Shown here: positions 1-39,543 of the stretch, piece after piece | Layout of the letters: each line of letters begins with the position of its first letter | Numbering within the stretch: the first letter of the stretch is position 1 | Virus record (IMG/VR): IMGVR_UViG_3300032829_000023 | Location: 1-39,543 of that record | Origin: a virus | Length of the DNA: 39,543 nt | Reading direction: 5' to 3' (one strand) | The notes under the pieces: model-generated | Told to the model about the DNA's origin: nothing | The model's input: the letters and a program-made list of their open reading frames with translations, nothing else | The model's database searches: none | Position numbers and translations under genes: made by a program

Positions 1-505
1 CCTTGGTGCGGCGCTCGGTCTCGTTGGTTGGCGTGTACCAAGAATTGAGCCGGGCCGTCGCGCCACTCGGTCCCCAAGGCAGGGACGGAGGTTCAATGGC
101 GAATGCGTACAACCAGGTCGGCTTAGGGGCTCGGTGTCCGAATGCTCCCTGCTCGACATGGCAAGCCCATCCGCCGTCGATGCCCCGTACCCAACCGCCG
201 GAAGTGGGCGGCCGGGGAAGCGAGAAGGTCCACCACGCGTCCGTAAAGGCCGGATGCTCAAGCACGCCACCCCAGCGCCGGACTGAGGCCAGGGCCGATG
301 CGAAACAGCCCCCGTCCTCGTGGCGCTTGATGCCGTACCGTGATTCGACCAAGCCGGCGAGCTTGCACCAGCGCGCGCACGGCGGATGCGCCACCACCGG
401 CCACGGGCCCGGGTATAGCCGCGCGTCCCGCTCCTCGTCCCACGGGTCCACGTCCGGAATCCCGTAGTACGCTCCGCCCTTCTCCACGAAGAGAGCGGCG
501 ATCAC
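1..505 (-). CDS. Phage protein with HPPC motif (C-terminus cut by window edge)
   Basis: The frame opens at a GTG at 503-505 after a good GGGGAG ribosome site inside the end of the preceding gene, and runs off the left edge after about 168 codons. Visible features are an N-terminal stretch VIAALFVEKGGAYYGIPDVD, then AHPPCARWCKLAG (about residue 45), then RRWGGVLEHPA (about residue 90) and a Trp-rich C-terminal part. The Pro-Pro-Cys and Glu-His-Pro segments recall, without proving, motifs of cytosine methyltransferase-like enzymes. Proteins with this pattern occur in many phages without an agreed function. It is the last gene of a short minus-strand unit led by the XRE regulator. The enzymatic idea is weak because no SAM-binding FxGxG motif is visible in the part present. 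Confidence 0.75.
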   Translation of the reverse strand, partial: MIAALFVEKGGAYYGIPDVDPWDEERDARLYPGPWPVVAHPPCARWCKLAGLVESRYGIKRHEDGGCFASALASVRRWGGVLEHPAFTDAWWTFSLPRPPTSGGWVRGIDGGWACHVEQGAFGHRAPKPTWLYAFAIEPPSLPWGPSGATARLNSWYTPTNETERRTK

Positions 506-508
506 GGG

Positions 509-655
509 CTAGTTCTCCCCGCGGAAATACGCCCGTGCTCCGTGCTGCGCCTTCCGCTGCGCCCTGCTCTCGGCTGAGAACGCGTGCTCTGCGGCGAGGT
601 AGACAACTAGAGCGATGGAGACATAGGCCAGGGCCAGCTTCGCAAAGAGGAGCAT
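509..655 (-). CDS. 48-residue single-span membrane peptide
   Basis: The ATG at 653-655 follows GGAGGCAGCC, a strong ribosome site directly after the stop of the XRE gene. The product begins MLLFAKLALAYVSIALVVYL, one hydrophobic span, followed by a basic and polar tail rich in Ala, Arg and Gln. Its last codons supply the ribosome site of the next gene, whose GTG lies 3 nt after this stop, so the three genes 902 to 1 look translationally linked. Size and topology would suit a small envelope or lysis-regulating peptide, but no family is recognised. Confidence 0.6.
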   Translation of the reverse strand: MLLFAKLALAYVSIALVVYLAAEHAFSAESRAQRKAQHGARAYFRGEN

Positions 656-665
656 GGCTGCCTCC

Positions 666-902
666 CTAGGCTGCGCGGCGGTTGCGGGGCTTCGGAGGTA
701 GGACCTGGGCGAGACTCGTTCCCAGCGCGTCCGTGATGCGCTCCAGGGTGGTCAGGGGAGAACTCACCGTCCCTGCCTCGATTTGCTGGATCGCCTGCTT
801 AGTCAGCCCCGACAGGGACCCGAGGTAAGCCTGCGACCACTTGAGACGAGTTCTCTGTGCCTTGATCTGCGCACCTACCTCGACGGAGATCCCTTGCTTC
901 AT
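666..902 (-). CDS. XRE/Cro-CI family helix-turn-helix regulator
   Basis: This 78-residue protein is a compact HTH_3-type DNA-binding domain. The helix-turn-helix covers about residues 22-60 (WSQAYLGSLSGLTKQAIQQI, then a Thr-Leu-Glu-Arg-Ile segment), followed by a short basic tail. It has no protease or oligomerisation domain like that of CI, so it is closer in size to Cro or antitoxin-type repressors. It is transcribed away from the plus-strand operon that starts at 1048, and a perfect dyad at 981-996 overlaps that operon's promoter, so repression of the early genes is the likely role. The ATG at 900-902 has no clear ribosome site nearby. A GAGAGG element further upstream is better placed for an out-of-frame ATG at 912-914. 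Confidence 0.85.
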   Translation of the reverse strand: MKQGISVEVGAQIKAQRTRLKWSQAYLGSLSGLTKQAIQQIEAGTVSSPLTTLERITDALGTSLAQVLPPKPRNRRAA

Positions 903-980
903 GGCAAGCCATGGTGGACCTCTCGCCCGCCCATGTCCAGATGCCCCAGCGTCCCAGATGGGTCACTGTCGATTCGTGGC

Positions 981-996
981 AAGTCACGCTTGACTT
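981..996. promoter_or_regulatory. 16-bp dyad, candidate operator
   Basis: AAGTCA-CGCT-TGACTT is a perfect 6-bp inverted repeat with a 4-bp spacer. It covers the whole -35 hexamer of the plus-strand promoter. It lies within 100 bp of the start of the adjacent XRE gene, the usual layout for a Cro/CI-type operator. Binding is inferred from position only. Confidence 0.55.
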
Positions 997-1017
997 CTCT
1001 GTCGGCGGCGGTAGAGT
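990..1017 (+). promoter_or_regulatory. Early-operon promoter candidate (sigma70-like)
   Basis: A -35 TTGACT (990-995) and a -10 TAGAGT (1012-1017) are separated by 16 bp. The start codon of the first plus-strand gene is about 30 nt downstream, behind ACGGAGG. The -35 matches the consensus at five of six bases and the -10 at four of six. Confidence 0.55.
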
Positions 1018-1047
1018 GTGGACCGTAGGCAACGAACGGAGGCACCG

Positions 1048-1218
1048 ATGCTGACCAAGTCCGAACTCCTTCTCGCCCTTCTCAGCCAGCACGCCGCCGC
1101 GTACCCGGAGGCTCCGCTGGACGTGGAGCGGCTCGTCAAGGAGCAGAGAGCGAAGCAGGCCCGTCGGAACATCGAGGCCGCGAGGAAGCACCTCGCTGCC
1201 GTTCTGGAGACGCCATGA
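1048..1218 (+). CDS. Small early protein (56 aa), unknown function
   Basis: First gene of the plus-strand operon. ATG at 1048 is chosen over an in-frame GTG at 1018 because it follows ACGGAGG by 5 nt and the GTG lies at the promoter's -10 box. The product is helical and charged: an N-terminal segment starting MLTKSELLLALL, then a Lys/Arg/Ala-rich helix (EQRAKQARRNIEAARKHLAA). It ends in Glu-Thr-Pro, as does the next gene, because both 3' ends carry the same 13-bp boundary sequence. No family recognised. Confidence 0.7.
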   Translation: MLTKSELLLALLSQHAAAYPEAPLDVERLVKEQRAKQARRNIEAARKHLAAVLETP

Positions 1219-1427
1219 GCGCGACCAAGTGGACGCCGGCCAGCATTCTCCGGGATAACCCGGCCGCCAAGGATCGGCGCGGCGACTGGATCCTCTTCTG
1301 GACCACTCTCGAGGGTCGCAACCATTACGTCGTTCGTCACGTAGAGCGCACCACGGAGGGCGATGCCTTCTCTCGTCTGTCCGATGCCCGGGCTTACCTC
1401 TGCGAGCAGGCCAGGGAGACGCCATGA
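1206..1427 (+). repeat. Boundary repeat GGAGACGCCATGA, two copies
   Basis: The 13-bp sequence GGAGACGCCATGA occurs at 1206-1218 and again at 1415-1427. Each copy encodes a terminal Glu-Thr-Pro-stop, supplies the ribosome site, and contains the ATGA start/stop overlap with the next gene. A related GGAGACGCCC lies upstream of the ATG at 5372. Confidence 0.8.
1215..1427 (+). CDS. Small early protein (70 aa), unknown function
   Basis: Starts in an ATGA overlap with the preceding gene. The sequence has an aromatic central part (GDWILFWTTLEGRNHYVVRH) that predicts a small beta-sheet, then an acidic helix ending SDARAYLCEQ. No cysteine pairs or membrane segments. This is typical of uncharacterised early phage proteins; no family recognised. 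Confidence 0.75.
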   Translation: MSATKWTPASILRDNPAAKDRRGDWILFWTTLEGRNHYVVRHVERTTEGDAFSRLSDARAYLCEQARETP

Positions 1428-1669
1428 CCACCCGCCTGACCGACGCGCAATGGGACGCCGAGTGCGACCGCCGCGACAAGTACCGCGAGGACCCGCCGCC
1501 GGTATACCGATGCCCCTTCTGCGACACGCCTGTCCCCGAGGCCGGGATGGAGTGCGCCGATTGCCAGTCCATCGACGACCTCGCCATGAACGAGGGGATC
1601 TACGGGGACGAGGACCGGCACGCGGCGCTGATGCGAACGCTGCTGGACATTGCGGGGGTGGGGCGATGA
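1424..1669 (+). CDS. Small zinc-ribbon protein (81 aa)
   Basis: Starts in an ATGA overlap behind GGGAGACGCC. Two CxxC knuckles, CPFC and CADC, lie about 14 residues apart near residues 30-50 (YRCPFCDTPVPEAGMECADC), a classic zinc ribbon. The flanks are acidic. Zinc ribbons of this kind bind nucleic acid or protein partners. The C-terminus DIAGVGR is repeated almost exactly in the next gene through a 24-bp DNA repeat. Confidence 0.8.
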   Translation: MTTRLTDAQWDAECDRRDKYREDPPPVYRCPFCDTPVPEAGMECADCQSIDDLAMNEGIYGDEDRHAALMRTLLDIAGVGR

Positions 1670-1839
1670 AGTGGCTGCGCTACGTCAACGGCCTCGTGTG
1701 GGGCTTCGCCTTCATGTCCGTCATGCCGGCGCACGCAAACCTAGCCGCTCTCGTAGCGTGCGCCATCGCCGGGAACGCAGGTGGCTGGCTGATCTGGGGG
1801 CAAGGACACGGACGAGACATTGCGGGGATGGGGCGATGA
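1646..1839 (+). repeat. 24-bp boundary repeat, two copies
   Basis: The 24-bp stretch at 1646-1669 (beginning GACATTGCGGGG and ending GGGGCGATGA) recurs at 1816-1839 with one mismatch. Each copy encodes the last seven residues of a gene (DIAG-V/M-GR), provides the purine-rich ribosome site and ends in the ATGA overlap. The two genes carrying it are otherwise unrelated (a zinc ribbon and a membrane peptide). Confidence 0.85.
1666..1839 (+). CDS. Small membrane protein (57 aa)
   Basis: ATGA overlap with the zinc-ribbon gene and again with the next. The product starts MKWLRYVNGLVWGFAFMSVM and continues with a second hydrophobic stretch (LAALVACAIAGNAGGWLIWG), so it is likely to cross the inner membrane twice or to have one long hairpin. 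Function unknown. Confidence 0.7.
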   Translation: MKWLRYVNGLVWGFAFMSVMPAHANLAALVACAIAGNAGGWLIWGQGHGRDIAGMGR

Positions 1840-2048
1840 GCAAGTCTAAGCGACGAATTAAGCACATTGGAGCAGATGGCGCCGCGATGCCACCTGGCGA
1901 CGCTATTTTTGGACCCGCCGCCGACCCGGGTGCTCCGAAGGTCGGCACTTCTTCAGGCGAAACCTGTGACATGGTCTACGGAACGGAAGACGGCAAGTCC
2001 CTGGTGCGTTGCAATCGCCGACCGTCGCTCGAACCGAAACGCGGATGA
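1836..2048 (+). CDS. Small early protein (70 aa), unknown function
   Basis: Starts in an ATGA overlap with a GGGGATGGGGCG ribosome region. It has a basic N-terminus (MSKSKRRIKHIGADG), a Pro/Gly-rich middle and two cysteines in the C-terminal half (TCDMVYG and VRCNRRPS). The pattern is consistent with a small, mostly disordered nucleic-acid-binding protein, but no family is recognised. Confidence 0.65.
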   Translation: MSKSKRRIKHIGADGAAMPPGDAIFGPAADPGAPKVGTSSGETCDMVYGTEDGKSLVRCNRRPSLEPKRG

Positions 2049-2092
2049 GTCCGATCATTCGCTACTGCGCGCGGCCCCGGCTGGGAGGAACC

Positions 2093-2662
2093 ATGGACGC
2101 CATCGAGACGCAGCCAGAGCCCGAGTACCAAGACGAGGAGCGCCCGGAGGTCAAGACGCCGTGGCTCCCGGTGACCCGCCTCGACTTCGATTGGGGATTC
2201 GAACGGCTCGCGCAGTGCCAGGCCGAGGCCAACGCCATCGATGAGCAGTACGAGGCGTGGGTCAAGCGGGCCCAGCAGCGCAGGGACGAGTTGAAGGAGC
2301 GGGCGATGCGGGGCGTCCACTTCTTCGAGAGCCGCATCAAGATGGGCGCGCAGGCCGCTCGAGACCAGCTCCTCCGCGGGAAGACGAAGACCGCTACCTT
2401 CCTTCACGGCTCCGTGTCGTGGCGTCGCCTGGGCGGCCGGCTGACCGTCTCGGACCCCAAGGCGCTGGCCGAGTGGCTCGCGACGCAGCCGGTGGAGCTG
2501 GGGCTCTGGAGGCAGGAGATCAAACCCGAGATGAAGGCGCTCCAAGAGCACTGCCGGGCGACGGGAGAAGTGCCTCCCGGAACCGTCTGGGGCGAGGAAT
2601 ACGAGGAGTGTTACGTGAGGGCTGAGCCGCTCGACACCGCACTGGCAAAGGGGAAGCCGTGA
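2093..2662 (+). CDS. Gam-like host-nuclease inhibitor
   Basis: A 189-residue protein resembling the Mu Gam / host-nuclease inhibitor family, which binds double-stranded DNA ends and shields them from RecBCD-type exonucleases. A long charged coiled coil (about residues 40-85, including IDEQYEAWVKRAQQRRDELK) is followed by a beta region (TATFLHGSVSWRRLGGRLTV), as in that family. ATG at 2093 is preferred because it follows CTGGGAGGAACC. An upstream in-frame ATG at 2045 would give an ATGA overlap but has no ribosome site. It directly precedes the ERF gene, the usual partnership of end protection with strand annealing. Confidence 0.75.
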   Translation: MDAIETQPEPEYQDEERPEVKTPWLPVTRLDFDWGFERLAQCQAEANAIDEQYEAWVKRAQQRRDELKERAMRGVHFFESRIKMGAQAARDQLLRGKTKTATFLHGSVSWRRLGGRLTVSDPKALAEWLATQPVELGLWRQEIKPEMKALQEHCRATGEVPPGTVWGEEYEECYVRAEPLDTALAKGKP

Positions 2663-3348
2663 ACACCAGCGAAAGCGTCAAGACCATCGCCGCCGCCTTG
2701 GCCTCCGCGCAGGCCGAGATGGGCAAGATCGTCAAGGACAAGACCGCCAAGGTCCAGACCAAGACCGGGGGCAGCTACTCCTTCGACTACGCCGACCTCG
2801 CCTCCATGCTGGACGTGGTCAAGCCGGCCCTCGCCAAGCACTCCATCGCTCTCGTCCAAGCTGCCTCTGTGAGCGACGGGGCCTTGGTCGTAGACACCCG
2901 CCTCCTTCACGCTTCCGGCGAGTGGATCGAGTCTTCCCTCGCGATGAAGCCCGACGATACCAGCCCGCAGAAGGTCGGGTCGGCCATCACCTACGCCCGC
3001 CGCTACTCCCTGGCCTGCCTCGTGGGCGTGGCCTCGGAGGACGAGGACGACGATGGCAACGCAGCTCAGGGCAACACCGCCCAGGTTGCGCGTCGCGTGG
3101 CCCCAGCCGCGGCCCCCGTCCCCGGAGACAGGCCGGACGTTAAGCCCCCTCCGCCGTACGTCGCCGCTCTCTGGAAGCGCTGCTTTGCGGCTTACAAGGA
3201 GAAGGCCAAGGCAAAGTGGGATGGAGCGGCCTACGCCGTGCTGGGCGACCCGAACGCAGAGGGCTACCCGCCCTCCCACTCGTGGACCGCGGAGCAGGCG
3301 AAGAAGGTCGAGGACGTGCTCTTTCCCCCGAGCGACATCCCCTTCTAG
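2659..3348 (+). CDS. erf: ERF-family single-strand annealing protein
   Basis: A 229-residue protein with the ERF signature in its first 135 residues: an N-terminal helix (ESVKTIAAALASAQAEM), the core KTGGSYSFDYADLASMLDVV, and GSAITYARRYSLACLVGVA followed by an acidic run. ERF proteins anneal complementary single strands and allow phage DNA to recombine or circularise without RecA. The middle is a Pro/Ala-rich linker and the C-terminus a short helical domain ending in DIPF, a tail of the kind that often binds host SSB. GTG at 2659 overlaps the Gam-like gene's stop (GTGA). Confidence 0.92.
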   Translation: MNTSESVKTIAAALASAQAEMGKIVKDKTAKVQTKTGGSYSFDYADLASMLDVVKPALAKHSIALVQAASVSDGALVVDTRLLHASGEWIESSLAMKPDDTSPQKVGSAITYARRYSLACLVGVASEDEDDDGNAAQGNTAQVARRVAPAAAPVPGDRPDVKPPPPYVAALWKRCFAAYKEKAKAKWDGAAYAVLGDPNAEGYPPSHSWTAEQAKKVEDVLFPPSDIPF

Positions 3349-3351
3349 GCC

Positions 3352-3804
3352 ATGAACCGCGACTCTCGAATCCTGGCCGAGTGGGTCCGTGAGGTGGCCT
3401 CCGAGCTGGCCCCGGTCCGGGTCACGGAGGCCGCCGAGCGTCTCCTACGCAAGCCCAAGCGGACTCAGAAGCGCATCGAGGTGGGACGGATGAAGCCGAC
3501 GAGGGAGGAGTACCGGGAGCAGACGGAAGCACTGCATAAGCAGGTAATCGGCCTCGCGTGGGTGAAGGGATTGCTCTGTTGCGAGCGGTGCGGAGAGTGG
3601 ACGCCTCAAGTTGTGGGTCACATGCACCACACGCTAGGCGGCTCCGGTCGCCGTCGCCAGCAGCAGAGCATAGAGAACGTGGCCTGGCTCTGCGGAACCT
3701 GTCATCGCGCCCTGCACCGTGAGCCAGCAGCGGCGAGAGAGTTCCGAGAGAGGCTCAAGATCCTGCGCCAGCACCCCGAGCACCGGAGGGAGCCACAGCC
3801 ATGA
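3352..3804 (+). CDS. HNH endonuclease-like protein (recombination module)
   Basis: A 150-residue protein. The N-terminal third is helical and basic. The second half has an HNH-type zinc fold: CCERCG, then GHMHHTLGG, then NVAWLCGTCHRALH. The paired CxxC knuckles and the His-His centre match small phage HNH nucleases. Its place right after ERF suggests a junction-resolving or DNA-trimming role similar to NinG/Rap, which is inference. It starts 4 nt after the ERF stop and ends in an ATGA overlap. Confidence 0.8.
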   Translation: MNRDSRILAEWVREVASELAPVRVTEAAERLLRKPKRTQKRIEVGRMKPTREEYREQTEALHKQVIGLAWVKGLLCCERCGEWTPQVVGHMHHTLGGSGRRRQQQSIENVAWLCGTCHRALHREPAAAREFRERLKILRQHPEHRREPQP

Positions 3805-4235
3805 GCTTCTCCGATCAGAAGCCGTTCACGGTGACGGCCGAGCACATCACCGCGTCGTGGTGCGGCCGGAGGGCAGCCAAGGGCGCGACCACACACCCCC
3901 TCTTCCGCTGCTCCTGGTGCGGCCACCGATTCGCGGTTGGCGACGTGGCGCGCTGGGTCTTCACGAACGTGAGCGGCGAGGAGACGGAGGGAGTCCACGG
4001 CAACCCGTTCATCTGCTCGGCCTGTGACGGGCCCCGCCCCGAGATCCTGGCGAAGTTGCGGGCCACCCGCGCCGAGTTCGAGGCGGATCGGTTCTGGTGG
4101 TTCCGCAGGAACAGCCGAGAGACCAATGAGGCCGTCAGCGAGGCGCTCATCGAGGAACAGCGCGCGGCACGCGACGCGTATGACGACGGCTATGACCGCG
4201 GCCGGCGCGACGCTTCGGACGGGAGGGAGCCATGA
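3801..4235 (+). CDS. Zinc-ribbon protein (144 aa)
   Basis: Starts in an ATGA overlap. A CSWCGHRFAVGD knuckle near residue 38 pairs with FICSACDGPRP near residue 75, giving a two-knuckle zinc ribbon with a long aromatic loop. The rest is helical, with Arg/Glu repeats and a C-terminal Tyr/Asp/Arg-rich stretch (DAYDDGYDRGRRDASDG). No specific family recognised. It ends GREP-stop at a GGAGGGAGCCATGA boundary related to the boundary at 3785-3806. Confidence 0.75.
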   Translation: MSFSDQKPFTVTAEHITASWCGRRAAKGATTHPLFRCSWCGHRFAVGDVARWVFTNVSGEETEGVHGNPFICSACDGPRPEILAKLRATRAEFEADRFWWFRRNSRETNEAVSEALIEEQRAARDAYDDGYDRGRRDASDGREP

Positions 4236-4738
4236 GCGACGCGATCCGTGAAGCGCTGGCCGGTCTGATTTCGGCCCATGACGCCGGAGCGCCGATGACC
4301 TGGGAGAAGCGTCTCGCCGAAGCCCGGACCTTCTTGGCCGCGAGCCCGGAGAGCGCGGCGCCGGACCTCCCGGACGTGATCTCCGAGTCGCAGATGAAGG
4401 ACACGCCCGAGGTGCGCGACCTGCTCCGTGCCGCAGGGAAGATGCTGCGCCCCGCCCCCGTACCGGAGCGAGAGACGGAGGCGCCGAGCGAGGCCGAGAT
4501 CGCGGAGTGGGAGAAGCTGGCGAACGAGGCGACGCCGGGGCCGTGGGTGAGCTTCGGGCACGGCCGGACGGACTGCACCGTTCGTCAGGAGCGGGACGAC
4601 TACCCCGGAGATCCGGTGGCGTGGTGCGGCGCCAACGTCACCAATGCAGACAAGGACGGCCCGTTCATCGCCGCCGCTCGCACCGCGGTCCCTCGGCTCA
4701 TCGCGGCCCTGCGGGCAGCAAGGAGGGGACAGTCGTGA
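4232..4738 (+). CDS. Ead/Ea22-like phage protein
   Basis: A 168-residue protein in ATGA/GTGA overlap with both neighbours. The C-terminal half contains EATPGPWVSFGHGRTD and then PFIAAARTAVPRLIAALRAA. This ATPGPW ... FIAAART-VP-LI-AL pattern is common in accessory phage proteins often labelled Ead/Ea22-like, which have no established function. The N-terminal half is helical and acidic and may be a variable domain. Confidence 0.65.
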   Translation: MSDAIREALAGLISAHDAGAPMTWEKRLAEARTFLAASPESAAPDLPDVISESQMKDTPEVRDLLRAAGKMLRPAPVPERETEAPSEAEIAEWEKLANEATPGPWVSFGHGRTDCTVRQERDDYPGDPVAWCGANVTNADKDGPFIAAARTAVPRLIAALRAARRGQS

Positions 4739-5382
4739 GCACGACCATGGTCGAGTGTGTGGATTGCGGGGAGCCGGTGGCGGTGGACGAGTGGGCCCTA
4801 AAGCGCGGCGCCCCGGTCTCGCACGGAAGCGATGAGTGCATCGGCAACTTGCGCAGCCAGGTCGCGGACCTCACGCGGCGGCTGGAGATCGCCGAGGCTG
4901 CCGGCAACGAGGCGGAACAGGCGCTCGCCAAAGTGTTCTCCATCTGCCTTCCCATAACGAGCACCGCGGACAGCACGACCGTGGGCATGGTGCGGCGCTT
5001 GGCCGAAAAGCATGCCGCCGCCGAGCGTGAGCGCGACGCCCTCCGGGGCCGCGTAGAGGCGCTGGAGGGGGCGCTGCGGGAATCAGCCGGCGCGCTCGGC
5101 TTGGCCGCCGTGAAGTTTGAGGGGGTGTACGGAGACGAAGGCGCCCTCGCTGCCGCAGCAGCGTGCCGGAGAGACGGGGAGTCTGCGCTGGCCCTCCTCG
5201 CCGCCCCGCTCGCTCAGGCCCAGGATCCGGTCATCTATCCAGACGGTCGAAACGAGCGGGCCGGTTGCGGTCACCTGACATGGGTGCCCAGAGGCGCGCC
5301 GATTCCACTGCGCTGCGGCGGTGCAACCTGCGCGCTCGCCGCGCCCGCCCCCGAGACCAAGGAGACGCCCGATGAGCCGTAA
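4735..5382 (+). CDS. Coiled-coil protein with terminal Cys pairs (215 aa)
   Basis: GTG at 4735 overlaps the previous stop (GTGA) behind AAGGAGGGGACAGTC. The protein opens with a CVDCG knuckle (about residue 8) and a CIGNLRSQVADL segment, continues as a heptad-like coiled coil (RRLEIAEAAGNEAEQALAKV, then ERERDALRGRVEALEGALRE), and ends with a further Cys-containing module (GCGHLTWVPRGAPIPLRCGG). A Zn-finger plus coiled coil suggests an oligomeric adaptor or regulator; function unknown. Confidence 0.7.
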   Translation: MSTTMVECVDCGEPVAVDEWALKRGAPVSHGSDECIGNLRSQVADLTRRLEIAEAAGNEAEQALAKVFSICLPITSTADSTTVGMVRRLAEKHAAAERERDALRGRVEALEGALRESAGALGLAAVKFEGVYGDEGALAAAAACRRDGESALALLAAPLAQAQDPVIYPDGRNERAGCGHLTWVPRGAPIPLRCGGATCALAAPAPETKETPDEP

Positions 5383-5620
5383 GCACACGAAGCACGTTCG
5401 AGAGCACTGGAACGAGATGACCGAGGACGAGCGAGATGCCTCGATCCTGCGCGGCCTCCTCCACGACGTGTGGAATAAGGCGATGAGCGTCAAGGGGAAA
5501 GACCCCGGTGGCGTGCTGACTGCTCAGCGTCGCCGGGATGCGTTGCAGCGCGCCCTTGCTCGCCTAGAACCCGTCCCCGCCCCGCCAGCGAGCGGGACCC
5601 CCGACAACCACAAGGAGTGA
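5372..5620 (+). CDS. Small early protein (82 aa), unknown function
   Basis: ATG at 5372 follows AAGGAGACGCCCG and overlaps the end of the preceding gene by 11 nt. It is preferred over an upstream in-frame ATG that lacks a ribosome site and would add a Pro/Arg tail. The product is helical and charged (HWNEMTEDERDASILRGLLH) with a Pro-rich C-terminus. The segment PASGT near the end is encoded by a 17-bp sequence repeated in the next gene. Confidence 0.65.
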   Translation: MSRKHTKHVREHWNEMTEDERDASILRGLLHDVWNKAMSVKGKDPGGVLTAQRRRDALQRALARLEPVPAPPASGTPDNHKE

Positions 5621-5822
5621 GAAATGACGACGTGGGCAGAGAAGATGCGCCGCGACGCAGCCTGGGTGAAGTCGATCAGGCCCGATGCTGTGGCCATAGC
5701 GACGCACAAAGACGCGCGCCCCTGCGCCTGCGGCCACGTTCACATCGCGGGAATCGACGGCGAGGACGGAGGGTGCGGGACCTGCCAATGCGGTCAGTGG
5801 CGGGCGCCAGCGAGCGGGACCC
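5584..5822 (+). repeat. 17-bp repeat GCCAGCGAGCGGGACCC at two gene ends
   Basis: GCCAGCGAGCGGGACCC occurs at 5584-5600 and 5806-5822. Both copies are near the 3' end of a small gene and encode Pro-Ala-Ser-Gly-Thr. The genes are otherwise unrelated. Confidence 0.8.
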
Positions 5823-5845
5823 GGGAGCCTGGAGGGGAGACGTGA
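5624..5845 (+). CDS. Cys-rich small protein (73 aa), likely metal-binding
   Basis: Starts behind AAGGAGTGAGAA. The N-terminus is basic and helical (MTTWAEKMRRDAAWVKSI). The middle holds CACGHVHIAG and then CGTCQCGQW, a two-knuckle Cys/His motif likely to bind zinc. The tail PASGTREPGGET comes from the repeated boundary sequences. Function unknown. Confidence 0.7.
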   Translation: MTTWAEKMRRDAAWVKSIRPDAVAIATHKDARPCACGHVHIAGIDGEDGGCGTCQCGQWRAPASGTREPGGET

Positions 5846-6057
5846 GCGACCTCATTCGCAGCAGGTTGTCCTGCTGGTCTTGGCGAGGCTGGACGATCTG
5901 GTGGGACCCGGAAGCCCTCTGCTTTGGGCTGGACATCTGCTGGTACGATCAAGAACTAACGGTCGAGTTCGCCATCGGTCCCCTGTCCTTCGGATGGGAC
6001 TCCAAGCGTGCGCACGATGACGCCGCGCGTTTCTACCCACCTTCGCCTGGAGGGGAG
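5828..6057 (+). repeat. 12-bp boundary repeat CCTGGAGGGGAG, two copies
   Basis: CCTGGAGGGGAG occurs at 5828-5839 and 6046-6057. Each copy is the ribosome site for the following start codon (GTG at 5842 and ATG at 6059) and encodes Pro-Gly-Gly-Glu at the end of the preceding gene. Confidence 0.75.
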
Positions 6058-6066
6058 CATGGCTGA
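5842..6066 (+). CDS. Trp-rich small protein (74 aa), unknown function
   Basis: GTG at 5842 in a GTGA overlap behind GGAGGGGAGAC. The product is rich in Trp, Cys and aromatic residues (RLSCWSWRGWTIWWDPEALC, LDICWYDQELTVEFAIGPLS) and predicts a small beta-sheet fold. It overlaps the next gene by 8 nt. No family recognised. Confidence 0.65.
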   Translation: MSDLIRSRLSCWSWRGWTIWWDPEALCFGLDICWYDQELTVEFAIGPLSFGWDSKRAHDDAARFYPPSPGGEHG

Positions 6067-6310
6067 CAAGATAGCGCCCACGGTCACGGCCTATGTCGAG
6101 GAAATTATGGCCGAGGGCCTCTACGACACGCCCAGCGACCGCCGGAAACTGCTCCGCGAACTCCGCGCCCTCAAGGCGGTAGCGAGGATAGTGATGGAGC
6201 GTGACAGGGAACTGGAGCGGCTTAAGGTTCACCTTTCATCCGGTTGCTTGGCCGCGCGACTCCGGCCCTTGGTGCGGCGTCTCTCTCCGGTCAGGGGGAA
6301 CAAGCGATGA
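6059..6310 (+). CDS. Small helical protein (83 aa), unknown function
   Basis: ATG at 6059 follows TGGAGGGGAGC and is preferred over an upstream in-frame ATG inside the previous gene. The sequence is helical with a charged region (DRRKLLRELRALKAVARIVM) and an Arg-rich C-terminus. Its last residues, SPVRGNKR, come from a DNA repeat shared with the next gene's 3' end. Confidence 0.65.
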   Translation: MADKIAPTVTAYVEEIMAEGLYDTPSDRRKLLRELRALKAVARIVMERDRELERLKVHLSSGCLAARLRPLVRRLSPVRGNKR

Positions 6311-6654
6311 AGCTCAAGACCATTCGCAGTGAGATCCGCAGCGTAGCCGAGCGCTGGGATCGGCAGTACGCGGCCAAGGGCGATTCTACGCCCGCCCAGC
6401 GAGCGATCGGAGTGAAGCTGCACGCCCTCGATAAAGAAACCGCCAGTCGAGAGACGTTGCAGAGCATCATCGGCAACGGTAGCTGGGTGGACGTTCACTG
6501 TGCCGAGTGTGACAGGGACGTGGGGATGGTCGTGACGCTGGAGAACACGAAGTACGGGGATCCCGGAGACTGGGACTACGAGGCGATGGACATCTGCCCG
6601 GACTGTCTCCGCGCCGCGCTCAAGCTCGCGTCTCCGGTCAGGGGGAAGCGATGA
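6284..6654 (+). repeat. 17-bp boundary repeat TCTCCGGTCAGGGGGAA, two copies
   Basis: TCTCCGGTCAGGGGGAA is found at 6284-6300 and 6631-6647. The first copy is followed by CAAGCGATGA and the second by GCGATGA, so each sits at a gene end, encodes Ser-Pro-Val-Arg-Gly and supplies the ribosome site and ATGA overlap. Confidence 0.85.
6307..6654 (+). CDS. Zinc-knuckle protein (115 aa), unknown function
   Basis: ATGA overlap behind AGGGGGAACAAGCG. The N-terminal half is helical (LKTIRSEIRSVAERWDRQYA). The C-terminal half carries VHCAECDRDVGMVV and later MDICPDCLRAALKL, two CxxC knuckles about 38 residues apart that would form one zinc site around a beta-hairpin. Function unknown. Confidence 0.7.
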   Translation: MKLKTIRSEIRSVAERWDRQYAAKGDSTPAQRAIGVKLHALDKETASRETLQSIIGNGSWVDVHCAECDRDVGMVVTLENTKYGDPGDWDYEAMDICPDCLRAALKLASPVRGKR

Positions 6655-6794
6655 TCTGGGCCGCACTCGCGTGGTCTGGCCTGGCCCTGACTTTCAGCCT
6701 GTGGACTTTGTGGCGGAACTGCGCCGTGCCTCGCGCGAGCCACCGGAGGAGCGATGATGCGCGCTCTCCTCCTTGCCCTGACCGCCTGCGCTAA
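6651..6794 (+). CDS. 47-residue membrane peptide
   Basis: ATGA overlap with the preceding gene behind AGGGGGAAGCG. One Trp/Leu-rich span (MIWAALAWSGLALTFSLWTL) is followed by a basic, Pro-rich tail. The stop at 6792-6794 lies 41 nt inside the next gene. The shared boundary repeat and the ribosome site support it as a real small gene. Function unknown. Confidence 0.55.
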   Translation: MIWAALAWSGLALTFSLWTLWRNCAVPRASHRRSDDARSPPCPDRLR

Positions 6795-7143
6795 CTCGGT
6801 CCCCCAGGCTCACGGCTGGACCTCTACCGGAGACGCTCCCGATGGCGTGGACGTAGCGATAGAGGTCGTGCGCGAGGCCAGGCCGGACCTGCCGCAGGGA
6901 GGGTGGATCGTCTGGAGTCCCGGTCCCTTCCCCTGCCAGGACTACAGCTCGGACGCAGAGGGCTGCACGTTCTACGACTGCACACCGATCACCATCGAGG
7001 TCATGTACCGGGAGCATGTGGAGGACACGGCGCTCATATACGAACTCGGAAATCTCCTGCACATCGCCCCGGATCAGTCGCCGGAGCTTCAGGCGTGGGC
7101 CGATGCGCTGCGAGCGGTGGTCAGGGAGAGGATGGGGCGCTAA
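6754..7143 (+). CDS. Putative lipoprotein (129 aa), last gene of plus-strand operon
   Basis: Starts behind CGGAGGAGCG at 6754, or at the adjacent ATG at 6757. The N-terminus MMRALLLALTACANS is very short for a signal peptide but has a lipobox-like L-T-A-C. The mature part has four cysteines (PFPCQDYSSDAEGCTFYDC region) that fit disulfides and a C-terminal helix with ALIYELGNLLH, which lines up with an HExxH-type helix but lacks both histidines. It may be a degenerate metallopeptidase-like envelope protein, which is speculative. Its stop overlaps the stop of the convergent beta-helix gene. Confidence 0.65.
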   Translation: MMRALLLALTACANSVPQAHGWTSTGDAPDGVDVAIEVVREARPDLPQGGWIVWSPGPFPCQDYSSDAEGCTFYDCTPITIEVMYREHVEDTALIYELGNLLHIAPDQSPELQAWADALRAVVRERMGR

Positions 7144-8861
7144 ACAGCCAGAGATAGGGCCATCTGATAAAGCGCATCGGCAGCCGCAGGAACTGACGCC
7201 ACATCAGCCCCGATGTTCAACGTATACGCCTGAGAACTAGTAGCAATGCGGGTGTCTCCAGTCAGGGGTGTCCCGATGAATTGGGGGTCGGTCGTGATGG
7301 CGTTGGGATCCTGTCCTGTCGCCGCCTGCCATGCCGCAAGGCTAGTGCATACGGTGCCTTGGTATGTCATGCTCGGCGCGTGGCTCGTACTGAACCAATC
7401 GTTAATGTCCCCCTGATACGTCCATCCCGGATAGATATCAAGGATGACTTCTGGGGCCATCCATACGAGATTGTTGCTCCAAAGCATGAGGGCAGTTCCA
7501 GGACTAGGAGGGAACAAGATCATGGGATAGCCCGAGCCGGCCGTCACATAGAACGTGCAGTTTTGGATCTGGTATGTCTGCGCGTAATAGGCCCAGATCG
7601 CCGTGGCATTCTCCACGATAAACCGACAGCCGAAGCAGTACAGGAGTAAGGCTCCGTAGTCCTGTCCGTTCCAGCCTCTGCCGATCACGTTCAGAATCCA
7701 GGTGCATCCGATCTCGTAGACAGTCTTAGTAGTCCCTCCTCCCCATCCGACCGCATATTGGCATCCGGAGCATGAACAGTTATACAAAATCACATGGGTT
7801 GCACTCACTCCCTCGAACGCGTAGTTCACGTCCTGGGCTGAACAGTTGTCGTAGATGATTCGATCAAACTGTGCAGAACCCGTGCAGTGAACGTAATAGC
7901 CGCCCGTCAACACCCGATCCTCTCCGATGATCTGGCACCCCTTATAGAGAACCGTGCCCGGCGTATGTCCCGGCGGAATCCCGACTGTTCCGTCCGTGAA
8001 GGTGATGAACATGGTGGTGGCGCCGTATCCGAGGGGGTATTCGCAATATTGAACCCCGCAGTTTATGGCGGTGCCCTGAACCCAAAAGTTGTGGGTTTGT
8101 CCATCGTATGCCCAGCAATCGTTTGCCATGTAGGAACTTAGCAGGGATCCATCGTTGTGCCCGTTGCGGCGCGTCGCCAGCGAATTCACTGTTACGTAAT
8201 GTGAATCCCTGGCGTTGATCCCGTAGTTCCTGGCGGCCAACTCATACACATATCCGTTCATAGCCGGGTTCGATCCATCGGCAGCGTGAATCCATACGAT
8301 ATCCGATCCCGTTCCGCTGGGATTCGTCGCATAGAAGCTGCCGGGGGTTGCATCGCAATTCGCGAGGCTCTTGGCCCTTATGAGGCGAACACCGTTCTCC
8401 CATACGCGCTGCGCCGTCTTGCTCGAGCCGAACTCGCTCGCCCATGTGATCTGATAGACGTAGGTGTAGCCGAGCGTTTGCGTGAAGGCGGAATTCGGCG
8501 CGATGTTTGAACAGTCCAGCATCGGGCGATCGGATGGCAGAGAACGGCCCAGATCATCGACTGGGTTAGAGACGCTAGGACCGAATGCCGAGATCGTCAC
8601 GTTCATCGAAAGCTTGGGGATCTCCTCCCGCCAGTAGCTTCCCCGAGCCAGCCAGATGAAGGCTCCGGCAGCGGGCGCCCTACTAAGCAGGGCCCCGATG
8701 CTTTTTAGCGGCTGCCATGGATCTAGGCCGCTGTTGGAGTCGTATCCGTTGCGGCTGTCCACGTACCAGTTTTCGGGCGGACGGGTAACGGAATACCCTC
8801 CAGAGCACTGACCTTGCACCACCGCGGCGAGACCCGTCACTAGGAACTCCCGCCTGTTCAT
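7140..8861 (-). CDS. Right-handed beta-helix protein with Tat-like N-terminus
   Basis: A 573-residue protein. The N-terminus MNRREFLVTGLAAVVQGQC has a twin-arginine pair and a hydrophobic stretch, as in Tat export signals. Then comes a pectate-lyase-like parallel beta-helix with the phrase WYVDSRNGYDSNSGLDPWQP and many short strands rich in Asn, Gly, Tyr and Cys. Such folds are found in tail spikes and polysaccharide depolymerases. ATG at 8861 (TGATG overlap) is used; a GTG just upstream gives one more residue. It is the last gene of the minus array, where a receptor-binding or depolymerase gene often sits. The export-type signal is odd for a virion protein. Confidence 0.75.
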   Translation of the reverse strand: MNRREFLVTGLAAVVQGQCSGGYSVTRPPENWYVDSRNGYDSNSGLDPWQPLKSIGALLSRAPAAGAFIWLARGSYWREEIPKLSMNVTISAFGPSVSNPVDDLGRSLPSDRPMLDCSNIAPNSAFTQTLGYTYVYQITWASEFGSSKTAQRVWENGVRLIRAKSLANCDATPGSFYATNPSGTGSDIVWIHAADGSNPAMNGYVYELAARNYGINARDSHYVTVNSLATRRNGHNDGSLLSSYMANDCWAYDGQTHNFWVQGTAINCGVQYCEYPLGYGATTMFITFTDGTVGIPPGHTPGTVLYKGCQIIGEDRVLTGGYYVHCTGSAQFDRIIYDNCSAQDVNYAFEGVSATHVILYNCSCSGCQYAVGWGGGTTKTVYEIGCTWILNVIGRGWNGQDYGALLLYCFGCRFIVENATAIWAYYAQTYQIQNCTFYVTAGSGYPMILFPPSPGTALMLWSNNLVWMAPEVILDIYPGWTYQGDINDWFSTSHAPSMTYQGTVCTSLAAWQAATGQDPNAITTDPQFIGTPLTGDTRIATSSQAYTLNIGADVASVPAAADALYQMALSLAV

Positions 8862-9562
8862 CACCAGGCACTAATGCCCAGTGTGGCCTTGATCTGAGTA
8901 GCTAGCGTCGTGAACGCCGCGTCGCTTGCAAGCGTAGTCGAAAACCACGCCTCGTAAATGGTTCCCAGCCATGGTTGCCCGGCGGTGTTGTATCGTCCAA
9001 GATAAGCAATCCGACCCGTCGCCGGAAGGAGTGACGCCGAACCGGCCGTCACCACCGTTCCGAGGTTCAGCTTTTGCACCCAAGTGCTCGTTCCGAAGTT
9101 AATCCCCACACAGACGACGTTCGGGACGCCTGAGATTATGGCGTTGGAGGTGGCGGTCATAATACCCCCGGGTCCCACGCCCATTGTCAGGTGCCCGGTG
9201 GTATTGAATCCAATATAATATCCATTGCTATTGTATAGGCCATTGCAGAACGTCACGGGCTGGGCTGCGTACGAGGAACTCGCCCCCACGATCATGCATA
9301 TTGAGAAATTGCCGGTGAAGTCCAAGACATCATTTCCGGACCCGAGGGAATAGTTGTTCGTGTCCGACGATGGCCCGGAGCCGGGAGGTATCTTTCCCGA
9401 TGCCGAAACCTGGGGCATAGTACCGTTCTGTGTCCAAGAGTTGCCATAGCTATCAACCAGGGCGCCGTTTCGGAAATAGACATGGGCGACGGTATTGGCA
9501 TCGTCGGGAATCAGGGGGCCACGCTTCCATGCAAAGGATGCCTTCATCCAACCCGGGTTCAT
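8861..9562 (-). CDS. LamG/concanavalin-like jelly-roll protein
   Basis: A 233-residue protein with the strand pattern of a LamG-like sandwich: NNYSLGSGNDVLDFTGNFSI, a central stretch with GYYIGFNTTGHLTMGVG, and the closing segment IAYLGRYNTAGQPWLGTIYE followed by AWFSTTL. LamG-type domains bind carbohydrate and are common in phage adhesins. It starts in an ATGA overlap with the upstream gene and runs into the beta-helix gene, so the two may act together in host-surface binding. No signal peptide is visible. Confidence 0.8.
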   Translation of the reverse strand: MNPGWMKASFAWKRGPLIPDDANTVAHVYFRNGALVDSYGNSWTQNGTMPQVSASGKIPPGSGPSSDTNNYSLGSGNDVLDFTGNFSICMIVGASSSYAAQPVTFCNGLYNSNGYYIGFNTTGHLTMGVGPGGIMTATSNAIISGVPNVVCVGINFGTSTWVQKLNLGTVVTAGSASLLPATGRIAYLGRYNTAGQPWLGTIYEAWFSTTLASDAAFTTLATQIKATLGISAW

Positions 9563-9879
9563 CGCTGCCTCCGCTCCAGGTTCTCTTCCATCTGTCCCTC
9601 GATCCTGGCGAGTCGTTCCCTCACGTCTTCCATGTGGACGTTCAACCGGGAGATACCCGAGTCGAACTCATCGAACCGTTTGTTCTCCGCGATCTCATGG
9701 TCCCAGAGCGCGGCCTTGAAAGTGTCCGTGATCGAATCCTTGAAGTGGCCGATCCAGCTCCGCAACCGTATGCCAGCGAACACGAGTGTTCCCATCACTC
9801 CCAGGGCCAACACGAGGAGGACCGTGAATACCGGCATCAGCCGGGCCACCTCGGGTTGGAGTAGGACATCAGGAAGCAT
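9559..9879 (-). CDS. Membrane-anchored coiled-coil protein (106 aa), lysis candidate
   Basis: One strong transmembrane span (VFTVLLVLALGVMGTLVFAG, about residues 17-36) is followed by a charged helical tail with heptads (SRLNVHMEDVRERLARIEGQ). This N-in, single-span, coiled-coil layout resembles small holin-associated or spanin-like proteins, but no known family is recognised. It lies between the lysin/holin-like genes and the surface-binding genes. It follows a 104-bp gap that contains a large inverted repeat. Confidence 0.65.
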   Translation of the reverse strand: MLPDVLLQPEVARLMPVFTVLLVLALGVMGTLVFAGIRLRSWIGHFKDSITDTFKAALWDHEIAENKRFDEFDSGISRLNVHMEDVRERLARIEGQMEENLERRQR

Positions 9880-9902
9880 CTAGTTCTCGCCGGAAACGGA
9901 CC

Positions 9903-9942
9903 CCGCTGACGGAAGGCGGAGGGAGGAGCGCTCCGCCAGCGG
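9903..9942. other. Imperfect hairpin in gap between small genes
   Basis: CCGCTG (9903-9908) pairs with CAGCGG (9937-9942), and inside it GGCGGA (9915-9920) pairs with TCCGCC (9932-9937), with a bulge between the two stems. No T-run follows on either strand, so it is not an ordinary intrinsic terminator. It may affect mRNA processing or translation of the 9559-9879 gene. Confidence 0.4.
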
Positions 9943-9983
9943 TGGCCCGGAGGGGACCCTAGTGGCGGGCGCCCTCAACTCTG

Positions 9984-10211
9984 TCACCCGCCCTCACTCG
10001 TCGGTGCAGCCACGGGAGCATTGGAGGTGAAGAACTGGTGAACGTCCTGCGGGGCGACCCCGGCCCAATCGGCATGGGTGGAGACGTGAGCACTGAGGGC
10101 GAGGACGATGCCCTTGACCCACGCCTTGGCCTTGTCCTCTTCCGCGCCGACTACGTTGGAGACGATCGCCTTGATCACGTCCAGAGCGATTCCAGAGAGC
10201 CACGATGGCAT
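9984..10211 (-). CDS. Small protein (75 aa), unknown function
   Basis: ATG at 10211 follows AGGAGGACAAC, a very strong ribosome site. It has an N-terminal amphipathic helix (MPSWLSGIALDVIKAIVSNV), a central helix (KAWVKGIVLALSAHVSTH) and a Pro/Ala-rich tail. It could associate with membranes. It sits between the holin/outer-membrane-like gene and the coiled-coil membrane gene, so a lysis-accessory role is possible but unproven. Confidence 0.65.
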   Translation of the reverse strand: MPSWLSGIALDVIKAIVSNVVGAEEDKAKAWVKGIVLALSAHVSTHADWAGVAPQDVHQFFTSNAPVAAPTSEGG

Positions 10212-10220
10212 GTTGTCCTC

Positions 10221-10931
10221 CTAGAACTCGTACAGCGGTCCGATACCGATGCCCCACTGCCACTTGCCTGCGCGTGAGGCCCCCTGGCCGATCAGGGCCA
10301 GCCGCAAGGACTCCTGCGGAGTCAAGTTGAGCCGCGGGCTCGCAGCGGCCAGGTTCCCGACGAACGAACTCGCCGGACCCCCGGTGGCGAAGCTGAGGCC
10401 ACCCCCGAAGGCGAACTTGCCCTTGTAGTCGAGCATGTAGAGGCCGCCCACGTTCGCCTCCCCGACAAAGACGTGGGTGGAGAGGCTGTACATGTACGCC
10501 ACCGTCGTGACGTTGAGGTGCAGGCTCCAGTCCTTGTCGAGCTGGACCGTCAGAAAGCCCGCCCCGGTATCCGTGGAGACGGTGGTCTCGTCAGCGCGCA
10601 CCAGCCCCGGCATGGACAGGATGAGGCAAAGCAGCCCGAGCACGGCAGCGGAGGCCTTGGGGGGCACGCTTCCTGAGCCGGGAGAGGGGGTGACCGGAGC
10701 GATGGGCGGGGGAAGACTCCCCAGGTCGGCCTGTGCCTTGGACTTGAGCGCCGCGCCCACCGCAGCCAGGATGACCGCCAGGGAGGGCGCCAAGGCCCAA
10801 TGGTACTGGCTGAGGACGTTCGTGGCCCAATCGACCAGCACGACGCCCACAGCGCAGAGGAGACCGACGATGGTGCTCTTGTACGACAGGAAGATGCGAG
10901 TCCAGAGTTCCGAGGCTAGCGACTTCCACAT
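10221..10931 (-). CDS. Holin-like N-terminus fused to exported outer-membrane-like domain
   Basis: A 236-residue protein in two parts. Residues 1-70 contain two transmembrane segments (STIVGLLCAVGVVLVDW and LAPSLAVILAAVGAAL) and end in KSKAQ, like a small holin. A Pro/Ser linker follows, then at about residues 93-112 a signal-peptide-like stretch AVLGLLCLILSMPGLVRA before Asp-Glu. The rest is strand-rich with alternating hydrophobic residues and finishes GIGIGPLYEF, the terminal Phe typical of outer-membrane barrels. ATG at 10931 follows GGGAGGAATCAGT. An internal in-frame GTG at 10667, preceded by AGGA, could make the C-terminal domain alone. It overlaps the upstream gene by 16 nt. Confidence 0.7.
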   Translation of the reverse strand: MWKSLASELWTRIFLSYKSTIVGLLCAVGVVLVDWATNVLSQYHWALAPSLAVILAAVGAALKSKAQADLGSLPPPIAPVTPSPGSGSVPPKASAAVLGLLCLILSMPGLVRADETTVSTDTGAGFLTVQLDKDWSLHLNVTTVAYMYSLSTHVFVGEANVGGLYMLDYKGKFAFGGGLSFATGGPASSFVGNLAAASPRLNLTPQESLRLALIGQGASRAGKWQWGIGIGPLYEF

Positions 10932-11125
10932 ACTGATTCCTCCCTCAGTTCATTGTGAGCTGCGATGTCTTCTCCGGGGAAGCGACGGATAGTGTCTTTT
11001 GCGATTCTCCACGCATGCGTTAGCAGCCAGGCCCTAGGGCGATTTTGGCGGCGCGCTTCCTGATCGATCTCCGTAAGGGTCTCCTTGTCGAATGAAAGTC
11101 CCTGTACGAGAACTCGCCCGTTCAC
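10916..11125 (-). CDS. Small ribbon-helix-helix-like protein (69 aa)
   Basis: GTG at 11125 in a GTGA overlap with the lipoprotein gene. The sequence VLVQGLSFDKETLTEIDQEA followed by a second helix with HAWRIAKDTIRRF looks like an RHH/CopG-type fold (one strand and two helices). The family is suggested by pattern only. A DNA-binding regulator inside a lysis/envelope block would be unusual. It overlaps the downstream holin-like gene by 16 nt. Confidence 0.55.
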   Translation of the reverse strand: MNGRVLVQGLSFDKETLTEIDQEARRQNRPRAWLLTHAWRIAKDTIRRFPGEDIAAHNELREESVCGSR

Positions 11126-11760
11126 GATCCGCTCCCGGTCGCCGCGAACGTCCCGCAGGTTGTCGTTACCGTGGCCGTGAACTGCTGCAAGCCCCCTGTG
11201 TTCAGGTTGGCGGTCGTAGGCGATACAGCCACGGACAGAATGTGATCCACCACGGTGACCGTGGCCGTGGCTGCTCCGCCGACGCTGCCGGTCGCTACGA
11301 CCTGATAGGTTCCGGCGGAAGAGGGCGCGGTGTAGAGCCCAGACGCCGTCACGCTACCTGCGCCGGTCCCGACAGAGTAACTGACCGTCCCGGACATATT
11401 ATAGGTGGTTGCGAACTGCAGCGTCGTGCAGGCATCCATCGTGGGAGCAACCGGCGAAATCGTGACCACCGGAGTCACTGGAGCAGTGACGGTAACGGTG
11501 GCCGTTCCGCTGATGCTGGTATTCTCCGTATCCGTCGCGGTGACGATGCACGTCGCGGCGCTAGCGGGAGCAGTATAGACCCCGGCAGCGGTGATGCTTC
11601 CGCAACTCGTTGACCATGTGACCGTCGATGGCGTAGCCGTGAACGCCTGCGTTCCTTCTGTGGAAAGCGAGACCGTGGAAGGCTTCACGGTGACTTCCTT
11701 CGGGCTAGATCCACCACAGGCCGAGAGGACAAGGAATGCGACGAGGGTAGCCCGCTTCAT
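11122..11760 (-). CDS. Lipoprotein with tandem Ig-like (BIG-type) domains
   Basis: A 212-residue protein. ATG at 11760 (ATGA overlap with the lysin gene) gives MKRATLVAFLVLSACGGSS, a textbook lipoprotein signal with an L-S-A-C lipobox. Two Ig-like repeats follow, each with the pattern G-x-Y-T-A-P (AAGVYTAPASAATCIVTATD and ASGLYTAPSSAGTYQVVATG). A third copy begins (ILSVAVSPTTANLNTGG) but stops before its YTAP strand. The protein would be anchored in the host envelope rather than the virion. Position next to the lysin suggests a lysis or surface-modification role (inference). Confidence 0.8.
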   Translation of the reverse strand: MKRATLVAFLVLSACGGSSPKEVTVKPSTVSLSTEGTQAFTATPSTVTWSTSCGSITAAGVYTAPASAATCIVTATDTENTSISGTATVTVTAPVTPVVTISPVAPTMDACTTLQFATTYNMSGTVSYSVGTGAGSVTASGLYTAPSSAGTYQVVATGSVGGAATATVTVVDHILSVAVSPTTANLNTGGLQQFTATVTTTCGTFAATGSGS

Positions 11761-12119
11761 TCGATGACCTCCAGGTCTCGATCCCCCGAGCCCCAGATCG
11801 CCCAACGATAGACCCGAGGAATGATGATGCAACCGAGGCTACCCGTCCCTGCCAATGCGGGATCGGCCATGTCTCCATGGATCAGGAACGCGCTTCGCCC
11901 GAACATCTCGTTTGACGGGTCGGGCGTCAGCGGCAGAGCAAAGCCCCCGTGCGTCGGCTGCGGCGGCCCGATGGTGTACCGGCCTCGAGGAAGCGGGCCC
12001 ACGTCCGGATCCGCTTGCATGTCCGGATTGTTTCGGCCTAGGCCGTGCCCCGAGTAGCCCACGCATACAGGCGTGGCCTCGCTCAGGACTCCCCCACTAT
12101 GCTGGCGGAAGTACCACAT
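11757..12119 (-). CDS. Tlde1/DUF2778-like L,D-transpeptidase-fold lysin
   Basis: A 120-residue protein with the hallmarks of the DUF2778/Tlde1 type: VGPLPRGRYTIG (about 40-51), then FGRSAFLIHGD with His81, then GTGSLGCIIIPR with Cys97. The His ... Ser-x-Gly-Cys pair is the catalytic signature of the L,D-transpeptidase (YkuD-like) fold. Tlde1 proteins cut or exchange peptidoglycan peptides. In a phage lacking another visible lysin this is the best endolysin candidate. It has no signal peptide, so it would need the neighbouring holin-like protein to reach the wall. ATG at 12119 shares one base with the upstream stop and is followed by the lipoprotein gene in an ATGA overlap. Confidence 0.82.
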   Translation of the reverse strand: MWYFRQHSGGVLSEATPVCVGYSGHGLGRNNPDMQADPDVGPLPRGRYTIGPPQPTHGGFALPLTPDPSNEMFGRSAFLIHGDMADPALAGTGSLGCIIIPRVYRWAIWGSGDRDLEVIE

Positions 12120-12580
12120 CACTGCCCCGGCCTGGAGGCGTAGGTGGTGACGATGACCGTCAACCCGCCCTGAGAGAGAGCGACGCTCGAGAGATCGAAC
12201 CCGATCCGGTATGCCTTCTTGATCACGACCGGCATCCCGAGTCCCGGGGTGCTGAGCTGGGGCAGATACCCCTGTTTGGCGTAGGAGGCCGGGATCGTGA
12301 TGTTGTAGTCCGGAGCTCCGCACCAGCCGGTTCCCCCGTTCAGCCCCAACCCAAGCTGCAGGGCCATCGGGCTCTGGAGGTAAGTGACGACCGTTCCACC
12401 ACCGGAAAGCGTCTGCCCGTTATCGGCCCAGACCTCGACCGTCCAGGCCCCGCAGTTCACGAGTGAGACTCCGTCGTTCAGCCCGTAGCCGAAGTGATCG
12501 GTCGAGGGCGTGGAGTAGTAGATCGCAACGGAGCGGGGAGAAATGTTCGCCGGCTCGAGATACGTGTAGGTGACAGCCAT
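12119..12580 (-). CDS. Beta-rich protein (153 aa), probable virion component
   Basis: ATG at 12580 follows GGGAGGCGGTA. The sequence is strand-rich with alternating hydrophobics (VAIYYSTPSTDHFGYGLNDG, WTVEVWADNGQTL, AYRIGFDLSSVALSQGG) and no export signal or membrane span. It lies between the last ejection-type gene block and the lysin, a usual place for minor tail or spike proteins. No family recognised. Confidence 0.65.
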   Translation of the reverse strand: MAVTYTYLEPANISPRSVAIYYSTPSTDHFGYGLNDGVSLVNCGAWTVEVWADNGQTLSGGGTVVTYLQSPMALQLGLGLNGGTGWCGAPDYNITIPASYAKQGYLPQLSTPGLGMPVVIKKAYRIGFDLSSVALSQGGLTVIVTTYASRPGQ

Positions 12581-13005
12581 TACCGCCTCCCGCTCTGCTT
12601 GGCGAGCGCCCCGGCGAATGCCCGGAGGAGCTCCTTGTGGTGTCGCTCTTCCTCGGTCTCCTCCTCGAAAGCGGCCGAGTCCTGCTCATCCAGCGGCTCG
12701 TAGACGGGCTCGATGGCTCCCCCGGAGTAGAACTCCTCCGAGATGCCCGTATCGCCATCGTGGCCGTACTTGCGCAGGAGGCGGTCCAGAGCGGATTCCT
12801 CCTCGTTCACGTACCCGCCCTTGTTCATCATGCTCGCGACCAGCGGGATCGCCTGCATGAGAAGTCCGGTCGAGCCACCTCCCGCCATCTTCCGGAATCC
12901 GTGCTGCTTGACCTCTCGATCCATCTTGTTCACCACCTTGTCGGACACCTCGCCCCGCTCGTTCTTGGCGTGCAGGGCCTTCACCTGATCACGAGTCCAG
13001 GGCAT
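12580..13005 (-). CDS. Acidic helical protein (141 aa), probable virion accessory
   Basis: ATG at 13005 follows GAGGAGAGCTAACG and starts just after the 897-residue protein's stop. It has a basic helical N-terminus (TRDQVKALHAKNERGEVSDK), a short Gly-rich hydrophobic middle (GLLMQAIPLVASMMNKGGYV) and a very acidic C-terminal helix (EETEEERHHKELLRAFAG). A short ejection-linked or membrane-active virion protein is possible. No family recognised. Confidence 0.65.
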   Translation of the reverse strand: MPWTRDQVKALHAKNERGEVSDKVVNKMDREVKQHGFRKMAGGGSTGLLMQAIPLVASMMNKGGYVNEEESALDRLLRKYGHDGDTGISEEFYSGGAIEPVYEPLDEQDSAAFEEETEEERHHKELLRAFAGALAKQSGRR

Positions 13006-13007
13006 CG

Positions 13008-15701
13008 TTAGCTCTCCTCATCTCCGGTCGAGATTCGCTGGGCTCCGGTCTGGGCCCGCTTCGCAACCGATAGCTTCTGCATTCCCTTGCTCTTGGGCTG
13101 CGGCGGCGCCGGAGGCGGAGCAAGGGCCGCCTGCGTAAGTGCGATTCGCTGCGGGTCCTCTCGGCCATCTACGTCTCCTCCGATGAGCCGAGCGATCTGG
13201 ATCTTCTGCCTGAACGGGACCTCTTTCGCCTCCGCGGCCGCGCCCATGACCTTGGTCACCATCCGCGAGTAGAGCGTAGGGTATAGGGTCTGGAGCGCCT
13301 CGACGTGTTCCTTCGAGAGCGTTCCGTCCGTGGCGTGTTTCAAGACCGAGACCGGATCCGTGGCCGCCTCATAGTACCGCTCGTACTTGGCGATCTCCGC
13401 CTGCGACGGCTGGGTTGTCGCTCCGAGCGGGCCCCGCTTCTGGATCACCGGCATCTTGCTCTGGAGGAAGTTCGCGACCTTCGCAGTGGTGATCTGGAGA
13501 CCTTGAGCGGTGTTCGGCGCGTGGTCTGCCCAATCCTTCGTCTGCTGCGTCAGCCGGTCGTGGAGATTCTTCGGATCCGCAAGCTGGTTGATCTGGGCGA
13601 CGTGCGAGCCGAAGTCAGCAGCCCTTGCCGCTGCGGTCTTGGGGCCCGAATCCGTCAGGTTCGTGACCAGCGTTCCGAGGCTAGCCCGGGAGGCATACTT
13701 GGTCCCTGTTGCCACTCCCTTGGCAGCGATGTTTAGGTGCTCGCCCACGTCGTTCACCATGCGATTCAGACGAGAAAGCGAACCGATCATCTTCGGCACG
13801 TTCTTGACATCCCGGATGATCCCGAGTCCGGTTTTGATCGCTCCGTAGATACCCGCCACCGGAGCCAGAGGACCAGCGAAGGGAGCGGCAGCCATGAGAC
13901 CGATCCCCTCTCCCGTTCCTCCTGCGGTCGCCAGCTTGGGGATGAGGGGACTCGCCCCGCCCCTCGGGAAACCTTCCCCGAGGCTGTTCACGAGCCGCGT
14001 CGCCTGCGCCTGTTTGGCGGTTCTCTGCGCAAGCGCCGCTGACTTGTTCACCAGATCCGTTAGGCCCTGGACATCGAAGTCCGCCGTCGGGACGTGGGCA
14101 TAGGAGTCCTGCATGCCCTGCAGGTAGTTCCTCGCCGCTTCGTGGAAGTCTCCCAGCCGATCCATGATCCGCGTCGAGGCCGGATCGCCCATCTGGTTGA
14201 TCATCGTCCGAAGGGCGCGGGGATTGACCTCCATCGACTCCGTGCCGCCCTCGAAAACCTTGGTGAGGATGTTGGACTTGAGCGGCCCCAGGTTCCCCTT
14301 CGTGAGCCCCTTTAGCGAGTCGATATAGGCAGACTGCAGACCGTCAAGCTTGGCCTGCTGGACGGCAACCGGGCCCCAAGAGCTCTCGTCGGTGATGGCT
14401 TCCTTGATGGCGTCCCGGACACTACGTACAATCGGAATGGTCTCCCGCTCCTTGAACGGAAGGTCGGCGAAGGACTTGGCTCCCTTCCCGGCGTAGGCGT
14501 AGGAGTCAACTTGCTTTCGCGCCTGGCGCAGTTCATTGAAAATCTGCACAGCATCGCCGTTATCAGTGCGAGATTCGAAACCATCACGGATCTCCTGCAG
14601 CTTGGCTGCGTATCCGACCTCACGCAAATCCGGGTCCGACCGGATCTGGGCGATGGCCTCATCGAACTTGTTCAGGACCCCTTCCCGGGATGAGAGAGGC
14701 GACAGGTTCCACGGGCTTTGGGCCCGGATGGAATCCTCGATCTCCTGGGGACGAGCGACCCGCTCCAGCTTCTTGCTGGCCTCCGCGACCTTGTTGGCCG
14801 AGTCTGCGACAGCCTGCCCCATGTCCGTCTGGAGCGAGGCGATCTCCTTGGGGTTCTTGAATGCCTCGTTCAGGGCGGTCTGAGCTTCCCGGATGGTGCC
14901 AGCGTCGCCTACCCCAAGCCGCTCTGCGAGCTCCGGGTAAAGGTCCTGCGCCTTCTGGGCGCCCTTCTGGACGGCCCCCCAAGCGCCTCTGATGGCCGCT
15001 GGGACCGCTTCCTCGGCCGCCCCGCCCAAACCTCCGAGAGTGCCTCCTAGCGCCGCTCCTAGGCCACCGTGGGCGATCAGGGAGTCTACGGTGAGCTTGT
15101 GATCCCCTATCGCTCCCTCGTGGATGTCCTGGCCTAGACCGTAGAGGAGGCCTTCGGCACTAGCCCCTACGGCGCTAGTCGCAGCCTTGACCCCGATACG
15201 CCCCGCCAGGGATGTGGCCTCCGGCAGCAGCTTTTCGGCCGCTCCGGTGACCCCTTTGCCTAGAGCGGTGGCAAGGCCGGGTCCGGTGAGCTTGGCCGCG
15301 CCGCGGATGGCTCCCTGTGCTGCCGCCTCCTCCGGGGCGGCCGCGCCCATGGTGGCAAGAACGGGCCCGGCGATGCCTGCGACCGTTCCGAGTCCACTGG
15401 CGACGGGGTTGTACTTCTCCCGGAGCGCCATGGCCTCGGGGGTGGACAGCCCAGCCGCTCGCTCGAGCCAGTCAGAGGCACCGAATGTCAGGGCCCCCGC
15501 CGCGTGCTCTGCGAAGGCTCCCGCGGCCTGCCCGGTCGTGCCGTACTGCGCCTTGAGGCTCTGTTCCTTCTGCCAGTCTTGGACCTGTTGCGGAGAGGCA
15601 GGCTTGTAGCCGACTCCCAGCATATCGCCGACGCTATCCGCGGGAACCGGGGTTAGGTTCCCAGCGTCGTCCATCATGAGCTGTGGAGGGGTCCCGCTCA
15701 C
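13008..15701 (-). CDS. Large internal virion / DNA-ejection protein (897 aa)
   Basis: GTG at 15701 in a GTGA overlap with the preceding gene. The protein has a long Gly/Ala-rich hydrophobic region (about residues 70-260, for example GLGTVAGIAGPVLATMGAAA), a large helical middle, and another hydrophobic patch (MAAAPFAGPLAPVAGIYGAI, about residue 620) before a charged helical end. In podoviruses, big proteins of this composition, encoded after the nozzle gene, are stored in the capsid and form the channel for genome entry. No lytic transglycosylase motif was recognised. The name rests on size, composition and position. Confidence 0.7.
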   Translation of the reverse strand: MSGTPPQLMMDDAGNLTPVPADSVGDMLGVGYKPASPQQVQDWQKEQSLKAQYGTTGQAAGAFAEHAAGALTFGASDWLERAAGLSTPEAMALREKYNPVASGLGTVAGIAGPVLATMGAAAPEEAAAQGAIRGAAKLTGPGLATALGKGVTGAAEKLLPEATSLAGRIGVKAATSAVGASAEGLLYGLGQDIHEGAIGDHKLTVDSLIAHGGLGAALGGTLGGLGGAAEEAVPAAIRGAWGAVQKGAQKAQDLYPELAERLGVGDAGTIREAQTALNEAFKNPKEIASLQTDMGQAVADSANKVAEASKKLERVARPQEIEDSIRAQSPWNLSPLSSREGVLNKFDEAIAQIRSDPDLREVGYAAKLQEIRDGFESRTDNGDAVQIFNELRQARKQVDSYAYAGKGAKSFADLPFKERETIPIVRSVRDAIKEAITDESSWGPVAVQQAKLDGLQSAYIDSLKGLTKGNLGPLKSNILTKVFEGGTESMEVNPRALRTMINQMGDPASTRIMDRLGDFHEAARNYLQGMQDSYAHVPTADFDVQGLTDLVNKSAALAQRTAKQAQATRLVNSLGEGFPRGGASPLIPKLATAGGTGEGIGLMAAAPFAGPLAPVAGIYGAIKTGLGIIRDVKNVPKMIGSLSRLNRMVNDVGEHLNIAAKGVATGTKYASRASLGTLVTNLTDSGPKTAAARAADFGSHVAQINQLADPKNLHDRLTQQTKDWADHAPNTAQGLQITTAKVANFLQSKMPVIQKRGPLGATTQPSQAEIAKYERYYEAATDPVSVLKHATDGTLSKEHVEALQTLYPTLYSRMVTKVMGAAAEAKEVPFRQKIQIARLIGGDVDGREDPQRIALTQAALAPPPAPPQPKSKGMQKLSVAKRAQTGAQRISTGDEES

Positions 15702-17401
15702 TGAGGACGACCTCCGGTGTGCGCCATGAGGGCGATCATCCGCTCTCTAGCAAGGGACTGGATGAGTTCCTGGGTCTTGGCCTTCTGCAGTTCAGGGCGC
15801 AGCGTGTTGATGGAGCCGATCTGGTTCTTGTAGAACTCGATCTTCTGGTCGTTCAGCGGACCACCTCTGCTCTTGCCCAGGGCGAGCAACTTGCCCGCAG
15901 CCCTGTCGCGCGCCTCGTTCCCGAGGATGGCTTCCTGGCCCAGAGGGTTCTTGAGACCGGGCTCCGGGAGCTTCTGGAGCTCCGACACGACATCGTTGAT
16001 GCCTTGGTCGAGCGTATCGAACTGGCTCGCCTCCTCGGGACTCGTAAATGCCCGGTAGCCTCCGGTGGCGGGATTCCGACGAATCGGCCTGCCAGAGAAG
16101 AGGGCCTCTTCTCGGGTGAGATCCTGGCCGTTGTCGATCTTGTCCTGAATCGAGAACCGAGGCCCAATCATCCCCGCCTGCCAGTTCAGCATGCGGGTCT
16201 GAGCGTTCGCCTCTGCGGCCTGGGCACTTCTGAGTGCGATCTCGGACGTGGCCGATTTTGCGCTCATAAGATACTTCTCAGCCTCTGCGTTCGCGTTGGC
16301 CTGATCGACCGGGCTCCCATACTTGTAGGCTGCGTTCTTGAGCATCCCGGTCGCCACCGCCTGCCCATGAGCCATGGCGAGTTGGGTGGCATCGTCTATC
16401 GAATGTCCGGCCTGGATCGCATCCGATAGGAGGCTTCGCTTCAGGCCCAGATTCGCTTTCTGCGCGTCGATGTCCCGAGCGATGGCGTTGTTGACCGACT
16501 CGGCCACGTAGTTGGGCGTGCCGGTCATGCTGGAGCCCATCGCGCCGAGTCCCATGGCGATGGAGGTGCCAATTAGTTGACCTGTGTTCTTGTTGTGCCA
16601 GTATTGGTTCGGGTCGATGGAGCCGTTTGCGACGCCGTTGTAAGCTGCCTCCATCCGCGTGTTCCATGAGTCGCGCATCGCAGAGGCGCGGGCAAAGATC
16701 CGATTCTGGTAGTCATTGGCCGCCTGCTGGGCCTGTGCCATCTGCGCATCGAAAGCCGCCTGAGCCGAACCTGCTGTCCGAATGGCCTGCGCACCTTCGT
16801 TCGCGGCCTCGTTGGCACCCTTCGTCGCGCCGCCGCCTCCGCCGCCCGGAATCCTCGGCACGCTAAACGTATCGGGAGACTTGGGCGCCGGAGCAGGCGC
16901 TGCGGCCTGTGTCGCCGCAGGGGCAACCGCTGGCCCCGCCGATCCTGCTCCCGGGGGAGGAAGCGCAGGGACGACAAGTGGAGTCTTCCCGGTTGCAATG
17001 TCTGTAGCTGCGGCTACCGGAGAGACCGGATACATCCCGCCCTCTCGCGCCGCCCCTACACCAGCGGCCACGGCGGGACTACCTAGACTCGGCACCACGC
17101 TTGCCGCAGGCCCGGCCCCTGCGATATCCGCAAGGCTGATCTGTCTACCACCCCATGGAGCGTTCGGATCGTAGCCCGCGGCAGGCGTCTCTGCCATGGC
17201 TGCAGAGGGAGGAATCGGATCCATTGTCGGATCGTAGACTTCTGTTCCCTCCGCGGCCTTGAGTACCTCTCCGCCCTTCGCCATGCTGGCGATCTTTTCC
17301 TGCAGGCGAGGGGACAGGCCCTTCTTGGCGACCTTGAACTGCCCCTTCTCGTCCTGGGCGACCCAGTGATCGGGTTCCTCTTTCAAGACCTTGTAGCTCA
17401 C
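15698..17401 (-). CDS. Internal virion protein (567 aa), probable ejection component
   Basis: GTG at 17401 in a GTGA overlap. The first 45 residues form a small charged domain (SYKVLKEEPDHWVAQDEKGQ, then GLSPRLQEKIASMAKGGEVL). A long Pro/Ala/Gly-rich low-complexity stretch follows (about residues 60-210), then a helical C-terminal half with many Ala, Gln and Asn. It is the second of three consecutive overlapping genes of this kind between the tail nozzle and the lysin, the usual place for ejection proteins. Confidence 0.65.
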   Translation of the reverse strand: MSYKVLKEEPDHWVAQDEKGQFKVAKKGLSPRLQEKIASMAKGGEVLKAAEGTEVYDPTMDPIPPSAAMAETPAAGYDPNAPWGGRQISLADIAGAGPAASVVPSLGSPAVAAGVGAAREGGMYPVSPVAAATDIATGKTPLVVPALPPPGAGSAGPAVAPAATQAAAPAPAPKSPDTFSVPRIPGGGGGGATKGANEAANEGAQAIRTAGSAQAAFDAQMAQAQQAANDYQNRIFARASAMRDSWNTRMEAAYNGVANGSIDPNQYWHNKNTGQLIGTSIAMGLGAMGSSMTGTPNYVAESVNNAIARDIDAQKANLGLKRSLLSDAIQAGHSIDDATQLAMAHGQAVATGMLKNAAYKYGSPVDQANANAEAEKYLMSAKSATSEIALRSAQAAEANAQTRMLNWQAGMIGPRFSIQDKIDNGQDLTREEALFSGRPIRRNPATGGYRAFTSPEEASQFDTLDQGINDVVSELQKLPEPGLKNPLGQEAILGNEARDRAAGKLLALGKSRGGPLNDQKIEFYKNQIGSINTLRPELQKAKTQELIQSLARERMIALMAHTGGRPQ

Positions 17402-18321
17402 GCCTCGCCCCCCTTCCAGCGCTTGAGGGCCTCACCTAGTCGCTTGTGGGCAGCCAGGATCGAGTTAAAGTCGGCCTTGTCAGGCTTGCCCCCGTTCTTC
17501 TTGAGCGCCTCCACGAAGGCTGCAGCGCGCTCCGGGGCATCTTCGGCTTGGGCGACCGTGCGGGGAAGGACGATCTCTCCGGGGGAAAGCATCGCCTTGA
17601 CCTTGTCGTTTTCGGGCGAGTCCCCGGCAACGTCTGCCCTGCCGCCCACCTCCATGCCCTGGCTGGCGAAGGGAGCTCCACTGCCGCCACCGTAGCCGCT
17701 GAAGTCTCCACCCGCAACGGTGCTGTTCCCCTCGCTCCCGCCAGTCAGACCCCCCGCGGGCGACTGATTGACCAGAGGCGTCAGCGTGTTTCCGAGGAAG
17801 TTCAGACCCGCGCCGGCTTCCTGGGCTCCTAGCTGGGCGCCGCCGAGCTGGGTCGCCTGCGTGCTCTGCTGGTAGCCCAGGGTCGGATTGATGGCTGCCG
17901 ACTGGAGCTGGCCCAACATCTGCTCCTGACCCAGCTTCTCCTTCATCGCAGCCAGCGCAGCCCCACCCGCTCCCGTCCCTGCCGCAGTTGCACCGCCCTG
18001 GGCAATGAGTTGGGCCATCGCGGCAGGGGAGAGGCCCTTCATCCCGCCGACCTCGCTCGCCACGGCGCTCTTGGACTGAGCGAGAGCGTTCGCGAACTCC
18101 TGCTGTGCGATGTCCGGCTTATTGCCCTGAATCTGGGCCATCAAGTCGCCCTGGAGCTCCTGATTTCCCTGCAGGGCCCCGGTCGTGTACTGCTGGTATT
18201 GCTTGGGGTCGTAGGAGGGGACCTTGCCGAAGACGTTGTTGCTCAGCCCTTTGGCGAGACCGCCCAGGGGGCCACCCATGAGGTTACCGAGACCGGAGCT
18301 AATATTGCTGACGACGCTCAT
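17398..18321 (-). CDS. Internal virion protein (307 aa), Gly/Gln/Ala-rich
   Basis: ATGA overlap with the GNAT-like gene. It begins with a hydrophobic Gly-rich helix (GLGNLMGGPLGGLAKGLSNN), continues Gln/Ala-rich, and has the stretch KVKAMLSPGEIVLPRTVAQA near residue 245. The LSPGE-I-V-P motif is recurrent in phage tail and internal virion proteins. The C-terminus is basic and helical. First of the three ejection-type genes, so probably virion-internal. Confidence 0.65.
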   Translation of the reverse strand: MSVVSNISSGLGNLMGGPLGGLAKGLSNNVFGKVPSYDPKQYQQYTTGALQGNQELQGDLMAQIQGNKPDIAQQEFANALAQSKSAVASEVGGMKGLSPAAMAQLIAQGGATAAGTGAGGAALAAMKEKLGQEQMLGQLQSAAINPTLGYQQSTQATQLGGAQLGAQEAGAGLNFLGNTLTPLVNQSPAGGLTGGSEGNSTVAGGDFSGYGGGSGAPFASQGMEVGGRADVAGDSPENDKVKAMLSPGEIVLPRTVAQAEDAPERAAAFVEALKKNGGKPDKADFNSILAAHKRLGEALKRWKGGEA

Positions 18322-18692
18322 AGATCCTTCACACAGGTGATGGAGGTCCCGACCGGACTGAATCCGTGCCGGTTACAAAGCCAGCGAGAGATGGACGGGA
18401 GAGCCAAAGCCACGATCCGCTTGAATCCGAGTTCGCGGGCGAACTCCACAGCGCGCCCCTCGAGTAGCGTCAAGGCTTCCTTGCGCGTGGCCCATGGGGC
18501 TTCGGGGTTCGTGACCCAGCCATCGAGGGCCGCGAGATCCGAATCCGTCTCGTAGACGAACCCCGCGGCGACTCCCGGAACGATGAAGCCCATCGTGGGA
18601 AGGGCAGAGAGGGGAATGTCTCCCTTGCCGTGGGCCCGGTGCCAGCGGTTCAGCTCGGGGAGATCCCCATTCTCGAATCGTCGGCTATCCAC
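18318..18692 (-). CDS. GNAT-like acetyltransferase (124 aa), T7 gp13-like position
   Basis: The start is a GTG at 18690-18692, which overlaps the upstream TAG. Longer in-frame starts would run deep into the tail gene. It shows a short GNAT pattern: LSALPTMGFIVPGVAAGFVY (strands), then TRKEALTLLEGRAVEFAREL (cofactor-binding helix region) and FKRIVALALPSISRWLCNRH followed by GF. Small GNAT-like proteins (for example T7 gp13 types) sit near tail and ejection genes in many podoviruses; their substrate is not known. The ribosome site is weak and translation is probably coupled. Confidence 0.7.
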   Translation of the reverse strand: MDSRRFENGDLPELNRWHRAHGKGDIPLSALPTMGFIVPGVAAGFVYETDSDLAALDGWVTNPEAPWATRKEALTLLEGRAVEFARELGFKRIVALALPSISRWLCNRHGFSPVGTSITCVKDL

Positions 18693-21684
18693 TGGATGCC
18701 GTCGGGGGCAGCTTGAATAGACCACGCTTGATCGCGAAATAGAAGCCCAGGGCAGAGAGGTCAAAACTTTCGCCCGTCGTTGCGCTATCCGTGATGGAAA
18801 CCTGGAGACTCTGGCACTTCTGGATGGAGGGATACACCTGGAACTGGAAGGGCGTACCTCCGGTGATGGTGTCCGTCTGGAACGTGGATCCACTGTAGTC
18901 CCGGGCCAGGGTAACGACCATGCTGGACGTGCTCTTGAAGTCGCCCAGGATCTGCATGCGGTAGACCCGCTGCCATCCCTCGGGGCCAGCGACCTGCAGC
19001 CAGGAAGTCTTGACGCTCAAGGCGTAAGCGGTCGTCCCGAGGTCAAGGAACGTCCCCGGAGTCTCCTGGATGACGAGGCCGGTCGTGGTCAGCCCTACCC
19101 AGACCCCGTTCCAGACCGTCTCGTCGGCCAGCGTCATCGCGGCGGTGGTGGAGTTCCAGACCGACCACTGCCGATAGTGGTAGTCGTAGACGAAGACGCT
19201 CCCGACCGACCCGCTGGTGAATCGAACCTGAGTGGTGTTGGGCGCGAGAACCGCGGCGGTGATGGGGTTGGAGGTCCAGATCGCGAGGTTCTCGAGCTCT
19301 CCGCCGATGTAACTTTCGGCCAATCCACGGGAGATGAGGAAGATCCCCTTCGTGCTCTGGTAGAACATCCCGAGCGAGGTCGTCACGACCGAGGACGGGC
19401 AAGAGCAGCCAGAGGACTGATTCACCACGAGAGGCGTGGAAAAGTCGTTGTTCGAGCCATCCGGCGCCGGCCCGGTCCCGGTCATGTAATACCAGGTGTC
19501 CGGCTTTCCGATCATGAGCTTGTCATCGAGTACGCCCAGAGCAGTGACCGTTCCGTCCAGGCCATCGAGCGACTGGTAAAGCAGATCCGAGAACTCCACG
19601 GGCTGAACGGAGCCGGGCCCGATCACCATCTGCTTGGAGTACCAGAGCTGGTTCGTGTACTCCGTCGAGACCGCAATCAGCCGGTTCTTGAACACGGCCA
19701 GCGCCCCGCAGGGAGGACACGGCATGTCATAGACGGCTGACTGTGTATAAAGCGGTACGTTCGCGGAGATGTTGGCGTCCGAGACCGTGTCCGTGTACGT
19801 GTAAAGGATGTCCACGGTCGGATCGTTGGCCGCCGAGCCGCTGAGTGTCCACGTTCCCTGGTTGACCTGCGTCCGGTAGAAGCAAATCCGGACGTTGCTT
19901 TTCATCGTGTTCCGCAACATCGGAACCCAGATTTGCACGGAGTTGCTGGTCCCGGGCCCCGTGGTCGTGACCGTCGTGAAAGCAGGGGCCGAGCGATGAA
20001 CCGCCCCGTTTGCATCGATCCACTCGTACGTGACCGCGTACTGATAGATGCCCGTGGACAGGAATCCGCCAGAGTTCGAGGGCGTCGCTCCGAGAATCAC
20101 GGGCGGATAGTGAAAGCCCTGCTCCGCCAAGGTCTGCCCGTCGTATTCCCAGAGCACCCCACCGTTCAGGAACAGGCTCTTGCCAAGGTTCGCGCTCTGC
20201 CAGCCCTGGGTCACGTTGGCAAAGTCCACCGTTGCGATGTCGTAGGCCGCGTTCGACGCCGTGGTGATGTTCGTTATTAGGTTGGGCTGCCGAACCCAGA
20301 TCGGGAACTTCGCCACCGATGCACTCGGGAGCGACATCTGCCCAGGCACGGGGTTGAAGCCCGCTCCCGTCTCGAGGACCCAGATGATGCCTCCGTCCTC
20401 TTGGGCGATCCGGGCCACGATGAGAGGAGCCACGGCGGACCCGAACAGCGCGACGATGAAATACATGCTTCCGGGCTGATTGGCCGTGGAGGCCGAACTG
20501 AACCCGGAGGTGGCCGCCAAGGCGTAGTTATAGTTCCCGATCGTGACCGGAGAGGAAAGGAGCGCAAACCCTCGATCCCTGCGCAGGAGCGCGGATGTCC
20601 CTGACGTGAACGAATAAGATCCCGTATACGCCAGGAACATATTGCTGAACGGGTTGATGTTGATCGACTGGACGGACCAGTAGAGCACTCCCGTGTTGTT
20701 GTAGGAGTTCCCGGTGAAGGTCACGGAAGCATCGGCCGCGTTCGTCGTGTTGTCGGCTACGACCGGAGCCCAGGACGCGCCCAGCGCAGAGGTGAAGCCA
20801 GCATAGGCGAGCTGGTAGGCCGCGTTTAGGTAGGAATAACCTACGACACAGCCCCCGTTCCCGCTATCAAAGACCACCCCGATTCCGTGCGCCTGCGCCG
20901 TGGTCGTGATGTTTGCGCTCGTCACGACGAGGCCGCTGGTGATCTTGAAGACGATGATGTTCGTGGTCGAGGTGGCGAAGGCTCCGAAAGCGTAGGTGGG
21001 GAAGTTCGAGTTCGTGACGAGCGGTCCAGGCTTCGTGCATGCCGCGTTGATGACCGTGTTGCCGGAAACCGTCAGCGGACTGGACTGGAGGATGCTGGTT
21101 GCGGTCACTCCCTGTGCGCTGGTGTACCAGAGAATGATGAAATACGTTCCCAGCGCCACGACCCCGAAGACGGTCGCCTGACCCGTCGTGCTGAACTGAT
21201 TGGCCCCGATGGTTCCACCCGTTGCGGCGTCTTTCACTGTCCAGTAGACGTTGTGGATCGACGCGTTGAACGTGTACGCGGTGAATTCCAGGCCGTTGGC
21301 AGTGACGGAGAAGACACTACCCAGAACCGGGAGGTTCGTATCCGTGACTCCGGCTCGAACTCCAACGGAGCGGGTGACGAGGGCCGTCTGCAGCTTGCCG
21401 CGGGTCTCCCAGGCTGCCGATCCCGGGCTCCACGAGTAGAGAGAGTCCCCATCCGCCGTCAAGAGGTCGCTGTTCAGCGACCCGATCCACTTTCCGGTGT
21501 TCAGCGCACTGATCGCACCTGCCCCGATGGCTGCCGAGGTCCCGTTCCGCTTGCGCATCATCTGCCCGGTCGTGAACTGCGCATTCTGGCAGGTCACGAG
21601 CTGGCCGGGGACGAGCTGCTTGGGGTCCGTCTTGCTATCGACGCCCCTAGCGAACGGAAAGAAGGCTGTTTGCTTATCGAGCAT
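18685..21684 (-). CDS. Large tail tubular / nozzle-like protein (999 aa)
   Basis: ATG at 21684 is used, 3 nt after the upstream stop. It starts MLDKQTAFFPFARGVDSKTD, close to the FxxGV(D/N)-x-K pattern seen in podovirus gp12/nozzle-type proteins, and continues KQLVPGQLVTCQNAQFTTGQ with a KRNG loop. The rest is strand-rich with repeated Ser/Thr/Gly blades and PPCGALAVFKNRLIAVSTEY in the middle, consistent with a beta-propeller-like barrel. The role would be the tip of the short tail. It is clearly longer than T7 gp12 (about 794 aa). Confidence 0.78.
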   Translation of the reverse strand: MLDKQTAFFPFARGVDSKTDPKQLVPGQLVTCQNAQFTTGQMMRKRNGTSAAIGAGAISALNTGKWIGSLNSDLLTADGDSLYSWSPGSAAWETRGKLQTALVTRSVGVRAGVTDTNLPVLGSVFSVTANGLEFTAYTFNASIHNVYWTVKDAATGGTIGANQFSTTGQATVFGVVALGTYFIILWYTSAQGVTATSILQSSPLTVSGNTVINAACTKPGPLVTNSNFPTYAFGAFATSTTNIIVFKITSGLVVTSANITTTAQAHGIGVVFDSGNGGCVVGYSYLNAAYQLAYAGFTSALGASWAPVVADNTTNAADASVTFTGNSYNNTGVLYWSVQSININPFSNMFLAYTGSYSFTSGTSALLRRDRGFALLSSPVTIGNYNYALAATSGFSSASTANQPGSMYFIVALFGSAVAPLIVARIAQEDGGIIWVLETGAGFNPVPGQMSLPSASVAKFPIWVRQPNLITNITTASNAAYDIATVDFANVTQGWQSANLGKSLFLNGGVLWEYDGQTLAEQGFHYPPVILGATPSNSGGFLSTGIYQYAVTYEWIDANGAVHRSAPAFTTVTTTGPGTSNSVQIWVPMLRNTMKSNVRICFYRTQVNQGTWTLSGSAANDPTVDILYTYTDTVSDANISANVPLYTQSAVYDMPCPPCGALAVFKNRLIAVSTEYTNQLWYSKQMVIGPGSVQPVEFSDLLYQSLDGLDGTVTALGVLDDKLMIGKPDTWYYMTGTGPAPDGSNNDFSTPLVVNQSSGCSCPSSVVTTSLGMFYQSTKGIFLISRGLAESYIGGELENLAIWTSNPITAAVLAPNTTQVRFTSGSVGSVFVYDYHYRQWSVWNSTTAAMTLADETVWNGVWVGLTTTGLVIQETPGTFLDLGTTAYALSVKTSWLQVAGPEGWQRVYRMQILGDFKSTSSMVVTLARDYSGSTFQTDTITGGTPFQFQVYPSIQKCQSLQVSITDSATTGESFDLSALGFYFAIKRGLFKLPPTASSG

Positions 21685-21686
21685 GG

Positions 21687-23555
21687 TTAGAAACAGATGC
21701 AATTACACGTGTTCGTACCTGACGTGCCGAACGTACAGGTAATGGTCGTGGAGGAGATCGCCGCGTGGAAGGTGGTGCTGACCGAGGTGGTCATGGAGCA
21801 GACCGGCAGGCAGCCGGATCTCCGGCCCGTGATCGTGCAGGTCGTCGCACCCGAGCTTGTGCAGGTTGCAGACGCGGAGTAGGACGGCGCGACTCCGACG
21901 CCGCCACTGACGAGGGCTGAGCCCACCGCCACGTCGGCGATCTGCCCGACCACAGTGGTCGAGGTCGGGGCAAGGAGCGCTCCGACGGTGCCGGTCAGGT
22001 TCGCGCCCGTCCCGCCCTTGGTCATCGGCAGGACTGTGCTCGCGGTGTCAGCCGAGAGGTCCACCGCGCTCCAGGTCGGAGCGCCGGCTACGGCTCCGTG
22101 CGCGACCACGTTGGCGCTGCCTGGGGCGGCAGTCGTTCCGATCGTCCCGGCGGCCGTGTAGTACGGAATCCCGTACTGCGTCCCGCTGAAGTTGACCGAG
22201 GCCACGGGAAGCGATCCGGTCACGTCGGACCCCAAAGCGACGCTGGCGCATGTCGCAGCCCCCGAGGCGTTGAGACTCCTGGGGAATTGGTTGGTGCAGG
22301 AGGTCCCGCCGTAGGCCGTCAGCGCTCCGGTCGAGGTCGTGGAGAGCACCAGACCGGTGGCGTTGGCGCTGGTCCCGGCGGAGTAGTCGGTCCCCGCCGA
22401 GGCGATGGAGAGCGCGCCCGTGGAGGTGGTGCTCTTGAGGATCCCGGTCGAGAGGGCCGAGGTGCCAGCCGAGTAGTCCGTGCCAGCGGTCGCCGCCACC
22501 GCGTTCCCGCTCGAGCCCTTCAGGACCGAGGAGCCTGAGATCGTGGGAACGGCGATGCTGGTCTGGACTCCGCCGCTGGCGTTGAGCGCCCGGATCGCGT
22601 TGCCGGCGCCGGCGTCGGCCCCGCCGTAGATCGACTGGACCCCGGTGGTGGTGGTGTTGAGTTCCAGCCCGGTCCCCAGCGAGCCCATGACTTGAGCGTT
22701 GACCGGCGCGTGCGTCGCGGTCTGGACGAGGTAGGTCCCTAGCGCGTCAGCTCCGCCTCCGCCCCCGGGCGTGAAGCAGCCGAGCGCGTTCCCGCTGGTG
22801 TCAACGCCCGTGGCCGCTATCCCCGCGCCGCAGGTCGTCGGCGAGGCAGCGAGAGCAGACGCGGTCGAGGCGTTCCCCACGAAGCCGGTCGGCGCCGTCG
22901 ACGTGATCGTGTTCGCGCCGAGCTTCGTGTTGCTGTTGAGGTTGATCACTCCGGCCGGCGTCTGGGACGCGTTCGCGGTGATGTCGAGGTTTTGGGCCGA
23001 TCCCCCGGTTTGACCTATCCCGCTGTTTGTCGTGTGGGCGCCATTGTCCATGAACGCAATCCCCTGCCCCTGGAACAGGGTGATTGCAGCTTGGCCCACG
23101 GCGGACGACTGGTAGTTCAATGCCTTGAACGAGTTAGGGGTAGCAACGAAGCCCCCGGAGTCCTGATATAGGTACGCGTTGGCCAGAGAGCCCAGGTGCA
23201 GCCGCGCGCCGGTGTTCGTGAACTTGATCGCGTCGTAGGTGTTGGCCGCGCCGAACGTGAGCGTTGCGTTCGTCTTGTCCCAGGTCAGCGTGGACGAGCC
23301 ACCGAACGCGCCGGAGTCATTGAACTGGACGTAGGTATTTAGACCCCCGGGCGAGCCTCCTCCTCCGGACCCGCAAGCGGTCCATGTGCTCGAAATACAG
23401 CAATATTGCGTCCCGGTAGACGAGAACTGCACCCGTGTTCCGGAACAGGACCCAGAGGGCGTACCGGAGTCCACATAGGCCGGTCCCACCGTATCCGCGT
23501 AGACGGACACGGCCAGGACCGCAAGGATGAGAGTCAGTAGGCGACGACCTTCCAT
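21687..23555 (-). CDS. Fibre-like repeat protein with Sec signal peptide (622 aa)
   Basis: ATG at 23555 follows GCAGGAGGCTACGA, the best ribosome site in the region, and overlaps the upstream gene by 22 nt. The N-terminus MEGRRLLTLILAVLAVSVYA reads as a Sec signal peptide with cleavage before Asp-Thr. Next is a Cys-rich linker (GTQYCCISSTWTACG), then fibre-like beta repeats (VQFNDSGAFGGSSTLTWDK). Two near-identical units with AGTDYSAGTSA ... STTSTGAL lie in the middle. The C-terminus is again Cys-rich, ending CNCICF. Cysteine pairs plus a signal peptide suggest folding outside the cytoplasm, which is unexpected for a tail fibre. Confidence 0.75.
   Translation of the reverse strand: MEGRRLLTLILAVLAVSVYADTVGPAYVDSGTPSGSCSGTRVQFSSTGTQYCCISSTWTACGSGGGGSPGGLNTYVQFNDSGAFGGSSTLTWDKTNATLTFGAANTYDAIKFTNTGARLHLGSLANAYLYQDSGGFVATPNSFKALNYQSSAVGQAAITLFQGQGIAFMDNGAHTTNSGIGQTGGSAQNLDITANASQTPAGVINLNSNTKLGANTITSTAPTGFVGNASTASALAASPTTCGAGIAATGVDTSGNALGCFTPGGGGGADALGTYLVQTATHAPVNAQVMGSLGTGLELNTTTTGVQSIYGGADAGAGNAIRALNASGGVQTSIAVPTISGSSVLKGSSGNAVAATAGTDYSAGTSALSTGILKSTTSTGALSIASAGTDYSAGTSANATGLVLSTTSTGALTAYGGTSCTNQFPRSLNASGAATCASVALGSDVTGSLPVASVNFSGTQYGIPYYTAAGTIGTTAAPGSANVVAHGAVAGAPTWSAVDLSADTASTVLPMTKGGTGANLTGTVGALLAPTSTTVVGQIADVAVGSALVSGGVGVAPSYSASATCTSSGATTCTITGRRSGCLPVCSMTTSVSTTFHAAISSTTITCTFGTSGTNTCNCICF
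22315..22495 (-). repeat. Internal tandem repeat in the fibre-like gene
   Basis: Two related units in the coding strand encode AGTDYSAGTSA-x-x-TG-x-x-x-STTSTGAL, each about 32 residues. They are spaced within a Ser/Thr/Gly/Ala-rich fibre shaft. Confidence 0.7.
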
Positions 23556-23812
23556 TCGTAGCCTCCTGCCGCTAGCTGCCTGCACCACTGCAGAACGTCA
23601 TCCGACCCGGAGTCCCGCACCACGATGAGCCGGTTCACCCACGCTGGCGAGGCGGTGGGCCGATTCACGGTCGAGTAGACCGGAAAGACGGGCATGGAAC
23701 GAATCGCCTTCCATGCGTCGTTGACGGCCTGAGATGCCTGGAGTCCCCAGCGGTCGAAGTTGGGGCTTCCGCTGGGCTGCCAGCTCAGGTTGTTGTTGTT
23801 GTTAGCCGCCAC
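23534..23812 (-). CDS. Small protein between adaptor and fibre (92 aa)
   Basis: Starts MAANNNNNLSWQPSGSPNFD and continues with a helical segment (RWGLQASQAVNDAWKAIRSM), then SPAWVNRLIVVRDSGSDDVL and WCRQLAAGGYEWKVVAY. The Asn run is an unusual codon repeat. The position directly after the head-tail adaptor suggests a small virion or joining protein. No family recognised. It overlaps both neighbours. Confidence 0.7.
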   Translation of the reverse strand: MAANNNNNLSWQPSGSPNFDRWGLQASQAVNDAWKAIRSMPVFPVYSTVNRPTASPAWVNRLIVVRDSGSDDVLQWCRQLAAGGYEWKVVAY

Positions 23813-24767
23813 TCGACCCCCAGCCGCTCGTCCCGCCCGGCCACCACATATCGCTCCAGTTGGAGTCGGTCACCGTGGCAGGCATGCCTGCGTCGCGGTT
23901 CTCGGCCGCCTCCTCGATGCTCTGGAGAATCTCCGCCCGGTCGCGCATGAGCTCCCCGACGTCCGATTCCTCCTTCACGCGCGCCTTGATGGCCGCATCG
24001 ATCACCACGAACTCCTCGAAGCCCGCCAGGACTCCAGTGTTCAGTACGTCCGTGCTGTTCACGAGCGCGGTCATGGTCGGGATGTACTGGATCTGGATGT
24101 ATTGGCCCGCGCTCGGAAACGGCGTGAACCACATATAGTTCCCGTCGAGGTGGTAGTGCAGGTTCGACAGCATCCCGTAGCTGATGGGGATATTCCACGG
24201 GCTGTACTTGTTCCGCTGGCCTCGGTTAAAGGGGTAGATCGTCAGCCTGTAGCTAGGCTGATTGGCATTGAGGAGGAGGTCCACCCCAAGCAGCTTGAAG
24301 ATGTCTGGAGGGAGTTGGTACCTCTCGGTCACTCCATCGGTCAGCCAGCGATAGGGCAGGCTCGAGACGTAGTCATCTCCGAAGTGCTGGATGATGATGT
24401 TGAAAAGCCGGAAGGCCGATCCGTTGATGTAGGAGGTCCATTCGGCGCTGGTGACGAAGTTGGAGTTGACGAAGTCGCCGCGCTGCTGAGCCTGGAGCGT
24501 GAGAGCGGCGAGCGTGGGACCGCTCTGCACGGTGATCGGCACGCTGATTGCGTTACCAGCGGAATCCGCCACCTGAACGGTATCGACTCCGACCAAGGAA
24601 CCCGCGGTGTACGCACCTGTGCCGCTATTGATCGTTCCCCCGCTCTGGTTCGTGATAAATGACCAGACGAATCCGGTCCCGGTTCCATTGGAGGCTGTCA
24701 AGGCTACCGAACCAGAAGGCGCAACGTGCGCCGTCGATGGCATGATGAAGGGTCCGGGCGTCGCCAT
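23802..24767 (-). CDS. Head-tail adaptor with N-terminal Ig-like domain
   Basis: ATG at 24767 follows TAGGAGGAGCGA. Residues 1-82 form an Ig-like (BIG-type) unit with GGTINSGTGAYTAGSLVGVD, comparable to the repeats in the lipoprotein at 11122-11760. Residues about 95-321 resemble a podovirus tail-tube A / adaptor: WTSYINGSAFRLFNIIIQHF, YQLPPDIFKLLGVDLLLNAN, TPFPSAGQYIQIQYIPTMTA and a C-terminal helical part GFEEFVVIDAAIKARVKEES. Adaptors dock on the portal and start the tail. An N-terminal Ig-like extension on one is unusual. A terminator hairpin lies just upstream. Confidence 0.75.
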   Translation of the reverse strand: MATPGPFIMPSTAHVAPSGSVALTASNGTGTGFVWSFITNQSGGTINSGTGAYTAGSLVGVDTVQVADSAGNAISVPITVQSGPTLAALTLQAQQRGDFVNSNFVTSAEWTSYINGSAFRLFNIIIQHFGDDYVSSLPYRWLTDGVTERYQLPPDIFKLLGVDLLLNANQPSYRLTIYPFNRGQRNKYSPWNIPISYGMLSNLHYHLDGNYMWFTPFPSAGQYIQIQYIPTMTALVNSTDVLNTGVLAGFEEFVVIDAAIKARVKEESDVGELMRDRAEILQSIEEAAENRDAGMPATVTDSNWSDMWWPGGTSGWGSSGG

Positions 24768-24785
24768 TCGCTCCTCCTAGACAAA

Positions 24786-24821
24786 GGCCCGGCAGAGGCG
24801 GGGGTGCTTCTCTGCCGGGCC
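24786..24821 (-). terminator. Intrinsic terminator (12-bp stem)
   Basis: GGCCCGGCAGAG (24786-24797) pairs perfectly with CTCTGCCGGGCC (24810-24821) around a 12-nt loop. On the minus transcript the stem is followed by TTTGTC, a short U-rich tail. It separates the head/decoration genes from the adaptor and tail genes. Confidence 0.75.
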
Positions 24822-24823
24822 CC

Positions 24824-24847
24824 AAGGGCCTACGTGCGGGGCCCTTT
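24824..24847 (-). terminator. Second hairpin directly ahead of the terminator
   Basis: AAGGGCC and GGCCCTT form a 7-bp stem with a 9-10 nt loop, just after the stop codon of the 24853-25485 gene and before the 12-bp stem. The two hairpins stand back to back and could also pair with each other in other ways because of shared GGGCC runs. Confidence 0.5.
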
Positions 24848-24852
24848 GATCC

Positions 24853-25485
24853 TTACGACGCGTCCTCGATCCACTCCACCGTGTACTGGAGCACCGGGGC
24901 GTTGGCGAAGTTGGCCGGCGCAGAGTTCACGACGTTGTAGTACTGCGCGGTGCCGCGGAGCACGATGCACTGATTCAGCGGGGCGCCGTTCTCGGGGAAG
25001 ACGGTGTACGGCAGCGGGAGTCCGACGGTGGGGACGGCGGTGACGATCAGCGGGATCTGGAAGAAGCTGATCGGGCCACCGATGAGGGTACCGACCGTCT
25101 GGGCGGCGGTGGTGTAGTGGGTCACCACGGCGGTCGCGGTCGGGCTGTTCGTGTCCAGCTTGGCGATGGTCGGGGTGACCGCGGTGCCGGTGGTGCCGGC
25201 GGTGGAGGTGAGCTGGGTGTACGCCACCATGGCCGCGACGGTGGTGGCCGTCGAGCCGGACATGATGACGCGGGTGATGCGGACGGTCTTGGTGGCCGAC
25301 CCCTGGACCTGGACGAGGGTCAGGGCGCCGGTGGTGACCGGGACGAACGAGGCCGACGCACGGTACACGGCGCGGCTCGTATCGAGGGTAACCGAGGGGA
25401 TGTTGTTGGACGAAGCATCCTGGAAAGCAACCATCGACTGCGCGACGCCGTTGGCGTCCTTGGCAGCAAGCGGGAGAAGCGCCAT
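24853..25485 (-). CDS. Putative abundant structural/decoration protein (210 aa)
   Basis: ATG at 25485 follows CAAGAGGTACACAG. The sequence is strand-rich, low in Lys/Arg and high in Thr/Val/Ala (VPVTTGALTLVQVQGSATKT, VLRGTAQYYNVVNSAPANFA), with no membrane span. Composition, position after the capsid genes and flanking hairpins on both sides suggest a separately expressed virion protein, perhaps a capsid decoration or minor capsid protein. No family recognised. Confidence 0.72.
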   Translation of the reverse strand: MALLPLAAKDANGVAQSMVAFQDASSNNIPSVTLDTSRAVYRASASFVPVTTGALTLVQVQGSATKTVRITRVIMSGSTATTVAAMVAYTQLTSTAGTTGTAVTPTIAKLDTNSPTATAVVTHYTTAAQTVGTLIGGPISFFQIPLIVTAVPTVGLPLPYTVFPENGAPLNQCIVLRGTAQYYNVVNSAPANFANAPVLQYTVEWIEDAS

Positions 25486-25524
25486 CTGTGTACCTCTTGG
25501 GTGAGTGGAACTGCGGGCGTGCTA

Positions 25525-25580
25525 CAGAGCGGAATACCGGGTGCGCTCTGGAGCAGGGGCCGCGCTATTGCTTCCCCTGC
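25525..25580. other. Two tandem hairpins upstream of the 24853-25485 gene
   Basis: CAGAGCG (25525-25531) pairs with CGCTCTG (25544-25550), and GCAGGGG (25553-25559) pairs with CCCCTGC (25574-25580). They fill most of the 104-bp gap 25486-25589. There is no T-run on the minus strand, so these are more likely mRNA-processing or stabilising elements than terminators. No promoter was recognised beside them. Confidence 0.5.
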
Positions 25581-25589
25581 TTGAAAAGG

Positions 25590-25982
25590 TCATGACCCCA
25601 GGTTTCCCGAGGTTGGAGTGATCGCGATGGGCGTAGGGGAAAGAACCGGGTTCGTTGCGTCATTCGAGTAGATGATCGCCCCGATGGTGTAGCCCTGGGC
25701 GATGCCTACCACACTCGAAGGGCTCGCCTTGACGTTCATTGCCGGGGCAAAGAACGAGATGTTCAGGGTGCTCGAGCCGAGTCCAGGGACGGTGATCGGG
25801 ACCGGGGGGCTGGGCTGCGTATACGGCAGCGTGCCTCCGGTGACGAACGGCTGAATGGCAGTGACGGTAACTGGCCCCGCGACCGAGTTGGAGAGCGTGA
25901 GCGTCGCGGACAGCGGAGTATTGGCAAACTCCGGGGTCGTATACGGCCCGTTCGATACCGTCATCGTGGCCGTGAGAGCCAT
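25590..25982 (-). CDS. Ig-like paralogue C, putative decoration protein (130 aa)
   Basis: ATG at 25982 in a TGATG overlap with the preceding gene. The sequence looks like a single Ig/CARDB-like domain: ANTPLSATLTLSNSVAGPVT then TVTAIQPFVTGG, later GSSTLNISFFAP and YTIGAIIYSNDA. It aligns by eye with the gene just upstream (ANQPIATTVTVYNS ... GSFQFDLTFVLFAP ... YTIGVTCYTSDG), so the two probably arose by duplication. A virion surface (head decoration) role is inferred from position after the capsid gene. Confidence 0.72.
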   Translation of the reverse strand: MALTATMTVSNGPYTTPEFANTPLSATLTLSNSVAGPVTVTAIQPFVTGGTLPYTQPSPPVPITVPGLGSSTLNISFFAPAMNVKASPSSVVGIAQGYTIGAIIYSNDATNPVLSPTPIAITPTSGNLGS

Positions 25983-26500
25983 CACCCCAGCCCGATAGGC
26001 GAGAGGAACGGAGCCATGTAGAAGCTGTAGCCGAGCTGGCCGTAGAAGAACTGCGGCCCGACTCCAGCCTGACCAGCGAGCGGAACTCCGCCCTGACCTC
26101 CGGTGAGGACTCCCACGGGCGTGGTCGTTGCGACCGTCTGATTGGTCGAGAACACGGAGCCATCAGACGTGTAGCAGGTCACCCCGATGGTATAGGTCCC
26201 GCCGATGATTCCCGAGACCTGCGGCGCGAAGAGGACGAAGGTCAGATCGAACTGGAAGGATCCCGGCGTGCTCCCCGAGATCGCCGGCACCGTGTTGGCG
26301 CCCGGGAAGAACACTTCGTTATCCGGTACGCCTCCCGCCGTGACAGGCAAGATCCAGCCCTGCCCCGTCAGCATGCTAACCGCGGCCGCACCGCTGTTGT
26401 AGACGGTGACGGTCGTGGCGATCGGCTGATTCGCGATCACCGGGATGTCAGAGCCCGCAGCCGCGGGACCCACCACTGCCATCGTACACCAGAGGGCCAT
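25982..26500 (-). CDS. Ig-like paralogue B, putative decoration protein (172 aa)
   Basis: ATG at 26500 follows CCAAGGAGAGGCTA and shares one base with the upstream stop. It shows the same strand order as the next gene (ANQPIATTVTVYNSGAAAVS, then GSFQFDLTFVLFAPQVSGII and YTIGVTCYTSDGSVFSTNQT) with a longer insertion in the middle and a Gly-rich C-terminus (FLSPIGLG). The first residues are hydrophobic but do not make a convincing signal peptide. Likely a virion Ig-like decoration protein. Confidence 0.72.
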   Translation of the reverse strand: MALWCTMAVVGPAAAGSDIPVIANQPIATTVTVYNSGAAAVSMLTGQGWILPVTAGGVPDNEVFFPGANTVPAISGSTPGSFQFDLTFVLFAPQVSGIIGGTYTIGVTCYTSDGSVFSTNQTVATTTPVGVLTGGQGGVPLAGQAGVGPQFFYGQLGYSFYMAPFLSPIGLG

Positions 26501-26820
26501 TAGCCTCTCCTTGGGGCCATGCCCCGAACGCTAGATGTCGCGAAAGGCGCACCACTTCTGACCGGAGGCATTGTCCCGCCTTCGGCATAGCCGCCCTGGC
26601 TGTAGCCCTCTCCCTCCTCGCCATATTCCTCATGCGGCTCGGACTCGAGGAGTTGGAAAGCACCGCGAAAATGCGAGGCAGCGCTGGCGAAGTCTCCCGC
26701 GTGCAGGGAGTCATGGAAGTCGCGGAGCAGCTCGTGGAGCATGTCCACTTCCGACTCTCGGCCTCCACCATCCTGCATCTTGGCATCCACCAGACGTGTA
26801 GCGAGATCTCTTGTGTCCAT
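26500..26820 (-). CDS. Small acidic protein inside the decoration cluster (106 aa)
   Basis: Starts at 26820, four bases after the upstream stop. It is helical and acidic (GRESEVDMLHELLRDFHDSL, FASAASHFRGAFQLLES) with a Gly/Glu/Tyr-rich middle (EEYGEEGEGYSQGGYAEGG) and a basic end. It is unlike its Ig-like neighbours and may be an accessory or chaperone. Unknown. Confidence 0.65.
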   Translation of the reverse strand: MDTRDLATRLVDAKMQDGGGRESEVDMLHELLRDFHDSLHAGDFASAASHFRGAFQLLESEPHEEYGEEGEGYSQGGYAEGGTMPPVRSGAPFATSSVRGMAPRRG

Positions 26821-26821
26821 A

Positions 26822-27418
26822 TCAGATGCTCCACGTCATGAGGTTGGACGGCTGGGACAAGTCGTAGTTCAGGATCCCATACGAGAACGGAGCGTTGTAG
26901 AGCTGATCCGCCCGATACGTCCCGCCCGTGTAGGCGAAGGCGTATTCGCTGCCGCTGTTCGTGTTGTCCGAACGCTGCACCGTGACTTGCGCAGGCGCGA
27001 CGGGGTACTGAGTCGTGCCGTCGCTGAACCCGACCAGGCAGGTAAGCCACGAGAACATCGGCGCGTGAGTACCGGGCGTGCCGGCCCCTATCGCGTGGTT
27101 GTAGCGCGTGATCCCGAAGTTGTACGTGACCGTGGAGCCCGCAGTGATGAAGCCCGAGCCACCAATCCCCGGAGTACCCTGCACGAGGCTGGTGGTGGTG
27201 CCGCCAGGCAAGAAGGCAGGGCCGGCCGGAAACGAGTTGTTGCTGCTATACGGCACTGCCGGCTGGGCCTGCCCCGAGGAGTTCCACCACTGGACCGACA
27301 TGGAGGCGATCTGGATCGTGGAATTGCCCCAATTCCAGATCGTGAGCTGGACCTGCAGCGCTTGATCCAGCGGAACCGGATTGGGTGAAACCGCGATGTT
27401 GATGAGAGCGGAAGCCAT
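26822..27418 (-). CDS. Ig-like paralogue A, putative decoration protein (198 aa)
   Basis: ATG at 27418 follows TAAGGAGCGGAC. The opening ISVSP-like strand (ALINIAVSPNPVPLDQALQV) and QLTIWNWGNSTIQIASMSVQ match the early strands of the two shorter Ig-like genes downstream. The rest is longer, with loops and a C-terminal strand pair. It is the largest of three apparent tandem relatives following the capsid gene. Confidence 0.7.
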   Translation of the reverse strand: MASALINIAVSPNPVPLDQALQVQLTIWNWGNSTIQIASMSVQWWNSSGQAQPAVPYSSNNSFPAGPAFLPGGTTTSLVQGTPGIGGSGFITAGSTVTYNFGITRYNHAIGAGTPGTHAPMFSWLTCLVGFSDGTTQYPVAPAQVTVQRSDNTNSGSEYAFAYTGGTYRADQLYNAPFSYGILNYDLSQPSNLMTWSI

Positions 27419-27427
27419 GTCCGCTCC

Positions 27428-27931
27428 TTAGGCAGCGCTCGAGTCGCTCAGGAAGAACGTCCAGAGGTGCTGTTCGTTCAGGGCCGGGGAGGTCGCGACG
27501 CCCGAGGTATTGTAGTACTGCAGGACCAGGGACGGGCAGGTGGTCTGCAAGGTCGGCGTCAGCGAGGTCGACACCACCTGAGTGAACGGCGCCGCCGGGA
27601 AGGTCACGCTGGTGTTGAAGGTGCAGAGGAAGCCCAGGAGTCTGATGTAGCGGTCCTGGAAATACACCGTGTAGTTACCGGCCGAGTTGTAGACGATGGG
27701 GACCGTGGTGCTGGGGTACTGCGTCCCGCCACCGATCCCCTTGAAACCCGAGGTCGGAGCGGCAACGTAGGTCGGAGCCGCGGTGCCCTGGTAGACACCC
27801 GCAAACCCGCCGAACTGCCACTGCTGCAGGGACGGGTTGGCGGTGGTCGCGTTGAACTTCACGGTCGCGTAGATCCGGACCGGCTTCTTCTCCAGCCCGT
27901 ACATGAACTGCACGAAGTTTCTATTCGCCAT
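27428..27931 (-). CDS. Virion protein next to capsid gene (167 aa)
   Basis: ATG at 27931 follows CCGGAGGACAGAG. It has an N-terminal segment ANRNFVQFMYGLEKKPVRIY and then strand-rich sequence with VYFQDRYIRLLGFLCTFNTS. It is the first gene after the major capsid protein and is beta-rich, so a capsid-stabilising or decoration role is likely. No family recognised. Direct repeats lie in the 92-bp gap before it. Confidence 0.7.
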   Translation of the reverse strand: MANRNFVQFMYGLEKKPVRIYATVKFNATTANPSLQQWQFGGFAGVYQGTAAPTYVAAPTSGFKGIGGGTQYPSTTVPIVYNSAGNYTVYFQDRYIRLLGFLCTFNTSVTFPAAPFTQVVSTSLTPTLQTTCPSLVLQYYNTSGVATSPALNEQHLWTFFLSDSSAA

Positions 27932-28023
27932 CTCTGTCCTCCGGGGTTCCCGTTCCCCTGGGGTTCCCTTCGGCTATGCGCGTTGAAGGTATGCGCGCCC
28001 CACCTGTCCGCTACGAGAGACCG
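27932..28023 (-). promoter_or_regulatory. Gap after capsid gene with short direct repeats
   Basis: This 92-bp gap holds two copies of GGGGTTCCC (written on the plus strand, 17 bp apart), and on the coding strand two copies of CGCGCATA 15 bp apart. No clear promoter hexamers or T-tract hairpin were found, so it may be an mRNA-processing or regulatory site. Confidence 0.4.
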
Positions 28024-29271
28024 CTAGTTCTGCAGAGCCACGTACGCCGACCAGCCGGGAGCGTCGGTCCTGAGGTTGCCGTAGAAGCCCACGCGGCACT
28101 CCGCGGCGTCCTGGTTGTAGACGCGCAGGAACTCATTGGAGTCGAGGTACCGGAGAAGCATCGGAGCCTCGCCCAGAGACTCGAGGCACCACGTATCGAG
28201 CTGCAGGAGGAAGCCGATGAAGCCGGGGCAGTTCCGGTCGGGAATCACGTCGATGGGGCCGTTCGCGCCGTGGATCCTGATGCCCCTGAACCCGATGTTC
28301 ACGTCCTCGGCGATCTGCGCCTCGAGCTCGGCGTACTGGACCTTGGCGCCCAGGGCCTTCTCCAGAGCCGAGTAGCTGGCGAAGCTGACGAACGCGTAGT
28401 CAGGAACGCCGCCCTCACGAGCCACGAGGTTGGAGGCATCGACCAGCGCCTCCTCGACGGGCTGGTTCGCGCCGTTCGTGTACCGGACTCCGCCCAAGCG
28501 AGTCGGGTCAACGCTCCGGTTGACGCCGAAGAAGTTGTCCGAGGCGCCGGGGTTCGCTGCAGGGAGCCAGGAGAGGAGTCCCTGGGGCTTGGCGTTCAGG
28601 TCGCCCTGCACCAGCACGTAGTCGTTCGTGGTCCAGCCGGAGGGGCTGGCGAGCGCGCCGCCGAAGGTGGTGGAGACGCCCACCGTCCCGGCCACGCGGT
28701 CGATGGGGCCGACCACGTATCCCAGAGCAGCGCGAGGCGAGGTGCCGCCGTCCGTCGCGTTGGCCTGGAGTACCATGTTGAGCTCGAACTGCACGACCGT
28801 GTTCGGATCCGACAGCGTGATGACTCCGCCCGAGATGGACCCGATCTGGCCGATGGAGCCGGTGCCGGAGCGGTAGAGCGAGGAGGCCAGGGAGAGGGTG
28901 ATGGAGCGGAATGCACCATCCACCACGGTCTTGGTCGCCCGGATGAACGAGCCCTTGTCACTGCGGCTCGCCATCATCGTCTGGTTGTCGAGGGTCGCGA
29001 TGGAGTAGTCAGAGCGACGGGCGAGCAGGAACTTGTACGCCTGCACCGGGCTCTGGTTCGACTGCGCGTTGGCGAAGGTGCTCGACCGGCCCTGGCTGGC
29101 GCCGATGATCACCGGGATGGGCTTGTACTCGCCTTCGAACTCTGTGTCCTTGGGGACCAGAGCCATGAAGGGATTGGTCTTGTAGACGAGGTTCTTGACT
29201 TCCTGACCTGCGTAGAGCTCCTTGAGCGCAGCGTTGGCTGCGGTCAGGTCATAATACGGGCCACCAGGCAT
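28024..29271 (-). CDS. Major capsid protein (HK97-fold type, 415 aa)
   Basis: ATG at 29271 follows GGAGTGACAG. The start (GGPYYDLTAANAALKELYAG, then YKTNPFMALVPKDTEFEGEY) and the central part (FGVNRSVDPTRLGGVRYTNG, ALVDASNLVAREGGVPDYAF) match the podovirus type of HK97-like capsid proteins, with a C-terminal RVGFYGNLRTDAPGWSAYVA. It follows the scaffold gene, as usual. Such proteins form the icosahedral shell of the head. Confidence 0.88.
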   Translation of the reverse strand: MPGGPYYDLTAANAALKELYAGQEVKNLVYKTNPFMALVPKDTEFEGEYKPIPVIIGASQGRSSTFANAQSNQSPVQAYKFLLARRSDYSIATLDNQTMMASRSDKGSFIRATKTVVDGAFRSITLSLASSLYRSGTGSIGQIGSISGGVITLSDPNTVVQFELNMVLQANATDGGTSPRAALGYVVGPIDRVAGTVGVSTTFGGALASPSGWTTNDYVLVQGDLNAKPQGLLSWLPAANPGASDNFFGVNRSVDPTRLGGVRYTNGANQPVEEALVDASNLVAREGGVPDYAFVSFASYSALEKALGAKVQYAELEAQIAEDVNIGFRGIRIHGANGPIDVIPDRNCPGFIGFLLQLDTWCLESLGEAPMLLRYLDSNEFLRVYNQDAAECRVGFYGNLRTDAPGWSAYVALQN

Positions 29272-29277
29272 CTGTCA

Positions 29278-29293
29278 CTCCGCGGGAGCGGAG
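29278..29293. other. Small hairpin between scaffold and capsid genes
   Basis: CTCCGC (29278-29283) pairs with GCGGAG (29288-29293) around GGGA. It lies in the 28-bp gap just before the capsid gene's ribosome site. No T-run. Confidence 0.4.
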
Positions 29294-29299
29294 CGACGG

Positions 29300-30247
29300 T
29301 TACTCGAAGGCGGGCTTCTTTCCTGCCGCGCGCTCGGCCGCCACTCGCTCCATCTCTGCCAGCGCCCTTTCAATCGCGCTCCGAGGTCGAACCTTCGGAG
29401 GACTGATCGGCGCGCTGGTCAAACCGTTATCCAGCGTCTTTCGCTGAACTCGGGCTTCTTGCGGAGCGGCCCCTGTAGCCTGGGCCGGTTCTTCTGGCGG
29501 CTTCGCTGCGGCAGGCTTGCGTCTAGCTGAGATACCCTCGGCCACGTCCGTGTAATACTTCTCGGCTAGGCCGAACACCTCGTCTTCGGGCATCACCTTG
29601 CCGGTGCGCTCGAAGTACTCCTGCTGCATCTGCAGGACCAAGGCCGGAACGTCTAGGCCCTTCTCCTGCATCGTGACCAGCGCGGGATAGCTATCCGCCT
29701 TGGTCGGCAACAACTGTGCCACGCGCTCCCGGTAGCTGTCAATACTCGCCTTGACCTCCTGCTCTGCCGCCTGGGCCTCGCGCTGGGCCAGCATCGCCTG
29801 AACCTCGGCCTTGACCCGCCGCGCGTCCTCACGGGCAGCCTTGGCCTCCTCGAGCGCCCTTTGAGCCTGGACCTCGGGCGGTAGCTTCCCACCGGCCAGT
29901 CTCGCCTCCGTGGCCTGGTCGTACCAGTTGGGGCCTAGGATCTTGTCCAACTGGGTCGGGTCTTCCCGGGCTCGAGCGAACCTCTCGCGCTCCTCCCGGA
30001 CCGCTCTGGCCTCCATGGCAAGCTGGCGTTCCGCGGCCTTGCGCTCCCTCTCGGCCTGGCGGTTCCTGGCCTCGATCCGGGCCAGCTGGGCGAAGCGGTC
30101 GTCCTTGGCCGGTTCGGCTGGCTTGGGAGGCTCGGCCGCTGGGGCAGGAGCGGGCTCGACCTTGGCCGGCTCCATGGCCTTGGTCACCTTGTCGATGGTG
30201 ACCGTCTTCCCCGTAGGGTTCACTGCGACATGGACGGTATCAGGCAT
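29300..30247 (-). CDS. Capsid scaffolding protein (315 aa)
   Basis: A Pro/Ala-rich N-terminus (PAKVEPAPAPAAEPPKPAEP) leads into a very long charged helix (about residues 50-180, for example RNRQAERERKAAERQLAMEA and AREDARRVKAEVQAMLAQRE), then helical segments and a Lys/Arg-rich end. This Glu/Lys/Arg/Ala coiled-coil composition between portal and capsid genes is the hallmark of scaffolds, which guide shell assembly and then leave. Confidence 0.85.
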   Translation of the reverse strand: MPDTVHVAVNPTGKTVTIDKVTKAMEPAKVEPAPAPAAEPPKPAEPAKDDRFAQLARIEARNRQAERERKAAERQLAMEARAVREERERFARAREDPTQLDKILGPNWYDQATEARLAGGKLPPEVQAQRALEEAKAAREDARRVKAEVQAMLAQREAQAAEQEVKASIDSYRERVAQLLPTKADSYPALVTMQEKGLDVPALVLQMQQEYFERTGKVMPEDEVFGLAEKYYTDVAEGISARRKPAAAKPPEEPAQATGAAPQEARVQRKTLDNGLTSAPISPPKVRPRSAIERALAEMERVAAERAAGKKPAFE

Positions 30248-30256
30248 TGTACCCCC

Positions 30257-32185
30257 TTAAGCTGCGGCTCCGGGTGAATTAGGCAGAAGGTCAGAAGTCG
30301 GAGGCTGCTCCGGTGCGGCTTGCGGCTGGGCAGCTTGCTGCGCTTGCGCCTGGGCCATCATCGCCCCCTGCTGCGCGGCCTGCATGATATCGGTGGCCTG
30401 GTCGATGTACTGGCGGAGCCGCTCGAGACGCCACTCCTCCACGTCCCCGGCCTTGGCGTTCTCGTAGGTCGAGAGCGCCGTGCCGTGAGCGAGGTTGGCA
30501 TCGTCGTACGGCTCGAGGACCGGCTGCGGTTCGTCCTTGCTGCCCTCCAGCATGATCTCCATGTGCTTGTCGATGAGGTTCATCTGCGCCATGGCGAGGG
30601 ATTCGCTGGCGTCGATGTCCGGGAAGTCGAGGAGCTGGCGCACCTGCCGCTGGTCGATGAGGCCAGCCTGCGCGTATTCCTGCACCGTTTGGAGCCGACC
30701 AGCGGGATCGTCAGGCAGAGAGGAGACGGGGAAGATCTGCGTTACGAACCGCTTTTCGTCCCACTCCAGGTCCTTGATATCCAGCGCCTCGGCCTTGCCG
30801 CGTCCCGGCGCGTGGACCTCGTATCCCCCCTCGTCGCCCGAGATCTCCTTGACGAGATCGAGCGACATCTTCGTCAACTCCATGTAAAACTCGTCGTAGC
30901 GCTGCTGGGTGATGACGAACCGCGTATCCTCGATGTCCTCGATGGTCCGCAGCGCCTTGCCCGAGTCCACGCCCATCGGCTTCTCACCGGCCGCGCTCAT
31001 CATCGTCAGGCCCGCTTGCTCATAGCCCGCCTTGATGAGCCGCTCGAGGTGGGCGAAGATTTCGGGCTGCACAAGCGGAGGAGTTGCCCACGTCGGCGGC
31101 GTCTCTCCCGCATACTTGATGATGTTCATCAGGTCGTTAGTGATGTGCTCTGGAACGACTTTCGAGCCAATCTTGACGAGTAGATGCTGGGTGCCGCCCA
31201 AGTTGAACGAGCGCTGCACTGTCCAGAGCAGCTTGTTGATCTCGATCTGCATTGACTGGAGCTGCTCCGCGAGGCCCTGGCCGAAGTAGCCGTACAGCCG
31301 CGAGTTGCGCTGCATGTGGACGAAGGGAAAGTAATCCTTCTTCCACTCCTCCACAAACAGGATGCCTTCATTGATCGAGATGACGTGCATTCCGTCGCCG
31401 GCCTTGGGCCCTGACGGAAGGTGCCAGGACTCGCGCACGGTCAGCATATCGGCCACGTTCTCGTAGCGCGTCCCCTCGGTCGGAGCCGATTCGCTGGCTC
31501 GCTCCAGCATCTCCTTGGACTCGGGCCAGGCAGCGATGGCCACCTGCCGGTCCACGTTCTTGCACCGGTGCAACTGCGTGGGCTCGCGATAGAGCCCGTC
31601 GAGTTCATCGATCCAGAGTTCCGTGGGCACCACGCGCTCGAGCGCCGCCCGGCCCTTGCGGTTCTTGAACGGATGCACGAAGCCGTCACCCCAGACCGAG
31701 TCGTCAAGGAACGCCTGCGAACCGTACTTGTGAGCCTGCATCTCGAAGAACAGGCCATCACAAAAGCGGTTCATCTTCTTGGCGCGCCGCTGCTCCGAGT
31801 AGAGCCCCTCGGAGGTCAAGAACATCGGCTTCGGCTTGTTCTTGGCGACCTTTGCGTGGAGCGTATCGATCACGCTCTGGACGAGGTTGTAGCTGACCCG
31901 ATCCCGGAGCTGCGGGTTCTGGCTCGCCATCCGGCCCCAGGCCATCCCGTTCAGGCCCATCAGGCTGAGATTGCCGTAGAGCCTGGAGGAGACCACGTAT
32001 TGCGCCAGCCGCTGTTTCTGGATGCTCTCCATCTGGCGCAGCGTGGCGGAGATGGCATTGCAGATGTCCATGCCCTCCATGAGCCACCAGCGGCGGTCGA
32101 TGTTATCGCGGTAGTTCGGCCCGGATAGCTTGCCGTCGCGGTCGGTCTTGAAGTCCTTGATGCTCAGCGATTGCTTTTCAGCCAT
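30257..32185 (-). CDS. Portal protein (642 aa)
   Basis: ATG at 32185 follows GAGGTAACCCC. The sequence reads as a podovirus-type portal: RDRVSYNLVQSVIDTLHAKV near residue 95, a wing region with FVHPFKNRKG, then FPFVHMQRNSRLYGYFGQGL and AEQLQSMQIEINKLLWTVQR (crown/stem), and a C-terminal Ala/Gln-rich barrel (AAQQGAMMAQAQAQQAAQPQ). Portals form the dodecameric DNA gate at one vertex. TerL and a few small genes lie upstream and the scaffold downstream. Confidence 0.9.
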   Translation of the reverse strand: MAEKQSLSIKDFKTDRDGKLSGPNYRDNIDRRWWLMEGMDICNAISATLRQMESIQKQRLAQYVVSSRLYGNLSLMGLNGMAWGRMASQNPQLRDRVSYNLVQSVIDTLHAKVAKNKPKPMFLTSEGLYSEQRRAKKMNRFCDGLFFEMQAHKYGSQAFLDDSVWGDGFVHPFKNRKGRAALERVVPTELWIDELDGLYREPTQLHRCKNVDRQVAIAAWPESKEMLERASESAPTEGTRYENVADMLTVRESWHLPSGPKAGDGMHVISINEGILFVEEWKKDYFPFVHMQRNSRLYGYFGQGLAEQLQSMQIEINKLLWTVQRSFNLGGTQHLLVKIGSKVVPEHITNDLMNIIKYAGETPPTWATPPLVQPEIFAHLERLIKAGYEQAGLTMMSAAGEKPMGVDSGKALRTIEDIEDTRFVITQQRYDEFYMELTKMSLDLVKEISGDEGGYEVHAPGRGKAEALDIKDLEWDEKRFVTQIFPVSSLPDDPAGRLQTVQEYAQAGLIDQRQVRQLLDFPDIDASESLAMAQMNLIDKHMEIMLEGSKDEPQPVLEPYDDANLAHGTALSTYENAKAGDVEEWRLERLRQYIDQATDIMQAAQQGAMMAQAQAQQAAQPQAAPEQPPTSDLLPNSPGAAA

Positions 32186-32189
32186 GGGG

Positions 32190-32486
32190 TTACCTCATGT
32201 GCTTGAGAACCGGATTGTCTTTGTAGATGAGATCCCCCACTCGTTTCGCCGACAAACCTTCTTTCAATGCCTTGTTTATGTCCTCTGCATTGAGAGGCGG
32301 GCCCTTCCACGGATGTTCCGCATCCCACTTCACCCAATAAGCCCGGTGCGCTTCGTCCGAACCGATGTATCGCCCTTCGATGTGAGCCCCGCAGCCGCAG
32401 GGACAGACGTGGGCCTCGATGCGCTTAAGCCCCGCTTTGTTGCAGATGTCACACGTTCCTAGTGGATGCTCCCAATCGTCGCACAT
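32190..32486 (-). CDS. Zinc-knuckle protein (98 aa)
   Basis: ATG at 32486 follows GAGGTCGATAACTGAT. It has CDICNKAG, then HVCPCGCGAHIEGRYIG near residue 28: a clustered Cys motif that should bind zinc. The C-terminal half is helical (PLNAEDINKALKEGLSAKRV). Small Cys-motif genes between TerL and portal are accessory in phages. Function unknown. Confidence 0.7.
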   Translation of the reverse strand: MCDDWEHPLGTCDICNKAGLKRIEAHVCPCGCGAHIEGRYIGSDEAHRAYWVKWDAEHPWKGPPLNAEDINKALKEGLSAKRVGDLIYKDNPVLKHMR

Positions 32487-32487
32487 A

Positions 32488-32691
32488 TCAGTTATCGACC
32501 TCGCGGTGCTTGCCGCAGGGCTTGTTCGGATCGGGCTTGGGGTAGGAGCACTGGACGTGCAGGGCCATCTCGATGTCCCGAGAGCCGCGCATGATGGACG
32601 TAGACTGGACCGGGGCCAGGAACGAGTACAGCACGGGCGGCGACTCGCGGCAGTCACCGTCGTGGAAGTAGCGGCAGGTCGTGCAGGTCAT
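32488..32691 (-). CDS. Cys-rich small protein (67 aa)
   Basis: Begins MTCTTCRYFHDGDC and ends with QCSYPKPDPNKPCGKHREVD, so five cysteines are arranged as a small metal-binding or redox module. This pattern (CxxC ... C, later C ... C) is common in short phage proteins of unknown function. In overlap with both neighbours. Confidence 0.65.
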   Translation of the reverse strand: MTCTTCRYFHDGDCRESPPVLYSFLAPVQSTSIMRGSRDIEMALHVQCSYPKPDPNKPCGKHREVDN

Positions 32692-32894
32692 GGGATGCGA
32701 ACCCCCGTGTGCTCTTCAATGATATTCACGAGGTGACGGCGCGCTGTAGCCATATAAAGATCCAGGACCCGAGCAAAGGCCGCCGGGTTTTCCTTCACGC
32801 CATGCTCGACGGCCTCGCCGTCCATCATAATCGAGACGGTTGGGCCCGAGACTTCTCGCTTGCCGACCCAGACTTCACAACCCCAATCGATCAT
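32688..32894 (-). CDS. Small protein (68 aa), unknown function
   Basis: ATG at 32894 in a TGATG overlap with the preceding gene; it starts MIDWGCEVWVGKREVSGPTV. The first half is strand-like and the second half helical (AFARVLDLYMATARRHLVNI). A longer in-frame start upstream would lie within the previous gene. No family recognised. Confidence 0.65.
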   Translation of the reverse strand: MIDWGCEVWVGKREVSGPTVSIMMDGEAVEHGVKENPAAFARVLDLYMATARRHLVNIIEEHTGVRIP

Positions 32895-33145
32895 CACGGC
32901 TTGTCCTCCGTGTTCCCCGGGCACTTCTCCCCGGTGCAGATGAGGCAGCCGAACTGGTTGTGCTCCGTGTTCAGGTCATGCCCGCAAGCGCAGATCCGCT
33001 TGTCCTCGCCCGGCTCTGGCATCTCCATCGCTGCCTGCTTGGGCTGGAACTCGATGGTGTAACCCACCGTGGCGAAGCGCTGGACCGGATGACGCTCCAG
33101 CATGGTGAGCATGGCCTCGATCTCGGCTAGTTGTTCATTCGTCAC
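32894..33145 (-). CDS. Zinc-knuckle protein (83 aa)
   Basis: GTG at 33145 gives the GTGA overlap typical of this array; an ATG at 33160 is an alternative that would add five residues. The N-terminal half is helical (TNEQLAEIEAMLTMLERHPV). The C-terminal half has ICACGHDLNTEHNQFGCLIC and then TGEKCPG, a clear zinc-binding cluster. It follows TerL immediately. Function unknown. Confidence 0.65.
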   Translation of the reverse strand: MTNEQLAEIEAMLTMLERHPVQRFATVGYTIEFQPKQAAMEMPEPGEDKRICACGHDLNTEHNQFGCLICTGEKCPGNTEDKP

Positions 33146-34539
33146 TGCACGTACCCCCATTCCTCTAGTTCGTTCTCGTACCTGTGCCGCTCCCTTACTT
33201 CTTGCTCCAGCACCTGGACGTGCTCCGAGTCATCTGGCATGCCCGGAGGCTTTGGTTTCTCTGGCTCCGTGTAGAGCCAGTGCATCGCTCTTCGGTAGCC
33301 GTACAGCACTGCGTCAGCGATGTCCGAGTGAAAGCGGTCCGAGATGACGAGATGGTCACCGTGACTCTTGTCGCGGTCCCACTCGATGAGAAGACAGTCC
33401 TGAGCGAACCGGCTATCGGCCCGAGCAAAGAAACGCAAGGAGCGAAGGGCGTCGTTCAGTAGCTCGATGTGCTCGAACTTGCGCACCTTGTCCGCCGGCT
33501 CGAGCATGATGCCGGTACGCACCTCGACCTCGGCCGCGATCTTCTTGCCTAACCCGCCCGTATCGCAGACGGTCGCGTGCGGCTGGTACTGCGCCTGCAG
33601 CTCCGTGATCTGCGCGCCGAGCTGGGTGACCGTTTGCTTAGTCGTGATTCGTTCCTCGACCAAGTAGAGGTTAGGGCTCTCTGCGTTCCAGCCCAAGACC
33701 GCGATGGCATCGGCATCATCGAACCCGAGGTCAACGCCTATCACGTAGTCCGTGAGCTTCTGCGGCGGCTCCTTGGCATTGGCTTGGCTCCACTTGAAGA
33801 CGAGAGCAGACGGATCGTAAGCCCACTTGCCGAAGAACTCGCGCTGAATTGAAGGATCGTCTTGGGTAACTCCTCGGCGCTTGAGAGTCGTCTCCAGGTG
33901 TTCTCGGGCGTTAACATAAGGATTCTGAAACGCCGTCCACGCATGGTGGCTCCAGTTAGGCGAGGAACTCAGCTCATGAAAGTATCCAATAGGCACGGCC
34001 CCGGGCGTGCCGATGATTCGGATCTGGCCGCGGTGATCCATGAGTCGCGGATCGATCACGTCGTCTATCAGTTCCTTGAGAAAGTTCGGGAACGACTGCG
34101 CCTCGTCGATTGCGACTCGCCCCCAGCCTGTCCCGCGGATTTTCTCGATCTCCTTCTGCGTGTTGGCTCCAACGAGATAAACCGACCCCACGCCGTTGCG
34201 CCGAAGGATGAGATCCGTTTCGTTGGGGACATAGCCGAGCTTGTGCTTGCGGTTCAGATCGAGAAGCGCCTGCCACATGATGCGCTTGCCGCTCTCGCGA
34301 GTGAGCGAGATGTAGAGGCTGGGAGCCTTGGGCTTGATCAGCGGTCCCTCTAGCAACCACGAGCCGATCCCGAAGCTCTTGCCCGCTCGCCCCCCGCATA
34401 CGGCCGTTGCGTAGGTACTTGGGTCGCGCACGAACGCGTGCTGTTCACCGAACAGGATGCCATCGAGGTTGAACGGCGGTGCCTTGGCTGGCGTGATCTG
34501 GGCCGCAGCCTTCAGGAACCGCTTTTCAAGGACATCCAA
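33142..34539 (-). CDS. terL: Terminase large subunit
   Basis: A 465-residue packaging ATPase-nuclease. Walker A is CGGRAGKSFG (about 48-57), Walker B is RVAIDEAQSF with Asp145-Glu146, and the coupling motif lies at RIIGTPG. The RNase-H-like nuclease has GVDLGFDDADAIAVLG (Asp270), ATVCDTGGLGKK (Asp326) and FHSDIADAVLYGYR (Asp406 and Asp409). It pumps DNA into the prohead through the portal and cuts the concatemer. The only start that gives the full N-terminus is a TTG at 34539, 5 nt after the stop of a 24-residue peptide gene, with its nearest GGAGGG about 16 nt away. An ATG at 34535 is out of frame. Confidence 0.93.
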   Translation of the reverse strand: MDVLEKRFLKAAAQITPAKAPPFNLDGILFGEQHAFVRDPSTYATAVCGGRAGKSFGIGSWLLEGPLIKPKAPSLYISLTRESGKRIMWQALLDLNRKHKLGYVPNETDLILRRNGVGSVYLVGANTQKEIEKIRGTGWGRVAIDEAQSFPNFLKELIDDVIDPRLMDHRGQIRIIGTPGAVPIGYFHELSSSPNWSHHAWTAFQNPYVNAREHLETTLKRRGVTQDDPSIQREFFGKWAYDPSALVFKWSQANAKEPPQKLTDYVIGVDLGFDDADAIAVLGWNAESPNLYLVEERITTKQTVTQLGAQITELQAQYQPHATVCDTGGLGKKIAAEVEVRTGIMLEPADKVRKFEHIELLNDALRSLRFFARADSRFAQDCLLIEWDRDKSHGDHLVISDRFHSDIADAVLYGYRRAMHWLYTEPEKPKPPGMPDDSEHVQVLEQEVRERHRYENELEEWGYVQ

Positions 34540-34544
34540 GTTTT

Positions 34545-34619
34545 TCAGGAGGCCCTCCAGAACAGGATGCCCAAGAGAACGAGAGCCGTGAACGTGACGC
34601 AGAACGCGAATTGAATCAT
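34545..34619 (-). CDS. 24-residue hydrophobic peptide upstream of TerL
   Basis: ATG at 34619 overlaps the stop of the preceding gene (ATGA) and follows GGAGGTCACGCGGCA. The whole product is one membrane-span-like stretch, MIQFAFCVTFTALVLLGILF, followed by Trp-Arg-Ala-Ser. The TTG of terL lies 5 nt after its stop. Such peptides are easily missed. Its good ribosome site and exact overlap argue that it is translated, perhaps only to couple terL. Confidence 0.5.
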   Translation of the reverse strand: MIQFAFCVTFTALVLLGILFWRAS

Positions 34620-34906
34620 TGCCGCGTGACCTCCTCCTCTGGACCGCTGGTGACTCGCCGCTCTATGCGACGCAGCCGATCCTCGAAGTCCGACGCCTGG
34701 ATGATGTCGGCTAGCTTGGAGAGCGCGAAGACGCGAGCGTTCTGCCGCTTCGGATCGCCTATGCCGTCCCGGAGCTCCTTGCAGACGTCCGCGAGTTCAT
34801 GCTTGATGCTCGTTACCGTGAGCAACCGGCGGCGCTTGCCCCGCTCGTACTCCCCGGGGAGGGGGGAGCAAGGTTCCCTAGTGCCGTTGCCGTTCTTACC
34901 TGCCAT
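34616..34906 (-). CDS. Small protein upstream of TerL, possible small-terminase candidate (96 aa)
   Basis: ATG at 34906. It has a disordered basic N-terminus (MAGKNGNGTREPCSPL, then EYERGKRRR), and then a helical domain: TVTSIKHELADVCKELRDGI and ARVFALSKLADIIQASDFED. The small terminase subunit is usually encoded just before terL, and this helical DNA-binding-like protein is the nearest gene of the right kind. It is shorter than known small subunits (about 150 residues), so this remains a suggestion. Confidence 0.65.
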   Translation of the reverse strand: MAGKNGNGTREPCSPLPGEYERGKRRRLLTVTSIKHELADVCKELRDGIGDPKRQNARVFALSKLADIIQASDFEDRLRRIERRVTSGPEEEVTRQ

Positions 34907-34918
34907 GCGCGGAGCGCC

Positions 34919-35149
34919 TTACTCTTCCACCCAATATCGCACGTTCGCGTAGGGTACGACCAGAGTGAATCCGGTCTTGGTGTACGTGGCGATGATTCCG
35001 GCCCGCCCCATCTCCATCGTCCAGCCTTGGCGTGCATGTAGCTGCTGGCTGAGCTGATTCCCGTTTACTTCCTTCGGCACGATGACCGGATAGGCTGCCG
35101 TGTCCACTCGCACGATGCGCTTCGGCTTGAGTTGCTCTTGCTGAGCCAT
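34919..35149 (-). CDS. Small protein (76 aa), unknown function
   Basis: ATG at 35149 follows TGGGAGGGATG; an ATG directly before it (35152) is too close to that site. It has a basic opening (AQQEQLKPKRIVRVDTAAYP), a helical middle (QLSQQLHARQGWTMEMGRA) and a strand-like end (TGFTLVVPYANVRYWVEE). No family recognised. Confidence 0.65.
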   Translation of the reverse strand: MAQQEQLKPKRIVRVDTAAYPVIVPKEVNGNQLSQQLHARQGWTMEMGRAGIIATYTKTGFTLVVPYANVRYWVEE

Positions 35150-35598
35150 CATCCCTCCCAGATGAGATACGGGTTGTAGCGGTACGTGGGGAACCTGCCT
35201 TTGATCGCTGCCCAGGCTTGCGTGTAGTGGGAGACGAACCATTCGCCCTCGGGATGGAGAGCCCTGAACACGCCGTGTCGCCTGAATGGAGGCTTCACGA
35301 ACGAATAGTGAACACAGTCGGGGTTCCGCTGGAAGACGATCCAGCCCAGGATCGTATCCTCGTCCTCGAGCGCATGAGCGATGCGCGTGGTCGAGCGGGT
35401 GAGTAGCCGCTCGATCAGCTTGTGGTGGGCGCGGTAGTAGAGCGGGGGCGAGACGTGGCGGGCGAAGGGTGAGTTCTCGTAGCTGGTGAGCCAGGACTGG
35501 AACACGAAAGCGAGGTCGGTGGGCCGCATGGAGCGCATGCCGAAATCGGGGGTCGAGACCGGCAGGGTCGAGTAGGCGATCACGTCAGGACTTTCCAT
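35149..35598 (-). CDS. GNAT-like acetyltransferase fold protein (149 aa)
   Basis: ATG at 35598 overlaps the upstream gene by 14 nt. It has a GNAT-like pattern: MRSMRPTDLAFVFQSWLTSY (first strand-helix), then ILGWIVFQRNPDCVHYSFVK (central strands) and a basic loop FRRHGVFRALHPEGEWFVSH. This type of small acetyltransferase-like protein is often encoded near the terminase in phages, substrate unknown. It is the second GNAT-like gene in the window and is not a close relative of the one at 18318. Confidence 0.7.
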   Translation of the reverse strand: MESPDVIAYSTLPVSTPDFGMRSMRPTDLAFVFQSWLTSYENSPFARHVSPPLYYRAHHKLIERLLTRSTTRIAHALEDEDTILGWIVFQRNPDCVHYSFVKPPFRRHGVFRALHPEGEWFVSHYTQAWAAIKGRFPTYRYNPYLIWEG

Positions 35599-35755
35599 CC
35601 ACCCACCTCCCGTTGATCTTGACTCGATAGGTCCGCTTCTCCGGTTCCTCCCATGTTATCTGGCTCCAGTTGTCTAGACCCTTTTGCGTGAGCGGTCGAG
35701 ACTGGACCCAGTAGGGACGGGTAATCGTAGTCTTGCGTGGGACGGTTTTTTTCAT
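35585..35755 (-). CDS. Small basic protein (56 aa)
   Basis: ATG at 35755 follows AGGGAGACGGGGACCC. The product is MKKTVPRKTTITRPYWVQSR followed by a Trp/Gln stretch and KRTYRVKINGRWVDGKS. It is strongly basic with Trp and Tyr, like a small nucleic-acid-binding beta protein. It overlaps the next gene by 14 nt. Function unknown. Confidence 0.6.
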   Translation of the reverse strand: MKKTVPRKTTITRPYWVQSRPLTQKGLDNWSQITWEEPEKRTYRVKINGRWVDGKS

Positions 35756-35991
35756 GGGTCCCCGTCTCCCTGACCGTCCTCGCCGTTTAAATCGCTCTCA
35801 AGGGCAGCCAGGGGCCTTCCTGAGGGCATCCGGGGGGCATTCGGGACCTGCTGAGCGGCCTCGGCGCGGATTTGTCGCCAGAGCTGCTCTGACCGGGCTT
35901 GGTCCTCGTCCCACAGCCGCTCGGCAGGGGACCCGCCAGGGTATGACCGTCCTATGCCGTAGGTGCCTTCGGTGCCCCAGCCGGTGCTCAT
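35752..35991 (-). CDS. Small protein (79 aa), unknown function
   Basis: ATG at 35991 in an ATGA overlap. It is Gly/Ser-rich at the N-terminus (STGWGTEGTYGIGRSYPGGS), then helical (AERLWDEDQARSEQLWRQIR) with a Pro-rich, acidic end. Probably flexible. No family recognised. Confidence 0.6.
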   Translation of the reverse strand: MSTGWGTEGTYGIGRSYPGGSPAERLWDEDQARSEQLWRQIRAEAAQQVPNAPRMPSGRPLAALESDLNGEDGQGDGDP

Positions 35992-36314
35992 CGCTTGTGC
36001 CTCGCCGCAGCGCGGTCGGCAACGTGCCCGAGAATCGCCCCGATGATCATGAGCGGCACCCAGGCCACGAGTGCATGACCGCCCCACCTCGTCAGCCACT
36101 CTGGCGGATGAAGAACCGAAACCAGCCCGGCGGTATCGAGACCGATGAGCGTGAGCATAACCGTGATGGCGAGGACCATCCCCAGCACAAGGATGACAAG
36201 AGGCACTCCCGCGGCGGCTGGCATCGGCTCGTCGGGAATCTCCTTGCCGCAATGCGGGCACAGCTTGGGCTTCGGGGCCGACATAACGACCGGCACCATG
36301 ATCAGGTCGCTCAT
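35988..36314 (-). CDS. Zinc-ribbon plus two-span membrane protein (108 aa)
   Basis: ATG at 36314 follows CCGGGGGAAGCC in an ATGA overlap. Residues 10-27 hold a CPHCGKEIPDE knuckle. Then come two membrane spans (VPLVILVLGMVLAITVMLTL and HALVAWVPLMIIGAILGHVA). A CxxC head attached to a hairpin of membrane spans is a known arrangement in small phage proteins of unknown function. It ends in a basic tail. Confidence 0.7.
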   Translation of the reverse strand: MSDLIMVPVVMSAPKPKLCPHCGKEIPDEPMPAAAGVPLVILVLGMVLAITVMLTLIGLDTAGLVSVLHPPEWLTRWGGHALVAWVPLMIIGAILGHVADRAAARHKR

Positions 36315-36826
36315 GGCTTCCCCCGGAGAGCAGCGGCCTTGCGCCAAGTGTTCCCGTTGACCGCGGAACGAAGAGCACTTCGACTGATACCTAGTCGGCG
36401 AGAAAGTTCCGAATAGGACACACCTCGGTTCCGCTCTAGCTTGACTACCGCCACGACCGCTTCGGTTAACTTGGCGTTATGATGGCGCTCGCCGTGAATC
36501 GCTCGACCCTTGCGACTCATGTCCTCTGAGTTCTGCTTGGCCGTCCCGAGGAACAAGTGATCGGGATTCACGCAACCGGGAACATCGCATCGATGGCAGA
36601 TGTATGCGCCCTTCGGAATAGGACCCATGGCAAATTCCCAGGCACGGCGATGCGCCAAGATAGGTCGGTCCTTGACACTGACCTGCCCATATCGGCCACC
36701 CTTCCCCGTCCAAAGCCAACACCCGGTGTTCGGTTCGGGAGTGGTCCGCGACCAAAATGTCTCGGGGTCGGGAGGAGACGTTTCTTCGGCATATCGCCCG
36801 AGTCGGTCACGCTGTCGAATGATCAT
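36311..36826 (-). CDS. HNH homing-type endonuclease with C-terminal HTH
   Basis: ATG at 36826 follows GAGAGGTAGATTTATC and overlaps the previous stop (ATGA). It has the HNH-3 type core: CWLWTGKGGRYGQVS, HRRAWEFAMGPIPKGAYICH, then CDVPGCVNPDHLFLGT with the paired cysteines and histidines. A C-terminal helix-turn-helix (VSYSELSRRLGISRSALRSA) gives DNA specificity, as in homing-type enzymes. It may be a mobile gene, though it sits cleanly in an overlapping series. Confidence 0.82.
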   Translation of the reverse strand: MIIRQRDRLGRYAEETSPPDPETFWSRTTPEPNTGCWLWTGKGGRYGQVSVKDRPILAHRRAWEFAMGPIPKGAYICHRCDVPGCVNPDHLFLGTAKQNSEDMSRKGRAIHGERHHNAKLTEAVVAVVKLERNRGVSYSELSRRLGISRSALRSAVNGNTWRKAAALRGKP

Positions 36827-37137
36827 GATAAATCTACCTCTCTCAACACCCAGCGACCTTTGGAGTTTTTCCTCCAACCATGGATTTTGATCGCCCACCC
36901 GGCCTGCCTGAGCATCCAGAGCGCCGCGCTGTCCTCGAGCTTCTTGATCCTCGCCGCGATGTTGGAGCCCGAGGTCGTCTGCACGCCCAGCGTTTCCTTC
37001 TCCTTCACGGCTACGAGGTCGAGCACGCCGAACAGGTCTTGACGGATCCGGGCGTAGGGATTCCAGCGCTCCACCACGGCAGCGAGGTAGCCCTGATCCC
37101 GGAGGTGCTTCAGGCTGCGCGAGGTCGGGGAACTCAT
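36823..37137 (-). CDS. PD-(D/E)XK-like nuclease fold protein (104 aa)
   Basis: ATG at 37137 in an ATGA overlap. Pattern: SRSLKHLRDQGYLAAVVERW (opening helix), DLFGVLDLVAVKEKETLGVQ (the catalytic Asp and strand), then SGSNIAARIKKLEDSAALWM and GWAIKIHGWRKN. Small proteins with this layout are phage resolvase- or VRR-like nucleases. The usual Glu-x-Lys is written Gln-Thr-Thr here, so activity is uncertain. It lies before the HNH gene and after a small helical gene. Confidence 0.65.
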   Translation of the reverse strand: MSSPTSRSLKHLRDQGYLAAVVERWNPYARIRQDLFGVLDLVAVKEKETLGVQTTSGSNIAARIKKLEDSAALWMLRQAGWAIKIHGWRKNSKGRWVLREVDLS

Positions 37138-37379
37138 CTCGCGGGCTCCTTGGCGGCCAGAGTGCGGATAATGGCCGCTGCCGATCCGCCTGCGTACGAA
37201 TGGAAGGAAAGCCCTTCCTCGACCCATTCCGCCGCCTCCTCCAGCGCCTGCCGCCTGGCGTCGGACTCGGCGGCGCGGATGGCGTCGGCGACACACCCCT
37301 GGGCGGCCCCGCGATCGAGGTGTATCCCGTCCCGGCGTAGGACACTCAGCAATTGCTTCGCCCTCTCCTCTGCCGTCAT
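37134..37379 (-). CDS. Small helical protein (81 aa), unknown function
   Basis: ATG at 37379 is chosen because it follows AAGGGAGGAGCG. A 15-nt longer start at 37394 gives an ATGA overlap but sits before that ribosome site. The protein is helical throughout (TAEERAKQLLSVLRRDGIHL, ALEEAAEWVEEGLSFHSYAG). The pattern is common among short phage proteins without function. Confidence 0.65.
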   Translation of the reverse strand: MTAEERAKQLLSVLRRDGIHLDRGAAQGCVADAIRAAESDARRQALEEAAEWVEEGLSFHSYAGGSAAAIIRTLAAKEPAR

Positions 37380-37390
37380 CGCTCCTCCCT

Positions 37391-37609
37391 TCATGCCGCC
37401 CTCACTGGAACGAGCCCCAGCGCCCGGAGGGCCTCGTCTCGCTCTCTGTGACGCCTGAGGAGCTCCTGGGCGCAGCGCAGCAACAGTGCCTCGCTCAGCT
37501 CCTCGATCTTGAAGGTCCGCTCGGAGTGGCAGCGGCGGCAGTAGCCATCGCTCCGGTAGGTTCCGACACCGCAGCAAAGACAGGGTTTCGGATGGTGCTT
37601 GTCAGTCAT
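37391..37609 (-). CDS. Zinc-ribbon protein (72 aa)
   Basis: ATG at 37609 follows CAGGGAGCGACG. The opening is PKPCLCCGVGTYRSDGYCRR and then CHSER: four Cys in two knuckles, a compact zinc ribbon. The C-terminus is helical and basic (LLRCAQELLRRHRERDEALR). It overlaps the preceding gene by 8 nt. Function unknown. Confidence 0.7.
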   Translation of the reverse strand: MTDKHHPKPCLCCGVGTYRSDGYCRRCHSERTFKIEELSEALLLRCAQELLRRHRERDEALRALGLVPVRAA

Positions 37610-37856
37610 CGTCGCTCCCTGGTTCGCGGGGTTCACTGCGGGCAATGAAGGAGGGAGGGACGTTCGGGAGCTTGGCCATCCGCTCCCGCCATGCGGTCAG
37701 TGCCGCGCGGAACGGGACCACGTTGGACTCCGCGACCTCGATCTCCTCGGGAGTCGCTGAGCACGCGCCCAGCTCCTCGACGCCGCGCTCGCGGGTCACG
37801 CGGATGTGCCTGCCAAGGATGAGGAGCGCGCCTTCGTCGCAGAGTGCACAGCTCAT
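37602..37856 (-). CDS. Small protein with CxxC opening (84 aa)
   Basis: It begins MSCALCDEGALLILGRHIRV and continues with an acidic, then basic helix (PEEIEVAESNVVPFRAALTA). A single CxxC with one more Cys (ACSATPEE) may bind a metal. It shares an ATGA overlap with the gene upstream. Unknown function. Confidence 0.65.
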   Translation of the reverse strand: MSCALCDEGALLILGRHIRVTRERGVEELGACSATPEEIEVAESNVVPFRAALTAWRERMAKLPNVPPSFIARSEPREPGSDDD

Positions 37857-38068
37857 TCGTCCCCCAATGCCACACGAAGCGCCGAGAGAACCGTCTCAAG
37901 GTGCACAACGCGTCTTTCGAGCCGTGCACAGTCTGGGCAGGGAACCAAGGGAAGCGGTGCACCGTACAGTCCGCCGTAATGGCCCTCGCTTCCTCCCTGC
38001 GGTGCACATGCCGGGCAGGGATGGCCGTCAGCGGCTCGCCAGCCATGCTTTCCGCACACTTCGCTCAT
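37853..38068 (-). CDS. Zinc-knuckle protein (71 aa)
   Basis: ATG at 38068 overlaps the stop of the replication-initiator-like gene (ATGA). Knuckles are VCGKHG, then HPCPACAPQGG and VPCPDCARLERR; the last leads into a short leucine-rich helix (RRVVHLETVLSALRVAL). Likely zinc-binding; function unknown. Confidence 0.68.
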   Translation of the reverse strand: MSEVCGKHGWRAADGHPCPACAPQGGSEGHYGGLYGAPLPLVPCPDCARLERRVVHLETVLSALRVALGDE

Positions 38069-38964
38069 CTCGCCTCCGATGCCCAGCGCTGGTTGAGGGA
38101 CTCCATCTCCGCCGCGTGAGCCTCTCCGGTCGCGCCGAACGGAGCGTCGTCTAGGCTGGGGTCGATTGCTCGACGCTCGGCCAAATAACGCGACCGGGCT
38201 TCGGCAGTGAGGGAGAGCCACCAACGGGCGGGCGACTGAGGCAGCCGGTCTAGCGTGCCCGCTAGGTCATTCCACACCTCACTGCTAGTGAGCTTCGCAA
38301 CCGATGCAGAGTGTTTGAATCCGTTGGCTTGAAGGGCAGCCCTTGCCCGGCGGCGGAATTCCTCCGGGTCGGTCGTGATGACGCGGTGAATCCCCGCGGC
38401 GTCGGCTGCTCCGGACCAGTGGTATTTCACCCCGTGGTGCACCGCCCGGAACTCTTCCTCCCAAATGGCCCGGAGGGGTGCAAAGCGGGGGTCCGTTTCC
38501 TTCTTCGCCTTCCTGTTCCCCGACGCGGCAGCGGCGGGAAGAAGTAGTTTATCCTCTACTCTACTCTCCTCTCCAGCGCGGGGCCCCGCTGAAACCCCGC
38601 GCGGGGTTTTGTCGGGGTTGCGGCGTGAGGCGTTCGGTCTCGCGTTATCTTTCGCGGCCTTACGGACATGTGCCCCATTTCGTTCGTCCCATCCGTGCAG
38701 GAAGTGATGCAGCCCTCTAGGCTCGAGGAAGCCCACTTCAACCATGCTTCGGAGGAGCTTCCCGGGACTTCGGACGCGATGCCAGCCGGCCGCCCGCTCG
38801 ATCATCTCGGACGGAATCTCGCCCGTTGGGGCGAACTCGGCGCAGTACTCCATCAGCCGGACCACGTACATTCCAGCGTTGGGGTCACCGACCAAGGTGC
38901 ACAGCTTCAAGGTTTTAGGGTGTCTGGAAAAGCCCGAGGCGACGGCGAACCATGGAAGACTCAT
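38065..38964 (-). CDS. Replication-initiator-like protein (299 aa)
   Basis: ATG at 38964 follows AAAGGGAGACA. The opening SLPWFAVASGFSRHPKTLKL, then NAGMYVVRLMEYCAEFAPTG and SPGKLLRSMVEVGFLEPRGL, matches the winged-helix N-terminal domain of phage replisome organisers. A low-complexity linker follows (about residues 125-165), and the C-terminal half is a Trp/Arg-rich helical domain (APLRAIWEEEFRAVHHG). Such proteins bind the phage origin and load the host helicase. An AAAGGG ribosome site lies in a hairpin that could control translation. No origin repeats were recognised here. Confidence 0.68.
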   Translation of the reverse strand: MSLPWFAVASGFSRHPKTLKLCTLVGDPNAGMYVVRLMEYCAEFAPTGEIPSEMIERAAGWHRVRSPGKLLRSMVEVGFLEPRGLHHFLHGWDERNGAHVRKAAKDNARPNASRRNPDKTPRGVSAGPRAGEESRVEDKLLLPAAAASGNRKAKKETDPRFAPLRAIWEEEFRAVHHGVKYHWSGAADAAGIHRVITTDPEEFRRRARAALQANGFKHSASVAKLTSSEVWNDLAGTLDRLPQSPARWWLSLTAEARSRYLAERRAIDPSLDDAPFGATGEAHAAEMESLNQRWASEAR

Positions 38965-38969
38965 TGTCT

Positions 38970-38992
38970 CCCTTTCCCTTACGGAGAAAGGG
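38970..38992 (-). promoter_or_regulatory. Hairpin that can mask the initiator's ribosome site
   Basis: On the coding strand CCCTTTC (38992-38986) pairs with GAAAGGG (38976-38970) around nine bases. The 3' arm contains part of the GGGAG ribosome site (38972-38968) of the 38065-38964 gene, whose ATG is a few bases downstream. The stem would hide the site in the mRNA until melted. Confidence 0.5.
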
Positions 38993-39066
38993 CGCCCTGT
39001 GTGCCCTCCGGGGCGCCGCGGAGCGTAAGACCCTGTGAGATCCGGGCCGGCACAGAGCATAGCATA

Positions 39067-39186
39067 TTACCCCTTGAGATCCACCACCGAGAGACGTTTC
39101 CGAGGCATGTCCAAAATCTTGTCTAGATCCAATGGCAGAGGCTTTACCCGCTTCGCCTTCTTGGCCGGCTTGGGCTCCGGCTTCAC
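39067..39186 (-). CDS. Small basic protein (39 aa)
   Basis: GTG at 39186 (GTGA overlap) follows GGAGGGGAGGATCCC, a strong ribosome site. The product is Pro/Lys-rich at its start (KPEPKPAKKAKRVKPL) and ends in a short helix (DLDKILDMPRKRLSVVDLKG). It is probably disordered and nucleic-acid-binding. The ribosome site and the overlap with the preceding gene support it. Confidence 0.55.
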   Translation of the reverse strand: MKPEPKPAKKAKRVKPLPLDLDKILDMPRKRLSVVDLKG

Positions 39187-39497
39187 GGGATCCTCCCCTC
39201 CTCCACAGCCACCGGCCTCATCGCTCTCCACGCCCTGACCGCTAGAGCGTGGTCGACTACGAGACGGTCAGCGTGGTCGAGCTGGCGCAGGGACCAGCGG
39301 GCGGACTCCATGGCCTGCGCGTAGGTGGGAAGGCCGCCCTCTTGCGCCACTCGGGGCGGCTGCGAGTTGCTAAGCCGGAGGTCCATCGGCCGGCGCAAGT
39401 CCGTGGCCCTCGCCCGTCCGCATCCGTGAGCAGCGGCAAAGGCCAGAGCGAGCATCGCAGCGAAGCAAGCGAGTGCCATCCTTGCCTCGGGTCTCAT
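39183..39497 (-). CDS. Putative exported or membrane-anchored protein (104 aa)
   Basis: ATG at 39497 follows GGGAGGCCGC. The N-terminus has a hydrophobic stretch (MALACFAAMLALAFAAAHGC) that reads as a signal peptide or single span. The C-terminal part is helical and Arg-rich (YAQAMESARWSLRQLDHADR). ATGA overlap with the gene upstream. Function unknown. Confidence 0.6.
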   Translation of the reverse strand: MRPEARMALACFAAMLALAFAAAHGCGRARATDLRRPMDLRLSNSQPPRVAQEGGLPTYAQAMESARWSLRQLDHADRLVVDHALAVRAWRAMRPVAVEEGRIP

Positions 39498-39543
39498 GCG
39501 GCCTCCCGTTTCACGCTACGGGCCATGTCGAGCAAGAGGTCGC
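39494..39543 (-). CDS. 3' end of a gene entering from the right (truncated)
   Basis: The frame is open from the window edge to a TGA at 39494-39496 that overlaps the next start (ATGA). The last residues are DLLLDMARSVKREAA. Only 15 complete codons are visible; nothing can be said about function. Confidence 0.55.
   Translation of the reverse strand, partial: DLLLDMARSVKREAA

Follow-up and report, generated by a model that had tools for sequence, protein, structure and literature searches.

A phage gene that joins a holin-like two-span region to a predicted internal signal peptide and a barrel-like domain

The fusion gene and its neighbourhood

The window analysed here is the whole stretch of 39,543 bases of the uncultivated virus record IMGVR_UViG_3300032829_000023. 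It carries a podovirus-like late region on the minus strand, which includes the following genes:

34539-33142, minus strand: terminase
32185-30257, minus strand: portal
29271-28024, minus strand: major head protein
21702-18685, minus strand: internal-virion-like protein

The late region terminates in a lectin-like protein and a beta-helix spike-like protein, both recognised by weak matches. On the plus strand, the region 2659-3348 encodes an ERF-type single-strand annealing protein (E 5.8e-25). The gene of interest, referred to below as the fusion gene, belongs to a group of small late genes:

11757-12119, minus strand: Tlde1-domain protein of 120 residues, candidate endolysin, with an IHGD...SLGC motif (PF10908)
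11122-11760, minus strand: Ig-domain lipoprotein of 212 residues with the lipobox LSAC (phrog_13745, E 8.8e-06)
10916-11125, minus strand: 69-residue protein, weakly ribbon-helix-helix-like (RHH_1, E 0.046, below the cut-off), overlapping both neighbours
10938-10946, minus strand: ribosome-binding site of the fusion gene, GAGGGAGGA, 6 bases ahead of its ATG (sequence and pairing energy)
10221-10931, minus strand: fusion gene of 236 residues, encoding a two-span part, a linker, an internal signal peptide-like segment and a barrel-like domain (open frame, codon score)
9984-10211, minus strand: 75-residue protein with a strong ribosome-binding site, no function assigned
9559-9879, minus strand: 106-residue protein, single-span, carrying a charged, coil-like tail (weak start site, -3.6)

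The genes run in the order gp153, Tlde1, Ig lipoprotein, 69-residue frame and fusion-gene ATG, and they overlap by TGATG between gp153 and the Tlde1 gene (12121-12117), by ATGA between the Tlde1 and lipoprotein genes (11760-11757), by GTGA between the lipoprotein gene and the 69-residue frame (11125-11122), and by the 16 bases with which this frame extends into the fusion gene. The Tlde1 neighbour scored 50.2 bits against PF10908 (cut-off 30.1, E 4.3e-13), and its IHGD...SLGC motif resembles the one in L,D-transpeptidase-fold enzymes. In other phages (L004, L008, L011 and L012) an Rz-like frame comes after the Tlde1 domain, and in the last three it overlaps with an Rz1-like lipoprotein frame, these assignments being made by anatomy, namely one N-terminal span and a nested lipoprotein frame, and not by family match; the last three phages also have two-span membrane frames upstream of the Tlde1 gene. 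By analogy with this context, the cluster is probably a lysis cassette, with the Tlde1 protein as its likely endolysin. When every frame in the window was searched, the Ig protein was the sole plausible late lipoprotein, so that no Rz/Rz1 pair is evident. The 106-residue protein, for which no relative was found, may have a spanin-like or a regulatory role and is possibly oriented C-in, as judged from acidic residues before the span and basic ones after it. The Tlde1 domain was also seen in jumbo phages of Erwinia and Dickeya, where it is annotated as DUF2778 or hypothetical protein.

The original prediction placed a single frame at 10221-10931 without naming a strand; the span and its 236 codons proved exact, and the strand is minus. 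Using a codon-usage score trained on ten long late genes of the phage, we obtained +0.43 for residues 1-70 and +0.45 for residues 116-236, the five other frames being lower and mostly negative. The score of the fusion-gene frame drops below zero solely in the Pro/Ser/Gly linker at residues 71-92. The pairing energy of the GAGGGAGGA stretch before the ATG is -11.8 kcal/mol, near the top of the genome. These observations support a single gene that is coding in both halves.

Anatomy of the fusion protein

The following features were assigned within the gene:

10824-10874, minus strand: membrane span 1, residues 20-36 (hydropathy; helix 21-40 in the low-confidence model)
10746-10796, minus strand: membrane span 2, residues 46-62 (hydropathy; helix 48-70 in the low-confidence model)
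10656-10745, minus strand: linker, residues 63-92, basic and then Pro/Ser/Gly-rich, predicted cytoplasmic (sequence, positive-inside rule, low codon score at 71-92)
10665-10667, minus strand: proposed internal GTG start, unsupported
10593-10655, minus strand: internal signal peptide-like segment, residues 93-113, with a cleavage-like site between VRA and D (hydropathy; (-3,-1) rule)
10224-10592, minus strand: barrel-like exported domain (predicted), residues 114-236 (alternation, composition)
10224-10247, minus strand: C-terminus GIGPLYEF, which fits the GxxOxO beta-signal of outer-membrane proteins (cf. GVGYRF of OmpX)

That a single frame encodes a two-span part, a segment resembling a signal peptide and a barrel-like domain, as had been proposed, is supported by hydropathy and barrel statistics. 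Residues 1-70 had been described as a two-span holin; two hydrophobic spans were indeed found by hydropathy, but profile searches gave no match of the fusion protein to a curated holin or outer-membrane family. A third hydrophobic span covers residues 95-111. The segment around it reads K92, the core AAVLGLLCLILSM (95-107), a P-G break, V-R-A and then D114, the cleavage position being assigned by rule only, and its hydrophobic run of about 19 residues is long enough for an uncut anchor. The signal peptide suggested earlier, VPPKASAAVLGLLCLIL leading to SMPGLVRA, is therefore present as a hydrophobic stretch with signal-like anatomy; an internal start of its own was not supported. Neither an N-terminal lipobox nor a C-terminal span was found in the protein by sequence and hydropathy.

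The N-terminus carries a charge of +2, D34 lies at the outer end of span 1, and K63, K65 and K92 lie in the linker. Under the positive-inside rule, these charges suggest an N-in/C-in hairpin for spans 1 and 2 and place the C-terminal domain outside, past the third segment. Since the third segment is signal-like and the charge-based topology leads outward, the full-length product could itself export the C-terminal domain, and cleavage by signal peptidase I may follow.

To evaluate the C-terminal domain, we compared it with outer-membrane barrels of E. coli K-12 and with 66 soluble E. coli stretches. The 123 residues 114-236 showed alternating hydrophobicity with z 3.36 and a mean moment of 1.08, on a scale whose Tyr, Trp and Gly values had been adjusted ahead of the control test (the earlier unadjusted scale gave z 2.2). 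The barrel controls scored 3.57 (OmpA), 3.53 (OmpW), 1.6 (OmpX) and 1.29 (PagP), and the soluble stretches had a mean of -0.23 and a maximum of 2.99, below the domain. No stretch of the phage's own proteins reached this score (0 of 44, the Ig, lectin-like and spike proteins included). In composition, the domain is nearer to barrels than any of the 66 soluble stretches, yet falls short of barrels themselves; it contains no Cys. The earlier description of a beta-rich domain ending in Phe agrees with these data: the final Phe is present, and the barrel-like statistics and the GxxYxF ending, shared by only one among 3090 mechanical ORFs from related loci, are beyond chance. AlphaFold2, run without relatives, returned low-confidence models (pLDDT 42.5 for the whole protein and 42.7 for the domain) with about seven strands at residues 119-178 and helices, not strands, at 188-219.

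No homologue of the full protein or of either half was found in viral and genome contigs, phages, plasmids and 56 related virus records by searches that reach close relatives or curated profiles and may miss distant homologues, and there was no usable match in Pfam, PHROGs, NCBIfam or PDB. Nor did any homologue assign the full-length protein to a family of inner-membrane proteins, an outcome that would have refuted the original prediction. As judged by sequence, the fusion protein is thus an orphan; conservation backs no part of it for want of a homologue, and the case for it is built on one orphan sequence and statistics. Because neither half matches a known family, the terms holin and outer-membrane protein denote a resemblance of anatomy alone. 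Several apparent matches were discarded. A phrog_198 'holin' match (E 0.028) is non-specific, as this family scores in 11 of 14 control genomes, archaea included; a match to the designed protein 8pjs in PDB (E 1.7e-4) was attributed to composition, as no single stretch passes by itself; and when the N-terminal part was compared with 308 two- and three-span ORFs, the best pairwise scores fell mostly on mechanical ORFs and were disbelieved. TerL relatives of 41-52% identity exist, and many of them also have the gp897, gp1005, gp567 and gp307 proteins. The fusion architecture is absent from the TerL relatives and from the records with a gp897 homologue. As the genes past gp897 differ and none has such an architecture, the module appears to be a variable part of the genome.

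A possible route through both membranes

Computation shows an open frame with three hydrophobic stretches and a signal-like segment, barrel statistics for its C-terminal domain, and the surrounding genes; from these features we infer a topology, cleavage, outer-membrane insertion and a role in lysis. Our preferred reading, which we regard as tentative and somewhat short of an even chance, is that one precursor, probably cut, provides a holin-like hairpin and an outer-membrane barrel domain for lysis. The gene would yield one polypeptide, whose spans 1 and 2 would enter the inner membrane as an N-in/C-in hairpin resembling class II holins, while the basic Pro-rich linker would remain cytoplasmic. 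The third hydrophobic segment would act as an internal signal peptide, so that the C-terminal 123 residues would be exported via Sec, and signal peptidase I would probably cleave past VRA (residue 113). The freed domain may then fold into a small barrel, which the C-terminal GxxYxF signal would target to the outer membrane. Late in infection, the hairpin could contribute to opening the inner membrane so that the Tlde1-type endolysin can pass; the outer membrane could be the target of the barrel domain, no Rz/Rz1 pair having been found in this phage. The bolder version, in which signal peptidase splits one precursor into two proteins, a holin for the inner and a barrel for the outer membrane, that breach both membranes and replace spanins, we consider unlikely.

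Class II holins cross the membrane twice and keep both termini inside (N-in/C-in; PMC9636201). The fusion protein is like them (e.g. S of phage 21) in its two short spans with basic flanks and in being encoded by a phage near a cell-wall enzyme gene, but differs in having no family match, a 170-residue extension and a third hydrophobic segment. With OmpX, the OmpA barrel, OmpW and PagP it shares a signal-like segment, the alternating pattern, composition and an aromatic-x-Phe end; unlike in these small barrels, the signal is internal, behind two spans, no sequence relation was found, and the barrel fold is a prediction. The nearest logical precedent is fbcH of Bradyrhizobium, a fused precursor of cytochromes b and c1 with an internal signal peptide that is cut by signal peptidase. 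There, too, an inner-membrane protein, an internal signal peptide and an exported part are made as one precursor; however, the proteins are unrelated respiratory ones, and the exported part does not leave the inner membrane. Phages of two-membrane bacteria are known to use separate inner- and outer-membrane proteins, or a spanin that fuses both membranes. If the preferred reading is true, a barrel borne on a holin would be a further route through the outer membrane, the host signal peptidase would produce equal amounts of both parts, and annotators would be warned that exported domains may hide behind membrane proteins by means of internal signal peptides.

Alternative explanations

The third segment is of anchor length, and the protein might stay uncut: three spans would anchor it in the inner membrane, its barrel-like domain would lie in the periplasm or the outer membrane, and it would form a single-molecule, spanin-like bridge. 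Such a bridge would suit a window in which neither an Rz/Rz1 pair nor a second late lipoprotein was seen, and u-spanins, in which one molecule joins both membranes, are said to use beta-sheet oligomerisation (PMC9636201). The unimolecular spanin gp11 of phage T1 likewise combines parts for both membranes in one phage protein with a beta-rich outer part, but the fusion protein differs from it in lacking an N-terminal lipobox and a C-terminal span, and the two do not align. Moreover, only about 7-12 residues separate segment 3 from the first predicted strand, too few to span an intact periplasm, and the cleavage-like site after VRA is a good one. We find this bridge improbable.

A comparably low probability is given to an outer-membrane modifier unrelated to lysis, e.g. 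a superinfection-exclusion or surface protein with its own anchor that acts with the Ig lipoprotein. The gene does lie near the lipoprotein gene and directly before the tail-spike-like genes, and a cor locus of the T1 type, past the tail genes, encodes a lipoprotein together with proteins named outer-membrane and membrane-associated (PMC13164509). As a model for the fusion gene this locus was rejected: its two membrane-named proteins show no similarity to the fusion protein, and a signal-like start is missing from the T1 'outer membrane protein'. The cluster also includes a Tlde1-type cell-wall enzyme, which speaks against a modifier. Apart from this question, that T1 gene (L137, 28607-28912) has no barrel-type ending either, and its name may mislead.

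The C-terminal part may instead be a beta-rich periplasmic domain, not a barrel, on a three-span inner-membrane protein, perhaps a lysis regulator. The AlphaFold2 models are of low confidence and place helices in part of it, and the T4 antiholin RI is a periplasmic lysis regulator with a cleavable signal (PMC8385771). Nevertheless, the alternation, the composition and the GxxYxF end fit barrels better than they fit the soluble controls or the phage's own beta-rich proteins, and we see about as little chance for this explanation as for the preceding two.

More doubtful still is the mechanism put forward originally, namely two products from two starts, the full-length protein and a shorter one from the GTG at 10667. 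This GTG is in frame, at codon 89, and has AGGA upstream at 10674-10671; its product would begin with an ordinary N-terminal signal peptide, and weak sites are also found at some accepted genes of the phage, e.g. at the 106-residue gene (-3.6). However, the spacer of just 3 bases is short, and the pairing energy is -4.3 kcal/mol at the GTG versus -11.8 at the ATG. Among 317 internal in-frame ATG/GTG codons from 23 genes of this phage, 105 have a site as strong or stronger, so the AGGA/GTG pair does not exceed chance, and no relative shows the start to be conserved. Since the charge-based topology already exports the C-terminal domain, an internal start is unnecessary, and one translated polypeptide that carries its signal peptide internally is the simpler explanation of the anatomy and fits better. 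Thus, the anatomy in the original prediction was largely right, while its two-start mechanism is unsupported. Phage lambda produces S105 and S107, two products of one lysis gene, from a dual-start holin; the fusion gene shares with it, and with other cases of in-frame second starts, the idea of two products, but its second-start site is no better than chance.

Finally, an assembly or sequencing error that merged two adjacent genes is very improbable: the region comes from a single metagenome record, of which searches found no second copy, and the codon score dips at residues 71-92, but the hypothetical second gene would have no good ribosome-binding site near its start, whereas most neighbouring genes have one, and the Pro/Ser/Gly composition of the linker accounts for the dip.
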